A stretch of DNA of 64,000 bases, taken from the NCBI GenBank assembly GCA_021825445.1, contig JAKAHA010000002.1, positions 50,461 to 114,460 on the forward strand. Reading direction: 5' to 3'. The translations under genes and the position numbers were made by a program. Position 1 is the first letter of the stretch, and each line of letters opens with the position of its first letter. Under the pieces are notes generated by a model. It had not been told where the DNA came from and made no database searches. It saw only the letters and a program-made list of their open reading frames with translations. Origin of the DNA: a bacterium (GTDB lineage Bacteria; Patescibacteriota; Microgenomatia; UBA1406; GWC2-37-13). Shown one piece after another: positions 1 to 64,000 of the stretch.

Positions 1-1
1 T

Positions 2-592
2 GGTTTGGGAAATTTGGGGAGCGTTAAAAATACCCTGGATAAACTGGGTGTTGATTCTATGATTTCAAAATCGATTAAAGATATTGAAAAAGCTGATGCC
101 TTGATTTTACCCGGAGTTGGTAGTGCTAGCCAAGGAATGGAAAATTTAAAAATAAACGGACTTAATAAAGTCTTAATAAATGAAATTAACAGAGGAAAAC
201 CATTCCTTGGTATCTGTCTCGGTATGCAACTTTTATTTTCAGACAGCGAAGAAGGAAATGTCAAATGTCTTGGTGTAATTGACGGAAAGGTTAAGAAATT
301 TAATTCGCAATTGAAAGTTCCACAGATCGGATGGAACCAAATAAAATATCAAAGATCAAATATCAAAGATCAAAAACTATTTAAAAAAATCCCTGATAAT
401 AGTGGTTTTTATTTTGTTAATAGTTACTATTGTCAACCTAAAGACAAATCAGTAATCGTTGGAGAAACAGAATACGGAATTAATTATTGTTCTGTTTTGA
501 TTAAGAAAAATATTGTTGCTACTCAATTTCACCCTGAAAAAAGCGGGCAAGTTGGTAAACAATTTATTAAAAATTTTATAAAACTAATATGA
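2..592 (+). CDS. hisH: Imidazole glycerol phosphate synthase, glutaminase subunit HisH (5' end outside window)
   Basis: HisH hydrolyses glutamine and channels ammonia to HisF in histidine biosynthesis. The class I amidotransferase signatures are visible: LPGVGS (oxyanion strand), the nucleophilic Cys in GICLGMQLLF and the His/Glu pair in QFHPEKSG. The ORF track starts at a TTG, but the frame is open to the window edge and reads GLGNLGSV, the normal HisH N-terminus after about 9 more residues, so the gene is cut by the window. It overlaps hisF by ATGA. Four 7-bp words at 345-372 lie in frame between the IGWNQ and FYFVNSYY segments. Confidence 0.95.
   Translation, partial: GLGNLGSVKNTLDKLGVDSMISKSIKDIEKADALILPGVGSASQGMENLKINGLNKVLINEINRGKPFLGICLGMQLLFSDSEEGNVKCLGVIDGKVKKFNSQLKVPQIGWNQIKYQRSNIKDQKLFKKIPDNSGFYFVNSYYCQPKDKSVIVGETEYGINYCSVLIKKNIVATQFHPEKSGQVGKQFIKNFIKLI
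345..372. repeat. Heptad tandem repeat inside hisH
   Basis: Four consecutive 7-bp words (aatatca, aagatca, aatatca, aagatca), equal to two perfect 14-bp units, lie inside the hisH reading frame and encode roughly YQRSNIKDQ. The same word family occurs in tsaC-tsaE (27694-27721) and between sufB and sufD. This is direct observation; the mechanism of origin is unknown. Confidence 0.85.
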
Positions 593-1347
593 TCACAAAA
601 AGAATCATTCCATGTTTGGATATGACCGAAGGAAAGGTAGTTAAAGGTATACAGTTTGTAAATTTTCGTAATGCCGGCGACCCTGTAACTTTGGTTAAAG
701 AATATGATAAGCAAGGAGCCGATGAATTGGTATTTCTAGATATAACAGCAACAACTGAAAATAGAAATATTTTATTAGATGTTGTTAAAAGAACTGCACA
801 AAATGTTTCAATTCCATTTTCAGTCGGAGGTGGAATTCGATCAGTTGAAGATATGAAGTTGGTCTTAGAAAATGGTGCTGATAAAGTTGCTGTAAACACA
901 GGAGCATTTAACAATCCCAAACTCATTACTGATTGTGCAAATTATTTTGGTAATCAGTGCGTCATTTTGTCTCTGGACGCTAGACAGGTTAAAAAAAACC
1001 GTTGGAACGTGTTTATCAACGGAGGAAAAACAGATACCGGAGTTTCGGCGGTCAAATGGGCTAAAAAAGCAGTTGCACTTGGAGCCGGCGAAATATTGCT
1101 TACCAGTATTGATACCGACGGTATGAAAAAAGGTTTTGATATTGGATTAACAAAATTAATTTCCAAAAATGTCAATGTTCCAATTATTGCATCAGGTGGT
1201 GCCGGAAAAATTGACGACTTTTATGAAATATTTAAAAAAGGTAATGCTGATGCCGCTTTGGCGGCTTCGCTTTTTCACTTTGGAGATTTAACAATTAGTC
1301 AGGTTAAAAAATATTTGTGGAATAAAAATATTCCTGTCAGACTATGA
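589..1347 (+). CDS. hisF: Imidazole glycerol phosphate synthase cyclase subunit HisF
   Basis: HisF is a (beta/alpha)8 barrel that converts PRFAR plus ammonia to IGP and AICAR. At 252 aa it is the usual length. The catalytic aspartates are seen in IPCLDM (near residue 11) and LSLDARQ (near 130), and the phosphate loops in SVGGGIRS and IASGGAG. The start ATG overlaps the hisH stop (ATGA) and the hisF stop overlaps the hisI start in the same way, so hisH-F-I are translationally coupled. The heterodimer partner HisH is adjacent. Confidence 0.97.
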
Positions 1348-1658
1348 AAAAACTTATTCCAACCATTATTCAAGACTATAAATCAAAGGCAGTTTATATG
1401 CTTGGATATTCTAATGCTAAATCTTTAGAAAAAACTAAGAAAACCAGATATGTCTGGTTTTGGAGTCGCAGTCGGAAAAAACTTTGGACGAAGGGCGAAG
1501 AATCAGGAAATAAATTAAAGGTTAAGGAAATATATTTTGACTGTGATAGGGATACAATTTTAATCAAAGCCTTACTTATAGGCAAAAATGTCTGTCACAC
1601 CGGAAATTTATCTTGTTTTTCAAAGTTGTCATTTCCACGAAGGCGGGAATCCAGTTAA
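1344..1658 (+). CDS. hisI: Phosphoribosyl-AMP cyclohydrolase HisI
   Basis: HisI opens the adenine ring of PR-AMP, the third step of histidine synthesis. Diagnostic pieces are [20 protein letters not shown], the metal-binding DCDRDT and the zinc-type CHTGNLSCF. The family normally ends shortly after CF; here about nine further codons ([10 protein letters not shown]) come from a dispersed palindromic repeat that also supplies the stop. HisI and HisE are often fused as HisIE; here they are separate ORFs with the repeat between them, so the repeat may have split an ancestral fusion (inference). Confidence 0.93.
1628..1654. repeat. Palindromic repeat at the hisI-hisE junction
   Basis: The segment begins GTCATTTCC and ends GGCGGGAATCCAG, a copy of a dispersed bacterial repeat with the core TCATTCCCGC...GCGGGAAT. 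It forms an imperfect hairpin and encodes the extra HisI C-terminus. Two related copies in opposite orientation are at 31523-31616. Confidence 0.8.
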
Positions 1659-1668
1659 ACACAAACAT

Positions 1669-1944
1669 ATGAAACTTAATAATTTGATAGAAATAATCCG
1701 AGATCGAAAGCTTAAAATGCCAACTAATTCGTATGTGGCTTCCCTATTCAGATTAGGAGAAGATCGGATTATTCAAAAAGTTGGTGAAGAAGCCATCGAA
1801 GTAGTGATCGCGGCAAAAAATAAAAACAAACAAAGAATTATTTCAGAAGTTTCCGATCTAATATTTCAACTATTTATTCTTTTAACTTTAAAAGAAATTA
1901 CTTTATCAGATATAGAAAAAGAGTTGGAAAGTCGAACTAAATAA
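1669..1944 (+). CDS. hisE: Phosphoribosyl-ATP pyrophosphatase HisE
   Basis: HisE removes pyrophosphate from PR-ATP, the second histidine step. The all-alpha MazG-like core is seen as NSYVASLF, KVGEEAIEVVIAA and EVSDLIFQLFILL. The ORF track begins at 1588, but that extension is the hisI tail and repeat read in another frame; the ATG at 1669 gives the normal start (MKLNNLIEII) and a 91-aa protein of family length. It is the last gene of the his run; the next gene is convergent. Confidence 0.93.
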   Translation: MKLNNLIEIIRDRKLKMPTNSYVASLFRLGEDRIIQKVGEEAIEVVIAAKNKNKQRIISEVSDLIFQLFILLTLKEITLSDIEKELESRTK

Positions 1945-1948
1945 AATA

Positions 1949-2647
1949 TTATTTTGCTAAAAAATGTTTTCTTTCATTGTCAGAAAATTTTTCTATGGCA
2001 TATCTAAGCATTGTTCGTGGCATCGTTTTATAATGTTTGTTTAAGAAATCTGTCTCTGTTTTTTTATCTTTTTTCCCAACTTCACGGAGTGCCCAGCCAA
2101 CTGCTTTGTGAATCAAGTCATGTTTATCACTTAAATGAATCTCCGAAATTTTTAATGTATCTTCAAATTGATTTTCACGAATAAATGCAAAAGTAGAAAT
2201 AATTGCAATTCTCTTTTCCCATAGATTTTTTGATTTTGCCAATTTATATAAAATCTTTCTGTCTTTGTCGAGTAACCAATTTCCTAAAATATAATGACAA
2301 GAAAGATCAACGAGATCCCAATTATTGATTTTTTTGGTGTTTTTTAAATAAAAATTAACTATCTCTTCTTTAAATTTATTATCATCTATTTTTTCGTATT
2401 TTAATCTTAAAATCATCAAAGCGGAAAGACGATATTCATGGATTTTGCTATCCAGTAGTTTTTGCAAATCATCTAATTGAAGTGTTTGATATTTTTTACT
2501 GATTTCTCGAAGCTTAGGAACTGTAATCCCTATGAAGATATCCCCTTCTCCATATTGCCCTTTTCCCGTTTTAAAAAACCAGCTTAAATTTTTTGCTCTT
2601 TCTGGATCAGCTATTTTTTCTAATTCATTATAAAAAAACTGCAACAT
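1949..2647 (-). CDS. DNA alkylation repair protein, AlkD-like HEAT-repeat glycosylase
   Basis: The 232-aa protein resembles the AlkC/AlkD family of HEAT-like DNA glycosylases that remove N3- and N7-alkylpurines. Supporting text includes GVTVPKLR-like GITVPKLREISKKY, the helical repeat HEYRLSALMILRLKYEK, NNWDLVDLSCHYILG, and WEKRIAIISTFAFIR followed by HKAVGWALREVGKKD. This order and spacing are typical of the family. It converges on hisE and diverges from rfbC, sharing a 49-bp intergenic region with a TATAAT box on each strand. Confidence 0.88.
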   Translation of the reverse strand: MLQFFYNELEKIADPERAKNLSWFFKTGKGQYGEGDIFIGITVPKLREISKKYQTLQLDDLQKLLDSKIHEYRLSALMILRLKYEKIDDNKFKEEIVNFYLKNTKKINNWDLVDLSCHYILGNWLLDKDRKILYKLAKSKNLWEKRIAIISTFAFIRENQFEDTLKISEIHLSDKHDLIHKAVGWALREVGKKDKKTETDFLNKHYKTMPRTMLRYAIEKFSDNERKHFLAK

Positions 2648-2683
2648 ATTTAATAATAATTATACAATCAAATGTTATTTTGT

Positions 2684-2689
2684 TATAAT
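2684..2689 (+). promoter_or_regulatory. Extended -10 promoter of rfbC (leaderless)
   Basis: TGTTATAAT ends 7 nt before the rfbC ATG, which predicts transcription starting at or one base before the start codon. No convincing -35 is seen 16-18 bp upstream, but the TGn extension fits an extended -10. On the other strand a TATAAT at 2659-2664 faces the AlkD-like gene. Confidence 0.55.
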
Positions 2690-2696
2690 TTACCTT

Positions 2697-3335
2697 ATGA
2701 AAATTTTAGATGTAAGCTCGGTTATTTTTCCCGAAATTAAAGTAATTAAATACGCTCGTTTTGTTGACACACGTGGATTTTTCACCGAGATTTACAGGAA
2801 AAGTGATTTTCAGAAAATCGATTTTTTAAAAAATAAAGAGTTTTTGCAATGTAATGTTAGCAGTTCGGAAAAAGGAGTCATCCGAGGTCTTCACCTACAG
2901 TGGAACCCCTATCTTGATAAATTAGTAAGGGTTGTAAACGGAAGAATGATTGACTTGTTTCTTGATATTCGTCTAAATTCCCCAACATTTGGGAAAATTG
3001 GTACATATGAGTTAGTTGGACACGATGATAAAGAATATAATGAGTGGATTTGGATCCCAAAGGGTTTTGCTCATGGAAGTGTTTTTAAAGAAAAAACTAC
3101 TATTGAATACTTTTGTACATCAGAGTATAGCCCTCAAACGGAAGCATCCATTTATCCTCTAGCTCCAGATATTGACTGGTCTCTAACCGACATATCTATC
3201 AAGATTTTTTTCAATGATTTTGTTAATAACGAATCACTTATGTCAGAGAAAGATAAAAAAGGTTTTACTTTGGCTCAATGGTTAAAAGATGAAAAGTCAA
3301 AAAACTTTATTTATGACGACCAAAATAGAGTTTAA
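2697..3335 (+). CDS. rfbC: dTDP-4-dehydrorhamnose 3,5-epimerase (RmlC-type cupin)
   Basis: This 212-aa cupin resembles RmlC, which epimerises C3 and C5 of dTDP-4-keto-6-deoxyglucose. The expected segments are FVDTRGFFTEIYRK, GVIRGLHLQWNP (catalytic His), the Asp of DLFLDIRLNSPTFGK and WIPKGFAHGS. It is a little longer than typical RmlC because of a C-terminal tail. RmlA, RmlB and RmlD are not in the window. The 3' end overlaps the aminotransferase gene by 23 nt, suggesting an operon that makes an amino- or deoxy-sugar. Confidence 0.9.
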   Translation: MKILDVSSVIFPEIKVIKYARFVDTRGFFTEIYRKSDFQKIDFLKNKEFLQCNVSSSEKGVIRGLHLQWNPYLDKLVRVVNGRMIDLFLDIRLNSPTFGKIGTYELVGHDDKEYNEWIWIPKGFAHGSVFKEKTTIEYFCTSEYSPQTEASIYPLAPDIDWSLTDISIKIFFNDFVNNESLMSEKDKKGFTLAQWLKDEKSKNFIYDDQNRV

Positions 3336-4419
3336 TGATCTTAATATTCGTGCAAAAAAATATCGTAGTGAAATTAAAAAGTTGATTGACAAAGTAATTG
3401 ATTCTAATTATTGTCTTAATGGACCTGAAAATAGAAAGCTTGAAAAAAACCTTTTGCATTTTTTAAAAAATGGATTTATTACAACGGTTTCTTCAGGTCA
3501 CGATGCAATTTTTTTAACTCTCAAGTCTTTAAAATTAAATAAAGAGGATGAGGTTATTTTTCCTGTCAATTCTAATCCAACCGCTTTCCCAATTGCCCAA
3601 ACGGGTGTCACACTTATACCCTGTGACGTTGATAAAAATGGATTAATTGATCCAAAAGAAATTTTAAAAAAACTTTCAAAAAATACACGAGCTATAGTAG
3701 TCACTCATCTTTACGGACTGGTCTGCGATGTAGATAAAATAAAAGAAATTATAGGAGATAAAAATACTTTTTTAATTGAGGACTGTGCCCAAGCTTTTGG
3801 AAGTCAATATAAAAATAAGTCTGTTGGAACTTTAGGTGATTTTGGATGCTTTTCTTTTTATCCAACTAAAAATCTAGGTACATTAGGAGATGGAGGTGCT
3901 ATTTGGATAAAAAATAAAGATTTTTATAATTATATTTGTTTGGCAAAATATTACGGTGAGAAAAAAAGATATTATAGTCGATTTATTTCTGGTCATAGTC
4001 GTATACCTGAAATTCAAGCCGGCATTTTGAATATTTATTTTAAAAATATTAAGCAGGAATTAAATTCCAGAATTCAACTGGCTAAATATTTTTATAAAAA
4101 AATTAATGAAGAAAAATTAAACAATTATATTGTGCCGTTAGATAATAATTACCTATCACCTCTTCACCTATTTGTTATTAAAGCAAAAAAAAGAAATAAA
4201 TTGATAAAATATTTAAAAAGTAAGGGAATTCCAACCCTTATTCACTATCCTTATCCTATTCATTTGATACCTGCTTTTTCTTATCTTGGTTATAAATCTA
4301 AAGATTTTTTGATCGCCGAGCGGTTGGCAAAAAATATACTAAGTCTTCCATTTCATCCGATGATAACGAAAAAACAAGTTGATTATATTTTTACTATTAT
4401 TCATAAATTTTATTATTAG
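3313..4419 (+). CDS. DegT/DnrJ/EryC1 family sugar aminotransferase
   Basis: This PLP-dependent, fold-type I aminotransferase family acts on keto-sugars attached to nucleotides. The N-terminal TTVSSGHDAIFLTLK, the LIEDCAQAFGS motif (PLP-binding Asp) and the lysine in FSFYPTKNLGTLGDGG (Schiff-base Lys) are visible. The ATG at 3313 (MTTKIEFNDLN) is preferred over 3289 because it matches the family start; it still overlaps rfbC. A short cctc-T7-gagg stem follows the gene near 4440. The substrate is unknown; a dTDP-hexose is plausible from context. Confidence 0.9.
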   Translation: MTTKIEFNDLNIRAKKYRSEIKKLIDKVIDSNYCLNGPENRKLEKNLLHFLKNGFITTVSSGHDAIFLTLKSLKLNKEDEVIFPVNSNPTAFPIAQTGVTLIPCDVDKNGLIDPKEILKKLSKNTRAIVVTHLYGLVCDVDKIKEIIGDKNTFLIEDCAQAFGSQYKNKSVGTLGDFGCFSFYPTKNLGTLGDGGAIWIKNKDFYNYICLAKYYGEKKRYYSRFISGHSRIPEIQAGILNIYFKNIKQELNSRIQLAKYFYKKINEEKLNNYIVPLDNNYLSPLHLFVIKAKKRNKLIKYLKSKGIPTLIHYPYPIHLIPAFSYLGYKSKDFLIAERLAKNILSLPFHPMITKKQVDYIFTIIHKFYY

Positions 4420-4470
4420 TTTTGATTATGATTTTTTTAACCTCTTTTTTTGAGGCTATTTATTGACTAA

Positions 4471-5175
4471 ATGAAAAAACTAAAAAGTCTAAGTATATTT
4501 TTCCCCTTCCTTAATGACGAAAAAACTGTTGCTAAGGCAATCGGTCTTGCTTACTCTGAAGGAAGTAAATTTACCGATGATCTGGAAGTTATTGCCATAA
4601 ATGGCGGAAAATCTCGTGATAAAACTTTTTTGGAAATCAAAAAACAAAAGAAAAAATATCTCAATTTGATAATTATTGACAAAACTGAAAATGACGAAGG
4701 TTATGCCGTAATCAAATATGGATTATTCAAAGCATCAAAGGACTGGGTTTTTTATACAGACGGAGATCTTCAATATGATATTAAAGAATTTTCCAAATTG
4801 GTGGATAAACAAATTCAAACTCGAGTCGACGTTGTTAATGGCTATAAAAAAAATCGAAACGATAATGCACTTCGAAAAATATTTGGTTTTTTATATCAAA
4901 AAATTTCAAAATATTTATTTAAATTGCCTATAAGCGATCTTGACTGTGATTTTAGGCTTATTAGGAAAAGATTTTTTAAAAAAATTGTTTTAAAATCTCA
5001 AAATTCATCAATACTGCTTGAAATGATTAAAAAACTAGAAAAGTGTGGGGCAAAATTTTCTGAAGTTGAAATTACACATTATCCTCGCCAATATGGTCAA
5101 TCAAATTACAAAGTTTTTAATCTTTTTAAAGAAAAAATATTTGGTGACTATAAAGTTTTTAAATCACTTAAATAA
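4471..5175 (+). CDS. Glycosyltransferase family 2 (dolichol-phosphate-mannose synthase-like)
   Basis: This is a soluble GT-A fold protein of 234 aa. The N-terminal SIFFPFLNDEKTV aligns with the family start, VIAINGGKSRDKT replaces the usual D(D)xSxD region, and YTDGDLQYD holds the metal-binding DxD. No C-terminal membrane segments are present, as in short DPM1-like enzymes. It probably transfers a sugar to a lipid phosphate carrier (inference). The first catalytic region has Asn where many homologues have Asp, a modest oddity. Confidence 0.85.
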   Translation: MKKLKSLSIFFPFLNDEKTVAKAIGLAYSEGSKFTDDLEVIAINGGKSRDKTFLEIKKQKKKYLNLIIIDKTENDEGYAVIKYGLFKASKDWVFYTDGDLQYDIKEFSKLVDKQIQTRVDVVNGYKKNRNDNALRKIFGFLYQKISKYLFKLPISDLDCDFRLIRKRFFKKIVLKSQNSSILLEMIKKLEKCGAKFSEVEITHYPRQYGQSNYKVFNLFKEKIFGDYKVFKSLK

Positions 5176-5217
5176 ATCCTAATTTCCTTCATTTATAGTA
5201 TAATTTACCAATTAATT

Positions 5218-5298
5218 GCTATCGTAGCTCAGCGGTACCTGCCCGCAACGCCTTCGCAAGCTCGACTTGCGTGGCAGGCGGGGAGCACCCGTTTTATA
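5218..5298 (+). pseudogene. Broken 5' half-copy of tRNA-Met interrupted by a 45-nt palindrome
   Basis: The first 20 nt (GCTATCGTAGCTCAGCGGTA) are identical to the intact tRNA-Met at 5541. The copy is then interrupted by a 45-nt inverted-repeat element, resumes as GAGCACCCGTTT and ends just past the anticodon loop, where CAT has become TAT. The 3' half is absent and the GIY-YIG gene follows at once. A TATAAT box at about 5199 lies upstream. It cannot fold as a tRNA, so it is a truncated duplicate. Confidence 0.88.
5238..5282. repeat. 45-nt palindromic element inserted in the D-loop of the broken tRNA copy
   Basis: The outer arms CCTGCC and GGCAGG enclose an inner perfect hairpin CGCAAG-ctcga-CTTGCG. 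The insertion point is exact because both tRNA copies can be aligned base by base on either side of it. GC content is far above the surroundings. Confidence 0.85.
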
Positions 5299-5303
5299 AC
5301 ATT

Positions 5304-5540
5304 ATGTTTTATACATATGTTTTGGAAAGTACTGTAGATAAAAAATTATATATTGGTTTTACTGGAAATTTAAAAAAAAGAGTTAGTGAACATAATCAAG
5401 GACAAGTAATGGCAACGAAATCAAGAAGACCGTTAATATTAATATATTATGAAGCTTGTTTGAATGAAGGCAAAGCTATAAAAAGAGAAAAGTATTTTAA
5501 AACAGGATTTGGTAGAAGGTATTTAAAAGAAAGAATTTAA
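5304..5540 (+). CDS. GIY-YIG nuclease family protein (UPF0213-like)
   Basis: This 78-aa single-domain GIY-YIG endonuclease has FYTYVLES and LYIGFTGNLKKRVSEHNQG (the two halves of the motif with the catalytic Arg), the metal-binding Glu in YYEACLNEGKAIKREKYFK and the tail FGRRYLKERI. The ORF track start at 5271 reads through repeat and tRNA sequence, so the ATG at 5304 is chosen. The stop TAA abuts the first base of the intact tRNA-Met. The gene is thus framed by a half tRNA and a whole tRNA, which suggests homing-like insertion. Confidence 0.92.
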   Translation: MFYTYVLESTVDKKLYIGFTGNLKKRVSEHNQGQVMATKSRRPLILIYYEACLNEGKAIKREKYFKTGFGRRYLKERI

Positions 5541-5615
5541 GCTATCGTAGCTCAGCGGTAGAGCACCCGTTTCATAAGCGGGACGTCACAGGTTCGAATC
5601 CTGTCGATAGCACCA
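5541..5615 (+). tRNA. tRNA-Met(CAT), elongator type or tRNA-Ile2
   Basis: A full cloverleaf can be drawn: acceptor GCTATCG/CGATAGC, D-arm GCTC/GAGC, anticodon stem CCCGT/GCGGG with loop TTCATAA, T-arm ACAGG-TTCGAAT-CCTGT, discriminator A and an encoded CCA at 5613-5615. Position 1 pairs with 72, so it is not an initiator. CAT could also be tRNA-Ile2 that is modified by TilS; sequence alone does not decide. Confidence 0.93.
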
Positions 5616-5679
5616 AGCTTTCTTACTCACGTACAATCTGATTTTGTTAATGAAGTGCCAGGTTCCGTGTTTTATGTAT

Positions 5680-5889
5680 TTATTTAACCGGCGTATAATT
5701 AAACAGTGTACCTTTAGAAAATGTTGTTACCTGGTTTTTATTCTTCATAGTTGAAGTTGAAACACACCGAGCCGACACATCTTCTAGAATTATAATCTTG
5801 CAAGTATTATGTTTTCTTGCTCGAACTGGTTTTTCTAGTTTATATACCGATTGATTAAAACCTACTGTTGATCCTTTTGGAATCTCCAT
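5680..5889 (-). CDS. Small hypothetical protein (69 aa)
   Basis: Not recognised. The product is basic with two Cys and no membrane segment (starts MEIPKGSTVGFNQ, ends LFNYTPVK). Support for a real gene comes from a good promoter immediately upstream on the same strand (TTGAAT, 16 bp, TATAAT) and from being the only ORF in the stretch 5616-6032. The leader would be about 10-17 nt, with no clear Shine-Dalgarno. Confidence 0.45.
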   Translation of the reverse strand: MEIPKGSTVGFNQSVYKLEKPVRARKHNTCKIIILEDVSARCVSTSTMKNKNQVTTFSKGTLFNYTPVK

Positions 5890-5906
5890 ATGAATTTTTA
5901 ATTGAC

Positions 5907-5934
5907 ATTATATTAAAATTAACAATTAATTCAA
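5907..5934 (-). promoter_or_regulatory. Sigma70-type promoter for the 69-aa ORF
   Basis: On the minus strand TTGAAT (5934-5929) is followed after 16 bp by TATAAT (5912-5907); the ATG is 17 nt further on. Confidence 0.55.
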
Positions 5935-5945
5935 TATTGAACGTT

Positions 5946-5972
5946 TTCTTGTTGTTTATAAACAACAAAGAA
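5946..5972. promoter_or_regulatory. Near-perfect palindrome upstream of the YHYH gene, possible operator
   Basis: GTTGTTTATAAACAAC is a perfect 16-bp palindrome (5951-5966), and the symmetry extends to about 27 bp with one interruption. It lies between the divergent 69-aa ORF and the secreted protein gene. No T-run follows in either direction, so an operator is more likely than a terminator (inference). Confidence 0.45.
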
Positions 5973-6032
5973 TAACCTGCTTTTTAGCCTTCTTTTGTAG
6001 ACTATTAACGACAAGAGTAGTATAATCGGTTA

Positions 6033-6455
6033 ATGAGAAAAGTTTTTCTCGTAATTCTTGTTTTTCTTTCGCCCTTTATTTTTAGTAATCCTGTTTTTGC
6101 TCATCCAGGAAGGACTGCATCTGACGGATGTCACTATTGTAGAACGAGATGTGACTATTGGGGAGTTCCTTGGTACGAGAGACATTGTCATAATGGAGGC
6201 ACTGTTCAAGGAGTTCAAGAATCTGCCCCTGTTTATAATCCACCAACTAGTACTCCAATTCCCTTACCAACATGGACACCTGCTCCAACTGAAACCCCAA
6301 TACCAACGGATACACCTACTCCTACTATCACACTGACACCTATACCAACAAAAATAATCTCTGTCATAAAAAAAGCTACTTCTAAAAAAATCAGTAAGCC
6401 AAATAACAAAACTATCAAGAAGAAAACCTTTTGGCAGTGGTTATTTAATAGATAA
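6033..6455 (+). CDS. Secreted YHYH-type Cys/His protein with Pro/Thr stalk
   Basis: A signal peptide (about residues 1-23, cleavage after VFA) leads into a compact HPGRTASDGCHYCRTRCDYW...ERHCHNG domain, the Cys/His pattern seen in small extracellular YHYH-like domains. A stalk of TPxPT repeats (residues about 72-106) and a basic tail ending TFWQWLFNR follow. The product is probably exported and held at the surface through the tail (inference). A TATAAT box ends 6 nt before the ATG, so the transcript is probably leaderless. Function unknown; metal binding is plausible. Confidence 0.75.
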   Translation: MRKVFLVILVFLSPFIFSNPVFAHPGRTASDGCHYCRTRCDYWGVPWYERHCHNGGTVQGVQESAPVYNPPTSTPIPLPTWTPAPTETPIPTDTPTPTITLTPIPTKIISVIKKATSKKISKPNNKTIKKKTFWQWLFNR

Positions 6456-6622
6456 AATTTCCTGAAAATTAAACTTCCTGTTGGTATTTTGAAACAATGA
6501 AGAAAATATTTTTAAATTATCTCCAAGTAAAATAGCCAACTATAAATATTGTCTTTTCAAATACAAATGTGAAATAGACACACAAACAAGACTTGTATAT
6601 GGAAAGGTACTCCTGTATTTAG

Positions 6623-6739
6623 TTCTTAGAATTTAAATACAATTTTCAAAAATACAACAAAAATTTAGAACCAAAACGAAATTCTTTATGTAACTATTGT
6701 GACTACCAACAGATCTGTCCGGTTTTTAAAGAGAGATAA
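6623..6739 (+). pseudogene. C-terminal remnant of a PD-(D/E)XK (RecB/Cas4-like) nuclease
   Basis: In the frame ending TAA at 6737 the peptide NSLCNYCDYQQICPVFKER appears, the Cys-rich iron-sulphur C-terminus typical of PDDEXK_1/Cas4-like nucleases (LCxxCDYxxICP). Upstream the frame hits a stop after about 38 codons and no N-terminal nuclease motifs are found, so only the tail of the gene survives. It is too short for the ORF track. The remaining bases 6456-6622 hold no ORF that I can support. Confidence 0.6.
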
Positions 6740-6750
6740 ATTTACTTTGG

Positions 6751-6870
6751 TTATTTTCTTCTCAATTCTTTATCAAATTTTCCGAAAAAGATAAACATCA
6801 GAAAGAAGGCAATTAAAACTAATGCGTAACCTACTTGAAATTTTCTAAAAAACTCAGTTAAATCAATCAT
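6751..6870 (-). CDS. Tiny single-pass membrane protein (39 aa)
   Basis: Missing from the ORF track because of size. It starts MIDLTEFFRKFQVGYALV and has one hydrophobic span (about residues 14-30) followed by a charged tail KFDKELRRK. The ATG overlaps the stop of the preceding membrane protein by 8 nt, which strongly suggests translational coupling and a two-gene operon. No family recognised. Confidence 0.6.
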   Translation of the reverse strand: MIDLTEFFRKFQVGYALVLIAFFLMFIFFGKFDKELRRK

Positions 6871-7045
6871 AAGAAAAAGTGGCTCTTTCTAATTTTAAAG
6901 CCAAAGACAAACTAATAATAATTAAGATGAGATCAAATATCAACACAAAAAGATTATTGATTGTCGGAACAGTTAGGATCAGAGTAGCGGCTATGTTAGT
7001 AAATAATGAAGAAAATACTCTCAAATGATATAGTTGAATATTCAT
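6863..7045 (-). CDS. Small membrane protein (60 aa)
   Basis: Starting at MNIQLYHLRVFSSL, the protein is almost entirely two hydrophobic helices (residues about 12-30 and 32-52) with a charged end. The start at 7045 is chosen over 7105 because a promoter (CTGACA, 17 bp, TATTAT) lies at 7078-7050, so the longer form would not be transcribed. It is coupled to the 39-aa ORF downstream. Function unknown; a paired small membrane module such as a toxin-like or transport accessory cannot be excluded. Confidence 0.6.
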   Translation of the reverse strand: MNIQLYHLRVFSSLFTNIAATLILTVPTINNLFVLIFDLILIIISLSLALKLERATFSYD

Positions 7046-7049
7046 AATA

Positions 7050-7078
7050 ATAATAACCAACAATTTTTTACATGTCAG
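7050..7078 (-). promoter_or_regulatory. Promoter of the small membrane protein operon
   Basis: CTGACA and TATTAT are separated by 17 bp on the minus strand; the -10 ends 4 nt before the ATG at 7045. Confidence 0.5.
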
Positions 7079-7171
7079 TAGGTTATAGCCTACAAAATAA
7101 CACAATTAGGATATGGAGACGGGATAATTTCGTCAATATACCACTTATATTTAACGTTGCACGAGCTCTTA

Positions 7172-7200
7172 CTGAAATTTTTATTAATTTTTGCTAAAAT
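7172..7200 (+). promoter_or_regulatory. Promoter of the polysaccharide cluster
   Basis: CTGAAA, 17 bp, TAAAAT, then 8 nt to the ATG at 7209. It fixes the start of the first glycosyltransferase and probably drives the overlapping genes to 14342. Confidence 0.55.
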
Positions 7201-7208
7201 TGAAGCTC

Positions 7209-8099
7209 ATGAAAACACCTAATCTCTCAATAGTGATTGTTTCTTACAACACAAGAAAAATTACTGAAGATTGTGTAGAATCTATTAATAGATCACTTAC
7301 AAACACAAAAATAAAATATGAAATTATTGTTGTTGATAATAATTCTTTGGACGGCTCTCAAGAAACGCTTCAAAAAATCGCAAAAGACAGAGCAAACCAC
7401 CTAACTTATTTCCAAACCGGAAGCAATCTGGGCTTTGGTCGTGGAAATAATTTTGGCGTCAAGCGTGCAAACGGAAAATATATACTGCTTTTAAATACTG
7501 ATATGATTGTCCTCAATCGTGCCATTGAAAAACTTTATAATTTCTATGTTGTTCGGGAGAAACAGGTTCATTTTCTTGGAGCAAAACTTCTCAACAGTGA
7601 TTTGACTCCTCAACCATCCGCCTGCAGATTTTTTACTTTACCAGTTGTCTTTGCCACTTTACTTTTAAAAGGCGACTACTGGGGCTTAACTCGATCTTCA
7701 CCCGATAAATTTTGTCGAGTCGATTGGATAAGTGGAGCCTGTATTATGACCACAAAAAAGTATTACCAACGTTTAGGTGGCTTTGACAAAGATATTTTTA
7801 TGTACATGGAAGAAGTTGATCTACTATATCGTGCCAAAAAATTAGGATTAAACACTTTTTTTTACCCTGAATCACAAATTATTCATTTGGGTTCAGCCTC
7901 ATCCAACGGAAAGACTTTCCCAATTCTTCAAGTTTATAGGGGTTTTATATTTTTCTATAAAAAACACTTTTCCTTCTTCCATTTATTAATTCTTTATGCT
8001 ATCTTAAAATTTAAAGCCATTATTGCGTTATTAATTGGTAAAATTAAAGGCAACCGGTATTTGATTAGTACCTATGAACAAGCTTTTAAAATTTCTTAA
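7209..8099 (+). CDS. Glycosyltransferase family 2, rhamnosyltransferase-like
   Basis: This GT-A enzyme of the WbbL/rhamnosyltransferase type begins SIVIVSYNTRK, has VVDNNSLDGSQE (nucleotide binding), NLGFGRGNNFGVKRANGKYILLLNTD (the DxD-like NTD), VDWISGACIMTTKKYYQRLGGFDKDIFMYMEEVDL (ED acceptor loop) and a C-terminal hydrophobic patch. The ORF track start at 7191 is replaced by 7209 on the basis of the promoter. It overlaps the next gene by 26 nt. Confidence 0.9.
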   Translation: MKTPNLSIVIVSYNTRKITEDCVESINRSLTNTKIKYEIIVVDNNSLDGSQETLQKIAKDRANHLTYFQTGSNLGFGRGNNFGVKRANGKYILLLNTDMIVLNRAIEKLYNFYVVREKQVHFLGAKLLNSDLTPQPSACRFFTLPVVFATLLLKGDYWGLTRSSPDKFCRVDWISGACIMTTKKYYQRLGGFDKDIFMYMEEVDLLYRAKKLGLNTFFYPESQIIHLGSASSNGKTFPILQVYRGFIFFYKKHFSFFHLLILYAILKFKAIIALLIGKIKGNRYLISTYEQAFKIS

Positions 8100-9570
8100 A
8101 TTCATTGACGACAATTTGTTGAAGTTTTTTCTTGGCGTTTATATATTCTTAATTCCTCTTTGGCCAAAATTGCCAATAAAGATGATCGACTACACTTACA
8201 TTGCTATACGACTTGAAGATATTTATCTGGTTGTAATGTCACTTGTATTTATCATTCAACTTTTAAGGAAAAAGATTACGTTGAATAAAACTCACCTGTG
8301 GATTTTCATCATTTATTGGATAGCTGTCTTCGCCTCAACTCTGTGGGCAATATTTATCGGCAAGACCATAGTTCTTTATCATCTTGGGTTGCTTCATGCC
8401 CTAAGACGGGTTGAATACATGATAGTCTTTTTCATAGTAGCTTCAATAATCAAAAACAAAAGGGACTTTTTTGCATTCATGAATCTTTACGTATTTTCAG
8501 TTTTTATTGTTGCTCTGTATGGTCTAGGTCAGAAATATTTTGGATTCCCAGCTGTGCAGACAATGAATCCTGAATACGCAAAAGGTTATATTTTATATCT
8601 TACTCCTGAGGCAAGAATTTCTGCTACTTTTGCCGGGCATTATGATTTGGCTTCTTATTTGGTTTTTTCTATACCGATTGTTTTATCTTTTTATTTTTAT
8701 TTTAAGAAAAATTATTTTTATTTACTTGTATTTGTTCTTTCTCTAGTAGTACTTATTGACACTTCATCTAGGATTTCCTTTGGTGCTTATTTGGTTTCGA
8801 CTATATTATTTCTCCTTCTTGCCCGAAAATATTTTTTTACTGTGTTTGTGGTTATTTTAACTGTCGGACTAATGTTTGCTTCAAAAGATTTAACTAATAG
8901 ATTTTTTAGAACTTTTCAAGTCAAAAGAATTTTAGTTAATGAAAAAACTGGTTCTGTTTATGTAAATCAAAATGTTACTACAAAAGAGTTACCTGCCGGA
9001 TCTTTTTATGTAAAGCTTAAAGATCAAACACCTGAGGTAGTTTCAGCCGGTCATATTGAAACCTTCAAAAAGCAGATTATTCAGGAACAAGTTAAAGAAG
9101 CATCAATATCTGCAGGTCAAAAATTAAGTGATAATGATTTTAATAAATTAATGGCTTCACTATCTGCTAATTTAAAAGGCGTCAACACAATTGTCTCAGA
9201 TATTTCGTTTGCCACTCGTCTTCAAGTTGAATGGCCAAGAGCAATTGAGGCATTTGGTAGAAATCCATTGTTGGGTACGGGACCATCCTCAATTACCGAA
9301 GCAACTGATAATGATTTTCTTCGCTGGCTTGGTGAAATTGGTCTGATTGGAACAACTACATTTTTGATGATACTTTTTCTGATAACAAAAAATATTTGGA
9401 AAAAAATTACCCAAGTCTCAAAAGAAAATAAGATACTTGCATATGGATTTATTTTTGGACTATTTGCCCTACTTATGAACGCGACCTATATCGATGTCTT
9501 CGAGGCTTCAAAAGTGGCCTATACTTTTTGGCTAGTCGCAGGAATTTTTACCGGCTATGAAAGAGAATAA
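8074..9570 (+). CDS. O-antigen ligase/polymerase family membrane protein
   Basis: This polytopic protein of 498 aa has about 10-12 hydrophobic spans and a large soluble loop (residues about 285-385) carrying an EVVSAGHIETF-like region and RPRAIEAFGRNPLLGTGP-like text (RAIEAFGRNPLLGTGPSS), typical of the Wzy_C/O-antigen ligase domain. It probably polymerises or ligates surface glycan repeat units at the outer face of the membrane. It sits between a GT2 and a GT-C gene with overlaps on both sides. Polymerase or ligase cannot be separated by sequence reading. Confidence 0.85.
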   Translation: MNKLLKFLKFIDDNLLKFFLGVYIFLIPLWPKLPIKMIDYTYIAIRLEDIYLVVMSLVFIIQLLRKKITLNKTHLWIFIIYWIAVFASTLWAIFIGKTIVLYHLGLLHALRRVEYMIVFFIVASIIKNKRDFFAFMNLYVFSVFIVALYGLGQKYFGFPAVQTMNPEYAKGYILYLTPEARISATFAGHYDLASYLVFSIPIVLSFYFYFKKNYFYLLVFVLSLVVLIDTSSRISFGAYLVSTILFLLLARKYFFTVFVVILTVGLMFASKDLTNRFFRTFQVKRILVNEKTGSVYVNQNVTTKELPAGSFYVKLKDQTPEVVSAGHIETFKKQIIQEQVKEASISAGQKLSDNDFNKLMASLSANLKGVNTIVSDISFATRLQVEWPRAIEAFGRNPLLGTGPSSITEATDNDFLRWLGEIGLIGTTTFLMILFLITKNIWKKITQVSKENKILAYGFIFGLFALLMNATYIDVFEASKVAYTFWLVAGIFTGYERE

Positions 9571-11011
9571 TTTTAGAATAAAAGATTTTTTTATTTTGAG
9601 TTTTATTTTAGTGGTCGCTTTTGTATTTCGTCTGTATAAAATCAATACACCCCTCGCCGATTTTCACTCTTGGCGCCAGGTTGATACTGCGTCCGTTGCT
9701 AGAAACTACGTAAAAAATGGCATAGATTTATTTCACCCTATTTATGACGATCTTTCAAATGTTCAATCGGGGTTCGAAAATCCTCAAGGATACAGGATGG
9801 TCGAGTTCCCGCTATACAACGCAATCATAGCTATTTTATATAAAACATTTCCTGTTTTTAGCCTAGAAATTTGGGGAAGATTGACAACAATTATTTTTTC
9901 GTTAATTATTATTTCAATAATTTACTATATCTTATTTAAGGAAAGTGGTAGATTATCGGCAATATTTGGCTCGCTCACTTATGCAATCCTTCCATTTTTT
10001 GTGTTTTTTTCAAGAGTGATTTTACCGGAGACGGCAGCACTCGCCTTTGCAATGCTCTCAATATTTTTTCTATATCTTAATATAGAATATAAAGAAAAAG
10101 GGCTATCATCTATCATCTGTCATCTAGCATCTAGCGTTTTATTCGCGGGTGCTTTACTGATAAAACCAACCATTATCTTTTATCTACTTCCAATCTTAGT
10201 TCTTTTTTATAGAAAATATAAATTGAGTTTGATAAAAAAATTTGATTTTTATTTGTATTTTGTTATCGTTTTTATTCCTTTGATATACTGGAGGACATAC
10301 ATAAAAAATTTTCCTGAAGGGATTCCATATTCCGATTGGTTATTTACATCTGTCAATACTTCTCAGGGTTTAAAAAGCATTTTATTTCGACCTTCATTTT
10401 TTCGCTGGATATTTTTTGAAAGAATAAATAATTTAATTTTAGGAGGATATTTAACATTATTTTTTGTACTTGGTACAATTTCAAAGCAAAAAAAATATTT
10501 GCCGCTTGCTTTTGTATTTTCTGCACTGGCTTATATTCTTGTCTTTCAAGGCGGTAACCTTCAACATGAATATTATCAAACTTTAATCTTGCCCGTTTTT
10601 GCAATGATGATTGGACTTGGAGTAAATTTTTTATACGAGCATAAAAATAACTTTATAAATTCTGGCTTCATTTCATTATTAATTTTCTTTATTTTTGGTT
10701 TTTCATTTTATTTTTCTTATTTTAAAGTAATTGATTACTATGGATATTCGCAGGAATTAGTTCAAGAGGCAAATGTGATAAGTAGCTTGACTGAGCCTGA
10801 TGCTAAAGTGGTGACTGATCGAACAGGAGATACAACCTTACTATATTTGAGTGGTCGCCGAGGTGCACCTTCAATCTTTAAAGACCCTGACGAGCTTAAA
10901 AAACTTGACTATAAATATTTAATTACATCAAGCCAAGGACAAATTGACATGATGAAACCATATTTTAAAATAATTTTTGAAAATGAAAAATTCACTCTGT
11001 TCAAATTATGA
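9557..11011 (+). CDS. GT-C superfamily (GT39/ArnT-like) membrane glycosyltransferase
   Basis: The 484-aa polytopic protein has the first-loop acidic motif expected of GT-C enzymes (PLADFHSWRQVDTASVARNY) after the first membrane span, then about ten hydrophobic segments and a short soluble C-terminus. It would use a lipid-phosphate-linked sugar, which fits the DPM1-like GT2 at 4471. Overlaps of 14 nt upstream and 4 nt downstream place it in the operon. A run of 7-bp words (10104-10135) encodes SSIICHLASS in a loop. Confidence 0.83.
   Translation: MKENNFRIKDFFILSFILVVAFVFRLYKINTPLADFHSWRQVDTASVARNYVKNGIDLFHPIYDDLSNVQSGFENPQGYRMVEFPLYNAIIAILYKTFPVFSLEIWGRLTTIIFSLIIISIIYYILFKESGRLSAIFGSLTYAILPFFVFFSRVILPETAALAFAMLSIFFLYLNIEYKEKGLSSIICHLASSVLFAGALLIKPTIIFYLLPILVLFYRKYKLSLIKKFDFYLYFVIVFIPLIYWRTYIKNFPEGIPYSDWLFTSVNTSQGLKSILFRPSFFRWIFFERINNLILGGYLTLFFVLGTISKQKKYLPLAFVFSALAYILVFQGGNLQHEYYQTLILPVFAMMIGLGVNFLYEHKNNFINSGFISLLIFFIFGFSFYFSYFKVIDYYGYSQELVQEANVISSLTEPDAKVVTDRTGDTTLLYLSGRRGAPSIFKDPDELKKLDYKYLITSSQGQIDMMKPYFKIIFENEKFTLFKL
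10104..10135. repeat. Heptad tandem repeat inside the GT-C gene
   Basis: tatcatc, tatcatc, tgtcatc, tagcatc follow one another and are followed by tagcg. The frame stays open and the words are translated. Confidence 0.8.
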
Positions 11012-12201
11012 AGATCCTGATGGTTACGCCCTACGTCCCATATCCTCCTTCATCAGGTGGTCAAATTCGGACATATAATCTGCTCAAATATTTAAGTCAA
11101 AATAATGAAATTACACTGGTTGCTTTATACAAAAATGATGAAGAAAAAAAATATGAATCTTATCTGGAAAAATATTGTAAACAAATTTATCTTTGCAAAC
11201 GCCCATCAACACCATGGCAATTTAAAAATATTTTTAAAACGATATTCTCGACTTCCCCTTTTTTAGTTGTCCGAAATTTTTCAGACGAAGCAAAAATAAT
11301 AATTAAAAAATTACTTCTTCAGGAAAAATTTGATGTAATCCACGCCGAAACTTTTTATGTAATGCCCCATATTCCAGAAACAAAGATCCCAACCGTCCTA
11401 GTTGAACAAACAATTGAGTATAAAGTCTACAAACACTTTGTCAATTCGCTTCCTTTTTATCTAAGATTTTTTATATATTTCGATATTGATATTATCAAGC
11501 TTAAATACTGGGAAAGATTTTACTGGAAAAAAGCAAGTGCGGTCGTTGTAGTATCTTCTTCTGATGAAAAATTAATAAAAAGTGAAGAGCCACAACTTAA
11601 AACTTCCATCATTCCAAATTGTGTCGGAGATGAAATGATTACAAGTAAATTGGAAAACAAAAATTTGAAAATACCAACTATATTTTTTCAAGGAAATTTT
11701 TTCTGGCTACAAAATGTTGAGGCAGCCAAATTTATTATCAACAAAATTTACCCACAACTTTCTCAAGAACTCCCCAAAGTAAAGGTTGTTATTGCCGGAC
11801 AAAATGCAAAAAAATTGGGAAATTTGATTGATAAAAATATAAATATAATAAATATTGAGCCAGACAATATTGATAAGGTAAAGGAATTATTTAAAAAAAA
11901 CACTTTATTTATTGCTCCAATTTTTGGACCAGGTGGAACAAGACTCAAGATACTGGCGGCAATGGGGTCTGGAATGCCGGTCATTTCGTCTGTCACAGGT
12001 ATTGAGGGCTTGGAAGTAACTAATAATAAAAACGTTGTCATTGCCAATGATCCTGGAGAATTTGTCATAAAAATAAAAGAGTTATTAACAAATAAACAGT
12101 TATACGAAAAAATAAGAGTAAACGCCTATAAACTTGTCAAAGAAAAATATCAATGGAGTCAGACTGCCAAAGAACTTGAATCAGTTTATAAAAATTTATA
12201 A
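11008..12201 (+). CDS. Glycosyltransferase family 4
   Basis: A GT-B fold protein of 397 aa. The N-terminal MKILMVTPYVPYPPSSGGQIRTYNLLKYL is the acceptor-domain glycine loop with SGG; the C-terminal donor domain has TIFFQGNFFWLQNVEAAKFI, FIAPIFGPGGTRLKILAAMGSGMPVISS and GIEGLEV, matching the GT4 E/G-rich donor loop. The start overlaps the GT-C stop by 4 nt. The donor sugar is unknown. No membrane anchor, so it is cytoplasmic or peripheral. Confidence 0.92.
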   Translation: MKILMVTPYVPYPPSSGGQIRTYNLLKYLSQNNEITLVALYKNDEEKKYESYLEKYCKQIYLCKRPSTPWQFKNIFKTIFSTSPFLVVRNFSDEAKIIIKKLLLQEKFDVIHAETFYVMPHIPETKIPTVLVEQTIEYKVYKHFVNSLPFYLRFFIYFDIDIIKLKYWERFYWKKASAVVVVSSSDEKLIKSEEPQLKTSIIPNCVGDEMITSKLENKNLKIPTIFFQGNFFWLQNVEAAKFIINKIYPQLSQELPKVKVVIAGQNAKKLGNLIDKNINIINIEPDNIDKVKELFKKNTLFIAPIFGPGGTRLKILAAMGSGMPVISSVTGIEGLEVTNNKNVVIANDPGEFVIKIKELLTNKQLYEKIRVNAYKLVKEKYQWSQTAKELESVYKNL

Positions 12202-12211
12202 AAAATAACTA

Positions 12212-13357
12212 ATGATCACAATAGGAGTTGATGGTAATGAAGCCAATGTTGAAAATAAAGTAGGAGTTTCGGTCTATGCACAAAATGTTTTGAATTACTT
12301 TAATAAAAGTGCCAATCAAGATATAAGATTTGTTGTGTATTTGAAAAATAAACCTTTACTTGAACTTCCAGAGGAAAATGAATTTTTTAAATATAAAGTT
12401 ATTCAAGGAAAATTTCTCTGGTCTCAAATTTATCTACCGCTGGAACTATATCTCCATAAAAATATTAATGTTTTTTTTTCTCCCGCTCATTATCTACCTC
12501 GTTTTTGTCAAGTTCCACAAGTAGTAACAATTCATGATTTAGCTTATATTTTTTTTCCGGAAGACTTTACTAAAAAAGATTTGTGGCAACTTACTAATTG
12601 GACAAAATTTTCGATAAACAAAGCCACTAAAATAATTGCCGTCTCCAAAACAACAAAAAAGGATATTGTGAAAAATTATGGAGTTAATGAATCAAAAATC
12701 ACTGTAATATATAACGGCTTTGAAAAAACTGCCGGAGCAAAAACCTCTGCGGTTGAGGAGCGAAGCGGGAAAACCACGGAGGTTAAGTCGTTGAAATATA
12801 TTCTTTTCGTCGGCACCATTCAACCAAGAAAAAATTTAGAAGTTCTAATTGATGCTTTTAATAAATTTATCCAAACAAATAGCGACTTCAAATTAATTAT
12901 TGTTGGAAAAAAAGGTTGGCTTTATGAAAGTATTTTTGAAAAAGTGAAAGCAATGAATCTTGAAGATAAAATTATTTTTGCTGGACACGTACCAGATGAG
13001 GAATTAATTTCGTATTACAAAAATGCTTTTTGTTTTGTATTGCCTTCGCTTTACGAGGGATTTGGAATTCCAGTCCTTGAAGCGATGAGCTATGATTGTC
13101 CGACGATTGTATCAATGACTTCAAGCCTGCCTGAGGTTGGAAGCGATGCCAGTCTATATTTTGATCCAAAAAATTCTGATGATCTACTTCAAAAACTAAA
13201 TATCCTTAAAGATGATGCTAAACTTAGAAAAGAATTAATCTCAAAAGGCAGGCAAAGAATTAAAGATTTTTCTTGGGAAAAATGTGGAAAAGAAACATTA
13301 GATGTTATCAGAGGGTCTATCAGAGGGTCAGTCCCTTTAGGGACTGACCCTATATAA
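12212..13357 (+). CDS. Glycosyltransferase family 4 (mannosyltransferase-like) with repeat-derived segments
   Basis: The GT-B layout is clear: GVDGNEANVENKVGVSVYAQN at the N-terminus, VVTIHDLAYIFFPE, IIAVSKTTKKDIVKNYGV, KYILFVGTIQPRKNL, and the donor EX7E region LPSLYEGFGIPVLEAMSYDCP. Two stretches look foreign: residues about 178-191 (TSAVEERSGKTTEV), encoded by a 43-nt palindrome in the interdomain linker, and the last residues (RGSVPLGTDPI), encoded by a perfect 12-bp hairpin. Both keep the frame. The linker and tail positions would be tolerant of insertion. Confidence 0.9.
   Translation: MITIGVDGNEANVENKVGVSVYAQNVLNYFNKSANQDIRFVVYLKNKPLLELPEENEFFKYKVIQGKFLWSQIYLPLELYLHKNINVFFSPAHYLPRFCQVPQVVTIHDLAYIFFPEDFTKKDLWQLTNWTKFSINKATKIIAVSKTTKKDIVKNYGVNESKITVIYNGFEKTAGAKTSAVEERSGKTTEVKSLKYILFVGTIQPRKNLEVLIDAFNKFIQTNSDFKLIIVGKKGWLYESIFEKVKAMNLEDKIIFAGHVPDEELISYYKNAFCFVLPSLYEGFGIPVLEAMSYDCPTIVSMTSSLPEVGSDASLYFDPKNSDDLLQKLNILKDDAKLRKELISKGRQRIKDFSWEKCGKETLDVIRGSIRGSVPLGTDPI
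12742..12784. repeat. In-frame palindromic insertion in the GT4 linker
   Basis: Outer arms AACCTCTGCGGTT and AACCACGGAGGTT flank a GC-rich centre (gaggagcgaagcggga). The GC content contrasts sharply with the AT-rich gene, and it falls exactly between the two Rossmann domains. Confidence 0.75.
13324..13351. repeat. Perfect hairpin element at the 3' end of the GT4 gene
   Basis: AGGGTCAGTCCC and GGGACTGACCCT form a 12-bp perfect stem with loop TTTA. It overlaps the last codons and is preceded by a partial direct repeat (agagggtctatcagagggtc). No T-run follows, so it is a dispersed palindrome rather than a clear terminator. Confidence 0.75.
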
Positions 13358-13364
13358 TATAAAT

Positions 13365-14342
13365 ATGATTCGCATAATTCCCGACGATTATTCATCAACC
13401 GAATACAACAAACTAGCCCATCATCCCCTTCAAACTTGGGAATGGGGAGCAGCCCGTAAAGAAACAGGGGTTGAGATTTTACGATTATCTGATGGCAAAA
13501 ATGTTTTTACGCTAACATTACATTCACTGGTTTATAAATATAAAATCGGTTATTTGCCACGATCCGTTATACCATCAAAAACTGTCTTAAGTTTTTTTTC
13601 TGATTATTGTAAAAAAAACAAAATAATTTTTGTCAAAATCGAACCTGACGTTGAAAAGTCTTCCAACAATGAAACAATGAAACAATTTAACAATTTAACA
13701 ATTTCCTCTCATCCATTATTTCCCTCCTGGACTCAAATTCTGGATCTAAATCATACCGAAGACGAGCTCCTTAAATCCTTTCATTCTAAAACTCGATACA
13801 ACATTCGTCTGGCTGAGAAAAAAGGTGTTGTCGTCAAAGAAATGTCGGATCTGGATGGATTTGAAATATTTTCTAAGCTTTATTTTGAAACTTGTAAACG
13901 CCAAAAATATTATGGTCACACACCAAAATATCATAAAATTATTTGGGAGAATTTGAAAAAAAATATCGCTCATATTTTGATTGCTTTTTATGACAACGTA
14001 CCCTTAGCATCTTATGAACTTTTTTATTTTAAAAACACTCTCTATTATCCTTATGGCGGAACATCGATTCAACACAGGAATCTTATGGCTTCAAATTTAT
14101 TGATGTGGGAAGCGATCAAACTGGGAAAAAAATTAGGAGCCACCAAATTTGATATGTGGGGATCTCTTGGTCCAGACTATGACCCGTCAAACGATTGGGC
14201 GGGATTTACGAGATTTAAAGAAGGATATAATACAAAATTTGTTGAATTTGTTGGAAGTTATGATTTGGTAATTAATCCAATTTTTTACAAAATCTACAAC
14301 TTTATTTACTTCCTGAGAGAAATATATTTAAAACTTAAGTAG
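13365..14342 (+). CDS. FemAB/FemX-type aminoacyl transferase (peptidoglycan bridge or lipid II related)
   Basis: The 325-aa protein has the double-GNAT FemAB layout: HHPLQTWEWGAARKETG at the N-terminus, SWTQILDLNHTEDELLKSFHSKTRYNIRLAEKKGVVV in the first domain, then LYFETCKRQKYYGHTPKYHK and YYPYGGTSIQHRNLMASNLLMWEAIKLGKKLGATKFDMWGS in the second. Family members add amino acids from aminoacyl-tRNA to lipid II; Patescibacterial members near glycan clusters are of unproven substrate. A 40-nt octamer repeat encodes NNETMKQFNNLTISS in a loop. Confidence 0.88.
   Translation: MIRIIPDDYSSTEYNKLAHHPLQTWEWGAARKETGVEILRLSDGKNVFTLTLHSLVYKYKIGYLPRSVIPSKTVLSFFSDYCKKNKIIFVKIEPDVEKSSNNETMKQFNNLTISSHPLFPSWTQILDLNHTEDELLKSFHSKTRYNIRLAEKKGVVVKEMSDLDGFEIFSKLYFETCKRQKYYGHTPKYHKIIWENLKKNIAHILIAFYDNVPLASYELFYFKNTLYYPYGGTSIQHRNLMASNLLMWEAIKLGKKLGATKFDMWGSLGPDYDPSNDWAGFTRFKEGYNTKFVEFVGSYDLVINPIFYKIYNFIYFLREIYLKLK
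13665..13704. repeat. Octamer tandem repeat inside the FemAB-like gene
   Basis: Five 8-bp words in a row (aacaatga twice, aacaattt three times). The same words recur at 28571-28602, 39351-39382 and 40691-40762. Here they are translated as a low-complexity Asn-rich loop between strands of the first domain. Confidence 0.85.
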
Positions 14343-14362
14343 TGGTGCAATTTATTACACCA
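14343..14362. repeat. 20-bp palindrome shared with 34283-34302
   Basis: TGGTGCAATTTATTACACCA; the reverse strand of 34283-34302 reads TGGTGTGATTTATCACACCA, and the flanks (agt before, gaat/gaaat after) also match. The following bases gaatcgttccgctac recur near 60518. The location is 60-80 bp upstream of small orphan genes in each case. Confidence 0.65.
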
Positions 14363-14391
14363 GAATCGTTCCGCTACAATAAAAAAATCGC

Positions 14392-14420
14392 TTGAAAAGT
14401 AGTAGTAGTAGTAGTAGAAT
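14392..14420 (+). promoter_or_regulatory. Promoter with AGT trinucleotide repeat spacer
   Basis: TTGAAA at 14392 and TAGAAT at 14415 are separated by exactly 17 bp that consist only of agt repeats (agtagtagtagtagtag). Six bases separate the -10 from the ATG, so the mRNA is predicted to start at the ATG. Gain or loss of one unit would change the spacer to 20 or 14 bp. Confidence 0.7.
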
Positions 14421-14426
14421 GCCCAA

Positions 14427-14681
14427 ATGAGCTTAAAAATAATTTCTGAAAAATTACAACAAGATATGGGCTGGGGTAGGAAAGAAGGTCAAGGTTATAT
14501 CGGTTTATTTAATGAAAGAAAAATTAAATATCTTGCTCCAACGCCAAAAGAATTTCATCAGATGAAGGCTCTCGATTTTATCGCTGCACTCACATACAAA
14601 GAAATTTCTAAAGCCGTTGCAGCCGGAGTTGTAATAGGTGGATTTGCTATACCAATTGCACGAGGTTTATTAGGTCTTTAA
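14427..14681 (+). CDS. Orphan small protein with C-terminal hydrophobic helix (84 aa)
   Basis: Not recognised. The N-terminal part is polar (ISEKLQQDMGWGRKEGQGYIG), followed by KEISKAVAAGVVIGGFAIPIARGLLGL, a Gly/Ala-rich hydrophobic helix that could insert in a membrane. The start is fixed by the promoter 6 nt upstream. It belongs to a set of four orphan genes (also 15513, 33413, 33912) with closely similar leaderless promoters. Confidence 0.6.
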   Translation: MSLKIISEKLQQDMGWGRKEGQGYIGLFNERKIKYLAPTPKEFHQMKALDFIAALTYKEISKAVAAGVVIGGFAIPIARGLLGL

Positions 14682-14684
14682 TCT

Positions 14685-14732
14685 TTACTTCCCCTTCAAC
14701 GCCACCTTTAGCACCTGATCGACGTATTTTAA
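14685..14732 (-). pseudogene. Remnant of a second lon 3' end
   Basis: On the minus strand the bases encode [13 protein letters not shown] followed by TAA, identical over its last 12 residues to the end of the Lon protein at 16033. The DNA differs at several positions but every difference in the matching codons is synonymous (for example CTA/TTA, CAG/CAA, GTG/GTA). Upstream similarity fades within about 16 codons. It therefore looks like the tail of a diverged lon copy, not a recent duplication. Confidence 0.7.
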
Positions 14733-14744
14733 TAAACAAACCAA

Positions 14745-14772
14745 ATGTCTAGTTAATTAATTAACTAGACAT
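14745..14772. promoter_or_regulatory. Perfect 28-bp palindrome at the 3' end of the TrpR-like gene
   Basis: The centre is CTAGTTAATTAATTAACTAG and the symmetry extends to ATGT...ACAT over 28 bp without mismatch. It contains the stop codon of the regulator gene. It matches the upstream palindrome at 15207-15234 in 25 of 28 positions and carries CTAG half-sites like those of the E. coli trp operator. Confidence 0.7.
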
Positions 14773-15205
14773 CAATCATTTTCTGTTCTTTCTTTCTCTT
14801 TTCACGCTGCCACTCAAGATCACGGTCATGGTAATAGCCAACATGCGTAAACAAATCTGCAAATAAGTTTTCAAAAAAATGACTTATTTTTTCACTTTTT
14901 AAAAATGATTCTATGACTGTTATTAACCTCGTCTTCTTTTTATAAAACAATAAATTAAATTTTCCGACTGTGGCTCGAGATACCTTAATATGTTGTGCAA
15001 TCTCGACCTGCTCGACATTTTTTATAAGTAAATAGATGATTGCGATTCGCTTTGCAATCATTATCTGCTCAACCGGAGTCAGAATATCTTGAATGAGTTC
15101 CATAAACTCATCTTTGTCCCCAGCGTTATTAACAACCTCAAAAAATAATTGATAAAGCTTGAAAAGCTTTTCCTCATCTACAGGTCTTTTTGATATGTTT
15201 ACCAT
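14765..15205 (-). CDS. TrpR/YerC-like helix-turn-helix regulator
   Basis: The 146-aa protein contains DILTPVEQIMIAKRIAIIYLLIKNVEQVEIAQHIKVSRATVGKFN (residues about 41-86), the helical core and HTH of the Trp repressor superfamily (YerC/YecD type): LT..E...i..R..i...L......q.eIa..l.vS.aTv.r. The remainder extends TrpR by a C-terminal helical, highly charged tail (HDRDLEWQREKRKKEQK). The gene is bracketed by near-identical palindromes, one 1 bp upstream of the ATG and one overlapping the stop, suggesting autoregulation (inference). No trp biosynthesis gene is nearby. Confidence 0.85.
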   Translation of the reverse strand: MVNISKRPVDEEKLFKLYQLFFEVVNNAGDKDEFMELIQDILTPVEQIMIAKRIAIIYLLIKNVEQVEIAQHIKVSRATVGKFNLLFYKKKTRLITVIESFLKSEKISHFFENLFADLFTHVGYYHDRDLEWQREKRKKEQKMIDV

Positions 15206-15206
15206 A

Positions 15207-15234
15207 ATGTACAGTTAATTAATTAACTAGTCAT
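15207..15234. promoter_or_regulatory. Palindromic operator candidate at the TrpR-like gene start
   Basis: The core AGTTAATTAATTAACT is perfect; the outer ATG...CAT also pairs, with three mismatched positions between. It abuts the start codon of the regulator gene (15205), an ideal position to block transcription or initiation. Confidence 0.7.
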
Positions 15235-15382
15235 GTGTAATTTTAAATAATTTCATGAACCATATTGACTTTATAACTTTATAGACTTTTCTTGTCAATC
15301 GCTTATAACCTACAAAACATATAAATTGGATTATATTAAAAGGCAAAAATCATCGAATGATACTATGGTCAAATTTTCGCTT

Positions 15383-15450
15383 GACCCCAAGAATTCTTTC
15401 CTCGTCGCGAGGTTTACATCCTCGCCTCCGAGGGGCGAGTCTACGGGGTC
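15383..15450. repeat. Composite cloverleaf-like GC-rich repeat
   Basis: Outer arms GACCCC and GGGGTC enclose two hairpins, CCTCG-tcg-CGAGG (15400-15412) and CTCGCC-...-GGCGAG (15421-15439). It is the only GC-rich segment of the 306-bp gap 15206-15512; the rest of the gap holds the operator and a promoter, with no ORF. Confidence 0.7.
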
Positions 15451-15479
15451 TTCGTCCAATCAAAATTGAATATTTAGAC

Positions 15480-15508
15480 TTGAAAAGAAGAAGAAGAAGT
15501 AATATTTA
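15480..15508 (+). promoter_or_regulatory. Promoter with AGA trinucleotide repeats in the spacer
   Basis: TTGAAA, 17 bp (agaagaagaagaagtaa), TATTTA, then 4 nt to the ATG at 15513. It resembles the promoter at 14392 in layout and in repeat-filled spacer. Confidence 0.5.
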
Positions 15509-15512
15509 GTAA

Positions 15513-16031
15513 ATGTCAAACGAAACATCAAATAAAACTGATTTTAGTCCCGATCAATTAAGTTCAGAAAATAGAAAAGTATTTGAAGATTTTTACGCTT
15601 TGACCGGAAAAATTCAGGCCGAATACGTTTCAAGTCCTGTTGGAGTTGGTTGGAAAAAACCTAGTCAATTTGATGTTTCAACTACTCAAGAGATAATGAA
15701 TAAAATTGATTCTAAATTTGGGACACAACTTTTGACAAAAAAACCAGAGGAAATCGATGCAATATTAATAGAAGAACTTGCGTTAAGTTATAAGGAATCA
15801 CCGTTGGACAAGGCCTTGTTGAATCCATTTACAAAAGGATTAATTGGAGAATCAATAATCGTCGATGGTATTACCTCTGATAGATCTTATTTTTTTAATA
15901 CTAATATTAAAGGAGTTATGTTACATATTGAAAGATTGAATATTATGCGCAGAGGACACAATGCCACTGTAGTGCAGTCAACTTTAATCGGATCAAGTAA
16001 CCCAATTTTAAAACCAAAAGTAACTACTTGA
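15513..16031 (+). CDS. Orphan hypothetical protein (172 aa)
   Basis: Not recognised. It has no signal peptide or membrane span. The N-terminus is polar and Ser/Asn rich (MSNETSNKTDFSPDQ); the middle contains KPEEIDAILIEELALSYKESPLDKALLNPFTKG and the end a basic segment RLNIMRRGHNATVVQSTLIGSSNP. It converges tail to tail with lon, with 1 bp between stops. Its leaderless promoter resembles those of the other orphan genes. Confidence 0.6.
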   Translation: MSNETSNKTDFSPDQLSSENRKVFEDFYALTGKIQAEYVSSPVGVGWKKPSQFDVSTTQEIMNKIDSKFGTQLLTKKPEEIDAILIEELALSYKESPLDKALLNPFTKGLIGESIIVDGITSDRSYFFNTNIKGVMLHIERLNIMRRGHNATVVQSTLIGSSNPILKPKVTT

Positions 16032-16032
16032 T

Positions 16033-18387
16033 TTACTTCCCCTTCAACGCTACCTTTAAGACTTGATCCACATGATCTACATAATGGAACTGCAAGTCTT
16101 TAAGAACTGACTGTGGAATATCCTCAAGATCTTTTTTATTATCTTTTGGAATGATAACGGTCTTGATGCCAGAACGATGAGCGGCGATTATTTTTTCTTT
16201 AATCCCACCAATCTCCAGAGCTCGACCTCGAAGGGTTATTTCTCCAGTCATCGCAACTGTTCTAATTGTTGGGGTTTTAGTTAGCGCTGAGATCATGGCG
16301 GTTGCAATCGCAAGTCCTGCTGACGGTCCATCTTTTGGCACTGCACCTTCTGGTACATGAACGTGAATATCAATTTTGTGATAAAAATCTTCTTTGAGTC
16401 CAAACTGTTTCCATCGGGGTCGGATGTAGGAAAGAGCTGCCTGACATGATTCTTTCATGACATCGCCCAGATGACCTGTAAGGGTTAGTCCGCCTTTACC
16501 AGGCATAATGGCAACTTCAATAAACAAAATGTCTCCGCCCGCTTGAGTCCAAGCCAATCCTGTTGTGATTCCGATTGTATCGCGTGCCTCAATCATCGAA
16601 TTTGAAAATTTAAAAGGTCCGAGATATTTTGTAACATCAGTCAAACCTACATCTTTATTTTTAACTTTCTTTTCAACTATTTCTCGGGTTAATTTTCTAA
16701 ATATTGTCGAAATTTGTCGTTCTAAATCGCGAACTCCTGCCTCTCGAGTATATCTTCGAATAATTGTCTTTAAAGCTGAATCAGTAATTGAGCCTTCTTT
16801 ATTATCAAGACTGGTTGCGTCCAATTGTTTTTGGACTAAATGAGTTTTTGCAATGTTAAATTTTTCGTCCTCAGTATATCCAGGAAAATGAATTACTTCT
16901 AGTCGATCAAGTAAAGCATTTGGAATGGTATCCAACATATTGGCAGTTGTAATAAAGAAAACATCTGAAAGATCAAATGCCACTTCAAGATAATGATCTG
17001 AAAAAGCCTGGTTTTGTTCGGGGTCAAGCGCCTCAAGTAAGGCTGATGATGGATCGCCCCTGTAATCTTTTCCAATTTTATCGATTTCGTCCAACATAAA
17101 AACCGGATTTTTTGTCCCAGCTTGTTTTATCCCCTGAATCATTCGACCGGGAAGAGCTCCAACGTAAGTTCGACGATGACCGCGAATTTCGGCTTCATCT
17201 CTGATTCCACCAAGAGATATCTTGGCAAACTTTCGACCCAGTGCTCGTGCAATCGATTTACCAAGTGAAGTTTTTCCAACTCCTGGTGGTCCGACAAAAC
17301 AAAGAATCGTCGGCTGTCGACCTTTGGTTTTTTGAGTTAATTCTTTCTTTTTTCTCATCTCCATTACTGCCAAATACTCCAAAATTCTTTCCTTGATTTT
17401 TTTCAGTCCATAATGATCTTCGTCCAATATTTTTTCAGCTACTTTTATTTCAATATTATTTTCGGAAGATATCGACCAAGGCAGCTCCACCAACCAATCA
17501 AGATAAGTTCTGACGTATGAAGCTTCTGGATTAAATTGTGACATTTGTTTTAATCTTTTTAATTCTTTTTCTGCTTTTTCCTCAACTTCTTTTGGCATTT
17601 TGGCTTTTTTAATTTTTTCTCTATATTCAGAGGTATCTTTATCTTCTCCTTTTTCGCCAAGCTCTTCTTCTATCGTCTTCATCTTTTCTCGGAGTATCGA
17701 CTCTTTCATTCCGCGATCAAATTTTTTTTGAGTTTTTGAAGTAAGACTGTACTCAATTTCCAATACCTTAATTTCACGGTTTACAAAATCTACTTCCTTT
17801 TTTAGCTTTGTTTTTAGATCGATCTCCTCAAGTAACATTTGTCTTTCTTGGGGCTTCAGATCAAGAACAACTGCAATCTGATGAGCAAAGTTTATAGGAT
17901 TATCAGTGTTTAAAATATTCATTAAAAATACGAAGTCAACCGTCTTACCCAAATTAATTGCTTTTTTTATTTGAGTTGAGATATATCTGATCATCGCCTT
18001 GATCTCATCATCCTCAATCACGTTTTCTTTTATCACTTCAACTTTTGCTTCAAACCATAAATCTTGCTTGGTAAAAGAAGTAATCTTTACAATTTCGACT
18101 CCTTTAACTAGTGCATTTATTTCGCCCTTATCTCCTGGAACGGTCTTATCAATGGTTGCAAGTACCCCAACCTGATAAAGCTCATTACCTTTTGGGTCGT
18201 CAGAAGCAGGGTTTTTTTGCATCAATAAAACAACTTTTTTGTCGCGGCGCAATGCTTCGTTAATCGCAGCCACGCTCTTGGCTCTTCCAAATACTAAAAC
18301 ATTTTCAGTCCCCGGAAATACGATTCCATCGCGCACTGGTGCCACTGGATAAACGGATTGTCCTAACGCTCTAATTGAAAATACCAT
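16033..18387 (-). CDS. lon: ATP-dependent protease Lon (LonA)
   Basis: This is a cytoplasmic AAA+ serine protease. In order: LON substrate domain ([14 protein letters not shown] onward), coiled helical domain, Walker [16 protein letters not shown], Walker [14 protein letters not shown], and the protease domain with catalytic Ser in [12 protein letters not shown] and the Lys further on in [14 protein letters not shown]. With the ATG at 18387 it is 784 aa, standard for LonA. The longer ORF start at 18426 lies in the -35 box of the promoter, so it is rejected. The last codons are mirrored in the remnant at 14685. Confidence 0.97.
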
Positions 18388-18397
18388 ATGTTTTAGC

Positions 18398-18426
18398 AGT
18401 ATAACAAAGTAATTGCTAACTGTCAA
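18398..18426 (-). promoter_or_regulatory. Promoter of lon
   Basis: TTGACA, 17 bp, TATACT on the minus strand, with the -10 ending 10 nt before the ATG at 18387. It shows that translation cannot begin at 18426. Confidence 0.7.
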
Positions 18427-18503
18427 TACCCATTTTTAGAGGTCTAACCTATAGTATTTTATACTATTAGTAGGCTCTAAACTTACACAATCGTTCAACT
18501 AAA

Positions 18504-19355
18504 TTAAATAAATGTTTTTGTTATTTTATCAAATTCCATAAATCTTTTTTTATCAATTAACACCTCATTCTTTAGCTGCGGAAGTTGATCAGTATATGAC
18601 GGTTTTTCAACTTGATAAATTACTCCCAGTGGAAATTTTTCTTCATTCATTTCCAGACTTTTTTGCACAGCTTCGCGAAAGTCATCTTTTTTGTAATCTT
18701 CACCCAATTTATACACACGCTGTAAATAATACTGATACGTATTGATTTTATTAAAAGATACGCATGGTTGCAAAATATTTACCAACGAAAATCCTTTATG
18801 GTTTACTGCAGCCTTAATCATACTAGCTGCATGTATGGCGTCCCCTGCAAAACTTTGAGAAACAAAAGTAGCTCCTGAGGTAATGGCAAAGCTTAGAGGG
18901 TTTATAGGAGTCTCAATTATGCCTGAGGGAGTTGATTTTGACTTAAATCCTTTTTGAGCGGTTGGAGCTGATTGACCTGTTGTTAAGCCATAAACCCCAT
19001 TATCATGGACTATGACTGTGATATCATGATTACCTCTACACGCATGCAGAAAATGATTTCCTCCTTCACCATAGGTATCTCCGTCACCCGCAATGACAAT
19101 TACTGGCATCTTGTGGTTGGCTATTTTAATCCCAATGGCAGTCGGGATTGACCGACCATGAAGAGAATGGATCGCATAAGCATTTAAAAAATCATTCATG
19201 TTTCCTGAGCACCCTATTCCAAAAACGGCAGCAACTGATGATGGACTCAAACCCAATTGCACTAAGGCTTGTTTTATGGCAATTCCAATCCCCCAATCTC
19301 CACACCCCGGACACCAAGTCGGATTGTAACCTGAAAAATCTTGAATGTTTGTCAT
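18504..19355 (-). CDS. korB: 2-oxoacid:ferredoxin oxidoreductase, beta subunit
   Basis: The subunit binds thiamine pyrophosphate and one iron-sulphur cluster. WCPGCGDWGIG, GIGCSGNMND and LQPCVSFN supply four cysteines, and GDGDTYGEGGNHFLHACRGNHDITVIVHDN is the TPP/Mg motif. 283 aa is normal. The start overlaps the alpha gene stop by 4 nt. Together with korA and ferredoxin it forms a CoA-dependent 2-oxoacid oxidoreductase; the substrate (2-oxoglutarate, pyruvate or a branched oxoacid) is not certain. Confidence 0.92.
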   Translation of the reverse strand: MTNIQDFSGYNPTWCPGCGDWGIGIAIKQALVQLGLSPSSVAAVFGIGCSGNMNDFLNAYAIHSLHGRSIPTAIGIKIANHKMPVIVIAGDGDTYGEGGNHFLHACRGNHDITVIVHDNGVYGLTTGQSAPTAQKGFKSKSTPSGIIETPINPLSFAITSGATFVSQSFAGDAIHAASMIKAAVNHKGFSLVNILQPCVSFNKINTYQYYLQRVYKLGEDYKKDDFREAVQKSLEMNEEKFPLGVIYQVEKPSYTDQLPQLKNEVLIDKKRFMEFDKITKTFI

Positions 19356-21115
19356 AATTTATTAATAATTTCTTTTACTGTAATTGATCTTCCATCATAT
19401 CTTAATATTTTATTTTTTATTTCTATCCCCGTCTCCATCGCGAGTATTTTTCCAAACTGCCCCCAAGAATTATTTTCTATCAAAATATATTTTTTATCAT
19501 GCTTAAATAATTCTTTCACTTTGTGGGTGTCAATTGGATAGATGTGATTGAAATGAATTAAGGTTGTCTCGATATTTTTTTCTTTTAATAATTTTTGAGC
19601 TTGAAGGACGATTCCTTTTGTAGAACCCCAAGAAACAAAAACCGTTTCAGATTTATCAATATCACCATAAACTTTTGGCATTAAAAAATCGTTTTCTAAA
19701 TATGTTATCCATTTTCTCGCTCTCTTGTCTACCTGGTCAATCCGAGGTTTAGCCTCCTCTGTCGTATGACCATCTTCAATATGTTCATAAGAATTTGCCT
19801 GATAAAAATATCCTGGCGTCCCTGGAATTAATCTCGGCGAAATTCCATCTTCAGTAATTTGATATCGCAAAAAGTTTTGAATTTTAATATTTGAATTTTG
19901 AGTTTGGTTTGTCATTTGAATTTTATCATTTGTTATCACTTTATTAATTAACTTACCTCTATTAATCTTATATTCTGATATAAATTTATCTACAAAACTT
20001 TTTTCTACACTCTTATGTGATTCCGAAAGGTACATATCAGACATCACGATAACAGGTAGTTGATATTGGTCTGCTAAATTGTAAGCTTTTGCTGTCAGTT
20101 CAATCATCTCTTCGTTGTCTCCTGGTGCAAGAACTATTTTTGGGAATTCTCCGTGACCTGAAAAAATTGTAAAAAGCAAATCTCCTTGTTCAGTCCACGT
20201 AGGCATTCCAGTTGCAGGTCCAGGACGAGATGCAATAAAAACCACAATTGGAATTTCAGTAATTCCCGCAAGTGATAAAGTTTCAACCATTAATGCAAAG
20301 CCTCCACCTGAGCTACCAACCGCCGAGCGAACTCCGGCAAAAGATGAACCAATCGCAGTATTGATTACTGAAATTTCGTCTTCTGCATGGCGAACGACGA
20401 TTCCAATTTTTTCAGCCCAAGCTGCCAAATCGGTAAGGACTGTTGAAGAAGGTGTCATTGGATAGGCAACATATACTCGAATATCTGCTATTATGCTTCC
20501 AAGAGCAAACGCATCATTTCCAGTTAAAACAAGTTTATCGTCTCCTGGCTTTTTAACCAAATAATTTAAAATAAAATCTGAATAATTTTTCTTTACCTCA
20601 TCATATCCTGCTTGGACAAACTGTCTGTTAAAATTTATTACCTCTTCACCTTTTTTTGCAAATTGTTCAGAAATTATTTTTATCAACTCATCGATATCTC
20701 CACCTAGCAAACCAATTGAAGCACCAAGAGAAATTGTATTTTTCATGACAGGCTGACCTTTTAGTCGAGCAAGAATTTTTTTAAAAGGAATAATTATTTT
20801 TTTAATATTCTCTTTTATTTCAAACTCATCTTGATCAAATACAACTAAACTTTCAGGAGTCAATCTTGATCTATGTTTTTCGTAAGTTTCTTTATTCAAA
20901 CAAACCAAAACATCAATCGACGGATTCAAATGAGAGGCATCTGAATTTGAAACATGAACCTCATAGGCATTATGACCACCACGAATGAGAGATGGATATT
21001 CAACGTAGTCAAAAATGTGATAGCCGGAACGAGTGGCGATTTTTGAAAATACAACTCCTGTAGTCATTATTCCAAACCCTGCCTCTCCTCCAATCAACCA
21101 TGTAAAATCATTCAT
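19352..21115 (-). CDS. korA: 2-oxoacid:ferredoxin oxidoreductase, fused gamma-alpha subunit
   Basis: The first 180 residues are the gamma domain (NDFTWLIGGEAGFGIMTTGVVFSK) and the rest the alpha domain (GNDAFALGSIIADIRVYVAYPMTPSS; AEDEISVINTAIGSSFAGVRSAVGSSGGGFALM). The start at 21115, one base after the ferredoxin stop, gives the canonical N-terminus; the ORF-track extension is the ferredoxin gene in another frame. Residues about 398-415 (MTNQTQNSNIKIQN) come from 7-bp tandem words and look like a loop insertion before the conserved RLIPGTPG. Confidence 0.92.
   Translation of the reverse strand: MNDFTWLIGGEAGFGIMTTGVVFSKIATRSGYHIFDYVEYPSLIRGGHNAYEVHVSNSDASHLNPSIDVLVCLNKETYEKHRSRLTPESLVVFDQDEFEIKENIKKIIIPFKKILARLKGQPVMKNTISLGASIGLLGGDIDELIKIISEQFAKKGEEVINFNRQFVQAGYDEVKKNYSDFILNYLVKKPGDDKLVLTGNDAFALGSIIADIRVYVAYPMTPSSTVLTDLAAWAEKIGIVVRHAEDEISVINTAIGSSFAGVRSAVGSSGGGFALMVETLSLAGITEIPIVVFIASRPGPATGMPTWTEQGDLLFTIFSGHGEFPKIVLAPGDNEEMIELTAKAYNLADQYQLPVIVMSDMYLSESHKSVEKSFVDKFISEYKINRGKLINKVITNDKIQMTNQTQNSNIKIQNFLRYQITEDGISPRLIPGTPGYFYQANSYEHIEDGHTTEEAKPRIDQVDKRARKWITYLENDFLMPKVYGDIDKSETVFVSWGSTKGIVLQAQKLLKEKNIETTLIHFNHIYPIDTHKVKELFKHDKKYILIENNSWGQFGKILAMETGIEIKNKILRYDGRSITVKEIINKL
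19872..19925. repeat. Heptad tandem repeat inside korA
   Basis: On the coding strand the words caaatga, caaacca, aactcaa, aattcaa, atattaa, aattcaa follow at a 7-bp period and are translated as an Asn/Gln-rich loop. Confidence 0.75.
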
Positions 21116-21116
21116 A

Positions 21117-21392
21117 TTACTTCGGGAACACTCTGTTACCCTGTGCATCTTCGATAATAATTGCTGCAACTGGACAAGCTTTAGCCGATTCTATTATGTT
21201 TTCAATTGAATCATCATCTATAGAATTTAAAATTGTAGCTTTGGCTTCATTATCCAAAACATACGCTTTTGGTGAAACCGCGATACAAGTGCCAGCACCA
21301 ATGCACAAATTTCTATCTACCCAAACCTTATGACCAGATTTTAATGTAACAGGTCCTGAAGGATTCTTTTGATCTTTGATTTTTGGATCCAT
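21117..21392 (-). CDS. Ferredoxin, probably [3Fe-4S] type
   Basis: A 91-aa ferredoxin. The cluster motif is CIGAGTCIAVSP with a distal CP in AKACPVAAI: the second Cys of CxxCxxC is Ala, leaving three cysteines, a pattern known from [3Fe-4S] ferredoxins such as those serving P450s. The two alternative ligands for a second cluster are absent. Its stop is 1 bp from the korA start, so it is very likely the electron acceptor of KorAB. Whether a non-Cys ligand restores [4Fe-4S] cannot be told. Confidence 0.88.
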   Translation of the reverse strand: MDPKIKDQKNPSGPVTLKSGHKVWVDRNLCIGAGTCIAVSPKAYVLDNEAKATILNSIDDDSIENIIESAKACPVAAIIIEDAQGNRVFPK

Positions 21393-21489
21393 ATTGAGTT
21401 AAATATTAAATTATTAATAATAAATCACAAATAAATTTTAAATATTAAATTTAAAGTTTATTACTTATTTGGAACTTGAAATTTATTAT

Positions 21490-21852
21490 TTAAAATTTTT
21501 TTAATAATTTATGCAATGCTTCCAACGGTAATACTGCACATTTAATTCTCGTCATCCCCAAATCTATTCCCAACATCTTAATAATAAACTTCGTGTTAAG
21601 CTTTTTCAATTCTTCTTTTGTCTTATTTTTTGCAAAGTCGGTTAGCATTGAAGCGGATGCTGTGGAAATAACACAACCTTCACCATGGAACTTAATTTCC
21701 AAAATTTTTTCCCCCTCAAATTTGACTGTCATTTCAATCTTATCTCCACATAAAGGGTTATTAACTTTGACTAAATTATCAGATTTTTCAATCTTGCCGT
21801 AATTATGAGGATGGTGATAGTGGTCGAGAATTATATCTTGATAGATGTTCAT
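21490..21852 (-). CDS. sufU: SufU-type iron-sulphur cluster scaffold
   Basis: A 120-aa NifU N-domain-like protein with the three conserved cysteines in NNPLCGDKIEM, HGEGCVISTASASM and RIKCAVLPLEAL plus the scaffold/zinc Asp in CGD. It receives sulphur from SufS or acts as a zinc-dependent sulphurtransferase partner. The start overlaps the sufS stop by 4 nt. The usual C-terminal SufU insertion is shorter than in Bacillus. The gap 21393-21489 holds AT-rich repeats only. Confidence 0.92.
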   Translation of the reverse strand: MNIYQDIILDHYHHPHNYGKIEKSDNLVKVNNPLCGDKIEMTVKFEGEKILEIKFHGEGCVISTASASMLTDFAKNKTKEELKKLNTKFIIKMLGIDLGMTRIKCAVLPLEALHKLLKKF

Positions 21853-23096
21853 ATTAAAATTTTCTTTACTTTTTTCAGTCCCTCAATTAATTTTTCCACG
21901 TCATTTTCATCATTATAAATATAAAAACTTGCTCTGACTGTTGCGGGTACTTTTAATCGTGTGTGAAGAGGCATGGCACAGTGATGTCCTGCACGAACAC
22001 AAATTCCACTATCTGCCAAAATTTGAGCAATATCATGAGGATGAAATTTACCAAAACTAAAAGATATTATTCCTCCTCTATCATCAATATTTTTTGGTCC
22101 AAATATTTTAATTTCTTCTCCAAACTTTGCAATCGCTCGATCGATCGCAAAATCAGTTATTTCTTTTTCATGTTTTCTAATATTTTTCATGTCTACTTTT
22201 TCCAAAAATTTTATTGCTTCTTTTAAAGCTATGACTTCGCCAATTGCTGGAGTTCCTGCTTCAAATTTATGTGGGGTATCTTTAAATGTTGTTCTGTCTA
22301 CGTAAACCTCATCAATCATATCCCCGCCATACATAAATGGATACATTTCATTTAGAAATTTTTCTTTTCCCCAAAGGACACCGACTCCAGTTGGTCCCAA
22401 CATTTTATGGGAAGAAAAAACAATAAAATCAGCTCCCATTTTCCGAACATCAATTTTCAAATGAGGCACTGCCTGAGCCGCATCAACTATTACAATAATT
22501 TTCGGATTAATTTTTTTCGCCTCTGCAATTATTTCTTCGACTGGATTAATCGTTCCCAAAACATTGGAAATATAAGTCAACGCTAATATTTTTGTTTTCT
22601 TAGAAATTATTTTTTTTAACAATTCTGAATTCTTAATTTTAAATTCTAAATTTAAAATTCCATCTTCATTAATATCTATAACCTTAAACGTTGCCCCAAT
22701 TTCATTTGTTAAAACCTGCCAAGGAACGAAGTTTGAATGATGTTCCATAATAGTTGTGACGATTTCATCGCTTGGTTCAAGAATCTTGCGACCCAACGAA
22801 TAGGCAAGTAAATTTATTGATTCTGTAGTATTTCTGGTAAAAATAATTTCACGAGCATTATTAGCATTGATGAATTTTGAGACAACTTCTCTGGTTTCCT
22901 CAAATTCCGTCGTTGCAATTTCCGACATCGGATAGATCCCTCTAAAAACATTGGCTGAATATTTTTCATAATATTCCCTGATTTTATCAATAACTATTTT
23001 TGGCTTCAATGAAGTCGCTGTCGAATCAAGATAAACTAAATCAGATCTATTTTCAAAAATCGGAAATCGTTTTTTTATATTTTGTATGTTTGACAT
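21849..23096 (-). CDS. sufS: Cysteine desulfurase SufS
   Basis: A PLP enzyme of 415 aa that takes sulphur from cysteine. YLDSTATSLKP at the N-terminus, EHHSNFVPWQ, DAAQAVPHLKID (PLP Asp), FIVFSSHKMLGPTGVG (Schiff-base Lys) and the catalytic-loop Cys in RAGHHCAMPLH mark it as a class II desulfurase. Residues about 139-158 include a segment encoded by six 7-bp words. It sits between sufD and sufU in the operon. Confidence 0.95.
   Translation of the reverse strand: MSNIQNIKKRFPIFENRSDLVYLDSTATSLKPKIVIDKIREYYEKYSANVFRGIYPMSEIATTEFEETREVVSKFINANNAREIIFTRNTTESINLLAYSLGRKILEPSDEIVTTIMEHHSNFVPWQVLTNEIGATFKVIDINEDGILNLEFKIKNSELLKKIISKKTKILALTYISNVLGTINPVEEIIAEAKKINPKIIVIVDAAQAVPHLKIDVRKMGADFIVFSSHKMLGPTGVGVLWGKEKFLNEMYPFMYGGDMIDEVYVDRTTFKDTPHKFEAGTPAIGEVIALKEAIKFLEKVDMKNIRKHEKEITDFAIDRAIAKFGEEIKIFGPKNIDDRGGIISFSFGKFHPHDIAQILADSGICVRAGHHCAMPLHTRLKVPATVRASFYIYNDENDVEKLIEGLKKVKKILI
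22621..22662. repeat. Heptad tandem repeat inside sufS
   Basis: Six words (aattctg, aattctt, aatttta, aattcta, aatttaa, aattcca) follow in strict 7-bp period on the plus strand. On the coding strand they encode about NLEFKIKNSEL. Confidence 0.85.
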
Positions 23097-23099
23097 ATT

Positions 23100-23684
23100 T
23101 TATGCCAAGCCGTCCGAACCTCGGAGGTTAGTACAAGCGTGGCTGTAAGGCTCTATTTTTTCAAGGATTTCTTGTATAAAGCCTGAAATTAATAACTGTT
23201 CTGCCATTTTTTGATCTAAACTGCGACTTTTTAGATAAAATAAAGATTCTTCGTTAATTTTACCAGTTGTTGAACCATGAGTACAAAAAACATCGTTTGC
23301 CAATATTTCTAAAAATGGACGAGAGTCAACAAAAACTTTATCACCTAAAATCAAATTTTTATTTTTTTGATATGCATGAGATTTTTGTCCGCTCTTTTCA
23401 ATCTTAATTAACCCTTGGTAAAGAAACTTTGACTGGTCTTCAAAGACTCCCTTTATCAATAAATTCGAAGTCGATCCAGGAGCAATGTGATATTGATTTG
23501 TTTTTAACTTAAAAGATTCTTCTTTTTTTCCATGATACAAACCTAGTATTTCCAAATTAACTCCACCTGAATTTATTTTAAAATCAAACTCACCGGAGAG
23601 ATTATAAAAGAAGACCGTATAATTACCCGGTCTATCGAAAACTAATTTATTTTGTCTAGTTTTATTTAAGTCTATATATTTCAT
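23100..23684 (-). CDS. sufD: SufD-like protein, short form
   Basis: The 194-aa protein keeps the right-handed beta-helix and C-terminal helical part of SufB/SufD: APGSTSNLLIKGVFED, HAYQKNKNLILGDKVFVDSRPFLEILANDVFCTHGSTTGKINEESLFYLKSRSL and EQLLISGFIQEILEKI. That is about half the usual SufD length, with the N-terminal region missing. The last residues (PYSHACTNLRGSDGLA) come from a palindromic repeat around AACCTCGGAGGTT that also supplies the stop. It presumably pairs with SufB. Confidence 0.88.
   Translation of the reverse strand: MKYIDLNKTRQNKLVFDRPGNYTVFFYNLSGEFDFKINSGGVNLEILGLYHGKKEESFKLKTNQYHIAPGSTSNLLIKGVFEDQSKFLYQGLIKIEKSGQKSHAYQKNKNLILGDKVFVDSRPFLEILANDVFCTHGSTTGKINEESLFYLKSRSLDQKMAEQLLISGFIQEILEKIEPYSHACTNLRGSDGLA
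23103..23148. repeat. Palindromic repeat forming the sufD C-terminus
   Basis: AACCTCGGAGGTT sits at the centre with GC-rich flanks (gccgtccg on one side, agtacaagcgtggc on the other). The core and the GTACA flank recur at 50024-50042 in the XTP pyrophosphatase gene. Confidence 0.65.
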
Positions 23685-23689
23685 AAATC

Positions 23690-23787
23690 AAAGTTTAAAG
23701 ATCAAAGATCAAATCCAAGTTTAAATCTCAAAAATTTTTAATTTTTAAGCTTGTTTTTGCACTTTGATATTTGATATTTAATATTGT
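23690..23787. repeat. Heptad word arrays between sufB and sufD
   Basis: Words of the agatcaa/agtttaa type (23690-23730) are followed by ttgatat, ttgatat, ttaatat (23764-23784), forming a loose inverted pair. This 100-bp gap has no ORF. Confidence 0.7.
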
Positions 23788-25196
23788 CATCCTACACTCC
23801 CGCTCATTTCCATTCTAATTAATCTGTTTAACTCAATCGAGTATTCTAACGGAATTTCTTTGACAATTGGCTCAATAAAACCGTTAACCAATAAAGTTTC
23901 TGCTTCTGATTTACTTATTCCTCTGGACATTAAATAAAATAATTTTTCTTCACCTAATTTTTCAACGGTCGCCTCATGTTGTACTTCACAATCTTTTTCG
24001 TTAATTCTCATATATGGGTAAGTATCCGATCTTGATTGCTCGTCCATGATTAATGCATCACAAGAAACATAAACTTTCGAATTTGTAGCTCCTGGTGACA
24101 CTTGAACTAATCCGCGATATGAAGTTCTTCCTCCGTCTTTAGAAATTGACTTGGAAATAATTCTTGAAGTTGTATCTGGCACCATGTGATATATCTTGGC
24201 TCCTGCATCTTGGTGTTGATCTCTGGCGGCATATGCAATTGACAAGACTTCGCCATGTGATTTTTTGCCTTTCAAAATAACACTTGGATATTTCATCGTC
24301 ACTCCACTTCCGATATTACAATCAACCCATTCCATAATGCCATCCTCATCAACGATTGATCGTTTGGTAACGAGATTATAAATATTATGACTCCAATTTT
24401 GGACAGTAGTGTAGCGGACCCGGGCTCCTTTTTTAACAAAAATTTCAACCACTGCCGCATGAAGAGATGCGGTTGTATAAATTGGTGCAGTACATCCTTC
24501 GATATAATGGACAAAGCTTCCCTCTTCGGCAATTATTAAAGTCCGCTCAAATTGTCCAAAACGCTCAGCATTGATTCGAAAATATGCCTGCAGCGGCATC
24601 GGTAATTTGACTCCACGAGGAACATATACAAAAGAGCCACCTGACCAAACGGCGGAATTTAAAGATGCAAATTTATTATCGTTTGGATTAATTAACGTTC
24701 CAAAATATTCCTTAACTATTTTTGAATATTTTTTGAGTGCCGTATCCATATCACAAAAAATTACGCCGTTTTTATTGAGCTCCTTATTTATACTCTCATA
24801 AACTACCTCCGATTCATATTGTGCCGAAACTCCCGATAAAAAATTTTTTTCTGCCTCTGGAACTCCAATTCGGTCATAAGTATCTTTAATTTCCTTTGGC
24901 AAATCTTTCCAAGAATTAACCTGTTTATCAGTTGGTTTAATATAGTAATAAATATCATCAAAATTAATATTGAAAAGATCAGCTCCCCACGAAGGCATTT
25001 TGCTTTTGATAAAACTTTCGTATGATTTAAGACGAAATTCCTTCATCCAAATCGGCTCATTTTTTAAGGCAGAAATATTTTTAACCGTCTCTCTTGTCAA
25101 ACCTTTCTTTGCTTTAAAAATATTTTTCTCCGGCATCGAAAAACCGAATTTATAGTCAAAATTTAAATCAGATTTTTGCATAACCTGTTTTTTCAA
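23787..25196 (-). CDS. sufB: SufB scaffold component of the SufBCD complex
   Basis: The 469-aa protein has the full SufB layout, including PRGVKLPMPLQAYFRINAERFGQFERTLIIAEEGSFVHYIEGCTAP, EWVDCNIGSGVTMKYPSVILKG, YRGLVQVSPGATNSKVYVSCDALIMD and the HEATVEKLGEEKLFYLMSRGISKSEAE C-terminus. The conserved Cys in VSCDALIM is present. The start overlaps sufC by 29 nt; a second Met six codons in would reduce the overlap to 14. It is a scaffold for cluster assembly with SufC and SufD. Confidence 0.96.
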   Translation of the reverse strand: MKKQVMQKSDLNFDYKFGFSMPEKNIFKAKKGLTRETVKNISALKNEPIWMKEFRLKSYESFIKSKMPSWGADLFNINFDDIYYYIKPTDKQVNSWKDLPKEIKDTYDRIGVPEAEKNFLSGVSAQYESEVVYESINKELNKNGVIFCDMDTALKKYSKIVKEYFGTLINPNDNKFASLNSAVWSGGSFVYVPRGVKLPMPLQAYFRINAERFGQFERTLIIAEEGSFVHYIEGCTAPIYTTASLHAAVVEIFVKKGARVRYTTVQNWSHNIYNLVTKRSIVDEDGIMEWVDCNIGSGVTMKYPSVILKGKKSHGEVLSIAYAARDQHQDAGAKIYHMVPDTTSRIISKSISKDGGRTSYRGLVQVSPGATNSKVYVSCDALIMDEQSRSDTYPYMRINEKDCEVQHEATVEKLGEEKLFYLMSRGISKSEAETLLVNGFIEPIVKEIPLEYSIELNRLIRMEMSGSVG

Positions 25197-25875
25197 TTTC
25201 CTTTGCTAATTTATAGTTTCCTTTTTTAACAATTTTTCCATCGACCATCACAAGAACTTCATCTGGTTTGACATATTTCAAAATTCTATTGTAGTGCGTG
25301 ATTATTAAATACGTTTTTCCTTGTTTATTTTTCGCCATAAACTCTGCGATTGTTTTTAATGCATCAACGTCAACTCCGGTATCAATTTCATCAAATATTA
25401 ATAACTTGGGATTGAGAACAGATGCTTGCAATAGTTCTAGTTTCTTTTTTTCACCACCCGAAGTCCCTTCGTTAAAAGATCGGTCTAATAATTCTTTTTT
25501 TATCTTCAATAATTTTGCGGTTTTTTCTATCTCTTCTCGAAGTGCTAGTGGATCTTTTCGCCCTGTAATTGCAGTTCTGAGTAGTGAAAATATATTGACT
25601 CCGGGTATTGACAAAGGTGACTGGAACGAAAGAAATATTCCAGCTTTTGCTTTTTTATCTGCTTCAAAATTTGTAATATCTTTATTTTCAAAAATAATTT
25701 TACCTGACTTGATTTTATAAAAAGGATGACCCATCAAAGTTAAAGCAAAGGTAGATTTTCCACTTCCATTTGGACCCATCAATACATAAACCTTATTTTT
25801 TTCTAATTTTAAATTTAAATTTTCTATTATTGTTTTACTGGCGATCGAAACAGTTAAATTTTTTAAAGTTAACAT
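25168..25875 (-). CDS. sufC: SufC ATPase
   Basis: An ABC-type ATPase of 235 aa with Walker A MGPNGSGKSTFAL, the Q-loop FLSFQSPLSIPGVN, signature GTSGGEKKKLELLQASVL and Walker B LLIFDEIDTGVD followed by the H-loop IITHYNR. It energises SufB2C2D or SufBCD cluster assembly. It is the first suf structural gene after the Rrf2 regulator, 8 bp away. Confidence 0.96.
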   Translation of the reverse strand: MLTLKNLTVSIASKTIIENLNLKLEKNKVYVLMGPNGSGKSTFALTLMGHPFYKIKSGKIIFENKDITNFEADKKAKAGIFLSFQSPLSIPGVNIFSLLRTAITGRKDPLALREEIEKTAKLLKIKKELLDRSFNEGTSGGEKKKLELLQASVLNPKLLIFDEIDTGVDVDALKTIAEFMAKNKQGKTYLIITHYNRILKYVKPDEVLVMVDGKIVKKGNYKLAKEIEKTGYAKI

Positions 25876-25883
25876 AAGTCACT

Positions 25884-26282
25884 TTAATTAATTAAAGTAA
25901 TTAATTTAATTTTTTTTAATTCTTTTATCAAGACTGCGTTCAATTTGTTTTTAATAAAATCTTTATGGTTGCAAATTTTTTCAAACTTACAATCAAAATC
26001 TTTATTAACGCAACTACTGATTAAAATATCTGTTTCAAAGATTTTCAAATAATCAAAAAGCGAGAATTTTTTTATATCACTTGAAATAATATATCCGCCA
26101 CTTTTACCTTCTCGACTTATAAGTAATCCGTTTTTGACTAACTCAGCAGCGATTCTCGCCAAAAATCTTTGTGGTAAATCCGTCGCCTCAATTAGCTCTG
26201 ATAATGTGACTAATTGCTTTTTTTTATAAATGTAAGAAATCATTATTAATCCGTAATCTGATTGTTTGGTTATTGCTAACAT
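25884..26282 (-). CDS. Rrf2/IscR-family regulator of the suf operon
   Basis: The winged helix is seen in MLAITKQSDYGLIMISYIYK, LVTLSELIEATDLPQRFLARIAAELVKNGLLISREGKSGGY. Three cysteines in SSCVNKDFDCKFEKIC (C-x6-C-x5-C) resemble the cluster ligands of IscR/NsrR (C-x5-C-x5-C) with one extra residue. The position 8 bp upstream of sufC suggests it senses Fe-S status and controls the operon (inference). Only 30 bp separate it from tsaD, so any operator must lie there or in the tsaD end. Confidence 0.88.
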   Translation of the reverse strand: MLAITKQSDYGLIMISYIYKKKQLVTLSELIEATDLPQRFLARIAAELVKNGLLISREGKSGGYIISSDIKKFSLFDYLKIFETDILISSCVNKDFDCKFEKICNHKDFIKNKLNAVLIKELKKIKLITLIN

Positions 26283-26312
26283 ATACTTGAGTAGTAATAG
26301 TTTAGCAAAAAA

Positions 26313-27377
26313 TTATATGGAGTCAAATTTATTTAAACTCATTCTCGGAATCCGACCAAGTTCATCTATATTTTTTATAAACAAATCTTTTTCTGCTTTA
26401 AATCCTGCCACCACCCCAATCATTGAAGCATTGTCACCTGTTAAATATTTATAAGGTGGAAATAAAACCTCTCCATGATATTTACTAATTAGGTCACGCA
26501 TTAATTTTCTCAGTCGTAAATTAGCCACCACTCCTCCCACTACAATTAATTGATTAATTGTAGTAAGTTTAATCGCCATTTCGGTTTTTTTAATCAAAGT
26601 ATCAAAGACGGCTTCCTGGAAAGAACTTGCCAACTGTTTAATGTTTTGGTTGACATGTGCACCTTTGCCATCTTGACCGTTTAAAAAATAGTAAAAAGAT
26701 GTTTTTAATCCAGAAAAAGAGAAATTTAAATCCTTTGATTTCAACATTGGACGAGGAAAATTATGAAAGTCAATATTTCCTACTTCTTTTGCCAATCTTT
26801 CAATTACTGGTCCACCAGGATAACCCAATCCTAAAATTTTTGCCGCCTTATCCAGAGCCTCACCTGATGCATCGTCTAAAGTTGAACCAATTATTTCATA
26901 ATCTAAATGATTTTTAAACAGGACAAATTCTGTATGACCGCCAGAAATAATTAGAGCTAAATATGGAAATTTAAAATCACGTTTTGGATTGCCTTTGCTA
27001 TTTTGCACAAAAGCTGAGTAAATATGACCTTCTAGGTGATTAACGGAAATTAATTTCTTATTATATTTTTTGGCTAACTCTTTTGCTTTTTTAATCCCAA
27101 CCTCCAGTGCAACCGCCAAACCTGGTCCTTGTGTCACGGCAATTGCGTCGATATTATGTAGGGAACAAATATTTTTGTTCCCTACTTTACGCAATGTTTC
27201 ATCAACCACAAAATCAATTCTTTCTTCATGAGCTCGCTTTGCAATTGACGGCACCACCCCTCCCCATTTTTTATGAAGTAAAATTTGAGAATAAATAACA
27301 TTAGATAAAACTCGTCGTCTAGAAGTTATGGCAACAGATGTTTCGTCACAAGATGTGTCAATGGCTAAAATTCGCAT
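26313..27377 (-). CDS. tsaD: tRNA N6-adenosine threonylcarbamoyltransferase TsaD
   Basis: TsaD transfers threonylcarbamoyl to A37 of ANN-decoding tRNAs. The ASKHA fold is seen in AIDTSCDETSVAI, TQGPGLAVALEVG, the metal-binding NHLEGHIYSAF and IISGGHTEFVLF, with GSTLDDASGEALDKAAKILGLGYPGGP. At 354 aa it is slightly long. A 28-nt perfect hairpin encodes KVGNKNICSLHN in the N-terminal half. The TsaC-TsaE fusion gene is directly upstream, so three t6A components are together; TsaB is not seen in the window. Confidence 0.95.
   Translation of the reverse strand: MRILAIDTSCDETSVAITSRRRVLSNVIYSQILLHKKWGGVVPSIAKRAHEERIDFVVDETLRKVGNKNICSLHNIDAIAVTQGPGLAVALEVGIKKAKELAKKYNKKLISVNHLEGHIYSAFVQNSKGNPKRDFKFPYLALIISGGHTEFVLFKNHLDYEIIGSTLDDASGEALDKAAKILGLGYPGGPVIERLAKEVGNIDFHNFPRPMLKSKDLNFSFSGLKTSFYYFLNGQDGKGAHVNQNIKQLASSFQEAVFDTLIKKTEMAIKLTTINQLIVVGGVVANLRLRKLMRDLISKYHGEVLFPPYKYLTGDNASMIGVVAGFKAEKDLFIKNIDELGRIPRMSLNKFDSI
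27158..27185. repeat. 28-nt hairpin inside tsaD
   Basis: GTAGGGAACAAA and TTTGTTCCCTAC form a perfect 12-bp stem with a 4-nt loop. Ends GTAG/CTAC and total length 28 match the palindrome in tsaC-tsaE at 27862. Confidence 0.8.
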
Positions 27378-27382
27378 AAATT

Positions 27383-27484
27383 TCTAATTGCCTAATTTTT
27401 AATTGACCTAAATAATTTCCAGCAACCAATTGAGATTGGAATTTATTTAGAATAATTAGATCAATTAGATTAATTAGGTTAATT
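27383..27484. repeat. Nonamer inverted array between tsaD and tsaC-tsaE
   Basis: 9-bp words of the type CTAATTNAT run outwards on one side (ctaattgc, ctaattttt, aattgac, ctaaataat) and their complements on the other (aattagatcaattagattaattagg). Similar arrays are at 30496-30598, 59389-59510 and 62532-62652, always between genes. Confidence 0.75.
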
Positions 27485-28570
27485 ATTAATAATAATTTCT
27501 CTCTCTTTTTCATTAATATACCTCATCTTCACATAAACAATTTCGCCTTTACTTTTTAGCAACTCAATAATCTCTCCCGCTTTCTCACCCCACTCAAAAC
27601 ATAAAATATTTCCAGGAATAAGAAATTTTTCTAAACCTAAATGCTTAAATTCATCTTTATTTTCTAAATTATATAAGTCAACATGAATTAACTTTGATAT
27701 TTGATCTTTGATATTTGATATTGTTTTATCGTATTCATAATATATTACATATGTAGGAGATATTATATTTTTGATTCCCAACTGTTCTCCAATCCCCTTA
27801 ACAAAAACTGTTTTCCCGACTCCCATTTCGCCTTCAATGATAAAGATTAATGGTTTTTTTCGTAGAGACAAGGCATGCCTTGTCTCTACATCTTGAAATA
27901 TTTTATTGGCGACATTTTTTGTTTCTTTAAATGTCTTTGATAAGTATGTTTTTGAATTTTTTGAAAAATCTTTATCTCCTTGACGCAAAATCTTAACATC
28001 AGACTGTGACAAATCAACGACAGTTGACGGTTTATTCTTTGGCAATATCCCAGCGTCAATTATCAGATCTATCAAATGTTTTTGTTTTTCTGATACTTGA
28101 TTAAATAACGATTCTATTGAATAATGAGGCGAACGACCAGCCAAGTTGGCAGAAGTCGCAGTGATTGGTTTCCCAAACTGTTTGACCAATACTTCGATGT
28201 ATCGATACATCGGTACTCGAATTCCAAGCGTCCCAGTTTCCGATTCCAGAAATTTATTAACTTGATGTTTCGATGGTAAGACAATTGTGTATGGTCCAGG
28301 GATTATTTGTTTGATTGCTTTTAATTGATCTTCATTGACCTTAACTAAATCTTTCAACATTTTTAAATTACAAAAAACTGAGATCGGTTTTCCAGCTGGT
28401 CGATTTTTAAATGCGATTAATTTTTTGACAGCTTCTCCGTTCTGCGCATCGCACAACAAACCATAAACAGTGTCCGTTGGAAAAATTACCAAACCACCTT
28501 CTCTCAATATTTTGACTATTTGACTTATTACGTCTTGATATTTTTCTTTATTAATTCTTACTGTTTTCAT
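27479..28570 (-). CDS. TsaC (Sua5/YrdC)-TsaE fusion protein, t6A biosynthesis
   Basis: Residues 1-205 form the YrdC/Sua5 domain that makes threonylcarbamoyl-AMP (LVIFPTDTVYGLLCDAQ, KPISVFCN, GTLGIRVP, PITATSANLAG). Residues from about 222 form TsaE, the ATPase of the TsaD complex (EGEMGVGKTVFVKGIGEQLG, ISPTYVIYYEY, HVDLYNLE, FEWGE). A 28-nt palindrome just before the P-loop (VETRHALSLRK) and a heptad array (SNIKDQISK) are translated. The ATG at 28570 is chosen; the 36-residue extension in the track runs through an octamer repeat and is not family sequence. Confidence 0.92.
   Translation of the reverse strand: MKTVRINKEKYQDVISQIVKILREGGLVIFPTDTVYGLLCDAQNGEAVKKLIAFKNRPAGKPISVFCNLKMLKDLVKVNEDQLKAIKQIIPGPYTIVLPSKHQVNKFLESETGTLGIRVPMYRYIEVLVKQFGKPITATSANLAGRSPHYSIESLFNQVSEKQKHLIDLIIDAGILPKNKPSTVVDLSQSDVKILRQGDKDFSKNSKTYLSKTFKETKNVANKIFQDVETRHALSLRKKPLIFIIEGEMGVGKTVFVKGIGEQLGIKNIISPTYVIYYEYDKTISNIKDQISKLIHVDLYNLENKDEFKHLGLEKFLIPGNILCFEWGEKAGEIIELLKSKGEIVYVKMRYINEKEREIIINN
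27694..27721. repeat. Heptad tandem repeat in the TsaE domain
   Basis: ttgatat, ttgatct, ttgatat, ttgatat in strict 7-bp period; the complement of the words seen in hisH. Confidence 0.85.
27862..27889. repeat. Perfect 28-bp palindrome in tsaC-tsaE
   Basis: GTAGAGACAAGGCA and TGCCTTGTCTCTAC are exact reverse complements with no loop. It encodes the linker just upstream of the TsaE Walker A. The GTAGAGAC...GTCTCTAC ends recur in the SNase gene (34439-34467). Confidence 0.88.
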
Positions 28571-28602
28571 AACAATAAAACAATTTAACAATTGAGCAAT
28601 GA
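28571..28602. repeat. Octamer tandem repeat between tsaC-tsaE and ftsH
   Basis: aacaataa, aacaattt, aacaattg, agcaatga abut the tsaC-tsaE start codon. It occupies most of the 72-bp divergent intergenic region. Confidence 0.85.
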
Positions 28603-28642
28603 TGTCCTTAATTTTATCAAAATTTCTGCTAAAATAGCCCAT

Positions 28643-30496
28643 ATGACCAAAACTAAAAATAATCTCAAGATAACTCAATTTAAGTTCAATATTAATCTTC
28701 GTAATTTTTTTATTATCTTTTTTGTTTTATTGTTTCTTTTTTATGCATTTAAATCAATAACAAACGAAGTTAAACAGGTTGCTCCCGAAAAGTCCATTAC
28801 CACAATTGTCCGCGAGGCAAAGGATGGAAAAATAAAAAAGATTGATATTATCGATAATAAATTATTAATTTACTATAAAAATGACAAGTTGGCTCTTTCC
28901 TATAAAGAAGTTGGTGAGACATTCGTAAAAACTTTAAAAGATTCAGGAGTCAATCCGGGTAGTATCGACATAAATATTAAAGATACTCAAGGGTCAACTG
29001 GACTTGCTAGTATTATTGGAAATATTTTACCGACGATTCTTATGGTTGCTTTTTTTATCTTTCTTTTTCGTCAAGCAAAAGGTGCTCAAGATAATGTTTT
29101 TTCGTTTGGACAAAATAGAGGAAAAAGATTTGTAAAAAGTATGACTAACACAACATTTGCCGATGTTGCAGGAGTCGATGAAGCAAAAAAAGAACTTGTT
29201 GAGATCGTTGATTTTTTGAAAAATCCCGCTAAATATAAAAAGCTTGGAGCTAGAACTCCAAAAGGAGTTTTATTAGTTGGACCTGCTGGATGTGGAAAAA
29301 CATTACTTGCCAAAGCAGTAGCTGGCGAAGCTCATGTTCCCTTCTTTTCAATTGCAGGATCTGAATTTATGGAGATGCTAGTTGGAATTGGAGCCGCTCG
29401 AGTCCGTGATCTTTTTGCAACTGCTAAAAAAAATGCTCCTTCTATTATTTTTATTGATGAAATTGATGCAATTGGGAGAGCCAGGTCAGTCGGGATGATG
29501 CCGTCCCACGACGAGCGAGAACAAACTTTAAATCAAATTTTAGTTGAGATGGATGGATTTAATCCGACTGAACAGGTGGTCGTCATTGCCGCAACCAATC
29601 GCGGCGATCTACTTGATACTGCCCTACTTCGACCAGGTCGTTTTGACAGACGAGTCATAGTTGATTTTCCAGATCTTGAGGGACGAAAAGCTATTGCCAT
29701 TATACATGCAAAAGGTAAACCTTTCGACGAATCAGTCAATTGGGATCGAGTGGCAAGACGAACTGTAGGATATTCAGGAGCCGATCTTGAAAACGTATTA
29801 AACGAGGCGGCAATTTCGGCTGCCCGAGTTGCCCGAGAAAAAATTAATATGGAAGATATCGAAGATGCGGCGACCAAAGTCAAACTTGGACCAGAAAAAA
29901 AGCGTCTTCAATCGGATATTGACAAAAAATTAACTGCATACCACGAAGTTGGTCACGCCGTCGTTTCCCATTTTCTACCTCATACTGATTCAGTTCACAG
30001 AATTTCTATCGTCTCTCGAGGAATGGCGTTGGGTTATACTTTAATTCCCCCGGGAAAAGATAAACTCCATGAAACTAAAACAAATTTGTTAGAAAAAATT
30101 GCGGTGATGATGGGTGGACGAGCAGCTGAAGAGGTGATTTTTAACGAAATAACAACCGGTGCTTCAAATGATTTTGATCAGGCAACGTCTGTTGCCAAAG
30201 CGATGGTTGTAGAATATGGGATGAGCACTCTTGGACCTATTAATTTCGGTCCAACTCGAGACGTAACTGAATGGGGAAAGACATACATGGAACAAAATCC
30301 TCTTTCTCAGGAAGTCATGAATAAAATTGACGCTGAAATTAAAAAAATAATTATGACTGCTTATGATCAGGCTGTCAAAATTGTAAAATCAAAAAAAGAT
30401 TTGATGGATAAAGTTGCAGAGCTTTTGATAAAAAAAGAAAGTATTGATCAAGATGAGTTTGAGAAGATAGTGGGGAAAAAAGAAAGATTGACCTAA
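28643..30496 (+). CDS. ftsH: ATP-dependent zinc metalloprotease FtsH
   Basis: This membrane-anchored AAA+ protease has two N-terminal spans (residues about 17-33 and 127-144), Walker [19 protein letters not shown] (the usual second Pro and Thr are Ala and Cys), Walker [15 protein letters not shown], the [22 protein letters not shown] and the zinc site [11 protein letters not shown]. The ATG at 28643 (MTKTKNNLK) is preferred because TAAAAT ends 7 nt upstream; the longer start at 28592 lies in repeat sequence. The resulting 617 aa is normal. Confidence 0.96.
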
Positions 30497-30598
30497 TTAA
30501 TCTAATTATTCTAATTGATCTAAATAATACTCGATGACCAAAATTGAAGCTTGGACATTTTTTAGGTTAATTAGATCAATTAGAAATTAGAAATTTTT
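30496..30598. repeat. Nonamer inverted array between ftsH and the exonuclease
   Basis: ctaattaat, ctaattatt, ctaattgat, ctaaataat on the left; ttaggttaattagatcaattag on the right, separated by about 30 bp of unrelated sequence. Confidence 0.8.
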
Positions 30599-30600
30599 TA

Positions 30601-31521
30601 ATGCAAACTCTTCTTATAATCGACGGTAACGCCATTATGCACCGGGCATATCACGCTCTTCCTCCTTTTAAAGCTGCTGACGGAACTCCAACCAATGTTG
30701 TTTATGGTTATCTTTCGATGCTTAATAAAGTTGTCACAGACTTTAAACCAGATTATTTAATTTCGTGTTTTGATACACCAGAAGAAACTTTTAGAAATAA
30801 ATTATTTAAGAAATACCAAAGCCAGAGACCAAAAATTGACGATGATTTTATCCTCCAAATTCCTCTCGTCAAACAGGCAGTTGACGCCTCAGGTATTGAA
30901 AGAATGGAAAAGGCGGGATACGAGGCCGATGATCTGATTGGAACAATAACAAGAATTTTTGAAAAAAATAATTTTAGAGTTGTTATTTTGACAGGGGATA
31001 AAGATATTTTTCAATTAATAACTGACTCGGTCTTTGTCGCCTCTCCCCAATTGGGACTGGCTAATATAAAAATATTTGACAAAGAAGAGGTGGAAAAAAA
31101 ACTCGATATCGCTCCAAATCAAATAATTGAATATAAGGCTCTTGTTGGAGATCCTTCAGATAATTATCCGGGAGCCGCAGGTATTGGACCAAAAACTGCT
31201 TGTAAATTGATTCACCAATTTGGGACTGTTGAAAATATTTATAAAAATATTGATAAAATTGAGTCGGAAAAGGTCAGAGAAATTTTAAAAAAAGAAAAAG
31301 ATAACGTTTTGTTGTCTGAGAAATTGGCAACCATCATGACCGACGTTGAAATTGATTTAGATATTGAAAGGTTGAAGTTTAAAGGATTTAATAAAAAATT
31401 GATTGATTTTATGACGAAATATCAGATGAATACGCTAACGAAAAGAATTTTTGGAGAAAAGGAACTGGTAAAAAAAGAAGAACCAAAGAAAGAAAAACCT
31501 GATCAAATTGGTTTGTTTTAG
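30601..31521 (+). CDS. Stand-alone 5'-3' exonuclease / flap endonuclease (PolA N-domain type)
   Basis: The 306-aa protein covers the PolA 5' nuclease: IIDGNAIMHRAYHAL, FDTPEETFRNKLFKKYQSQRP, EKAGYEADDLIGTI, ILTGDKDIFQLI and the H3TH VGDPSDNYPGAAGIGPKTACKLI. The carboxylates for metal binding are all present. It ends in a Lys/Glu linker and QIGLF, which resembles the sliding-clamp binding pentapeptide (QLxLF). The polymerase part of PolA is absent, so this would process Okazaki primers in trans (inference). Confidence 0.93.
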   Translation: MQTLLIIDGNAIMHRAYHALPPFKAADGTPTNVVYGYLSMLNKVVTDFKPDYLISCFDTPEETFRNKLFKKYQSQRPKIDDDFILQIPLVKQAVDASGIERMEKAGYEADDLIGTITRIFEKNNFRVVILTGDKDIFQLITDSVFVASPQLGLANIKIFDKEEVEKKLDIAPNQIIEYKALVGDPSDNYPGAAGIGPKTACKLIHQFGTVENIYKNIDKIESEKVREILKKEKDNVLLSEKLATIMTDVEIDLDIERLKFKGFNKKLIDFMTKYQMNTLTKRIFGEKELVKKEEPKKEKPDQIGLF

Positions 31522-31522
31522 T

Positions 31523-31616
31523 GTCATCCCCTCGTAGGAGGGGATCCAGACTAAAATCACTTTATTTATTTTATAATGTAATTATCGACTGGATTCCCGC
31601 CTCCGCGGGAATGACA
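31523..31616. repeat. Small inverted-repeat element (MITE/REP-pair-like), 94 bp
   Basis: The left end GTCATCCCCTCG..GAGGGGATCC and the right end GGATTCCCGCC..GCGGGAATGAC are inverted copies of one repeat, each itself palindromic, enclosing 40 bp of AT-rich sequence. The unit begins 2 bp after the exonuclease stop and ends 24 bp before glmS. The track ORF 31521-31709 is read from it. Confidence 0.8.
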
Positions 31617-31639
31617 TCAATTTTTTATATTATTTTAAT

Positions 31640-33403
31640 ATGTGTGGAATTTACGGAATCATTAACGATAAAAATAATCAAGCAGCCCAAAACGTGCTTG
31701 AAGGCTTAAAAAAACTTGAATATCGAGGTTACGATTCTTGGGGTGTATCGGTTATATCGAGGGATCAAATAAAAATTGATAAGCATATTGGAAAAATTGG
31801 CGAAGCTATGACTAATTTGCCCAGTGGTTTAATAGCACTCGGTCACACTCGATGGGCTACCCACGGCGGCGTGACGGATCTAAACGCTCATCCTCATCTG
31901 GACTGTACTAAAAAAATTGCTGTCATTCATAACGGCATTGTTGAAAACTATCAAGAAATTAAGGAAGAATTAATAAAAAAAGGTCATCAATTTGTTTCAG
32001 AAACCGACACAGAGGTAATTGCCCATTTAATTGAAGAAAAAGCAAAAACAAAAACGATTAATGAGGCGGTTTTTGAAACTTTCAAAATCCTTCGAGGATC
32101 AAATGCAATTGCGGTTTTGGACTATGAATCTCAAACAATTATTGCCTGTCGAAACGGTTCCCCGCTTGTAGTTGGTTTGGGACAGGGTCAATATTTTTTA
32201 GCGTCGGATGTCCCGGCATTTTTAAAAGAAACAAACACGGTTTATTTTTTAAATGATGGGGAAGCGGTTGTTTTGAGTAAAAGCGGAGTCAAACTTTTTG
32301 ATATCGATTCAGAAAAAGAAAAAATATTGACACTACAAACTCTCGACTGGAAACTTGAAGATGCTGAAAAAAATGGTTATCCTCATTTTTTGTTAAAAGA
32401 AATTTACGAACAGTTAAAAACTATTCCAAAAACAACTTCTATAAACGAAAAAGAAATAAATAAATTGACAGAAAAAATTAAAGGTGGATATAAAATTATA
32501 CTGACTGGATGCGGAACTGCCTCCTACTGTGCACTTGCTACTAAATATTTTTTTGCAACTCAAGGCGTGGAATCTCAAGCTATTTCATCTTATGAATTTA
32601 TGCCTTTTTCAAAGTTTATTGATAAAAAAACCTTAGTTTTTGCAATCTCTCAATCTGGAGAAACAGCCGATACTTTAATTGCCGTGAAAGAAGCAAAAAA
32701 AAGAGGGGCAGAAATTGTGGCAGTTATAAACGCCAGAGGATCAACTTTAGAGCGACTTGCTGATACAGTTTTATCAGTTGGTGCCGGACCAGAAATTGCC
32801 GTCGTCTCAACCAAAGCTTTTACTTCCCAGCTGTCAACGCTTTACTTACTTTCGACAGCTGTCGCGGATAAGTTTGAGGAAGGAAAAAATAAAATTAATA
32901 AATTGGGTACGGTATTGACAAACTTACTTAATCCCGTATTAATTAATCGATTAATCGATACAGCAAAAAATCTGATGAATGAAGAACATATGTATTTGAT
33001 TGGTAAACATCTTAACTATCCTGCAACTTTAGAGTTTGCTTTAAAAATTAAAGAAACAAGTTATATTCACGCCGAGCCATTTGCCGCCGGAGAACTAAAA
33101 CACGGAGTAATTACTTTAATCCAAAAAGGTACTCCTTGTTTTGTTTTGGCGTCTCAGGACGAAGTCAAAGACGAAGTGCTTTCGAGTGCCTCAGAAATCA
33201 AAGCTCGTGGAGGACTCATCATTGGCGTCGCTCCATTTGAATCAAATGAATTTGATGTTTTGATAAAGACTCCCGATCTTGGAAGTCTGACAATTTTTGC
33301 CAATATTATTGTTGGACAACTGCTTGGATACTACCTTGGCGTCGGTCGTGGAGCTGACCCCGATAAACCCAGAAACTTAGCCAAAAGCGTGACGGTGAAG
33401 TAA
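31640..33403 (+). CDS. glmS: Glutamine--fructose-6-phosphate aminotransferase (isomerizing)
   Basis: GlmS makes glucosamine-6-phosphate for cell-wall precursors. Residue 2 is the glutaminase Cys (MCGIYGI), followed by LEYRGYDSWGV and ALGHTRWATHGGV; two SIS domains follow (ILTGCGTASYCAL, FAISQSGETADTL, LIGKHLNYPATLEFALKIKETSYIHAE) and the C-terminus PRNLAKSVTVK is diagnostic. 587 aa is slightly shorter than E. coli (609). Its product feeds the peptidoglycan genes elsewhere in the window. Confidence 0.97.
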   Translation: MCGIYGIINDKNNQAAQNVLEGLKKLEYRGYDSWGVSVISRDQIKIDKHIGKIGEAMTNLPSGLIALGHTRWATHGGVTDLNAHPHLDCTKKIAVIHNGIVENYQEIKEELIKKGHQFVSETDTEVIAHLIEEKAKTKTINEAVFETFKILRGSNAIAVLDYESQTIIACRNGSPLVVGLGQGQYFLASDVPAFLKETNTVYFLNDGEAVVLSKSGVKLFDIDSEKEKILTLQTLDWKLEDAEKNGYPHFLLKEIYEQLKTIPKTTSINEKEINKLTEKIKGGYKIILTGCGTASYCALATKYFFATQGVESQAISSYEFMPFSKFIDKKTLVFAISQSGETADTLIAVKEAKKRGAEIVAVINARGSTLERLADTVLSVGAGPEIAVVSTKAFTSQLSTLYLLSTAVADKFEEGKNKINKLGTVLTNLLNPVLINRLIDTAKNLMNEEHMYLIGKHLNYPATLEFALKIKETSYIHAEPFAAGELKHGVITLIQKGTPCFVLASQDEVKDEVLSSASEIKARGGLIIGVAPFESNEFDVLIKTPDLGSLTIFANIIVGQLLGYYLGVGRGADPDKPRNLAKSVTVK

Positions 33404-33412
33404 ATATTAAAT

Positions 33413-33691
33413 TTAAAGATAATGCATCAATCCCAACAAAGCTCCAGATGCTAATATATCTGCTAGTGCCAGTGCACCCCTAAACGTTAAATGGCTTTTT
33501 TTATATTCCACCGAATCATAATACAATTTACCATCAACTCCAATTCTTCTGGATCCAGTTTTTATTATCTTACCTCTATTACTTCCAGGTGAGTTAGATA
33601 AGAGTTTACCTGCAAACACGTTAAACCGAACATTTGTTGTTAGACCTAGCCGATTAAAAAAATTTGAAAATCCTTCTCCTCTCATTTTCAT
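33413..33691 (-). CDS. Orphan small protein (92 aa)
   Basis: Not recognised. It is basic at the N-terminus (MKMRGEGFSNFFNRLG) and has a C-terminal hydrophobic helix (GALALADILASGALLGLMHYL). The middle GSRRIGVDGKLYYDSVEYKK looks like a beta hairpin. The start is supported by a promoter 6 nt upstream. It is convergent with glmS. Confidence 0.55.
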   Translation of the reverse strand: MKMRGEGFSNFFNRLGLTTNVRFNVFAGKLLSNSPGSNRGKIIKTGSRRIGVDGKLYYDSVEYKKSHLTFRGALALADILASGALLGLMHYL

Positions 33692-33697
33692 GAGACT

Positions 33698-33726
33698 ATT
33701 CTACTATCAGACGTCTTATTTTTCAA
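33698..33726 (-). promoter_or_regulatory. Leaderless promoter of the 92-aa orphan gene
   Basis: TTGAAA, 17 bp, TAGAAT, then exactly 6 nt to the ATG. The -35, -10 and last spacer bases (tag) match the promoter at 14392. Confidence 0.65.
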
Positions 33727-33803
33727 TTGAATTGGTAGATTGTTGGACGGGTCTAATAATTAATATTATCTTGTGAACGATCGTTAACAAGGTAAAAAAT
33801 AAT

Positions 33804-33884
33804 ATGGGAATATTTTTGATAATTATAGCTGCCGCTAATATGTATTGGGGCTACAAGGCAGATACGAAAATGAAAAAAGTGTGA
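33804..33884 (+). CDS. Possible 26-aa membrane peptide
   Basis: MGIFLIIIAAANMYWGYKAD... is a single hydrophobic helix with a basic tail. It has a weak AAGG 10 nt before the ATG and lies in a 220-bp gap between two divergent orphan genes. Evidence is limited to composition and position. Confidence 0.3.
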   Translation: MGIFLIIIAAANMYWGYKADTKMKKV

Positions 33885-33911
33885 TAGTGAAGCAATACGA
33901 AGATTTTTAAA

Positions 33912-34169
33912 TTATCGTCTAAATACACCAATTAGTCTAATAGGTTCATTTTCGCTTGCGTTTGTTTTAGGTTCCCTGTAATATGGCTTCCCATCGAGTT
34001 GATAAACCATATTTATGGTTTGATGTAATTCTTCTGAACCACGCAAAGTTGCAAACACACCTATTGCAATTCGCGTTATTAAAAATCTCTGGAACCAACC
34101 TCTTTCCGTGAGCAGATTACGAAATTGCACCGCTTTACGTTCTCCGTTACTTTCTCCTTGTTGAGGCAT
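33912..34169 (-). CDS. Orphan small protein (85 aa)
   Basis: Not recognised. It is rich in Arg and Glu with one moderately hydrophobic stretch (RFLITRIAIGVFATL) followed by a polar C-terminal part (YQLDGKPYYREPK). The phrase DGKxYY is shared with the 92-aa orphan at 33413 (VDGKLYYDS), hinting at a common fold. It is transcribed from an AGT-spacer promoter 8 nt upstream. Confidence 0.55.
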   Translation of the reverse strand: MPQQGESNGERKAVQFRNLLTERGWFQRFLITRIAIGVFATLRGSEELHQTINMVYQLDGKPYYREPKTNASENEPIRLIGVFRR

Positions 34170-34177
34170 ACAACTAA

Positions 34178-34206
34178 ATTGTACTGCTACTACTATTACT
34201 TGTCAA
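34178..34206 (-). promoter_or_regulatory. Promoter with AGT-type spacer for the 85-aa orphan gene
   Basis: TTGACA, 17 bp (agtaatagtagtagcag), TACAAT, 8 nt, ATG. The spacer is a degenerate version of the perfect AGT array at 14398-14414. Confidence 0.65.
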
Positions 34207-34282
34207 GCGGCGCTGAAAAATATGCTACACCGTAACATTAGGGTGTAACAATTTCCATAATAGTTCATCAAATGATTATTTC

Positions 34283-34302
34283 TGGTGTGATAAATCACAC
34301 CA
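34283..34302. repeat. 20-bp palindrome, second copy
   Basis: TGGTGTGATAAATCACACCA, related to 14343-14362. It is 28 bp upstream of the SNase gene and about 80 bp upstream of the divergent orphan promoter, so it could be an operator or a dispersed repeat. Confidence 0.6.
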
Positions 34303-34330
34303 CTACTAATTTGATACAATTTAATTATCA

Positions 34331-34855
34331 ATGACCCGAACAAATAAAAAAATTATAATCTACGTCTTGGCAATCATTTTGGCGGTTATTCAATTATTAT
34401 TTAGCAAAAACAATTTTTTACCAACATCAAATCAAAATGTACAGACGCCCAATTTGGGCGTCTCTACGATCCCAAACACAAAACAAACTGCCCTCGTCAC
34501 CCATGTCATTGATGGAGATACAATTGAGATTGAGGGGAAAATAAAAGTCAGATATATTGGAGTAAATTCACCGGAAATTGATCAATGTTTTGCCGAAGAA
34601 TCATATATGGAAAACAAAAAATTAGTTGAGGGAAAAACAGTTAGTCTTGTTAAAGATATTTCGGATAAAGACAAATATGGTCGTCTTCTTCGCTATGTTT
34701 ATGTTGGGGATCAATTCGTCAACGAATATTTAATAACAAACGGATACGCCAAAATAATGGTAATCAAACCTGATATAAAATATTATCAAAAATTCAAATC
34801 TTTAGAAAAACAAGCAAAAGAAAATAATTTAGGAATGTGGAATAAATGTAACTAA
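34331..34855 (+). CDS. Secreted/membrane-anchored thermonuclease (SNase family)
   Basis: An N-terminal hydrophobic segment (residues about 8-24) leads to the SNase OB-fold domain: HVIDGDTIEIEGKIKVRYIGVNSPE (metal Asp, catalytic Arg and Glu), DKYGRLLRYVYVGDQFVNEYLITNGYAK (second catalytic Arg) and the C-terminal helix KFKSLEKQAKENNLGMWNKC. The linker after the membrane span contains a 29-nt palindrome (QTPNLGVST). The enzyme would digest extracellular DNA or RNA, useful for a nucleotide scavenger (inference). Confidence 0.9.
   Translation: MTRTNKKIIIYVLAIILAVIQLLFSKNNFLPTSNQNVQTPNLGVSTIPNTKQTALVTHVIDGDTIEIEGKIKVRYIGVNSPEIDQCFAEESYMENKKLVEGKTVSLVKDISDKDKYGRLLRYVYVGDQFVNEYLITNGYAKIMVIKPDIKYYQKFKSLEKQAKENNLGMWNKCN
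34439..34467. repeat. GTAGAGAC-family palindrome inside the SNase gene
   Basis: GTACAGACGCCC and GGGCGTCTCTAC around AATTT, one mismatch. It is in the linker between membrane span and nuclease domain. Confidence 0.8.
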
Positions 34856-35012
34856 GTATTGGTGAGGGCAAAAAATGGCAATAGAAAAAGTAGGAAAACT
34901 GTATCGAAGATCCATTCTGTCTCCAGTCCGGCTGTGCTTTCCAAAACTTCGGTTGACATATTAACTTAACAACTGCCAACACTCATACTATATCACAATA
35001 ACTATTTATATG

Positions 35013-35894
35013 TCAAATTTTCCTTGTTACCATCAAAGCACCTCCTATTGCCAATATGCCTCCAATTATAATTCCTAAAGTTAACTTTTCAGAAAGTAAG
35101 AAAAAAGCCCACAAAAAAGTAGCAGTTGGTTGAAGATACATTGTCATCGATGCAATAACTGGAGAACCGTGCTTAATTGCATATTGATACAATAAATAAT
35201 AGGCTGCTCCACCAAAAATTCCCACAAAAAATGTCGAAAAAATTGAAGATAAATTTAAACTATAAAACAAATTCGGATTCGCATAATAATCCTTCATAAA
35301 TAAAGGGCACAAAACTGCTGATGCCGTTAAACTAAATATAAACGTTATGGTTAAAGGAGAATAATATTTGTGAAATTTTTTTGATAATACAGTATAAATC
35401 GTAAAGCAAGTAACCGCTGTTAGTACAATTAAATTTCCTAAAAAATTCCCACTAAAATCAATTGCTTTATCTAAAATAGGCAATATTATCAGAGTTAAAA
35501 CACCTGTCAGTCCTAAAAATATACCAATAATTTTTCTGGAATTTAATTTTTCTCTCAATATAAAATATGAAAAAATCGCTGCTATCACTGGCACAACTGC
35601 ATATAACATCTGTGAAACTGTTGCAGTCGTTAACCTGACTCCAAAAGCGAAAAGTGTGACATTAGCTGTTGCCAATAAAGAAAGAAAAACCACTTTTAGT
35701 AATTTTTTTTCTATCTTTTGTTTTTCTTTTAAGACAAAAGGTGCCATACAAAGCGAAGCAATAAAAAATCGGAAAAAAGTAAAAGAAAAAGGAGGTATTT
35801 GCTTTAGTCCAATCTTTGCAAAAACTGAAATTCCCCCACCAAAAATAGCTGCCAAAATAACAGAAATTAACGCTTTAAAATTATCAGATTTCAT
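35013..35894 (-). CDS. EamA/DMT superfamily transporter
   Basis: A 293-aa protein with ten predicted hydrophobic helices in two EamA repeats: FGGGISVFAKIGLKQIPPFSFTFFRFFIASL in the first and LIVLTAVTCFTIYTVLSKKF...ATFLWAFFLLSEKLTLGIIIGGILAIGGALMV in the second. Both E(K/T)L helix-capping motifs are there. It exports or exchanges small metabolites; the substrate is not inferable. It lies in tandem before secA on the same strand with 75 bp between. Confidence 0.92.
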   Translation of the reverse strand: MKSDNFKALISVILAAIFGGGISVFAKIGLKQIPPFSFTFFRFFIASLCMAPFVLKEKQKIEKKLLKVVFLSLLATANVTLFAFGVRLTTATVSQMLYAVVPVIAAIFSYFILREKLNSRKIIGIFLGLTGVLTLIILPILDKAIDFSGNFLGNLIVLTAVTCFTIYTVLSKKFHKYYSPLTITFIFSLTASAVLCPLFMKDYYANPNLFYSLNLSSIFSTFFVGIFGGAAYYLLYQYAIKHGSPVIASMTMYLQPTATFLWAFFLLSEKLTLGIIIGGILAIGGALMVTRKI

Positions 35895-35968
35895 AAATTT
35901 ATATATTTTTGAATGTAGTTATAGTCTGGATCACCGTCTTCACGAGATGACATAATCTCATTCATATT

Positions 35969-38623
35969 TTAGTTCGGATAATGACATTTTTTATATTTCT
36001 TCCCACTCCCGCACCAACATGGATCATTCCTTCCCAATTTTCCATGCGGTTTGGTGATTGCCTTGTCCGACGTAGCCTTGACGGAGTCAGGGTTATTTGC
36101 TTTAAAAGGATCAATTGAGGAGGCTGATTGCAGAACCATTCTTGCCTTGTCCGACGTAGCCTTGGCGAAGTCGGAGGTTGTTGAAATTTCAATTTTAAAC
36201 AATCTTCTTGTTATTTCAAAATTAATATTCCCAATCAATTTTTCAAACATTAAATATGCTTCGTTTTTATATTCAACCAGCGGATCAAGTTGACCATAAC
36301 CACGCAGATTAATTCCTTCTCGCAAATCTTCGATCGCCGTCAAATGATCCATCCAAAATTTATCGATCGTTGATAGTGCTACCGATTGAATAATATTTTC
36401 CCAAACTTCTTGACCTAATTTCTTTTGCCTGACATTATATTCTTTATCAATTACTTTATTCAAAAAGTTAATAATTTTTTCTTCATTTTTTGATTCAATC
36501 ATTGATAATAATTCTTTTTCATCAAACGGAATCATCATATTTAATTCCTGAATTAATTTCGTCTTATCATCATTCGTCAGTTGATCAATATTGATCATAT
36601 AATTATTGACAAGTACCGATATTTCTTCCTTATACATTTGTATGATCGTTTCCTTAGTAATTTGTTTTCGCAGTTCATAAACAATCTGTCTTTGTTTATT
36701 TAATACATCATCAAAATCAACCAGATGTTTTCTTATGTCAAAATTAAAACCCTCGACTTTTACCTGAGCTTGCTCTATCGCTTTGGAAACCATCGAATGG
36801 GTAAGAGGTTGATCTTCTGGAAAATTTAAAAAAGTCATCATCTTTGAAATTTGTTCTCCTCCAAAAATTCTCATTAAATCATCTTCAAGTGAAACAAAAA
36901 ATCTTGACTCACCAGGGTCGCCCTGACGACCCGAGCGTCCCCGTAGTTGATTGTCGATTCTTCTTGATTCATGTTTTTCTGTTCCTAAAACATATAGCCC
37001 ACCTAGTTTAACAACTTCATCGTGATTTCTTTGCCATTCATTCATCATTTTTTTATCAACTGGAACCGCCCCACCAAGAACAATATCAACTCCACGTCCA
37101 GCCATATTGGTCGCAACAGTTACCGCACCTTTTTCACCAGCAGAAGCAATTATTTTTGCTTCTTGTTCGTGATTTTTTGCATTAAGTAATTGATGAGGAA
37201 CGCCTTTATTTTTAAGCAACATCGAAAGATATTCATTTTTTTCGATCGAAGTTGTTCCAACCAATATCGGTCGACCAATCTTAAAGTTCTTAGCAATTTC
37301 CTCAACTACGGCATTAAATTTTCCCTTTTCAGTTTTATAGATCATGTCTGGAGCGTCTTTGCGTTTCATTGGCAAGTGAGTAGGAATTGAAATTACATCA
37401 GCATTATAAATTTTATGAAACTCTTCTGCTTCAGTTGTGGCAGTTCCTGTCATTCCTGCTAACTTTTTATACATTCTAAAATAATTCTGCAAAGAAACTG
37501 TTGCTAAAGTCTTTGACTCTCTCTGGATTGTGACACCTTCTTTTGCTTCAATTGCCTGATGCAATCCTTCTGAAAATCGTCTTCCTTGAAGTAGTCGACC
37601 AGTAAACTCGTCAACTATTATTACTTCATTGTCTTTGACAATATAATCTTTATCTCTCTTAAAAAGAGTGTTTGCTTTCAAAGAAGCTTCTATATGAAAG
37701 AGCGTATCAAAATCTTTTTCATAAATATTTGAAACATTTAAAATTCCCTCAATCTTTTTAATTCCCAAATCAGTTAAATTCGCAGTTCTTAATTTTTCAT
37801 CAATGACATAATCTATCTTTTCACTTAATTGATTAATAATTTTTGGATATAAATAATATTTTGATGTATCTTCTTCATTTGGAGCTGAAATAATGTGAGG
37901 AGTCCTTGCTTCATCAATTAGTACCGAATCTGCCTCGTCGATAATAGCAAAATAATATTTTCTTTGCACGGTATCTTTTTGACTCGACGCCATATTGTCC
38001 CGCAAATAATCAAATCCAAATTCGCTGTTGATCCCGTACGTGATATCGGCCTCATAAGCTTCTTTTCGCGATACCGACCTTAAATGTTGAAGACGCCAAT
38101 CGACAGTATCTTTATCAGTAAACTTCAAATCAAACAAAAAAGATTTTTCGGAAATCATCGCAGCTGTCGTTAACCCCAAAAAGTTAAAAACCGTACCCAT
38201 CCAACCACAGTCTCGTCTCGCCAAATAATCATTAACCGTGACTAAATGAACTCCTTTTCCTGACAATGCATTTAAATATAAAGCCGGTACCGAAGAAAGT
38301 GTTTTACCTTCTCCTGTTTTTTGCTCAGTAATCTTACCCTCATGAAGGGCAATCGCCGCAATAAGTTGAACATCAAAGTGACGTTGTCCTAAAGTCCGCC
38401 TAGCCGCCTCTCGAGACAGAGCAAAAGCCCAAGGTAAAACTTCATCTATTTTATTTTCATCTGCTTGAACAATTTTTTGAAGTTTTCTTGTTTCAACTAC
38501 AAAATCTTTATCCTTTAAGTCTCTAGCCTTATCTTCAAGATTATTTATCTCTCCAACTTTTTTTTGAAGTCGATTAATCTCTCGTTGATTGTAGTCAAAA
38601 AATGATTTGAAAATGTTAAACAT
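35969..38623 (-). CDS. secA: Preprotein translocase ATPase SecA
   Basis: This motor of the Sec pathway has NBD1 (ITEQKTGEGKT Walker A, FAIIDEADSVLIDEARTP Walker B), the preprotein cross-linking domain, NBD2 (VGTTSIEKNEYLS, TNMAGRGVDIVLGG, LRGRSGRQGDPGESRFFVSLED) and a C-terminal zinc SEC-C motif (GRNDPCWCGSGKKYKKCHYPN). In the tail linker a repeat element occurs twice, giving FAKATSDKA and SVKATSDKA. 884 aa is normal. No SecB is seen. Confidence 0.97.
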   Translation of the reverse strand: MFNIFKSFFDYNQREINRLQKKVGEINNLEDKARDLKDKDFVVETRKLQKIVQADENKIDEVLPWAFALSREAARRTLGQRHFDVQLIAAIALHEGKITEQKTGEGKTLSSVPALYLNALSGKGVHLVTVNDYLARRDCGWMGTVFNFLGLTTAAMISEKSFLFDLKFTDKDTVDWRLQHLRSVSRKEAYEADITYGINSEFGFDYLRDNMASSQKDTVQRKYYFAIIDEADSVLIDEARTPHIISAPNEEDTSKYYLYPKIINQLSEKIDYVIDEKLRTANLTDLGIKKIEGILNVSNIYEKDFDTLFHIEASLKANTLFKRDKDYIVKDNEVIIVDEFTGRLLQGRRFSEGLHQAIEAKEGVTIQRESKTLATVSLQNYFRMYKKLAGMTGTATTEAEEFHKIYNADVISIPTHLPMKRKDAPDMIYKTEKGKFNAVVEEIAKNFKIGRPILVGTTSIEKNEYLSMLLKNKGVPHQLLNAKNHEQEAKIIASAGEKGAVTVATNMAGRGVDIVLGGAVPVDKKMMNEWQRNHDEVVKLGGLYVLGTEKHESRRIDNQLRGRSGRQGDPGESRFFVSLEDDLMRIFGGEQISKMMTFLNFPEDQPLTHSMVSKAIEQAQVKVEGFNFDIRKHLVDFDDVLNKQRQIVYELRKQITKETIIQMYKEEISVLVNNYMINIDQLTNDDKTKLIQELNMMIPFDEKELLSMIESKNEEKIINFLNKVIDKEYNVRQKKLGQEVWENIIQSVALSTIDKFWMDHLTAIEDLREGINLRGYGQLDPLVEYKNEAYLMFEKLIGNINFEITRRLFKIEISTTSDFAKATSDKARMVLQSASSIDPFKANNPDSVKATSDKAITKPHGKLGRNDPCWCGSGKKYKKCHYPN
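36061..36174. repeat. Two copies of a palindromic repeat in the secA C-terminal linker
   Basis: ccttgtccgacgtagccttg occurs at 36061 and again at 36145, each followed by a partly complementary segment (acggagtc, gcgaagtc). Both are in the same frame and encode the KATSDKA peptide. The unit is GC-rich in an AT-rich gene. Confidence 0.85.
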
Positions 38624-38700
38624 AGAAATATGATACTAATCTACAAATGAATTCTAATCTACGAATTATTTGCAGATTAGCATATATTCGTAGATTTGGA

Positions 38701-39399
38701 TCATTTAATAAAATATTCTTGTGGTATCACCAAAATTTTATACGCCGAATAAGTATTGTTTTTTTCCGACCCTGTTTTTTTAACAACAAAATGAACCGTG
38801 TCTCCTTCTTTTAATTTGCTAAATCCTATTGTTTCTTTTAGTAAAGTTTTAATGTTAACCATATATTGTTTCGTTCCCGTTTCAATATCTAGGCTATAAG
38901 TATTTTTGTCGCTCGTCAAAACTTTTATATTATATGTTTCTTTATTTATTTCAGTTATTTTCCCCGAATCGACTAAAAAATTTTCATCAATTAAAACAAT
39001 ATTAGCAGTGATGGTATTATCCGACACCACTCCACTGACAATTACATAATCGTTTTTTTCTATGTCATCTTTTTTTATTTCTTTTTTTGATGTTCCCAAA
39101 ACTTTAAAAACTTTGGTTAAAGTATCATCAAATTTTACTTGATTGACTTCATCTGAATTTATTTTCATACCATTTCCATCTCTACTTAAAACAAATCCTG
39201 AAATAGCTTTATTATTTTGTCTTCTAATTTCCAAAACTTTATTGGCAACTTTATCTTTTAGTTGTTGAATGTCTTTGTCAACCACAATCGATGGAGATGA
39301 TGAAGCAGTAGAGGATGGAGTTTGTCCCAAAGCAATTGAATTTGTGAAAAAACAATAGAACAATATAACAATGAAACAATTTTTTATGGCGTTTTTCAT
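38701..39399 (-). CDS. Secreted beta-rich protein (DUF5666-like), signal peptide built from octamer repeats
   Basis: Signal peptide MKNAIKN-CFIVILFYCFF-TNSIALG, followed by a Ser-rich linker and a region with repeated short beta motifs: ISGFVLSRDGNGMKINSDE, DYVIVSGVVSDNTITANIVLIDE, SGKITEINKETYNIKVLTSD and EGDTVHFVVKKTG. This is the pattern of DUF5666-type OB domains. The hydrophobic core of the signal peptide is encoded by four 8-bp repeat words. It overlaps the preceding gene by 4 nt. Function unknown, extracytoplasmic. Confidence 0.7.
   Translation of the reverse strand: MKNAIKNCFIVILFYCFFTNSIALGQTPSSTASSSPSIVVDKDIQQLKDKVANKVLEIRRQNNKAISGFVLSRDGNGMKINSDEVNQVKFDDTLTKVFKVLGTSKKEIKKDDIEKNDYVIVSGVVSDNTITANIVLIDENFLVDSGKITEINKETYNIKVLTSDKNTYSLDIETGTKQYMVNIKTLLKETIGFSKLKEGDTVHFVVKKTGSEKNNTYSAYKILVIPQEYFIK
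39351..39382. repeat. Octamer tandem repeat encoding a signal-peptide core
   Basis: aacaatag, aacaatat, aacaatga, aacaattt on the plus strand. On the coding strand these words read as Cys/Phe/Ile/Val/Leu codons and supply the h-region of the secreted protein. Confidence 0.85.
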
Positions 39400-39830
39400 A
39401 ATTCGCTATCTATATAATAGACTTTAATAAATTTTTCTTGTGGTCTAAATTGTTTTTCTTTTGGATAAACAACGATTTTAATTGAATTTTCTCCAAGTGC
39501 CAAAGGAAATTCAAAATCAAATTTTTCATTCGTATTTTTAACTACCAAATCTTTGATTGGCGACTGAACGACGATTAAAGAATCTTTACTGACTATACCT
39601 TTAAAACGAATGGTATCTTTTTCGTAGATTGCATTGTTTGCCGGTTCGGTTAATTCTAATGATTTCATCTCAACTCCAGTTAAATTTGATGATACTATTT
39701 TTTCTTTGAGAGGTGGGATCACTTTATTTTTAGAAAGTTCTATATCCTTACTTTTTAAAGAAATAAAAACCGCTACGATTCCTCCAAAAAGCAAACCTAA
39801 TATAATGGCAACCACTGTTTCTTTTTTCAT
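39396..39830 (-). CDS. Membrane-anchored Ig-like domain protein
   Basis: An N-terminal span (ETVVAIILGLLFGGIVAVFISL) is followed by a linker and an Ig-like beta-sandwich resembling glucodextranase-B/bacterial Ig domains: LELTEPANNAIYEKDTIRFKGIVSKDSLIVVQ ... FDFEFPLALGENSIKIVVYPKEKQ. The 144-aa protein overlaps both neighbours by 4 nt, so it is co-translated with the DUF5666-like secreted protein. It is probably an adaptor on the outer face of the membrane (inference). Confidence 0.7.
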   Translation of the reverse strand: MKKETVVAIILGLLFGGIVAVFISLKSKDIELSKNKVIPPLKEKIVSSNLTGVEMKSLELTEPANNAIYEKDTIRFKGIVSKDSLIVVQSPIKDLVVKNTNEKFDFEFPLALGENSIKIVVYPKEKQFRPQEKFIKVYYIDSEL

Positions 39831-40687
39831 AGATTAATATTTTCTCTCAATACTTCTGGAATCGTCTCGATAATATTATTTACATTATACCAGTATCCTT
39901 TTGATTGAAAAAGCTTATCTCCTGTTTTTTTTAACAATATTGAAGCTATAACTACTGAAATCAAAGCAGGATTATTTGAAGATAATGCAGTTGTTAATCC
40001 CGCCAAGACGTCTCCCGTGCCACCTTTTGTCAACCCGGCGTTTCCACCTTCAATTAAATAAGTATCTTTTCCATCGGAAACAATATCAGTGATCGCTTTT
40101 AGTAAAATAATCGTTTTATATTTTTTTGCCATTTCTTCCATTAATTTAACTTTTTCTTTGAGTGGAAGATTGAGTATTGGTTGTCCAAATAAAGTCTCAA
40201 ATTCTTTTTGATGAGGTGTGATGATTGCGGTTTTTTTCAATTTTAATAGCCAATCTGCTTTCATCATTTGTAATGCACCGGCATCAAAGATAAATTGTTT
40301 TTCGGGAAAATTATTTATTAGCGATTTGGTTAAATTATAAGTGTATTTTGCTTCTTCCCCCTCACGCACCATACCTGATCCAACCAAAATTGAATCATCT
40401 TCTTTAACATATTCCATTAATTTTTCTTGGGGAACAATAATGCCATTTTGAAATTTTTTCTTCAATGATAAAAATATTTCTTGATTTTCTTCTGTGGATG
40501 AATAATGAACCATATCACAAAAATGAGAAGCAACTTCAGCAGCCCAAAGAGACGCCGAATGAAATAAGGAGGAACCTCCAATAATCAATACTCGACCATT
40601 TTGACCCTTGTGAGAGTTAGATTGGGGTAATTTTAATTTTTTTAGAAATGTTTGAATTGATTTAATATTTGATGTTTTAATAATCAT
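39827..40687 (-). CDS. ADP/ATP-dependent NAD(P)H-hydrate dehydratase (CARKD family)
   Basis: It repairs hydrated NAD(P)H. The ribokinase-like fold is shown by KGQNGRVLIIGGSSLFHSASLWAAE, SILVGSGMVRE, FIFDAGALQMMK, AIITPHQKEFETLFG and the signature GNAGLTKGGTGDVLAGLTTAL. The N-terminal epimerase domain of YjeF is absent. The ATG at 40687 is used; the track start at 40714 lies in an octamer repeat. The link to the two downstream secreted proteins is only positional. Confidence 0.9.
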   Translation of the reverse strand: MIIKTSNIKSIQTFLKKLKLPQSNSHKGQNGRVLIIGGSSLFHSASLWAAEVASHFCDMVHYSSTEENQEIFLSLKKKFQNGIIVPQEKLMEYVKEDDSILVGSGMVREGEEAKYTYNLTKSLINNFPEKQFIFDAGALQMMKADWLLKLKKTAIITPHQKEFETLFGQPILNLPLKEKVKLMEEMAKKYKTIILLKAITDIVSDGKDTYLIEGGNAGLTKGGTGDVLAGLTTALSSNNPALISVVIASILLKKTGDKLFQSKGYWYNVNNIIETIPEVLRENINL

Positions 40688-40690
40688 AGT

Positions 40691-40762
40691 TGTTCTATTG
40701 TTCCATTGCTTCATTGCTCCATTGTTTCAAAACAATGAAACAATTTAACAATGAAACAATGA
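40691..40762. repeat. Inverted octamer arrays between the dehydratase and alaS
   Basis: tgttctat, tgttccat, tgcttcat, tgctccat on the left and aacaatga, aacaattt, aacaatga on the right are complementary words, so the whole region can fold as a long imperfect hairpin. It fills the 100-bp divergent intergenic region. Confidence 0.85.
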
Positions 40763-40787
40763 TTTAATGTTATAATTTTACATTATT

Positions 40788-42572
40788 ATGTTAACTCATG
40801 TTGAGCTTAGAAAAAAGTATGCAGATTTTTGTATAAAAAATGGTCATAAAGAAATTCCTGCAATTCCTCTTGTTCCTCAAAACGATCCCACAACTTTGTT
40901 TACCGGTAGCGGGATGCAACAGTTAGTTCCGTACCTACTTGGAGAACCGCACCCACTGGGAAAGAGGGTATTTGACATCCAACCTTGTATAAGAGCTCAG
41001 GATATCGATGAAGTCGGAGATAATCGCCATACAACATTTTTTGAAATGATGGGTAACTGGTCACTTGGAGATTATTTTAAAAAAGAACAACTGACTTGGT
41101 TTTGGAAATTTTTGACTGAAGAAATTGGTTTGGATAAAGAAAAACTTTACGTTACGGTTTTTGCCGGTGACAAAAAAAATAATTTATCTGCTGATGAAGA
41201 GTCAATAAAAATCTGGAAAGGTTTAGGAATTTCTGATGATCATATTGGAAAATATGGTCCGGAAAAAAATTGGTGGTCACGAGCTGGAGTACCTGACAAT
41301 ATGCCATCTGGCGAGCCTGGAGGACCAGATTCCGAAGTTTTTTTTGAATTTACTCAAATTCCTCATGACAAAAAATTTGGAGAAATTTGCCACGCTAATT
41401 GTGACTGTGGTAGGTTTATGGAAATTGGAAATTCGGTTTTTATGCAATACAAGAAGGTACCGTCTGGTACCTTCCAAGATCTGCCGGCAATGAATGTAGA
41501 TTTTGGTGGTGGACTGGAGAGAATAGCGGCTGCTTTAAACGATGATCCAGATATTTTTGAAACAGATTTATTTTCAAAAATAATTATTGAAATTGAAAGA
41601 ACCACAGGAAAAAAATATGATGTTAAAAATAAATCCAAGATGAGAATTATTGCCGATCATTTGAAAGGTGCGACTTTTCTAATCGCAGGTGGTGTCATCC
41701 CAGGCAATAAAGAACAGGGTTATATTTTGCGAAGATTACTTCGACGAAGTGCCTTAAAAATGTACGAGTTAACCGATGGAAAAACTACCGATTTTGCAGA
41801 AATTGCAGATACCGGAGTTCTTACAACTTATGACCAAGTACAAGGAATTGATAGAAATAAACTTAAAAAAGAAGTCGTTATGATAATCGGGGAAGAAATA
41901 AAAAAATTTAATTTGAGTATCACTCGAGGGTTAAGAGAAATTAAAAAAATAGAAAAAGTCGATGGAAAAATCGCTTTTGATCTTTATCAAAATTTTGGTT
42001 TTCCATATGAGTTGACTGAGGAACTTTTCAGAGAGAAAGGACAAAAGATAGATAAAAAACAGTTTGCAAATGAGTTTAATAAACACAAAGAATTATCTAG
42101 ATCTTCATCAGGAGCAAAATTTAAAGGTGGACTCGCCGATCATTCTGCTCAAACTATTAAATATCACACAGCTACTCACCTACTTCACCAGGCATTATTC
42201 GATGTCATAGGGTCTGATGTTAGACAAGAAGGATCAAATATAACGACGGAAAGACTTCGTTTTGATTTTGCATCAACCATAAAACCAACTGAGGAGCAAA
42301 TAAAAGAAGTTGTAAAAATAATAAATAAAAAAATTGAAGAAAAACTTCCCGTTGAATTTAAAATTATTCCAAAAGAAGAAGCGTTAAAACTTGGAGCAAA
42401 GTCTTTTTTTCGGGAAAAATATCCAGATATGGTTAAGGTCTATTTTATTGCAAATTATTCAAAAGAATTTTGCGGAGGACCGCATGTAAAAAATACCTCA
42501 GAAATTGAAAAAATAGAAATTTATAAATTTGAAAAGATAGGAAGTAACTTATATCGAATTTATGCAAAATAA
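40788..42572 (+). CDS. alaS: Alanine--tRNA ligase lacking the C-Ala domain
   Basis: The class II core is clear: HKEIPAIPLVPQNDPTTLFTGSGMQQLVPYLLGE, QPCIRAQDIDEVGDNRHTTFFEMMGNWSLGDYFKKE, VDFGGGLERIAAALND. The editing domain has the zinc ligands TATHLLHQAL and FCGGPHVKN. It ends directly after the editing domain at 594 aa, whereas E. coli AlaRS has 875 aa with a DHHA1/C-Ala domain. This short form is frequent in Patescibacteria (recalled, not checked). The next gene encodes a free tRNA-binding OB protein 2 bp away. Confidence 0.95.
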   Translation: MLTHVELRKKYADFCIKNGHKEIPAIPLVPQNDPTTLFTGSGMQQLVPYLLGEPHPLGKRVFDIQPCIRAQDIDEVGDNRHTTFFEMMGNWSLGDYFKKEQLTWFWKFLTEEIGLDKEKLYVTVFAGDKKNNLSADEESIKIWKGLGISDDHIGKYGPEKNWWSRAGVPDNMPSGEPGGPDSEVFFEFTQIPHDKKFGEICHANCDCGRFMEIGNSVFMQYKKVPSGTFQDLPAMNVDFGGGLERIAAALNDDPDIFETDLFSKIIIEIERTTGKKYDVKNKSKMRIIADHLKGATFLIAGGVIPGNKEQGYILRRLLRRSALKMYELTDGKTTDFAEIADTGVLTTYDQVQGIDRNKLKKEVVMIIGEEIKKFNLSITRGLREIKKIEKVDGKIAFDLYQNFGFPYELTEELFREKGQKIDKKQFANEFNKHKELSRSSSGAKFKGGLADHSAQTIKYHTATHLLHQALFDVIGSDVRQEGSNITTERLRFDFASTIKPTEEQIKEVVKIINKKIEEKLPVEFKIIPKEEALKLGAKSFFREKYPDMVKVYFIANYSKEFCGGPHVKNTSEIEKIEIYKFEKIGSNLYRIYAK

Positions 42573-42574
42573 CT

Positions 42575-42916
42575 ATGAAAAAACCTCTAATTGAATTTTC
42601 CGATTTTTTAAAACTTGATGCTAGAGCGGGTGAAATAAAAACCGCTGATCTTGTAGAAAATTCAAGTAAACTTCTTGAACTTACACTCGACTTGGGAGAA
42701 GAATATGGCGAAGTAACGATCCTCTCAGGTATTGCAAAATATTTTTCCCCGGAAACACTTATTGGAAAAAAAGTTCCTGTTATAGCAAATCTTGTCCCAA
42801 AACCTATGGCAGGAAAAATTTCAAATGGTTTTATCCTTATGGTTGACTTACCAGGACACATACCTCTTTTGATTGAATTACCCCCTTCTACCCCAAACGG
42901 TTCTATTTTGTGTTAA
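42575..42916 (+). CDS. Stand-alone tRNA-binding OB-fold protein (CsaA/MetRS C-terminal/EMAPII-like)
   Basis: The 113-aa protein has FSDFLKLDARAGEIKTADLVENSSKLLELTLDLGE, VTILSGIAKYFSPETLIGKKVPVIANLVPKPMAGKISNGFILMV, the whole EMAPII-like OB domain. Such modules bind the outside corner of tRNA in trans or as appendages of MetRS. The start lies 2 bp after the alaS stop, so the two are very likely co-translated, suggesting it could assist AlaRS, which lacks its own C-terminal tRNA-binding part (inference). Confidence 0.88.
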   Translation: MKKPLIEFSDFLKLDARAGEIKTADLVENSSKLLELTLDLGEEYGEVTILSGIAKYFSPETLIGKKVPVIANLVPKPMAGKISNGFILMVDLPGHIPLLIELPPSTPNGSILC

Positions 42917-42945
42917 CAACGATCATAATTTCCCACTTCTCCTAC

Positions 42946-42973
42946 TTGACAAAATTTTAAAAAACGGTACAGT
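42946..42973 (+). promoter_or_regulatory. Promoter of the DsbA-like gene
   Basis: TTGACA, 16 bp, TACAGT; the ATG at 43023 is 49 nt further, a longer leader than most genes here. Confidence 0.55.
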
Positions 42974-43022
42974 TATAAGGTGATTATTTTTAAATTACGA
43001 ATTAATAATTTTTAATACAAAT

Positions 43023-43841
43023 ATGCCAAAAGCAAAAAAAACAAAAAAAGAATCCTCGATCAGTGTCTCTCCTGTTACCTATTCTCAACCAAACAATAAT
43101 GTTCTTTATGCGATGATGGGGGTCATGACTCTTTTTATGGTTTTTATAACAATTAAAGTGTTTGCCTTAGAAAAAAAAATTGGCTCTATTGGAGTCGGTG
43201 GAGCAGTCGCTCAACAGGAATCACCAATATCAGTTCCCAATCTTAAAAAGATTGCTAAAGAACTTAAATTAAATACAGGAAAATTTGATAAATGTTTGGA
43301 TTCCGGAGAAAAAAAATCTCTTGTTGAAAAAGATGCAACCTATGGACAAAGTCTTGGCGTTCAAGGAACTCCAGGGTTTTTTATTAATGGACAATTTTTG
43401 GCAGGAGCTTTTCCATTTCAGTTTTTTAAGGAAATAATTGACAAACAAATTGATGGAACAGCGTCAAGTGAATGTACGGCTTATTCAACTGAATTACAAA
43501 AATATTGTTCTGATCCGGCAAATTTAAATTTTAATCCTGCTGCAAAACCAGTCGATTTAGCAAAAAGTGTTGCAACAGGTGCAAAAAACGGCAAAGTTAC
43601 CATCGTTGAATTTTCCGACTTTGAATGTCCTTACTGTATCCGTGCTTTCCCAACAGTAGAACAAATATTGAAAGAATATAAAAAAGATGTAACTTTGTAC
43701 TTTAAACAATATCCGTTAGTACAGATTCACCAGAATGCACAAAAAGCAGCTGAAGCTTCACTTTGTGCACAGGACCAAGGAAAATTCTGGGAATGGCACA
43801 ATAAAGTATTTTCTATAGAATCTGCCATCCAAGCTCAATAA
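43023..43841 (+). CDS. Membrane-anchored DsbA-like thiol oxidoreductase with circularly permuted fold
   Basis: Residues 1-28 are cytoplasmic and 29-48 form a membrane span. The extracytoplasmic part then shows DsbA pieces in reverse order. First comes the normally C-terminal half: LKKIAKELKLNTGKFDKCLDSG, GQSLGVQGTPGFFINGQFLAGAFPF (cis-Pro loop) and FFKEIIDKQ. After a linker with two Cys comes the normally N-terminal half: VTIVEFSDFECPYCIRAFPTVEQIL (CPYC active site), HQNAQKAAEASLCAQDQGKFWEWHNKVF, then the stop. All fold elements appear once, so it is not a simple truncation. Confidence 0.85.
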   Translation: MPKAKKTKKESSISVSPVTYSQPNNNVLYAMMGVMTLFMVFITIKVFALEKKIGSIGVGGAVAQQESPISVPNLKKIAKELKLNTGKFDKCLDSGEKKSLVEKDATYGQSLGVQGTPGFFINGQFLAGAFPFQFFKEIIDKQIDGTASSECTAYSTELQKYCSDPANLNFNPAAKPVDLAKSVATGAKNGKVTIVEFSDFECPYCIRAFPTVEQILKEYKKDVTLYFKQYPLVQIHQNAQKAAEASLCAQDQGKFWEWHNKVFSIESAIQAQ

Positions 43842-43854
43842 TAAAATCAATTTG

Positions 43855-43926
43855 TGATCCTAATCGGAATCGAACCGATGTTTACAGGATGAGAACCTGC
43901 CGTCCTGACCACTAGACGATAGGACC
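43855..43926 (-). tRNA. tRNA-Glu(CTC)
   Basis: On the minus strand: acceptor GGTCCTA/TAGGATC (one G-T pair), D-arm with GTCTAGTGGTC, anticodon stem GCAGG/CCTGT with loop TTCTCAT giving anticodon CTC, and T-arm ATCGGTTCGATTCCGAT. Discriminator is A and CCA is not encoded, unlike the tRNA-Met at 5541. Confidence 0.92.
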
Positions 43927-43961
43927 AAGCTGAGCTTGGTCTACCCTCGCTTAGCGAGGGG
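43922..43961. repeat. Two hairpins abutting the tRNA-Glu 5' end
   Basis: GGACCAAGCTGAGCTTGGTC (20 bp, overlapping the first five tRNA bases) and CCCTCGCTTAGCGAGGG follow one another. They lie between the tRNA and the greA promoter and might affect tRNA 5' processing or be inserted repeats. Confidence 0.65.
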
Positions 43962-43970
43962 ACCTTCAGT

Positions 43971-43999
43971 TTGACTTTCAAAGTGCTATCAGGTAATAT
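43971..43999 (+). promoter_or_regulatory. Promoter of greA
   Basis: TTGACT, 17 bp, TAATAT; the predicted leader is about 38-43 nt and contains a terminator-like hairpin. Confidence 0.55.
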
Positions 44000-44009
44000 T
44001 TTAACATTA

Positions 44010-44038
44010 ATCCCCTGATTTGCGAGGGGGTTTTGTTT
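44010..44038 (+). terminator. Terminator-like hairpin in the greA leader (possible attenuator)
   Basis: ATCCCCT and AGGGGGT pair across an 8-nt loop and are followed by TTTTGTTT, the features of an intrinsic terminator. It lies between the promoter and the start codon. GreA acts on paused polymerase, so autoregulation by attenuation is conceivable; the tail is interrupted by one G, so strength is uncertain. Confidence 0.45.
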
Positions 44039-44042
44039 AAAT

Positions 44043-44501
44043 ATGACAAAAATACAATTAACTCAAAAAGGCTTTAACGATCTGCAACTTGAATTGGAAG
44101 ATCTACTAATTAATAAAAAACCTAAAGCCATCGATAGATTAACTAAAGCTCGTTCGATGGGTGATTTATCTGAAAATAGTGAATACACCGCAGCCAAGGA
44201 GGAACGCGAATTTGTTGAAGGAAGGATTAAAGAGATCCAGGCAATTTTGGATAACGCTGAAGTTAATCTAGTTTATAAAGCAGGTAACCAAATCGAGATT
44301 GGATCGACTGTCGTCGTAGAAACTAATGGAGAAAAAGATTCTTTTCAAATAGTTGGTGAGTTCGAAGCCGATCCGATGAATAAAAAACTTTCTCAAAATT
44401 CTCCGATTGGTCAAGCCTTGATTGATAAAAAGGTTGGAGATCAGGTTGAAGTAAACATTCCTGCCGGAAAAGTCCAGTATAAAATAGTTGACATTAAATA
44501 A
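44043..44501 (+). CDS. greA: Transcription elongation factor GreA
   Basis: GreA enters the RNA polymerase secondary channel and stimulates cleavage of backtracked RNA. The N-terminal coiled coil is LTQKGFNDLQLELEDLLINKKPKAIDRLTKARSMGDLSENSEYTAAKEEREFVEGRIKEIQAIL, including the acidic tip DLSENSEY. The C-terminal FKBP-like domain carries PIGQALIDKKVGDQVEVNIPAGKVQYKIVDI. 152 aa is typical. Confidence 0.96.
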   Translation: MTKIQLTQKGFNDLQLELEDLLINKKPKAIDRLTKARSMGDLSENSEYTAAKEEREFVEGRIKEIQAILDNAEVNLVYKAGNQIEIGSTVVVETNGEKDSFQIVGEFEADPMNKKLSQNSPIGQALIDKKVGDQVEVNIPAGKVQYKIVDIK

Positions 44502-44503
44502 TT

Positions 44504-45157
44504 TTATTTATTAAACAGGTTTTTCAAAATTGTAAAAGCTCTGTCGACATTATTTGCATCTATTATCAAAGTTATTTCATGTGAAGTTGAAACCACTTCA
44601 ATAACGTTAATTCCTTCCCAAGCCAATGGTTTTAGAATATAATAATAAACCCCAGGAGTATTGATATTTTCTTCAGCTAATTTTATTGTCACTGAAGATA
44701 AGTTGTTAAATCTAAAAATTATTTTTTCATGCTGATATATTTTTTCAATCTCTTGTTTTAATTCAGTACTGGCAATAATCGTTGTTTCAAAAACACCTTC
44801 TGTAATTGTTCCAAAATAGTCCCTTTGCGAATTAATTGTTTCTAACAATCTTTGATGTTTCAAAATCAATGTTCCTGAGTTAGCCACCGTGAATTCAATC
44901 AAATTTGACCTAACAATTATGTCGGGTGAATTTTTAAATACCTTGCCTATATCTACTTTATTTGATGTTTTTATCGACAACCTTTTTAAAGCCATAACAA
45001 TAGCACCTTCTTTTACTTTTTTATAAAGTTCTTTCTCAATTTCCGGTTTAATAATCCTGGCCAAAGCCGAAAGATTGATAATTCCCTCACAAAGGCTTTC
45101 TTCAAGAAATGGCGTTTTTTTGACTATTTTTTCAACGATTTCGGGTATAGTGATCAT
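44504..45157 (-). CDS. ACT-domain-like regulatory protein (217 aa)
   Basis: The first 75 residues are helical and resemble a small HTH-like module (IIKPEIEKELYKKVKEGAIVMALKRLS). The C-terminal two thirds show two ACT-like betaalphabetabetaalphabeta units: LIEFTVANSGTLILKHQRLLETINSQ and SSVTIKLAEENINTPGVYYYILKPLAWEGINVIEVVSTSHEITLIIDANNVDRAFTILKNLF, the latter close to the aspartokinase ACT pattern. It lacks a kinase domain. It may sense an amino acid; ligand unknown. Promoter found 11 nt upstream. Confidence 0.7.
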   Translation of the reverse strand: MITIPEIVEKIVKKTPFLEESLCEGIINLSALARIIKPEIEKELYKKVKEGAIVMALKRLSIKTSNKVDIGKVFKNSPDIIVRSNLIEFTVANSGTLILKHQRLLETINSQRDYFGTITEGVFETTIIASTELKQEIEKIYQHEKIIFRFNNLSSVTIKLAEENINTPGVYYYILKPLAWEGINVIEVVSTSHEITLIIDANNVDRAFTILKNLFNK

Positions 45158-45168
45158 AATTTGTTAGT

Positions 45169-45197
45169 ATTTTAACATTTTATATGTTTTTTGTCAA
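45169..45197 (-). promoter_or_regulatory. Promoter of the ACT-domain gene
   Basis: On the minus strand TTGACA, 17 bp, TAAAAT, 11 nt before the ATG at 45157. Confidence 0.65.
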
Positions 45198-45211
45198 ATT
45201 ATATTAAAAAA

Positions 45212-45239
45212 TTGACATTCCCATTCTAGCCGTTATAAT
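45212..45239 (+). promoter_or_regulatory. Promoter of the GNAT-like/deacetylase operon
   Basis: TTGACA, 16 bp, TATAAT on the plus strand, with a 27-nt stretch to the ATG. It is back to back with the minus-strand promoter, 15 bp between the two -35 boxes. Confidence 0.65.
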
Positions 45240-45266
45240 AATCTGATTGTTAAGTTGACTTAGCTT

Positions 45267-46286
45267 ATGTCACCATCAGAAAAATTAAATACTAGTGTCG
45301 GTCGACCGGGTGAACCGGAACCTAGAACATTTTCTAGGTTATATCAAACCCTTATTGACCCGGTTAATGAACTTAAATACTTAATGTCTAAATTTAGAGA
45401 TCTGGAAGCTTTATCAAATGATTATAGAAGGACTGTGTTGAGAAGTTTGTGTTCAAAAGACGTTATAACTCAAGCCTTAAAAACTAATCTTCCGATTGAA
45501 GCGGTTATTCCAATGAATTTGGTGACCGATGATAATTCTTCGATCGTGTTTTTAGGAAAAAATAATCACGAATCGCCTTCTCAGGGACGAAATATTAAAG
45601 ATTTAATTGAACATCGAAATAATCATAAAATACCATTGGAAAAAGTCAGGTCAATCCCAAAAGGATTCAATTTAACAAATCAAATTAATGAAAATGATGA
45701 GATAAACTTACTTGCCTTATGGGAACGTTTTGGTTGGAACCGCGTTCAAATCAGAAATTTTATTCAAATGATGAGATCTAATCAAGATGACCTATGGTTT
45801 AGTGGTGTCCGTGATTCAAACTCTAAAAAACTGGTCGCCGCGAGCACTGCTGAAGCAATGCAATTCTCCGGAATTAAATATATTGAAACAACCGAGTATA
45901 GCACACTTGACGGCTATGAAAATCTTGGCTTATGTACTGCCTCTGTTGCCGGTTTGGTAGCTCAAGTTTTAAACGCACAGCATATTTTACCGACGGTCAT
46001 TACGGCCGAATTTAATACTTCATCAACTTCGGCGGCAATCGGTGCTTCTGCTGGGTTTGTAATTCCAAAAACCGACGGTGTTTCACAAATACTTTCTTAT
46101 AATGTAGCGGTTGTCGACGGTGCATCAGCCAATCCGGTTTTTATAAACGATCATCAAACCGATAGGGGAATACCTTTTAGATATTTGAAAGATTTTGCTC
46201 TAGCGGTATTGCCAAGAGAAAATATAGATCGTTTATATTCCCAAGTAGAAATCAAACAAATTATAAATTTATATGACCCACAATGA
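45267..46286 (+). CDS. Uncharacterised protein, possible GNAT-fold acyltransferase (339 aa)
   Basis: The C-terminal half reads like a divergent GNAT domain: DLWFSGVRDSNSKKLVAASTAEAMQFSGIKYIETTEYSTLDGYENLGLCTASVAGLVAQVL, where NLGLCTA replaces the RxxGxA acetyl-CoA loop. The N-terminal half has no known domain. The stop overlaps the deacetylase start by 4 nt (ATGA). No signal peptide. Assignment to GNAT is tentative; it could be an unrelated family with a similar beta-alpha-beta segment. Confidence 0.5.
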   Translation: MSPSEKLNTSVGRPGEPEPRTFSRLYQTLIDPVNELKYLMSKFRDLEALSNDYRRTVLRSLCSKDVITQALKTNLPIEAVIPMNLVTDDNSSIVFLGKNNHESPSQGRNIKDLIEHRNNHKIPLEKVRSIPKGFNLTNQINENDEINLLALWERFGWNRVQIRNFIQMMRSNQDDLWFSGVRDSNSKKLVAASTAEAMQFSGIKYIETTEYSTLDGYENLGLCTASVAGLVAQVLNAQHILPTVITAEFNTSSTSAAIGASAGFVIPKTDGVSQILSYNVAVVDGASANPVFINDHQTDRGIPFRYLKDFALAVLPRENIDRLYSQVEIKQIINLYDPQ

Positions 46287-47278
46287 AAATATTATATTCG
46301 CCTACCCATCTCTCTCATGTTCCGGAGTTTGAAATTTTTAATGGACATCCCGATGCCCATGCCGAGGTACCATCAAGAATTGAAAATATTAACAAAAGTT
46401 TAATTAAAAATGGTTTTAAAGTAAATAATTTAACGAAAAAAACTCCAATTTCCTTGATTGTAAAAACTCATAAAAAAGAATATGTTGATTTTATAAAAAA
46501 AGGCTCGGTGTTTTTATATCCATCAGTATTCCCATATAACGATTTAAATCAGGGCAGAAAACTTTCTAATAATTTAGCAAATCATGGGAAATATTCCTTT
46601 GATCTTTATACACCAATGTTAAAAAATATATTTAAAATCGCTCATGAATCATCATCATTAGCGTATGAACTTTCAGAAGAGATTCTTAATAAAAAAATAA
46701 AAGTAGGTTATTCACTCTGTCGTCCTCCAGGACATCATGCTGAAAAAGCTCGAATGGGTGGATATTGTTATTTTAACAACAGCGCTATAGCTGCTCAAAA
46801 TCTCTCTTCAAAAGGTAAAGTCGCCATTCTCGACGTTGATTTCCATCATGGTAATGGTACGCAAAATATTTTTTACGATCGAGGTGATGTCTTGACTATT
46901 TCAATTCATGCCGATCCTAATTGGAAATTTCCTTTTTACACCGGGTTTGCTGATGAAATTGGTCTTTATGAAGGTGAAGGAAAAAATATAAACTTTCCGC
47001 TACCAAAAGGTACCACAAATACCCAATACCAAAGAACTTTGGAAAAAACTTTGAAAAAAATTAAAGATTTCCAACCAAAATATTTAGTTGTTCCCCTAGG
47101 GCTTGATACACATCGTGACGATCCAATTGGAGGCTTTCAATTAACGACTGATTATTATCAAAAAATGGCTAAAACTATTAGTGATTTAAAAATTCCGACT
47201 TTAATTATCCAAGAAGGAGGATATAATACCGCCTTACTTGGAGATAATGTCGTCTCTTTTTTAAAAGGTTTTATATAA
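46283..47278 (+). CDS. Histone-deacetylase-family amidohydrolase (AcuC/acetylpolyamine amidohydrolase type)
   Basis: A zinc-dependent arginase-fold deacetylase of 331 aa. The catalytic His pair is in RPPGHHAEKARMGGYCYFNN, zinc ligands in ILDVDFHHGNGTQ and LGLDTHRDDPIGGF, and the C-terminal QEGGYN is diagnostic. Substrates in the family are acetyl-lysine, acetylpolyamines or acetylated small molecules. Translational coupling with the GNAT-like gene suggests a matched acylation/deacylation pair (inference). Confidence 0.92.
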   Translation: MKILYSPTHLSHVPEFEIFNGHPDAHAEVPSRIENINKSLIKNGFKVNNLTKKTPISLIVKTHKKEYVDFIKKGSVFLYPSVFPYNDLNQGRKLSNNLANHGKYSFDLYTPMLKNIFKIAHESSSLAYELSEEILNKKIKVGYSLCRPPGHHAEKARMGGYCYFNNSAIAAQNLSSKGKVAILDVDFHHGNGTQNIFYDRGDVLTISIHADPNWKFPFYTGFADEIGLYEGEGKNINFPLPKGTTNTQYQRTLEKTLKKIKDFQPKYLVVPLGLDTHRDDPIGGFQLTTDYYQKMAKTISDLKIPTLIIQEGGYNTALLGDNVVSFLKGFI

Positions 47279-47313
47279 TATAAAGATACGATTTGACCAG
47301 ACCGAAAAGTTGA

Positions 47314-47351
47314 GCCCGTTAGGGCGAAATCCCGCATATAATAGTGCGGGA
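47314..47351. repeat. Two hairpins upstream of the LysRS gene
   Basis: GCCC-gtta-GGGC (47314-47325) is followed by TCCCGCA-tataatag-TGCGGGA (47330-47351). A TATAAT lies in the loop of the second hairpin, 11-21 nt before the ATG, but no matching -35 is seen at 16-18 bp. Confidence 0.6.
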
Positions 47352-47362
47352 CAAAAAATATT

Positions 47363-49693
47363 ATGATTTGGGCAGATAGAGAAGCAAAAAGACTTAAAGA
47401 AAGAAACTTACCCCTTGAATGGGCTGATGACATGAAAACCCCATCAGGGCGCGTTCACGTCGGCTCTCTTCGAGGTGTCATTGTTCACGACCTGATTCAC
47501 AAAGCCCTTAAAAATATTGGCGTAAATACCAAGTTTTCTTATGTCTTCAATAATATGGATCCGATGGATGGAATGCCATCTTACTTGGACGCAAATAAAT
47601 GGGGAAAATATATGGGAATGCCTTTATATAAAATTCCTTCTCCTGAACCGGGATTCAAGTCTTTTGCCGATTATTTTGCTTCAGAATTTATTGAAGTTTT
47701 TAATTCTATAAACTGTAAACCACAAATTATTTGGTCACACGAACTTTACAGATCAGGAAAAATGAATGAAACAATTCGTTTAATATTAGATAAAGCCGAT
47801 ACCGTTCGCGACGTCTACAAAAAAGTTGTCAAAAAAGATCGTCCTCCAACTTGGTTTCCGTATTCTCCAATTTGTGAAAAATGTGGAAAGATCGGAACAA
47901 CCAGTGTTTACAAATGGGATGGAAAATATGTCCACTATCGTTGTGAGCCAAAAATGGTTGAATGGGCCACAGGGTGTGGATACGAAGGAAAAGTTGAGCC
48001 AATAAATGAAAATGGCAAATTGGTTTGGAAATTGGATTGGCCCGCTCATTGGAAAGTAATTGGAGTAACAATTGAATCGTCCGGTAAAGATCACATGTCC
48101 TCAGGTGGATCTTATGATATGGGAATTCATTTCTGTAAGGAAGTATTGGGTACTGTTGCGCCGGACGCCCTTGGTGGCTATGAATGGTTTACAATCGGTG
48201 GCAAAAAAATGTCGTCATCAAAGGGAATTGGTTCTTCCGCTTACGAAGTTTCTCAAATCTTACCCCCAGAACTTTTACGTTTTTTGCTTGTTCGAACGCC
48301 AATTAAGACTCATCTTGATTTTGATCCGGTTGGAGATACGATTCCTAATTTGTTTGATGACTATGATCGTTGCTTGAATTCTTATTATTTAAAATTAGAA
48401 AACAATTTACCAAAAGATAAAGCCGGAGAGGTTGCAGATGATCAAGCCAGAATAATAGAACTTTCAGAAGTAAAACCTTTACCTAAAACTAGACAGTATA
48501 TCCCCAGGTTTAGAACGATTGCCAATTTATTAAAAACAAAAAAAGAAGATATAAATAAATTTTTTGAGACACAAAAAAGATCTTCTCTAACAAATGATGA
48601 AATCAAAATTCTTGATGAACGAATAAAATTCGCAAAAATTTATTTGGAAAAATACAGCCAAGATAAAAATTTGAGTATAGGGGAAAAAATATTTTCCCCA
48701 TCTGAATTGCAAAAAAACTTCTTACTTCAATCGTTTAATCGATTGAAATCTTTGATCAATAAAGATAACAAAGACGAGATTCAACAGACTATTTTTGAGT
48801 GTATTAAAACAACTGGAATAAAACCTAAAGATGCTTTTGAAGCTATTTATCAAACACTGACAGGGAAGCCATTTGGACCAAAAATTGGAGAATTAATTTT
48901 AGACATTGGCTTTGGTAAATCTTTATCGATGTTAAAAGGAAGTAATCAAGATATTGTCAAACAAACAACAAATAAATATACTTATCCCGAGCTTACTGAC
49001 AAAAAAATATTTTTCATCGACTCGACAGTTGCACAAAAATACCCGTCAATCAATATCGGAATTGCTGTTATTAAAAACGTTAATATTAAAAAATCTGATC
49101 CGCGTCTACTTGAAGAAGTCGACCAATTTATTAAATCACAATCAAATTTATCTAATGAAATAATTAGCAGCTATCCTGAAATTCAAACTTACCGAAAACT
49201 TTATAAAGAAATGGGGTTAGATTGGCACTCAAAAAGACCGTCTCCCGAAGCACTACTTCGAAGAATTGCTACCGGTAAAGGACTTTACAACATCAATACA
49301 TGTGTTGATGCATACAATTTAATTGTTATGAAACATCACGTTTCAATTGGAGCATTTGATTACGATAAATTAAGATTCCCAACATTATTAAGATTTCCAA
49401 AAAATAACGAAGAGATATTGCTTCTTGGAGATAAAGTTCCGACCAAATACAAAACAATTGACTTAGCTTATTTTGATCAGGCAGGCGGATATAATATTTA
49501 TTTTAATTATCGCGACGCACAAAGAACCGCTGTAACAGAACAAACAAAAGATATAATTTTGAATATTGATGGAATTTATGATGTCACTAGAGCTCAAGTT
49601 GAACGATCCTTGAAAGAATCAATTGATATTATTACCAAATACTGCGGCGGCACCGTCGAGTTTGCAGGAATCGTTTCAGCCGCGCAAATTTAA
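47363..49693 (+). CDS. lysS: Class I lysyl-tRNA synthetase with C-terminal B3/B4 domain
   Basis: The N-terminal part is class I LysRS: HIGH-like PSGRVHVGSLRG, zinc-like ICEKCGKIGTTSVYKWDGKYVHYRCE and KMSKS-like KKMSSSKG (residues about 30-300). A helical anticodon part follows. From about residue 545 a B3/B4 fold appears: GIAVIKNVNIKKSDPRLLEEVDQFI, YRKLYKEMGLDWHSKRPSPEALLRRIATGKGLYNINTCVDAYNLIVMKHHVSIGAFDYDKL, the fold seen in PheRS-beta and in free B3/B4 proteins. 776 aa against about 520 for class I LysRS alone. The added domain may edit or bind tRNA (inference). Confidence 0.93.
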   Translation: MIWADREAKRLKERNLPLEWADDMKTPSGRVHVGSLRGVIVHDLIHKALKNIGVNTKFSYVFNNMDPMDGMPSYLDANKWGKYMGMPLYKIPSPEPGFKSFADYFASEFIEVFNSINCKPQIIWSHELYRSGKMNETIRLILDKADTVRDVYKKVVKKDRPPTWFPYSPICEKCGKIGTTSVYKWDGKYVHYRCEPKMVEWATGCGYEGKVEPINENGKLVWKLDWPAHWKVIGVTIESSGKDHMSSGGSYDMGIHFCKEVLGTVAPDALGGYEWFTIGGKKMSSSKGIGSSAYEVSQILPPELLRFLLVRTPIKTHLDFDPVGDTIPNLFDDYDRCLNSYYLKLENNLPKDKAGEVADDQARIIELSEVKPLPKTRQYIPRFRTIANLLKTKKEDINKFFETQKRSSLTNDEIKILDERIKFAKIYLEKYSQDKNLSIGEKIFSPSELQKNFLLQSFNRLKSLINKDNKDEIQQTIFECIKTTGIKPKDAFEAIYQTLTGKPFGPKIGELILDIGFGKSLSMLKGSNQDIVKQTTNKYTYPELTDKKIFFIDSTVAQKYPSINIGIAVIKNVNIKKSDPRLLEEVDQFIKSQSNLSNEIISSYPEIQTYRKLYKEMGLDWHSKRPSPEALLRRIATGKGLYNINTCVDAYNLIVMKHHVSIGAFDYDKLRFPTLLRFPKNNEEILLLGDKVPTKYKTIDLAYFDQAGGYNIYFNYRDAQRTAVTEQTKDIILNIDGIYDVTRAQVERSLKESIDIITKYCGGTVEFAGIVSAAQI

Positions 49694-49696
49694 AAA

Positions 49697-50311
49697 GTGA
49701 AAAAAATTTTGATCGCCTCCACCAACCCAGGAAAAATTATTGAAATTGAAACTGGGTTAATAAATTTAGGAAAACAAAATATTAAAATTCTTACATTAAA
49801 CGACGTAATAGTGGAGGACAAAGTACCGGAAGAAAGTGGAGACACTTTTAAAGAAAACGCTTTAATTAAAGCCAAATTTTACGCTAATTTAACCAATTTG
49901 CCAGTTATATCCGATGACGGCGGGCTAGTCATCCCCTATTTAAATAACGAACCCGGAGTCAAGTCAAAGCGTTGGCTGGGAAAAAATGCTACGGATTTAG
50001 AGCTTATTAACCATGCGCTTGATAACCTCCGAGGTTGTACAGGCACACAAAGAAAAGCTTATTTAGAAACTTGTCTTTGTTTTTATAATCCTAAAATAAA
50101 ATTAATTATTTATGAAATGGAAAAAATATCCGGCCATATTGCTGAAAAACCAAGTCAAAATCCAATTAGTGGTTATCCTTATCGTGCCATATTTATTGTT
50201 GATAGATTCAATAAATATTACGACGATCTAACTCATAAAGAGCATGGGAAAGTTAATCATAGATTAATGGCTCTTAAGAGGTTGACAAAAAAGATTAAGG
50301 ATTTGATATGA
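49697..50311 (+). CDS. rdgB: XTP/dITP pyrophosphatase (RdgB/HAM1)
   Basis: The house-cleaning NTPase has MKKILIASTNPGKIIEIETGL at the N-terminus, DTFKENALIKAKFYANLTNLPVISDDGGLVIPYLNNEPGVKSKRWLG and the C-terminal GYPYRAIFIVD plus THKEHGKVNHRLMALKRL. The start codon is GTG, 3 nt after the lysS stop. A 13-bp palindrome AACCTCCGAGGTT (50024-50036) lies in the coding region but causes no clear length change. Confidence 0.9.
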   Translation: MKKILIASTNPGKIIEIETGLINLGKQNIKILTLNDVIVEDKVPEESGDTFKENALIKAKFYANLTNLPVISDDGGLVIPYLNNEPGVKSKRWLGKNATDLELINHALDNLRGCTGTQRKAYLETCLCFYNPKIKLIIYEMEKISGHIAEKPSQNPISGYPYRAIFIVDRFNKYYDDLTHKEHGKVNHRLMALKRLTKKIKDLI

Positions 50312-50323
50312 TAATCAAGTAAT

Positions 50324-51577
50324 ATGTTATCCCTTGATTTTATTCGTGCTAATAAAGAGAAAATTATTGCGGCGGCAAAAAATAAAAATCGTAAGATTGA
50401 TATTGATAAGATCTTGTTACTTGATGATGAACGTCGTGAACTTATTCAAAAAATCCAAGTCCTTCGTGAAGAAAGAAACAAAACTTCCCACGGAAGACCT
50501 GACGAAAAAACCATTCAGCGTGGGAAAGAAATCAAAGAAGAATTGAAAAAGTTTGAAGAATCTCTTTCATCCATATTGATCGAATTAGACACATTAGTCT
50601 CATTTGTTCCCAATGTCCCGTTAGACGAAGTACCAATCGGAAAAGACGAATCAGGCAATGTCGAAGTAAAAAAATGGGGAGAACCAAAAAAGTTTGATTT
50701 CGAAGTCAAATCTCATCTAGACCTAGGTTTGTCGCTTGATCTTTTTGATTTAGAACGTGGATCCAAAGTCTCTGGTTTTCGCGGATATTTTTTGAAAAAT
50801 CAAGCCGCACAATTACAATTTGCTATTCTTTTTTATGTTTTTCAAAAATTGGTTGCTAAAGGTTACGTTCCAATGATTGCTCCTTCAATTGTCAAAGGTT
50901 TTACTTTATTTGGAACAGCTCAATTTCCCTGGGGAGAGCAAGAAGTTTATAAATTAAATGATGAAGACGCGTACTTATCAGGAACTGCCGAAGTTCCAAT
51001 AACTTCATATTATTCTGGTGAGATATTAAATGAGAAAGATTTACCTAAAAAATTTGTGGCCTTCTCCCCATGTTTTAGACGAGAAGCCGGATCGTATGGG
51101 AAAGATGTCAAAGGTCTTTATCGGGTCCACGAATTCTGGAAAGTAGAGCAAGTAATTATTGCTAAAAACGATATTAAAGAATCAAAAAAACTTCATGAAG
51201 AATTGCAGAGAAACACAGAAGAAATAATGGAAGACCTTAAAATCCCATATAGAAGACTACTTATGTGCACCGGTGATATGGGTGAACCGCAAGTCTACAA
51301 ATATGATACGGAAATTTGGATGCCTTATCGAAATGGCTATGGAGAAATTGCTTCAAATTCGATCATGGGCGATTTTCAAACACGTCGACTCAAAATAAAA
51401 TACCGCAAAAAAGACGGGACGACCGAATATTGTTATTCCCTAAATGACACGGCTATCCCCTCTCCAAGAATTTTAATTGCAATTTTGGAAAACTATCAAC
51501 AGAAAGATGGAGGTATTAAGATACCTGAAGTTCTCAAATCACTTGTGGGATTTAAAGAAATTAAGGCGTTGGCGTAG
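50324..51577 (+). CDS. serS: Serine--tRNA ligase
   Basis: The N-terminal long coiled-coil arm (residues about 28-100, LDDERRELIQKIQVLREERNKTSHG...) binds the tRNA-Ser variable arm; the class II core has TAEVPITSYYSGEIL, motif 2 FRREAGSYGKDVKGLYRVHEFWKVEQVII and motif 3 NDTAIPSPRILIAILENYQ. 417 aa is normal. The last 17 nt overlap the convergent PBP gene. Confidence 0.96.
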   Translation: MLSLDFIRANKEKIIAAAKNKNRKIDIDKILLLDDERRELIQKIQVLREERNKTSHGRPDEKTIQRGKEIKEELKKFEESLSSILIELDTLVSFVPNVPLDEVPIGKDESGNVEVKKWGEPKKFDFEVKSHLDLGLSLDLFDLERGSKVSGFRGYFLKNQAAQLQFAILFYVFQKLVAKGYVPMIAPSIVKGFTLFGTAQFPWGEQEVYKLNDEDAYLSGTAEVPITSYYSGEILNEKDLPKKFVAFSPCFRREAGSYGKDVKGLYRVHEFWKVEQVIIAKNDIKESKKLHEELQRNTEEIMEDLKIPYRRLLMCTGDMGEPQVYKYDTEIWMPYRNGYGEIASNSIMGDFQTRRLKIKYRKKDGTTEYCYSLNDTAIPSPRILIAILENYQQKDGGIKIPEVLKSLVGFKEIKALA

Positions 51578-53753
51578 GAGTCACAATCAATGCTTGATTA
51601 CAGTTAGCTGTATTTTCTGTACCCTTGATAAAATACTCTTTTCTTCCATAATAACAATTCTTTTCCACAACATTAGCTGGTTTTTCATACCAGCTATTAT
51701 TTCCGCCATAACTTTTTAATAAATAGCTCATTACCCTATTCCAAATTGGAGCTGCTCCAGTAATACCAGAAGTTAAATATGGATTCATTGGGGTATTATT
51801 ATTATTACCTACCCAAACGATTACCAAAAATTCCGGAGTATATCCGATTGTCCAGTTGTCTTTTTTATTATCAGTTGTTCCAGTTTTGACCGCAACCTTA
51901 TACCCAGGAATTTCCAAAGATGAACCTTGTCCAAAAGCAAATGTTCTGGCAAAATTATCTGATAGTATGTCACTAATAATAAATGATATCCCGGAATCAA
52001 TCTCTTTTATTCTCGATGGTGCTGCTTCACGCAACACATTTCCCTCACTATCTTCAATTTTTTTAAAATAATTGACAGGTATTTTATATCCTTGGTTTGC
52101 AAGCACTCCAAATGCCTCAGCCATATCAACCATCTTAACTTCTCCGCCGCCCAAGGTTAAAGATAATCCATATCTGGACTTATCACCCCAAGTTGTAATT
52201 CCCATTTTTGTCGCATAATCAATAAAATTTTCAACACCAATACTATTGAGTGTTTTAACTGCTGTAATATTATAAGAATTAGCTAAAGCATAACGTAACG
52301 GCACGTTACCATGAAATTTATTATCATAATTGACAGGTCTATACGATTCGGACCCCGAGATATTAAATACAGTTGGAGAATCGTTGATTATGGATGCTGA
52401 AGTATATCCTTTTTGCAAAGCCAGTGAATACATTAACGGCTTAATCGAGCTTCCAGGTTGACGAGGAGCTGTCGTAACATTATAAGCACCATTTAACTCT
52501 GAAAAATAATCAACTGATCCAACCATAGCCAATATTTCACCGTTTGAAGGTCTTGTTACCAGAATTGCACCATTGGTTACATTTAAGTATTTGATTTTTT
52601 CAAGCTCCTCCTTAAGAATTTTTTCTGTTTCCTCTTGAATTTTATAGTCTAAAGTTGTTCTCACTTTTAAACCACCTTCTTCAACGGTTTTAATACCATA
52701 ATAATTTTCCAATTGATTTTTCGTATAAAAAACAAAATGAGGGGCTCGAATTGACGTTTTTGGAGGCAATACATCGATCTTTGACGATTGACTTTTTTGC
52801 TTTATTTCTTCTGTTATAAAGTTTTGATTTTTCATCGAATTCAACACTTCATTTCTCCTTTTTTTAGCCGCATCAGGATTAATATATGGTGAATATATTG
52901 AAGGGGCTTGTGGTAGACCTGCCAATAACGAAGCTTCTTCCAAAGTTAAATCTTTAGCTTTTTTTCCAAAATATGTCTTTGATGCTTCCTCAATTCCATA
53001 TGATGAACCGCCGTAGGGAACTTGATTTAGATACATCTCAAGTATTTGGTTTTTCGTATATATTTTTTCTGCCCATAATGCCAATATTACTTCTTTAATC
53101 TTCCTCGATATTGTTCGCTCGGGTGTCAATAATGCAGTTTTTACAAGTTGCTGCGTAATTGTTGACCCTCCCTGCAAATTTTTATTTACTGCCATCTCCT
53201 TAACTGCTCTTATTATTCCTGAAAATACAGCCACTCCTTGATGGCGATAAAAATCCTTATCTTCAATGGCAATTGTTGCCTGGGCAATATACGGAGGAAG
53301 TTCATCAATTTTCACCGGAGTTCTATTTTGATCTCTATAAATTTCGTAAAGCAATTTGTCATTTCTATCATAAATATGAGTCGACAAAGGATAATTTGTT
53401 TTTCCTATATTGTACGGGGAGGGAAGATTTTTAATAAAAATATATAATTGAAACAATAAAACCACACTTAAAGTAATCAAACATCCAAGAAAAAAATATT
53501 TTGCTTTTTGAAAAGCAGAATTCCTTGCAAATTTAGGCAATTTAAATTTGATCAAAGATATTTTTGGAAGATTAATATTTGGAAAATTAATTGGTCTCAA
53601 CTTAATCCTAGCTATTTGACCATAAATCAAGAAAATAACTTTCAATATTAATCCGCCTATAAAAATTATTGGAGTTACAAGACACTTTTGAGTAATCTCC
53701 CCAATAGTTATGAAGAAATTGACCAAATAATATAAACCTTTACTTACTTTCAT
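51561..53753 (-). CDS. Class A penicillin-binding protein (glycosyltransferase/transpeptidase)
   Basis: Two hydrophobic segments at the N-terminus (the second, FFLGCLITLSVVLLFQLYIFI, is the anchor). GT51 domain: ATIAIEDKDFYRHQGVAV (catalytic Glu) and LQGGSTITQQLVKTALL. Transpeptidase: RQPGSSIKPLMYS (SxxK), LANSYNITAV (SxN), AVKTGTTDNKKDNW (KTG). It polymerises and cross-links peptidoglycan. The C-terminus ends TPTPTP. A clean promoter precedes it. Confidence 0.95.
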   Translation of the reverse strand: MKVSKGLYYLVNFFITIGEITQKCLVTPIIFIGGLILKVIFLIYGQIARIKLRPINFPNINLPKISLIKFKLPKFARNSAFQKAKYFFLGCLITLSVVLLFQLYIFIKNLPSPYNIGKTNYPLSTHIYDRNDKLLYEIYRDQNRTPVKIDELPPYIAQATIAIEDKDFYRHQGVAVFSGIIRAVKEMAVNKNLQGGSTITQQLVKTALLTPERTISRKIKEVILALWAEKIYTKNQILEMYLNQVPYGGSSYGIEEASKTYFGKKAKDLTLEEASLLAGLPQAPSIYSPYINPDAAKKRRNEVLNSMKNQNFITEEIKQKSQSSKIDVLPPKTSIRAPHFVFYTKNQLENYYGIKTVEEGGLKVRTTLDYKIQEETEKILKEELEKIKYLNVTNGAILVTRPSNGEILAMVGSVDYFSELNGAYNVTTAPRQPGSSIKPLMYSLALQKGYTSASIINDSPTVFNISGSESYRPVNYDNKFHGNVPLRYALANSYNITAVKTLNSIGVENFIDYATKMGITTWGDKSRYGLSLTLGGGEVKMVDMAEAFGVLANQGYKIPVNYFKKIEDSEGNVLREAAPSRIKEIDSGISFIISDILSDNFARTFAFGQGSSLEIPGYKVAVKTGTTDNKKDNWTIGYTPEFLVIVWVGNNNNTPMNPYLTSGITGAAPIWNRVMSYLLKSYGGNNSWYEKPANVVEKNCYYGRKEYFIKGTENTANCNQALIVTPTPTP

Positions 53754-53759
53754 GGGTGA

Positions 53760-53788
53760 ATTTTACCATATATTATAGGTTTATTCAA
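53760..53788 (-). promoter_or_regulatory. Leaderless promoter of the PBP gene
   Basis: TTGAAT, 17 bp, TAAAAT, then exactly 6 nt to the ATG at 53753, on the minus strand. Confidence 0.7.
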
Positions 53789-53801
53789 TGAGAATTGAAA
53801 G

Positions 53802-54539
53802 TTATATTTTTGTTAGTTTAGCAGTTACTACCAATCTTTCCAGCCATGTTCCGGGAGGCTCACATGTAATAAGAGTCAAATATGAGTCATCCTTTTTTTG
53901 TTCCAAAACCGATATATCCTTTGGTTTAACTATAAATAACGATGCAACTTCATACTGATATTCAAATTCCCCAACATTAATATATATTTTGTCTCCTTTT
54001 TCAAGAGACGAAAGGTACGTAAAAATTGTTTTATAGTCCTTTGGATCATATAATTGAGGTAAAGTCGAATGACCAAAAATAGCAACATTACCATACTCTC
54101 CCGGTAGTGACTGAGGTAAATAATGAATGAGACTTTTTGTCAGATCTTCACCACCAACAACAACTCTTGCATTTTTAATGTTAAGTTTCGGTATTGTTAG
54201 AGTATATTCTTTTATAGATAATTTTGACAATTTATTTAATTGAGGAGAGGCAGGAAACCAAATACTTGCCTGAGTATAGTCTCGTAGATTGTTTGAAAAA
54301 ATATTAAATGCACCCAGTACCGAATTGGCATCTTTTAATGAAGAAGTATTGTTGTCAGAAACTGGAACATTGATATTGTTTTTTAAAAATAAACTCGAAT
54401 AAATAGTAAAAGACACAATGGGATAAAAAGACCAAAATAATAACATCGCTCCAGCAAATAAAAATAAATAGGAAAAATTATTTATTGCTTTTTTCTTGGA
54501 TGAATAGGTTTTATTTTTAACGTAAACATGGAGAGCCAT
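53802..54539 (-). CDS. Sortase (class E/D-like)
   Basis: A membrane-anchored cysteine transpeptidase of 245 aa: span at residues about 24-45, substrate-pocket region LTIPKLNIKNARVVVGGEDL, the catalytic His in NVAIFGHSTLPQLY, the Cys in YLTLITCEPPGTWLERLVV and Arg just after. It follows the actin-like/baseplate-J gene by 2 bp. A substrate with an LPETG tail is encoded at the end of the window. The exact class is uncertain. Confidence 0.92.
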   Translation of the reverse strand: MALHVYVKNKTYSSKKKAINNFSYLFLFAGAMLLFWSFYPIVSFTIYSSLFLKNNINVPVSDNNTSSLKDANSVLGAFNIFSNNLRDYTQASIWFPASPQLNKLSKLSIKEYTLTIPKLNIKNARVVVGGEDLTKSLIHYLPQSLPGEYGNVAIFGHSTLPQLYDPKDYKTIFTYLSSLEKGDKIYINVGEFEYQYEVASLFIVKPKDISVLEQKKDDSYLTLITCEPPGTWLERLVVTAKLTKI

Positions 54540-54541
54540 AA

Positions 54542-56545
54542 TTATAAACTAGAATTTTTTATTATAATGTTTTTTGTGAAAAAAGGTAAATAATTATTTA
54601 AAAACGGTAGAGGCTCACCGATGTTTAAATTATATCCCTCAATTTTATATCGACTTTTCAGGATTTCCTTAATCTTAGATTCATTTTTCCCAACGATATT
54701 ATTTTTTATTTCATCTGATAAAATTTTCATACTTGCCTTAGCACTAACTCCAGCATTAACCGACAACAAATTGCTATCTTCTTTTTTAATTTTATTTATT
54801 GTATAAGAAATTTTTTCTTTTTCTAGGGAATATTCTTTTCTTACATCTGGCTTGAGTAATACTAAAACTTTGTCAAGAAATGTTTGTTTGTTATATAAAT
54901 ACTGAGTTACACTTACCGTTGCTTGAAGAGTCAATTTACTACTTTCCTCGCCAATTTCTTTCGAATAAATCATTTTATTAAAGTTTGTTTCAGAAAGTGC
55001 TGAAACGATTGCTTCATTTGGTAGTACTTTAATAGATGGGATTTCTTTTTTAGCTTTATTAATAATGATTGTTTTTAATTCTTCTTGATCTTTTTTAGAA
55101 ACTGTTTGTATCTGTTTTTTAGTTCCTCCGGAAAAAGCCGAATCATTAACGGCAAAATATACAGATGAGGATAATCCATCGAAAGAAAATCTTTGACTTT
55201 TTGATAAATTTCCATCAATGCCAATCGCAGACGCAGTCACTGTACCGCTATTTTTACCTGGCAACTTAGCAGAACCGTCTGCGGTCAAACTCGAAGAAGC
55301 TACTTTTACATCTGTGTCTAAAATAAATTCTAATTTTGAAGCTGTAAGGATTGATCCTTTTGTAAAAACTTTTTCCTTATCATCAAAATTGTGAATCGTC
55401 ACTTGACCACGTGCTTTATCTCCAACTTCTTGTTTTCCAGTTGTACTAATAGCTTCAGAAAAGCTAGCAGAGGAACTAGAAGTTCTATATTCCAATTCTA
55501 AATTAATATCTTTATTTATGTTTTGCGATGGTAAGTATAATGTCAATTCTGCCTTATGAAAATAATATTCGTTAATAAATAGACTAAAAATTATTATTAA
55601 GATACCTACTATAAAAAATATTTTTCCGGAAAAATTAATCTTGATAGCTGGAAACTTATTCATTATTGACCACGCTTTGGCTTTCCAATCGGTTTTCGGT
55701 AAAATATTAATTTTTGTATCTGTTTGGTCAATTTTTACCTCACCTACATCTTCGTTAACAATAAATCCAAAGTTTGTTACTTCATTTATCGTCTCAACTA
55801 CCGGAACTTCAGTGGAGGAGGAAGTTTTTATTTGCTCTCCAAATATTTTCATCAAACCATTAACCACTTCGTCCTCTGATAATATGTCAACTTTTGGAAT
55901 CTGAATAAAATAATCACTACCCCAACGGTGACTTAATATTTTTGTTGTTGTATCATCCAGATTGTCTGAATCATAAAGAATGATGCGAGACGGTAAAGTA
56001 TTCTTTTTCTTAATTTCTTCAAAACCTTCGGTTAAATCGGCTACAATATTATCTGTCCTACCTAAAACTATTTTTGAGTCAATTTTCCCTCCAATATATG
56101 AGAATATTCCCACCTGGGTTTTATCTATCTCAACCAATATGGCAGTAAGAGCAGAATTATTTTCATTTTGTAAATAATAGTTAACCGCTTCATAGCACTC
56201 TATGTATCCCATTGGCTTCAAGTCTAAAGCCTTGGTTAACTGTTTAATTTTTTGTAAATATACGGGTTTAATATCTCCTATTTTCTCATCAACAAGATGG
56301 GAATATACAAATATGATTGTCTTATTTATTTCTATTTCTAAATTTTTTTCTAATTTATATAATGATTCATCTACATCGTTCGTCAAATTTTCCCAACCAT
56401 TTGTATAGTTAAATTTTTCTCGATCCAATAATTCCAAATGATCATTTTCCCTTAAAAAAATCATAACTATCCCTTGACTTTCTTTTAAGAAAATTCCTAA
56501 AAAATACTCCTTCTTTTCTTTCTTTGAAAAAAATGGTATTTTCAT
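54542..56545 (-). CDS. Membrane protein with actin-like (PilM/FtsA-type) N-domain and baseplate-J-like extracytoplasmic domain
   Basis: Residues 1-250 look like a divergent actin-like ATPase of PilM type (SALTAILVEIDKTQVGIFSYIGGKI, TLPSRIILYDSDNLDD). After a linker, one span (KIFFIVGILIIIFSLFINEYYF, about 303-324) leads to a beta-rich domain with TTGKQEVGDKARGQVTIHNFDDKEKVFTKGSILTASKLEFILDTDVKV ... NSGTVTASAIGIDGNLSKSQRF, the baseplate-J/gp47 pattern, and a long C-terminal alpha/beta region. It sits between a solute-binding protein (3 bp) and the sortase (2 bp). Function unknown; a cell-surface scaffold is the best guess. Confidence 0.7.
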   Translation of the reverse strand: MKIPFFSKKEKKEYFLGIFLKESQGIVMIFLRENDHLELLDREKFNYTNGWENLTNDVDESLYKLEKNLEIEINKTIIFVYSHLVDEKIGDIKPVYLQKIKQLTKALDLKPMGYIECYEAVNYYLQNENNSALTAILVEIDKTQVGIFSYIGGKIDSKIVLGRTDNIVADLTEGFEEIKKKNTLPSRIILYDSDNLDDTTTKILSHRWGSDYFIQIPKVDILSEDEVVNGLMKIFGEQIKTSSSTEVPVVETINEVTNFGFIVNEDVGEVKIDQTDTKINILPKTDWKAKAWSIMNKFPAIKINFSGKIFFIVGILIIIFSLFINEYYFHKAELTLYLPSQNINKDINLELEYRTSSSSASFSEAISTTGKQEVGDKARGQVTIHNFDDKEKVFTKGSILTASKLEFILDTDVKVASSSLTADGSAKLPGKNSGTVTASAIGIDGNLSKSQRFSFDGLSSSVYFAVNDSAFSGGTKKQIQTVSKKDQEELKTIIINKAKKEIPSIKVLPNEAIVSALSETNFNKMIYSKEIGEESSKLTLQATVSVTQYLYNKQTFLDKVLVLLKPDVRKEYSLEKEKISYTINKIKKEDSNLLSVNAGVSAKASMKILSDEIKNNIVGKNESKIKEILKSRYKIEGYNLNIGEPLPFLNNYLPFFTKNIIIKNSSL

Positions 56546-56548
56546 ATT

Positions 56549-57976
56549 TTAATTAATATTATATTTTGTAAATACTTGATCTATTCCTGATTTGGCGGTA
56601 CTTAATGCTTCTTTATATGAAACTCCCAAAATTGTACTATTGATCGCGTTTTCTATATATTTTATTATCTCATCGTTTAGTCCATTATCCATGGTTCTAG
56701 AAATTATTGGTAAAGATACAAAGTTATTTGCTTGCTTGATAACCGCTCCCAGATAAGGCTCTTGTGCTAAAAGAGGTGCTAAATCAACCCTTGAATAAGG
56801 CTCACCAAATGGTCTAATTTTACTTTCAATTTCATATAATTTAGTCATATTTTCCTTTTCCGTTAAAAATTTCAAAAATTTCCATGCTTCCAACTGATTA
56901 CTACTAAACCTCGAAACCCCCTCAACCCAGTATGATGAAATTGATATTAAAGAAGTTCCTGGAACAACTGGTACAGGTACAACCTTCATATCTATATCAG
57001 GATTGGATGATTTAATAGCTAGAATTTCCCAAGAAGGGACTATGATCATGGCGACCTTTTCTTGAATAAAAGCAGTTGTTGAATTTACCATCTCTTCATT
57101 CCAATATCCCTGTGGAGATTCACTAAATTTTCTGTAAATTTCCAAAGCTCCGGATGCTTCATCCTGATTTAGTTTATTTAAAGATCCTCCATTTTGAAGT
57201 AACAGTAATCCAAAAATATCAGAAAAATGATCAACATTTGAAGTAGTGCCAAGTGCAATTCCCGATGTTATCAAGCTTCCAGATTGACTTTTGACAGTTA
57301 ATTTTGGGACAATTTGGGTAATGTCATCCCATGTCGTTGGAACAATTGAGACGCCAGCTTTTTTGAATAAACCTTGATTATAAACCAAAACCAGACCATC
57401 TATCGTCAATGGTAACCCATAATAATAATTACCAACCTTAAGATCTTTTTTGTGAACAGGATAAAAGGTTTTGTCAAATTCGTCACCGTTCATGATCGTC
57501 GGAGGAAGGGGGGCTACTATATCTTTTATTTCTGGTAACCAAGTATTGTGAAATCTAAAAATATCAGGCTTTTCGATCGTCCCCTGACTCACACCTTCAT
57601 TTTTAGTTCTATTCACTAATTTTTCACGATAACTTTGAGGATTCATTTTTTGATAAGTAATTTTTATGTTTGGATTTTTTTGTTGATAGGCAGTTATTAA
57701 TGGTTCCATCACCTGACTTTCTTCCCATAAACCCCAATAAATCAAATTAATCGATTTTTTACTTGAATTACCGGAAAATAATGCTTTAACTATAAAAATA
57801 AATATTATCAAAAACAAAATTACTCCTCCCACAATAAATATTCGTTGATTATTATTTTCTTGATAAACAGGAGGTGGTACATTCTCAAAATTTAAGTCTT
57901 GAGGAGCTTCTTCAATCGCAGGTTCATTATTTACGATACCTTGATTTTGGTCAACAATTATTTTATCATCTTCCAT
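56549..57976 (-). CDS. Membrane-anchored extracellular solute-binding protein, family 1
   Basis: An acidic cytoplasmic tail (residues 1-45) is followed by a span (IFIVGGVILFLIIFIFIVKALF) and a full family-1 binding fold: INLIYWGLWEESQVMEPLITAYQQKNPNIKITYQ, GNYYYGLPLTIDGLVLVYNQGLFKKAGV, KVAMIIVPSWEILAI. This is normally the sugar receptor of an ABC transporter, but no permease or ATPase is next to it. The N-terminal anchor instead of a lipobox is typical of organisms with this envelope. The start codon is 6 nt from the divergent VanW start. Confidence 0.88.
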   Translation of the reverse strand: MEDDKIIVDQNQGIVNNEPAIEEAPQDLNFENVPPPVYQENNNQRIFIVGGVILFLIIFIFIVKALFSGNSSKKSINLIYWGLWEESQVMEPLITAYQQKNPNIKITYQKMNPQSYREKLVNRTKNEGVSQGTIEKPDIFRFHNTWLPEIKDIVAPLPPTIMNGDEFDKTFYPVHKKDLKVGNYYYGLPLTIDGLVLVYNQGLFKKAGVSIVPTTWDDITQIVPKLTVKSQSGSLITSGIALGTTSNVDHFSDIFGLLLLQNGGSLNKLNQDEASGALEIYRKFSESPQGYWNEEMVNSTTAFIQEKVAMIIVPSWEILAIKSSNPDIDMKVVPVPVVPGTSLISISSYWVEGVSRFSSNQLEAWKFLKFLTEKENMTKLYEIESKIRPFGEPYSRVDLAPLLAQEPYLGAVIKQANNFVSLPIISRTMDNGLNDEIIKYIENAINSTILGVSYKEALSTAKSGIDQVFTKYNIN

Positions 57977-57982
57977 ACTATC

Positions 57983-59389
57983 ATGATATCAAAAAATAGA
58001 AATTTAAAAGGTAATATTTTGTTGACATTAATGCTCGTCTTTGGATTAATTGCTATATCGACGACTGTTTTTATTTTTTTAAAAAATGAAAAAAATATAG
58101 GCAATAAAATATACCCAAATGTTTACTTAGATAACCAAAATTTTGGCTTAAAAAATAAAGATGAAATAATCAATTATTATAATAATAAATCTTCTGAATT
58201 AGAAAATATTAGAATAACTATTTTTTATGCAAATGAGCCTGTTGCCTCTTATTCTGCTCAAACTCTTGGAATAAAATATGACGGAAAAACAATTGCGGAA
58301 AGGGCTTTTCTGATTGGACGCTCAACTAATTTATCATCTAAATATTTTCAAAAAATTTTGTCAATTTTTAATTTAAAAAGGTTTAATTTTGAAAGCCAAA
58401 TTGAATATGATAATAGCAATATTAAGGATTTTTTATCTCAATCTGAAGATAAATATAATTTACCGGCAAAAAATGCTTTATTTAAATTTGAAAAAGGAAA
58501 GGTTGTTGAATTTAGAAAAGAATCGAATGGTTTAAAAATCAAGACAAACCAGTTTTTATCTGAGATTGATAAGATTGTAGATAAACTCAAAATTGATCCA
58601 GCTAACAAAAAAATTATTTTGAATTCTGAGGTTGTTAAGCCAGAAATAAAGCTATCTGATATTAATGAATATGGAATAGAGGAGTTTATTGCTGAAGGCA
58701 AATCCGATTATACTCATTCAATCCCCCAAAGAATCCATAATGTCATTCTTGCCGCCTCAAAATTTAATGGAGTTTTAATACCCAAAGGTAAAGAATTTTC
58801 TTTTAACGAAACTATCGGAGACATCTCTTCGCTCACCGGATATCAACCAGCTTATGTCATCAAAGAAGGCAAGACTGTCTTGGGAGATGGCGGTGGAGTT
58901 TGTCAGGTGTCAACAACTCTTTTCAGGGCTGCCCTAAACGCCGGACTACCTATTGTTGAACGTAGTGCCCATGCCTATAGAGTTGGCTACTATGAAAATG
59001 ATTCGGAGCCGGGTTTTGATGCGACTGTCTATGGTCCAACTGTTGATTTAAAAATAAAAAACGATACTCCAAGCTATATCTTGATTGAAACGGAAGTTGA
59101 TAAGGAAAATAATTTGTTGTTTTTTAAACTATATGGGAAAAAAGATGGGCGTCAAGTACAAATATCCAAGGCAACTGTCTATGACGTTGTTCCTGCTCTT
59201 CCTCCAAAATATCAAGATGACCCAACTCTTAAAAAAGGGGTGACAAAACAAGTTGATTTTCCCGCAGGTGGAGCTAAAGCTTTCTTTACTTACAAAGTTT
59301 TTCAAAAAGACAAAACAATTATTGACACAAAATTTTATTCCAATTTCCGCCCTTGGGCAGCTGTATATCTAGTAGGAACCGCGGACTAA
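57983..59389 (+). CDS. VanW family surface protein
   Basis: After an N-terminal span (ILLTLMLVFGLIAISTTVFIFL) come a peptidoglycan-binding-like region and the VanW domain FSFNETIGDISSLTGYQPAYVIKEGKTVLGDGGGVCQVSTTLFRAALNAGLPIVERSAHAYRVGYYE with GFDATVYGPTVDLKIKNDT. VanW is linked to cell-wall metabolism; function is unproven. The ATG at 57983 is chosen, because the earlier start at 57899 lies inside the divergent gene and adds non-family sequence. Confidence 0.9.
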   Translation: MISKNRNLKGNILLTLMLVFGLIAISTTVFIFLKNEKNIGNKIYPNVYLDNQNFGLKNKDEIINYYNNKSSELENIRITIFYANEPVASYSAQTLGIKYDGKTIAERAFLIGRSTNLSSKYFQKILSIFNLKRFNFESQIEYDNSNIKDFLSQSEDKYNLPAKNALFKFEKGKVVEFRKESNGLKIKTNQFLSEIDKIVDKLKIDPANKKIILNSEVVKPEIKLSDINEYGIEEFIAEGKSDYTHSIPQRIHNVILAASKFNGVLIPKGKEFSFNETIGDISSLTGYQPAYVIKEGKTVLGDGGGVCQVSTTLFRAALNAGLPIVERSAHAYRVGYYENDSEPGFDATVYGPTVDLKIKNDTPSYILIETEVDKENNLLFFKLYGKKDGRQVQISKATVYDVVPALPPKYQDDPTLKKGVTKQVDFPAGGAKAFFTYKVFQKDKTIIDTKFYSNFRPWAAVYLVGTAD

Positions 59390-59510
59390 AATTTCTAATT
59401 TTTAATTACTCTAATTAACCTAAATAATAACCAATGTTTAATTCCCAACTACTTATTGGAACTTGGTAATTTTTTAGAAATTAGACAAATTAGGTTAATT
59501 AGGTCAATTT
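59389..59510. repeat. Nonamer inverted array after the VanW gene
   Basis: Left: ctaattttt, aattact, ctaattaac, ctaaataat; right: ttagaaattagacaaattaggttaattagg. It separates two convergent genes and may also work as a bidirectional terminator. Confidence 0.75.
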
Positions 59511-60105
59511 ATCTAAATAGCCTTGCCCTTCCAAGTTTGTAATGAAGGTCTTTATTTCGTCTTTCTCCGATTATTTTTGCCGGGACTCCGCCTACGATTG
59601 CGTAAGGCGGAATATCTTTTGTAACAACAGCACCAGCTCCAATGACTGCTCCCCGACCAACCGTCACCCCGGCTAAAATGATTACTCTTGGTCCAATAAA
59701 TACGTAGTCTTCGATGGTGACCGGTGCATTTGTAGCTACAAAAGTCTCATTATTAACGTCATGTTCGCTATTGTAAATCATCACCTCAGTTGCGATATCA
59801 ACATGATTACCTATCTTTAATAGATCTCGACCATCCAAAACAACTCCTTCGCCAATAATTGTATCTTCACCAACGGCAATATTTCTAGGATCATAAAATC
59901 TTGCTTTTGTATGGATGGTTGAACCTTTACCAATTTTAATTCCAGCAAGACGATAAAAAAATCGACGAAAACAATGCAGAGGAACACAACTAACTAAATG
60001 AAGTAAATAAACCTCAAATTCAAGAAAGATATTTTTTATTCTATTTACAACTTTTCCAAAAACTTGGGATACCGTCAACGCATTTCCATCTTTATCTTTG
60101 ATCAT
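59509..60105 (-). CDS. Left-handed beta-helix acyltransferase (sugar O-acetyltransferase-like)
   Basis: Hexapeptide repeats run from about residue 57 (GIKIGKGSTIHTKARFYDPRNIAVGEDTIIGEGVVLDGRDLLKIGNHVDIATEVMIYNSEHD) to GPRVIILAGVTVGRGAVIGAGAVVTKDIPPYAIVGGVPAKIIGER, the diagnostic CoA-binding end. The His in YNSEHD is the likely catalytic base. It probably acetylates a glycan or sugar precursor. The N-terminal 50 residues are amphipathic and could associate with the membrane. Confidence 0.9.
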   Translation of the reverse strand: MIKDKDGNALTVSQVFGKVVNRIKNIFLEFEVYLLHLVSCVPLHCFRRFFYRLAGIKIGKGSTIHTKARFYDPRNIAVGEDTIIGEGVVLDGRDLLKIGNHVDIATEVMIYNSEHDVNNETFVATNAPVTIEDYVFIGPRVIILAGVTVGRGAVIGAGAVVTKDIPPYAIVGGVPAKIIGERRNKDLHYKLGRARLFR

Positions 60106-60146
60106 GATACTTTTATTATATCAAAGAATCCCATGGGAAACTTTTA

Positions 60147-60392
60147 TTATCTACCTGTTAGTCTTGCCATTTTTTGACCCTTAAATACAACTGGCTCTTG
60201 AGAAGACTCAACAGGTGGTTTAGGTTCTACTGGAATTTCCAAAGGCGTCGCATTAATTATACGATCAATATGGCTAGTATCTATTTTATTTATGTCAGTA
60301 ACTGGTGTTGCTGCAATAATCTCAGGATCAGGCTTCAATATGCGTCTTACTGTGTCTGGAGAAATATTAATTTGTTCTGATACATCTAGCAT
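60147..60392 (-). CDS. Small hypothetical protein with HTH-like N-terminus (81 aa)
   Basis: From the ATG at 60392 the protein begins MLDVSEQINISPDTVRRILKPDPEI, which has the look of a recognition helix region (S..T..R.L) of a small HTH, then a Pro-rich acidic middle and a basic end GQKMARLTGR. The track start at 60410 adds six hydrophobic residues without support. Too short for a full repressor; function unknown. Confidence 0.5.
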   Translation of the reverse strand: MLDVSEQINISPDTVRRILKPDPEIIAATPVTDINKIDTSHIDRIINATPLEIPVEPKPPVESSQEPVVFKGQKMARLTGR

Positions 60393-60444
60393 ATTTATTA
60401 TTAATAACAATTATATTCTTTCAAATTCCTTCCCAAAATTCAAA

Positions 60445-60569
60445 CCCTGTATCGAATGGTACAGGGTCAAATTTTGAAGGGTTCTTCATCAAAGTTAGTG
60501 GAATATTATGGAACGATGAATCGTTCCACTACGAGAAAAAATATAATTTTATTAAAGTCCGTGGACTTT
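60445..60569. repeat. Three consecutive hairpins between small orphan genes
   Basis: CCCTGTA-...-TACAGGG (60445-60466), TGGAACGAT-ga-ATCGTTCCA (60509-60528) and AAAGTCC-gt-GGACTTT (60554-60569) are perfect stems of 7, 9 and 7 bp. The bases gaatcgttccactac repeat a segment near 14364. There is no ORF in 60411-60594. Confidence 0.7.
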
Positions 60570-60594
60570 TACAATTTTTGCTATACTTTTTTAT

Positions 60595-60735
60595 ATGAAA
60601 AATTTTTTAATATTAATATCTGTTGTCTTGCTTGCACTAGGGATTTATTGGGGATACGGAAAATATCAGAACTTAATGAAGAGAGACGATCAAAGAAAGA
60701 AATCCGTAAATGAAATCCCCTCCTCTATTCAATAA
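60595..60735 (+). CDS. Tiny single-pass membrane protein (46 aa)
   Basis: Too short for the ORF track. MKNFLILISVVLLALGIYWGYGKY is a membrane helix, followed by a basic polar tail (MKRDDQRKKSVNEIPSSIQ). TATACT ends 7 nt before the ATG, so it is probably transcribed leaderless. The stop overlaps the convergent uvrD gene by 7 bp. Function unknown. Confidence 0.5.
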   Translation: MKNFLILISVVLLALGIYWGYGKYQNLMKRDDQRKKSVNEIPSSIQ

Positions 60736-62510
60736 ACTGGCTCATCTGAAATAAATCTTGACGGGGTCGAATAGCCTTGAGAGCCAAATATAAATCTTTT
60801 TCTGGTGTTTGTGATATAAAGAGTTTTTTTTGCACGAGTAATACCAACATAAAAAAGACGCCGTTCTTCCTCAAGTTGAAATTGATCGTCAATTGACCTT
60901 GAGTGAGGAAGCAGTCCTTCCTCAACGCCAACAATAAAAACATGGTCAAATTCAAGCCCCTTAGCCTGATGAAGGGTCATTAAGACGAGTCGCCTATTAT
61001 TCCTTGTTTCTTTTTCATGTTGTGAATATTCAGACTCAACAAGAGCCACTTGTTCCAAAAACTCCAACAGTTTTGGAAAACTAACGGCGACTGATTTTAG
61101 TTCTTTAATATTTTCTAGTCGACTAAAATCATCGGGATCTTCGGAATCAAACATTTTTAAAAATCCTACGCTCTCAAATATTTTTTCCATAAGCTCTTCC
61201 GTCGTAAATGAATCTATTTTGTCTTTTACCTCTTCATAAAGTATTTTAAATTTTGCAAATCGAGTTTTGCCGATTTTTAAAACTCGCTCTAAAGAAACCG
61301 ACTCATTTGGGTTAAGTAATAATTTTAAATATGCCAAAATATCTTTAATTTCTTTTCTTTCATAAAATCTTGTTCCGCCGACTAAAATATATGGTATTGC
61401 GTACCTAATCAGCACTTCTTCCAGAACTCTCGATTGAGCATTTGTTCGATATAAAACAGCAAAATTTGGAAGCTCTAATTCAGTATTCGCGCTTATTAAT
61501 CTTGTTATTTCTTCTGCCACATAAATTGCCTCTGCCTGTTCATTATCTGCCTGATAAAAAGTCACATCTTCTCCCTGTTGATTACTGGTAAACAGATGAA
61601 GGATCGGATGAGTATTATTTTTAGAAATAATATTAAAGGCAAAATCAAGAATTTTTTGAGTCGATCGATAGTTTTCTTCCAAATGAAAAGTCTTTGATCC
61701 TGGGAAATCTTTTTCAAATTTTTTAAGATTGGTAATGTCAGCCCCACGCCATGAATAAATACTCTGCGAAAAATCTCCAACCACAGTAACATTTTTTGAT
61801 TTTTCAGCCAGCAACTTTGTCAATATATATTGAACTAAATTAGTATCTTGAAATTCATCAATTAAAAAATATTCATATTTATTTTGCAAGCGACCCAAGA
61901 CCGATTTATCTTTTTGAAAAAGTTGTGTTGTCATAATGAGTAAGTCGTCAAAATCGACTCCTTTATTTGCCGCCATCTTCTTTTGATAGTGATAATAAAC
62001 ATCAGCAACAAGTGCCGATTGATGAAATTTAAAATTCTCAAGAAAATTTTCCGGCGTAATCATCTGATTTTTGGCAAGTGAAATATAATAAGAAAAATAT
62101 CCAGGAGTTTTTTTCTCAAGTTTTCGCTCGGAAATGATTTGTTTAATTAAAGTTTTTTGATCATTATCATCGTAGATTATAAAGTTGCGATCAAGCCCTG
62201 CCTCATTAGCATATGTTCGTAGAATTCTGACACAAAAAGAATGATAAGTACCTACAAATCCTAAATGAGTAGTGCCTCCTAATTGCTGATTTATTCTTTC
62301 TTTCATTTCAGCCGCGGCTTTATTTGTAAAAGTCAACATTATAATTGTCGAAGGATGTATTTTTTTTTCTTTAACCAAATATATGACTTTACTAACTAAA
62401 ACTCTGGTTTTCCCTGATCCAGCTCCCGCTAAAATAACAGTTGGGCCAATATAATTAATCACAGCCTCTTTTTGTTTTTTGTTTAGATGTTTTAGAATAT
62501 CTATGTCCAT
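60729..62510 (-). CDS. UvrD/PcrA-family superfamily 1 DNA helicase
   Basis: All helicase motifs appear: Ia-I VILAGAGSGKTRVLVSKV, II YFLIDEFQDTN, III GDFSQSIYSWRGAD, IV LEENYRSTQ, FAVLYRTNAQSR, V LMTLHQAKGLEFDHVFIVG and VI EERRLFYVGITRAKKTL. At 593 aa it is about 130 residues shorter than PcrA and ends soon after motif VI, so the C-terminal RNA-polymerase-interacting Tudor-like region is missing. It acts in nucleotide excision or recombination repair. Confidence 0.95.
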   Translation of the reverse strand: MDIDILKHLNKKQKEAVINYIGPTVILAGAGSGKTRVLVSKVIYLVKEKKIHPSTIIMLTFTNKAAAEMKERINQQLGGTTHLGFVGTYHSFCVRILRTYANEAGLDRNFIIYDDNDQKTLIKQIISERKLEKKTPGYFSYYISLAKNQMITPENFLENFKFHQSALVADVYYHYQKKMAANKGVDFDDLLIMTTQLFQKDKSVLGRLQNKYEYFLIDEFQDTNLVQYILTKLLAEKSKNVTVVGDFSQSIYSWRGADITNLKKFEKDFPGSKTFHLEENYRSTQKILDFAFNIISKNNTHPILHLFTSNQQGEDVTFYQADNEQAEAIYVAEEITRLISANTELELPNFAVLYRTNAQSRVLEEVLIRYAIPYILVGGTRFYERKEIKDILAYLKLLLNPNESVSLERVLKIGKTRFAKFKILYEEVKDKIDSFTTEELMEKIFESVGFLKMFDSEDPDDFSRLENIKELKSVAVSFPKLLEFLEQVALVESEYSQHEKETRNNRRLVLMTLHQAKGLEFDHVFIVGVEEGLLPHSRSIDDQFQLEEERRLFYVGITRAKKTLYITNTRKRFIFGSQGYSTPSRFISDEPVY

Positions 62511-62531
62511 GAAGTATAATTATAAATTAAA

Positions 62532-62652
62532 TTGACCTAATTAATCTAATTGATCTAATTTTTAAAAAATGATCAAATTCCAATATAACAAATTTAAGAA
62601 TTAGATATTGGATATTATTTAGGTAAATTAGAATAATTAGTAATTAGAAATT
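62532..62652. repeat. Nonamer inverted array between uvrD and the LCP gene
   Basis: ctaattaat, ctaattgat, ctaattttt on the left; ttaggtaaattagaataattagtaattag on the right. It occupies nearly the whole divergent intergenic space. Confidence 0.78.
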
Positions 62653-62660
62653 AAAAAAAG

Positions 62661-63710
62661 ATGTCTCTCAAACTAAAGCTGACCATAATTGCTTCTTTCG
62701 TTTTGATCGCCCTTATAATCCTCCTCCGTCCATATTATCTTTTCATTACTAAGACTTTAAAAATTTCCCCTATAAAAACTCTTTTTCTCTCAAATGACAT
62801 AAAAACATATAACAACCGAGTCAACATTCTTTTACTCGGTATAGCTGGAACTGATCATGATGGACCTAATCTTTCTGATTCAATCATGCTACTTAGTTAT
62901 AATCTAAAAGATAATTATTTAACTACCATCTCTATACCCCGAGATGTTTGGAGTGAAGCGTTACGCGATAAAATTAATTCCGCTTATGCGTACGGCGAAG
63001 CCAAAAAAAAGGGAGCTGGATTTGTATTGGCTAAAGCAGAAGTTGAAACTATAATAGGACAGCCGATTCATTATGGAATTGCAATAAATTTTGATCAGTT
63101 TGAAGAATTAATTGATTATTTAGGCGGAATTGAAGTAAATATTGAAAACTCTTTTACAGATAAAGAATTTCCAATTACAGGTCGTGAAAATGATCTATGT
63201 AATGGTGATCAAGAATTTAAATGCCGTTATAAAACAATTTCTTTTAACAAAGGTGATACTTTCATGGATGGAAAAACTGCCTTAGAATTTGTACGATCAC
63301 GTCATTCGATTGGATCAGAAGGAACTGATTTTGCCAGAGAAAAAAGACAGCAAAAAGTTGTTGAGGCTATTAAAAATAAATTAATAATAATTGCAAAAAA
63401 AATTAATCTTAGTCAATACGAAAAACTTTATAAATTGGCTGATAAACTAGTTAAAAGAGATATTAGCAATCAACAACTTGCGGTTATTTTTAAGAAAATT
63501 ATTTTAGGCAAAAAATTTAGTCAAGAAAAAATAATTCTTTCCGAAGATTTTTTTGTTAATCCAACCATCAATCTTGAAAAATATGATGGGCTATGGGTTT
63601 TAATTCCAATTAACGACGATATCAATATCGTTCATAAATATATTGATTGTAAGCTTGAAAAAGCAACAAACTGTGAAAGATTAAAGCCAAAAAGAGAAGA
63701 AAATCGTTGA
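62661..63710 (+). CDS. LytR-CpsA-Psr (LCP) family glycopolymer transferase
   Basis: LCP enzymes attach teichoic-acid-like or capsular glycans to peptidoglycan. After one span (LKLTIIASFVLIALIILLRPYYLF) come VNILLLGIAGTDHDGPNLSDSIMLLSYN, TTISIPRDVWSE (pyrophosphate-binding Arg and Asp), KINSAYAYGEAKKKGAGF, YGIAINFDQFEELIDYLGGIEVNI and LEFVRSRHSIGSEGTDFAREKRQQKVVEAI (Arg pair). It fits with the polysaccharide genes at 7-14 kb. Its 3' end overlaps the convergent LPETG gene by 30 bp. Confidence 0.93.
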   Translation: MSLKLKLTIIASFVLIALIILLRPYYLFITKTLKISPIKTLFLSNDIKTYNNRVNILLLGIAGTDHDGPNLSDSIMLLSYNLKDNYLTTISIPRDVWSEALRDKINSAYAYGEAKKKGAGFVLAKAEVETIIGQPIHYGIAINFDQFEELIDYLGGIEVNIENSFTDKEFPITGRENDLCNGDQEFKCRYKTISFNKGDTFMDGKTALEFVRSRHSIGSEGTDFAREKRQQKVVEAIKNKLIIIAKKINLSQYEKLYKLADKLVKRDISNQQLAVIFKKIILGKKFSQEKIILSEDFFVNPTINLEKYDGLWVLIPINDDINIVHKYIDCKLEKATNCERLKPKREENR

Positions 63711-64000
63711 GATTGCTACCCCAATCATTAAAAATCCTTTTTCCCAACTTCCTGTTTCTGGAAGAACTTGAGGGGTACTTGTAGTAATTGTTGGATTTTC
63801 TGGGGACGTAATCGTGGGACCTTTTGCCAGGACGATCTCTGTCGGCTCAATTGTTGGAGTTTCTTCTTTCACAACAACTGGACTCGGAACTACGGTAGTA
63901 ATTGTGGTTGGAGTAACAGCAACAGTTGGAGTGATTTTCAAAATTGGTGATGGTGTCATATTTGCATATTGAGAATTTGTCAACTCTAAGTTTTTATCCG
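63681..64000 (-). CDS. C-terminal end of an LPETG-anchored surface protein (5' end outside window)
   Basis: The frame is open to the window edge (before the TTG at 63983 it reads DKNLEL), so only the C-terminus is visible. It is a Thr/Pro/Val-rich stalk (TPTVAVTPTTITTVVPSPVV, PTIEPTE) followed by VLPETGSWEKGFLMIGVAISTIFFSFWL, a sorting signal of LPxTG plus a hydrophobic span; the basic tail is lacking. The sortase at 53802 is a candidate processing enzyme. Confidence 0.85.
   Translation of the reverse strand, partial: DKNLELTNSQYANMTPSPILKITPTVAVTPTTITTVVPSPVVVKEETPTIEPTEIVLAKGPTITSPENPTITTSTPQVLPETGSWEKGFLMIGVAISTIFFSFWL

Follow-up and report, generated by a model that had tools for sequence, protein, structure and literature searches.

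The promoter at 14392 in the window, by which we mean the whole 64,000-nucleotide stretch of DNA that was analysed, belongs to a class with the form TTGAMA-(NAG)n-TANAAT (N = T, A or G), of which its own genome holds about 14 members, interrupted arrays included. We consider it probable (roughly 0.6) that these are sigma70-type leaderless promoters with slippable trinucleotide spacers, and that they form a set of ON/OFF contingency loci.

The original prediction had placed TTGAAA and TAGAAT 17 bp apart, with a spacer made entirely of AGT repeats, and this was confirmed on the sequence (Table 1). The promoter and the leaderless position of the ORF behind it were also well supported; the non-repeat promoters of the genome share the 17-bp spacing near an ATG. 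When the window was searched with a looser promoter pattern, two matches were obtained, at 14392 and at 34206 on the minus strand, against none in 100 dinucleotide-preserving shuffles. In the whole own genome, AGT repeats reaching 14 nt or more occurred at three places only, and all three had TTGAMA before the run, TAGAAT after it, and an ATG 6-7 nt beyond. The 84-aa ORF resembled real genes in codon usage, and a homologue of its protein was sought in 56 relatives and was not found. Because the array is short (20 nt), its slip rate could be low.

Table 1. Promoters, ORFs and neighbouring features located in the window.
Feature	Position	Strand	Remark
-35 hexamer TTGAAA	14392..14397	+	sequence; family consensus TTGAMA
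17-bp spacer AGTAGTAGTAGTAGTAG, AGT/TAG array without interruption	14398..14414	+	sequence; repeat run 14398-14417
-10 hexamer TAGAAT	14415..14420	+	sequence; family consensus TANAAT
GCCCAA between TAGAAT and ATG	14421-14426	+	
84-aa orphan ORF, ATG 14427	14427..14681	+	leaderless position: start 6 nt after -10
Inverted repeat GGTGCAATTTATTACACC upstream of the 14392 promoter	14344..14361		recurs upstream of other NAG promoters
TrpR-like regulator (Pfam Trp_repressor)	14765..15205	-	Pfam match; multi-copy family
Second promoter: TTGAAA, 14-bp AAG spacer, TAATAT	15480..15505	+	missed in the original prediction
172-aa orphan ORF behind the second promoter	15513..16031	+	
Third promoter: TTGACA, interrupted 17-bp spacer AGTAATAGTAGTAGCAG, TACAAT	34178..34206	-	missed in the original prediction
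85-aa ORF behind the third promoter	33912..34169	-	

The own genome was read in stretches covering 961,945 of its 1,022,352 bases (94%). This part contained 11 pure trinucleotide runs that were 15 nt or longer, and 10 of them were spacers of TTGAMA...TA-box promoters; one of the ten, the C19 run, was recognised by eye and then confirmed by a later scan. An uninterrupted simple repeat between -35 and -10, as in promoter-spacer repeat loci of the hif/porA kind, was thus present. The repeat unit on the coding strand was always NAG, namely TAG, AAG or GAG. An ORF started 6-11 nt after the -10 hexamer in 12 of the 14 NAG promoters, and the other two (C10 12289 and C8 3400) had an ATG farther downstream. 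A relaxed promoter scan gave no match on reversed or shuffled sequence. Self-BLAST of the assembly for strain duplicates returned short overlaps, and no second copy of any array locus was recognised among them.

The eleventh run, a 29-nt (AAG) array in contig C28 (L104 2385-2440), was not a spacer. It lay directly upstream of a TTGACA-18-TATATT promoter, and the protein behind this promoter looks secreted. Its position upstream of a -35 hexamer, unlike that of the class members, resembles that of the GAA arrays of vlhA genes. Units of 7 bp in four tandem copies were also scattered over the genome (L059 15913 and 17650, L061 9319, L067 1849, L073 4629 and L074 4334).

Non-repeat leaderless promoter candidates in the own genome numbered 14, 50 and 18 at spacers of 16, 17 and 18 bp, and about 5-6 in most other bins, with a single case at 14 bp and four at 20 bp; a reversed control gave near zero. 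Since these candidates peak sharply at 17 bp, a 17-bp rule appears to hold for the promoters of this genome. A motif scan of the own genome found one clear case of RpoD-type region 4.2.

In a catalogue of arrays that was assembled after the pattern was noticed, includes some homologous entries and has a few ambiguous -10 boxes (L023, L025), pure NAG arrays gave spacers of 11, 14, 17, 20, 23, 26 and 38 bp in 6, 11, 7, 8, 4, 2 and 1 cases, respectively, and a 17-bp spacer was found in 7/39 pure arrays versus 7/9 interrupted ones (P = 0.0012). AAG arrays were at 17 bp in 2 of about 22 cases, and several arrays were short (12-20 nt). Because pure arrays vary in length and interrupted arrays are mostly at 17 bp, we read the catalogue as suggesting that slippable arrays drift in 3-bp steps while unslippable ones stay at the working length. 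MutS/MutL motifs were not found in a motif scan of 94% of the genome, whereas RecA and UvrA were; such an absence would favour slippage. Counting against contingency loci, the predicted working length is missed by the majority of pure arrays and by almost every AAG array. At these arrays the length could be irrelevant, or the promoters could be dead.

The proposed switch would work as follows. A 17-bp spacer would permit transcription, and gain or loss of one triplet would change it to 20 or 14 bp and largely abolish transcription, until slippage back restored both the length and the activity. As a set of contingency loci, the promoters would generate random combinations of small orphan proteins across the population, some of them beside a TrpR-like regulator. 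Slippage as the cause, ON/OFF control by spacer length and a benefit from switching are the parts that we infer.

Spacer lengths varied in 3-bp steps within the family as a whole, and also when homologous genes were compared. Between lon and the TrpR-like gene, the own genome has TTGAAA-14-TAATAT and another genome of the genus (G016) has TTGAAA-17-TAATAT, the 17-bp spacer carrying one GAG interruption; the small ORFs behind the promoter differ between the two genomes. Members of a small-protein family with the signature KKPxxC...IHKPHCK..PH have a 14-bp spacer in G014 and a 20-bp spacer in G016, both directly after the same upstream gene, and elsewhere a 20-bp spacer in G015 and an 11-bp spacer at a second G016 locus. 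In a further pair of proteins, 25% identical, one is preceded by a 14-bp spacer with a TAG array and the other by a 20-bp spacer with an AAG array. Repeat number therefore differed in unit steps between species and between paralogues, and an invariant spacer length, which had been named beforehand as the outcome that would speak against phase variation, was not seen when loci and species were compared. The comparison with related genomes, suggested as a check alongside the original prediction, thus favours that interpretation, which is supported in part.

The main rival is neutral microsatellite drift, by which the spacers of dispensable or rarely needed orphan genes would slip without benefit and off-length copies would be decayed promoters. 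We consider it rather unlikely as the explanation, although the majority of pure arrays away from 17 bp would suit it, and so would downstream genes that are orphans without homologues. The 172-aa protein behind the second promoter of the window had no homologue among the 56 relatives, 10 own-genome proteins behind NAG promoters gave no significant Pfam or PHROG match, and the proteins encoded behind promoters of the class are for the most part unrelated to one another. Drift at dispensable genes, however, does not fit well with the state of these genes. Behind off-length spacers the reading frames are open and the genes mostly intact: by codon usage, most downstream ORFs fell among real genes, including most of those behind 14-, 20-, 26- and 38-bp spacers. 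Lower scores were obtained at 34169 in the window and in L076, L112 and L135, which were still above 88-96% of spurious ORFs. The near confinement of long trinucleotide runs to these promoter spacers also argues against drift, as does the recurrence of the class in several genera, described below.

One relative has a NAG promoter before a radical-SAM/SPASM protein, and the one small-protein family that has homologues was predicted to fold into three helices (mean pLDDT 81), a structure for which no significant PDB match was obtained. In contig C6 of the own genome (L068 5415-6060), two NAG-promoter genes are separated by a pair of small ORFs resembling an antitoxin and a PIN-type toxin.

Among 373 genomes of the taxonomic class, the architecture gave 22 matches in 10 genomes, against one in the reversed control. 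In a phylum sample of 287 genomes, 263 of them outside the taxonomic class, the own genome was the sole match, so that no NAG-spacer promoter was found in 263 Patescibacteria from other classes. In G016, of which 467 kb were read, 6 of 8 long trinucleotide runs were spacers and 11 promoters belonged to the NAG class. Named records with the architecture came from Roizmanbacteria, Woesebacteria and a Microgenomates bin; an Amesbacteria record shows it as well, but with an ambiguous -10. Outside the phylum, TTGACAAG(TAG)n precedes a shared gene in two rumen Bacteroidales (L033 7260, minus strand, and L037 5844; proteins 82% identical), and the two runs differ by one unit. This is an independent change in repeat number, in a promoter that is not clearly of the NAG kind. 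Viral contigs were considered as carriers and rejected, as we took the 9 matches for coding sequence of two families of phage genes; the single TAG match among them is L022.

A second alternative is that the promoters tolerate different lengths and are regulated, the NAG array itself serving as a DNA-shape element or a binding site, which the neighbouring TrpR-like protein may use, and expression being tuned, not switched, by repeat number. One line of support is the neighbourhood of the regulator. Across the own genome and G016, a NAG promoter is present within 0.7 kb of each of the six genes in the close subfamily to which the TrpR-like gene of the window belongs (one of the six is a remnant, and one lies beside a degenerate array at C2), compared with 0/6 distant paralogues (P = 0.002). 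The restriction of the unit to NAG points in the same direction, and repeats that act together with a repressor are known from Neisseria nadA, where a TAAA repeat upstream of the core promoter alters operator spacing, with NadR (PMC2791445). The likeness to nadA/NadR lies in the combination of a repeat-bearing promoter and a regulator; here the TrpR-like protein is known only as a neighbour. Most NAG promoters of the own genome, however, have no TrpR-like gene nearby, the other promoters of the genome obey the 17-bp spacing, and interrupted arrays return to it. We therefore hold length tolerance to be doubtful, and less probable than drift.

Palindromes on CTAGTTAATTAATTAACTAG were noted at both ends of the TrpR-like gene (window 14745-14772 and 15210-15233). 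Because the upstream one is identical in G016 and resembles the trp operator, it may be an autoregulatory site. The inverted repeat GGTGCAATTTATTACACC is a candidate terminator or operator. Another inverted repeat, TTACACC...GGTGTA, was seen at window 34248 (minus), L059 3801, L068 6536 (minus) and L063 4984 in the own genome, and in L043; it stands upstream of TAG-type promoters at three of the four own-genome places, plus one in G016. A mobile cassette was rejected, as shared inverted repeats were present upstream of only some members and a cassette boundary was not found.

The DnaA-trio motif is matched by TAG and AAG, and the resemblance led us to consider an unwinding element of a replication origin. 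This has a negligible chance of being correct, given about 14 scattered copies each placed before an ORF and between -35 and -10 hexamers, the existence of GAG arrays, and the absence of a DnaA box, with up to one mismatch allowed, from the 100 bp upstream. A Shine-Dalgarno function was likewise rejected, because the arrays are upstream of the -10 hexamer and TAG does not pair with the anti-SD.

Phase variation through promoter spacers occurs at Haemophilus influenzae hifA/hifB, with TA repeats, and at Neisseria porA/opc, with homopolymers. As at those loci, a simple repeat lies here between -35 and -10 and its number of units sets the spacing. The present loci differ in their trinucleotide NAG units, in their number per reduced genome, in their leaderless orphan genes and in their CPR host, and switching is a prediction here. 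Spacer repeats as a mechanism of phase variation have been stated in general form (PMC2791445). The vlhA genes of Mycoplasma gallisepticum provide a second likeness, a variable trinucleotide array at many promoters of one small genome (PMC6258824). The vlhA (GAA)n array, however, lies about 40 nt upstream of the start, with no conserved sigma70 promoter, and the vlhA genes are one lipoprotein family (PMC6258824), whereas the arrays described here are spacers flanked by TTGAMA and TANAAT, and the genes behind them are unrelated. No report of promoter phase variation in CPR bacteria was found in the literature searched, the one close match being on a coding repeat that is hypervariable in a Gracilibacterium (PMC6851277). 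The kind of mechanism is already known; what is new, as far as we found, is the scale, the NAG units, the leaderless orphan genes and the CPR setting.

A broader proposal, which we put forward tentatively, is that some Microgenomates possess a dedicated contingency system. In it, numerous leaderless promoters with NAG spacers, controlling fast-evolving small proteins and arranged partly around a TrpR-like subfamily, might stochastically vary the interaction proteins of an ultra-small, probably host-dependent bacterium. For the contingency loci themselves, the reading makes a direct prediction, which can be checked in existing metagenomic reads for over a dozen loci together. If it is true, it would point to a set of small unknown proteins that these bacteria vary, which would be candidates for contact with a host, a phage or a competitor.

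Follow-up and report, generated by a model that had tools for sequence, protein, structure and literature searches.

In Patescibacteria, members of a family of TrpR-like proteins are encoded between two copies of a palindrome that is private to each paralogue; further copies are dispersed over a few related genomes, lie largely within genes and have evolved by base substitution. We propose, with a probability of about 65% and on the basis of sequence comparisons, that each of these TrpR-fold proteins binds its own palindrome, represses its own gene and acts at the dispersed sites, which would have been born by substitution. The family is described here from one of its genes, located within a stretch of 64,000 nucleotides (the window) of genome G000, a draft of 1.02 Mb in 33 contigs.

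A TrpR-like gene between two palindromes

The gene and the palindromes at its two ends, which are of one type (type A), have the following positions in the window:

14745-14772: downstream palindrome (D site), type A, 14/14 pairs, ATGTCTAGTTAATTAATTAACTAGACAT
14765-15205, minus strand: TrpR-like gene, 146 amino acids, open reading frame with Pfam match
15207-15234: upstream palindrome (U site), type A, proposed operator, 1 base from the ATG at 15205

Residues 18-82 of the protein match the Pfam family Trp_repressor (PF01371) with 44 bits (cut-off 27), in agreement with the first-pass annotation of this DNA, which had called the protein a TrpR-like regulator. Scores remain below the NCBIfam cut-offs for both the TrpR equivalog (TIGR01321; 28.3 versus 67.25 bits) and YerC/YecD (TIGR02531; 15.5 versus 42.2 bits). 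By these profile scores, the protein belongs to the Trp repressor superfamily (gathering cut-off of PF01371) and lies outside TrpR and YerC. No transposase, recombinase or nuclease family of the Pfam and NCBIfam profiles matched above cut-off, and the Y1_Tnp profile gave no match in the protein; G000 has separate Y1 genes. The closest named relative is from a Candidatus Roizmanbacteria genome (81% identity). The TrpR-like core comprises approximately residues 18-90 and is followed by a C-terminal tail that is conserved, lies outside the Pfam match and reads PGxxGxxWxxAWxxKxxxxRKKxxGI in most relatives. Clear sequence relatives in the PDB are exclusively TrpR-like proteins: the sequence profile found 3frw (E 1.5e-5), 3kor (3.6e-4) and 3g1c (1.6e-3). 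With a pLDDT of 64, the AlphaFold model is moderately confident. TrpR chains are its top matches in Foldseek (E about 0.03), and no match reached E 0.001; a TrpR fold is thus supported by the sequence profile and, for the predicted model, weakly by Foldseek.

The D site is perfect over 28 bp and the TAG of ATGTCTAGTTAATTAATTAACTAGACAT is the stop codon of the gene; as RNA, the site is predicted to fold into a hairpin like that of a terminator (-15.2 kcal/mol, z -4.9). The U site is identical to the D site at 25/28 positions and is imperfect as a palindrome, with 10/13 pairs over the central 26 bases. The perfect palindrome over the stop codon, the 25/28 copy abutting the start codon and the CTAG/TTAA half-sites in both palindromes had all been described in the first-pass annotation and were found as described. 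Within the 64-kb window, the 16-bp core is present in exact form at the U and D sites only. Palindromes with at least 12/13 pairs number five in the window, with 0.1 expected from mononucleotide shuffles: the window palindromes are therefore not chance products, and the shuffles also rule out an operator pair or tandem that arose by chance. Three other near-perfect palindromes in the window (13325-13350, 27159-27184 and 27863-27888) differ in kind and all lie within open reading frames; two of these start with TAG(G/A)GA, like the GTAG-tagged REP repeats.

The E. coli trp operator has CTAG half-sites, and a likeness to this operator had been suggested for the window palindromes. The likeness is superficial: the two CTAG of the window palindrome are separated by TTAATTAATTAA, and among the 48 family copies with matched palindromes (see below) an E. 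coli-type CTAG half-site is present in two, the window gene and its nearest relative. Three relatives (L039, L040 and L041) are short TrpR-like proteins of 85-104 amino acids; L039 and L040 have an ACTAG-containing sequence just upstream (for example ATACTAGTGTACTAGTATACTAGTAT in L040) that is nearer to the E. coli trp operator than is the palindrome of the window.

Paired palindromes as a trait of the family

Relatives of the protein (E ≤ 0.001) are present in 26 of 57 genomes that cover the levels from genus to class, with a maximum of eight per genome, a count that takes in some short TrpR-like proteins. When 379 genomes drawn from the whole phylum were searched with an alignment profile (E ≤ 1e-10), 47 had members. 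We collected 69 family copies (L046 and L047 were dropped as duplicates of L017 and L022) and tested the 65 that have at least 120 amino acids and sufficient flank for matched pairs, defined as upstream and downstream palindromes that agree in at least 20/26 bases. Such a pair was found in 48/65 copies and in none of 325 shuffled flanks. When the upstream palindrome of one copy was compared with the downstream palindromes of others, 4.6% of 3604 comparisons reached at least 20/26, as expected from the presence of orthologues among the compared copies. In the phylum-wide sample, 22 of 29 loci have a matched pair, many with 26/26 identical bases; nine of these loci came from the profile search and 20 were hand-picked from its matches, mostly from multi-copy genomes. 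L302 of this sample and L036 of the 65 are one and the same gene.

The sequence of the palindrome varies between paralogues, and copies with more similar proteins tend to have more similar palindromes (Mantel r 0.27, reached in 0/2000 permutations). The recognition-helix region has a partial correlation of 0.22 with the palindrome, given the N- and C-terminal regions; the value for the first helix of the helix-turn-helix is -0.04. Judged by sequence, the palindromes are private to each paralogue and co-vary with the protein. In several clades the palindrome covers the -10 region. Autoregulation via cognate sites at the two ends, as proposed in the first-pass annotation, is the best reading of these copy-specific, co-varying palindromes and of their position over the -10 region.

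The two palindromes of a pair show no preferred relative orientation in the genus set (14 direct, 8 inverted, 26 ties); for the 26/26 pairs of the phylum sample, the way the test is built makes them direct. As a test of DNA looping, helical phasing of the site spacing gave an uncorrected p of about 0.03 for 10.5 bp, and different periods such as 12.0 bp (0.02) fit just as well.

Dispersed sites within genes

G000 has five long paralogues, and the palindromes of three of them (types A, B and C) have 6, 2 and 17 solo sites, respectively, in this genome. Full-length type patterns were counted in 20 genomes of the genus; the reversed control was 0 in all. Type A occurs eight times in G000 (two at the gene, six solo), four times each in G016 and G007, twice in G008, once in G009 and not in the other 15 genomes. 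Type B has six copies in G000 (four at its gene, two solo), 13 in G014, 11 in G008, eight in G016, five each in G002 and G015, four in G007 and one in G009, and is absent from the other 12 genomes. For type C, the numbers are 19 in G000 (two at its gene, 17 solo), 10 in G014, four each in G008 and G016, one in G006 and zero in the other 15. The solo sites are thus a dispersed set confined to a few related genomes and not a random repeat.

A cognate gene was found in 2/5 genomes with type A sites and in 5/8 genomes with type B sites, one of these genes (L044 of G015) being broken by two TGA; in 4/5 genomes with type C sites a gene lies between two palindromes of this type, and the fifth, G006, has a syntenic relative (L023) with a different palindrome. 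No cognate gene was found for type A in G007, G008 and G009 and for type B in G002, G007 and G009, in assemblies that are 80 to 91% complete. In the complete genome G190 a single solo site was found, which we count against our reading. The first-pass annotation had suggested a genome-wide search for the palindrome as a way to a regulon: dispersed sites were indeed found, and a trp regulon was not supported. Taken literally, the palindrome does occur at unrelated sites with no regulator gene, the very observation that this annotation had named as speaking against its interpretation.

In the type C group of G014 (L247), G008 (L227) and G016 (L220), a third palindrome lies 5 bp past the stop codon of the neighbouring gene, an open reading frame of 225 or 270 amino acids, so that copies of one site enclose a pair of neighbouring genes. 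Four loci (L199, L204, L206 and L214) have tandem double type B sites, 3 bp apart and without a family gene, that resemble those found at either end of type B genes.

In G000, 16/17 solo type C sites are within coding sequence and the remaining one spans the stop codon of a gene that, by eye, resembles metallo-beta-lactamase genes. Across all loci that were fetched, the sites within open reading frames of at least 100 amino acids are 8/15 for type A, 18/32 for type B and 24/29 for type C, the 29 including two sites beside or behind the family gene in L247. Of the genes that contain or adjoin sites, lysS, glmS, tsaD, argS, murD, aroB and aroA were confirmed by Pfam; other names were assigned by eye. 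Four further sites are found in the window:

26539-26564: palindrome of the L052/L055 type, in tsaD, codon 271
32940-32965: palindromic site like that of relative L045, in glmS, codon 433
34224-34249: solo site, type of the L068 paralogue, differs from the search pattern by 1 mismatch
48724-48749: solo type C palindrome, in the class I lysyl-tRNA synthetase gene lysS, codon 453, peptide LQSFNRLK

The cognate paralogue of the lysS site (L070) is encoded elsewhere in G000; in two relatives, L205 and L213, the site in glmS is of type B, and that of L205 occupies the codon of the window site. The reading frame is always open at sites within genes, and bases that would make a stop are changed: for type A, examples are argS, murD and the murC-ddl-like genes, and for type C, the sites read in frame 0. 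All eight type A sites in coding sequence are free of a stop; most intergenic ones keep the TAA.

Ten G000 sites were aligned with orthologous DNA from the other genomes of the genus, with 68 alignable cases among up to 190 gene-genome combinations. Orthologous positions are palindromic (at least 10/13 pairs) in 25/68 cases versus 22/3400 for random places. Of these 25, 14 match (at least 20/26) a palindrome that belongs to a family gene of that genome; for the other 11, which we count against our reading, no match to a family copy of the same genome was found, and some of them fit a family gene elsewhere in the genus. There is no length change at the aligned sites of argS, lysS, queA, miaA and the nadD-like gene, and this lack of indels rules out that palindromes were inserted at these aligned positions. 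Where orthologues can be aligned, the dispersed sites arise and change by base substitution, not by insertion. The same codon positions often hold a palindrome of a different type in related species. Examples are lysS (type C in G000 and G014, type B in G002), murD (type C in G000; in G002, the type of that genome's own gene L024), the nadD-like gene (type C in G000, a ACTTCATTATATTAATATAATGAAGT palindrome in G008 and G015) and the aroB-aroA junction (type A in G000, type B in G014). Solo sites of type C contain 41.7 bits, with about 16 needed to mark 17 places. No other observation hints as strongly at a drive or copying process as this excess does; it is larger than expected from simple operator evolution and is another point against our reading.

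The site at the aroB-aroA junction, its type B counterpart in G014 and a type A site at the 3' end of an aroD-like gene of G009 (named by eye) are, together with the TrpR fold, what would be expected of a genuine Trp repressor with a classical regulon of aromatic amino acid biosynthesis genes. Such a repressor is very improbable, as most solo sites are within coding sequences of unrelated genes, the aroB-aroA site overlaps a stop codon inside an apparent operon and CTAG is missing from most palindromes.

A mobile single-gene element similar to RAYT/REP, with the palindromes as its ends and the solo sites as remnants or non-autonomous copies, would fit the two flanking palindromes that co-vary with the protein, the dispersed cognate palindromes and the patchy distribution. 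It would also fit the lon locus: G000 and G016 have the TrpR-like gene there, in others lon directly adjoins the next conserved gene, and the segment is thus gained or lost at times. Yet no segment boundary was seen at the palindromes of this locus, there is no insertion at solo sites, and both the lack of a preferred end orientation and the lack of a transposase, recombinase or nuclease match disagree with such an element. Of the 48 genus copies, 38 share the flank of the same side with a copy from a different genome; within one genome, identity between copies reaches 0.87 at most. Active transposition was rejected in view of syntenic orthologues and the absence of near-identical copies within a genome; a fixed end orientation of the transposon kind was likewise rejected for the genus set, and viral carriage was rejected because a viral contig collection contained no relative. 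The mobile single-gene cassette, the second option of the first-pass annotation, is therefore disfavoured, and we regard a mobile element of any such kind as improbable.

The 3' side of lon looks like a hotspot for small genes. The last 40 nucleotides of lon (14684-14723) are repeated with 88% identity beyond the TrpR-like gene (16032-16071), and a remnant of the lon end is also found behind the TrpR-like gene of G016. Two small unrelated open reading frames share the leader CTTGAAAAG followed by GAA/GTA repeats (14391-14416 and 15479-15504). In G017 (L098), the gene downstream of lon is Y1-transposase-like (by eye) and has the promoter element that is described in the next section.

Expression context, possible function and known systems

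Upstream of the U site, the window gene has a promoter element and a putative -10 hexamer:

15293-15317, minus strand: promoter element TTTTGTAGGTTATAAGCGATTGACA, that is TTTTGTAGGTTATAAGCG-A-TTGACA, with the -35-like TTGACA at its end
15270-15275, minus strand: putative -10 hexamer TATAAA, 17 nucleotides after TTGACA, read by eye

TATAAA is not listed by the consensus -10 scan, which demands a final T. The element, as TTTTGTAGGTTATAAGCG-N-TTGACA, has 22 copies in G000 (loci L117-L138; control 0) and is present upstream of 46/69 family copies. In G000 it precedes five family genes (L121, L124, L128, L134 and L137), recA, a ComEA-like gene (SLBB+HHH), three Y1-transposase-like genes, three 23S-IVP-like genes, one Gp49-like toxin gene, two PaaX-like genes and others, some of these names being assigned by eye. 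In relatives the element looks palindromic (TAGACTATAGTCTA). LexA is encoded in the genome and the region upstream of its own gene has a GTGAACAACTGTTCAC box, not the promoter element; the shared element is thus probably not part of a LexA regulon, and LexA/SOS control was rejected. From the gene content, it is possible that the element marks a competence-like gene set of the genus.

That the TrpR-like gene shares its element with recA and the ComEA-like gene leads to the boldest reading, marks for DNA uptake or recombination. TrpR-fold proteins, co-expressed with competence genes, would read private marks driven to conserved positions in core genes and favour incoming DNA that bears their own palindrome, as dialects of self-DNA; the sites would spread by molecular drive in permissive places, genes included, and a reader gene between two sites would promote its own transfer. 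We consider such dialects unlikely, even with the element upstream of two thirds of the family and also before recA, the ComEA-like gene and the Y1 transposases. Several dialects would coexist within one genome, and the protein looks like a cytoplasmic DNA-binding protein, whereas DNA uptake receptors are surface pilins. The numbers differ as well: the counted types have 1 to 17 solo sites and DNA uptake sequences are present in thousands of copies in Neisseriaceae (excerpts of PMC3630211). What does agree with the excerpted reports on DNA uptake sequences (PMC1939737, PMC3630211) is the origin by substitution, the location in coding sequence in preferred frames and the existence of dialects.

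Our preferred reading is that of proteins that would bind dispersed sites and repress their own gene. According to this model, the Patescibacteria have a multi-paralogue family of TrpR-fold proteins with one private palindromic recognition sequence per paralogue. The U copy at the promoter or start codon would be the operator for autorepression, and the D copy at the stop codon may be a second operator for looping or a hairpin terminator. The protein would also bind the further copies, which for each counted type amount to 1 to 17 solo sites and are mostly within coding sequences, and these dispersed sites would serve a chromosome-wide role. The proteins would most likely act as site-specific architectural or roadblock proteins and not as regulators of a classical promoter regulon.

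We found no description of this gene-plus-site system in the open-licence full-text literature, and a large group of uncultured bacteria would gain one. It would be a novel system for organising the chromosome or else a mark of self-DNA of a kind not described before. With 26-bp palindromes in core genes, shared codons and a type that switches between species, it would offer a readable record of the co-evolution of specificity and site, useful for the protein-DNA recognition code.

Several known systems share some of these features. ParB/parS, MatP/matS and SlmA are dedicated binding proteins with few dispersed palindromic sites, some of them in genes; the proteins described here differ by their fold, many paralogues per genome, patchy distribution and sites that bracket the gene. 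TrpR (PF01371) and YerC/YecD share the fold, the helix-turn-helix and, as proposed here, an operator at the own promoter. The differences are an extra C-terminal tail, scores below the NCBIfam cut-offs, private palindromes that mostly lack CTAG, two sites per gene and sites within coding sequence. Rickettsia palindromic elements are longer and inserted or in tandem; to judge from the titles of the reports, these elements and the palindromic amphipathic repeat coding sequences are similar in being palindromic DNA within reading frames that encodes an amphipathic peptide, whereas the sites described here are 26-28 bp and cause no length change.

RAYT-REP, as described in excerpts of PMC2817692, consists of a small gene between two palindromes that co-evolve with the protein, and the cognate palindromes are dispersed and commoner where the gene is present. 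On the basis of these excerpts, the likeness lies in the gene flanked by two cognate palindromes (48/65 copies here) and in the dispersed cognates. Unlike RAYT-REP, the family has a TrpR fold and no Y1/HUH transposase domain, its sites are few, mostly in coding sequence and of several private types per genome, and aligned positions show substitution rather than insertion. DNA uptake sequences are, in the excerpted reports (PMC3630211, PMC1939737), short marks dispersed in coding sequence that evolve by point mutation and have related dialects in related species. To the extent of these excerpts, the likeness is in the dispersed coding-sequence marks and in a gene that shares its promoter element with recA and a ComEA-like gene; the sites described here differ in being palindromic, in tens and not thousands of copies, and in having a candidate intracellular binding protein encoded beside the mark. 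Thus, the architecture is most like RAYT-REP and the evolution of the sites is most like that of DNA uptake sequences, but the family lacks a defining feature of each, the Y1 domain of the former and the large number of sites of the latter.
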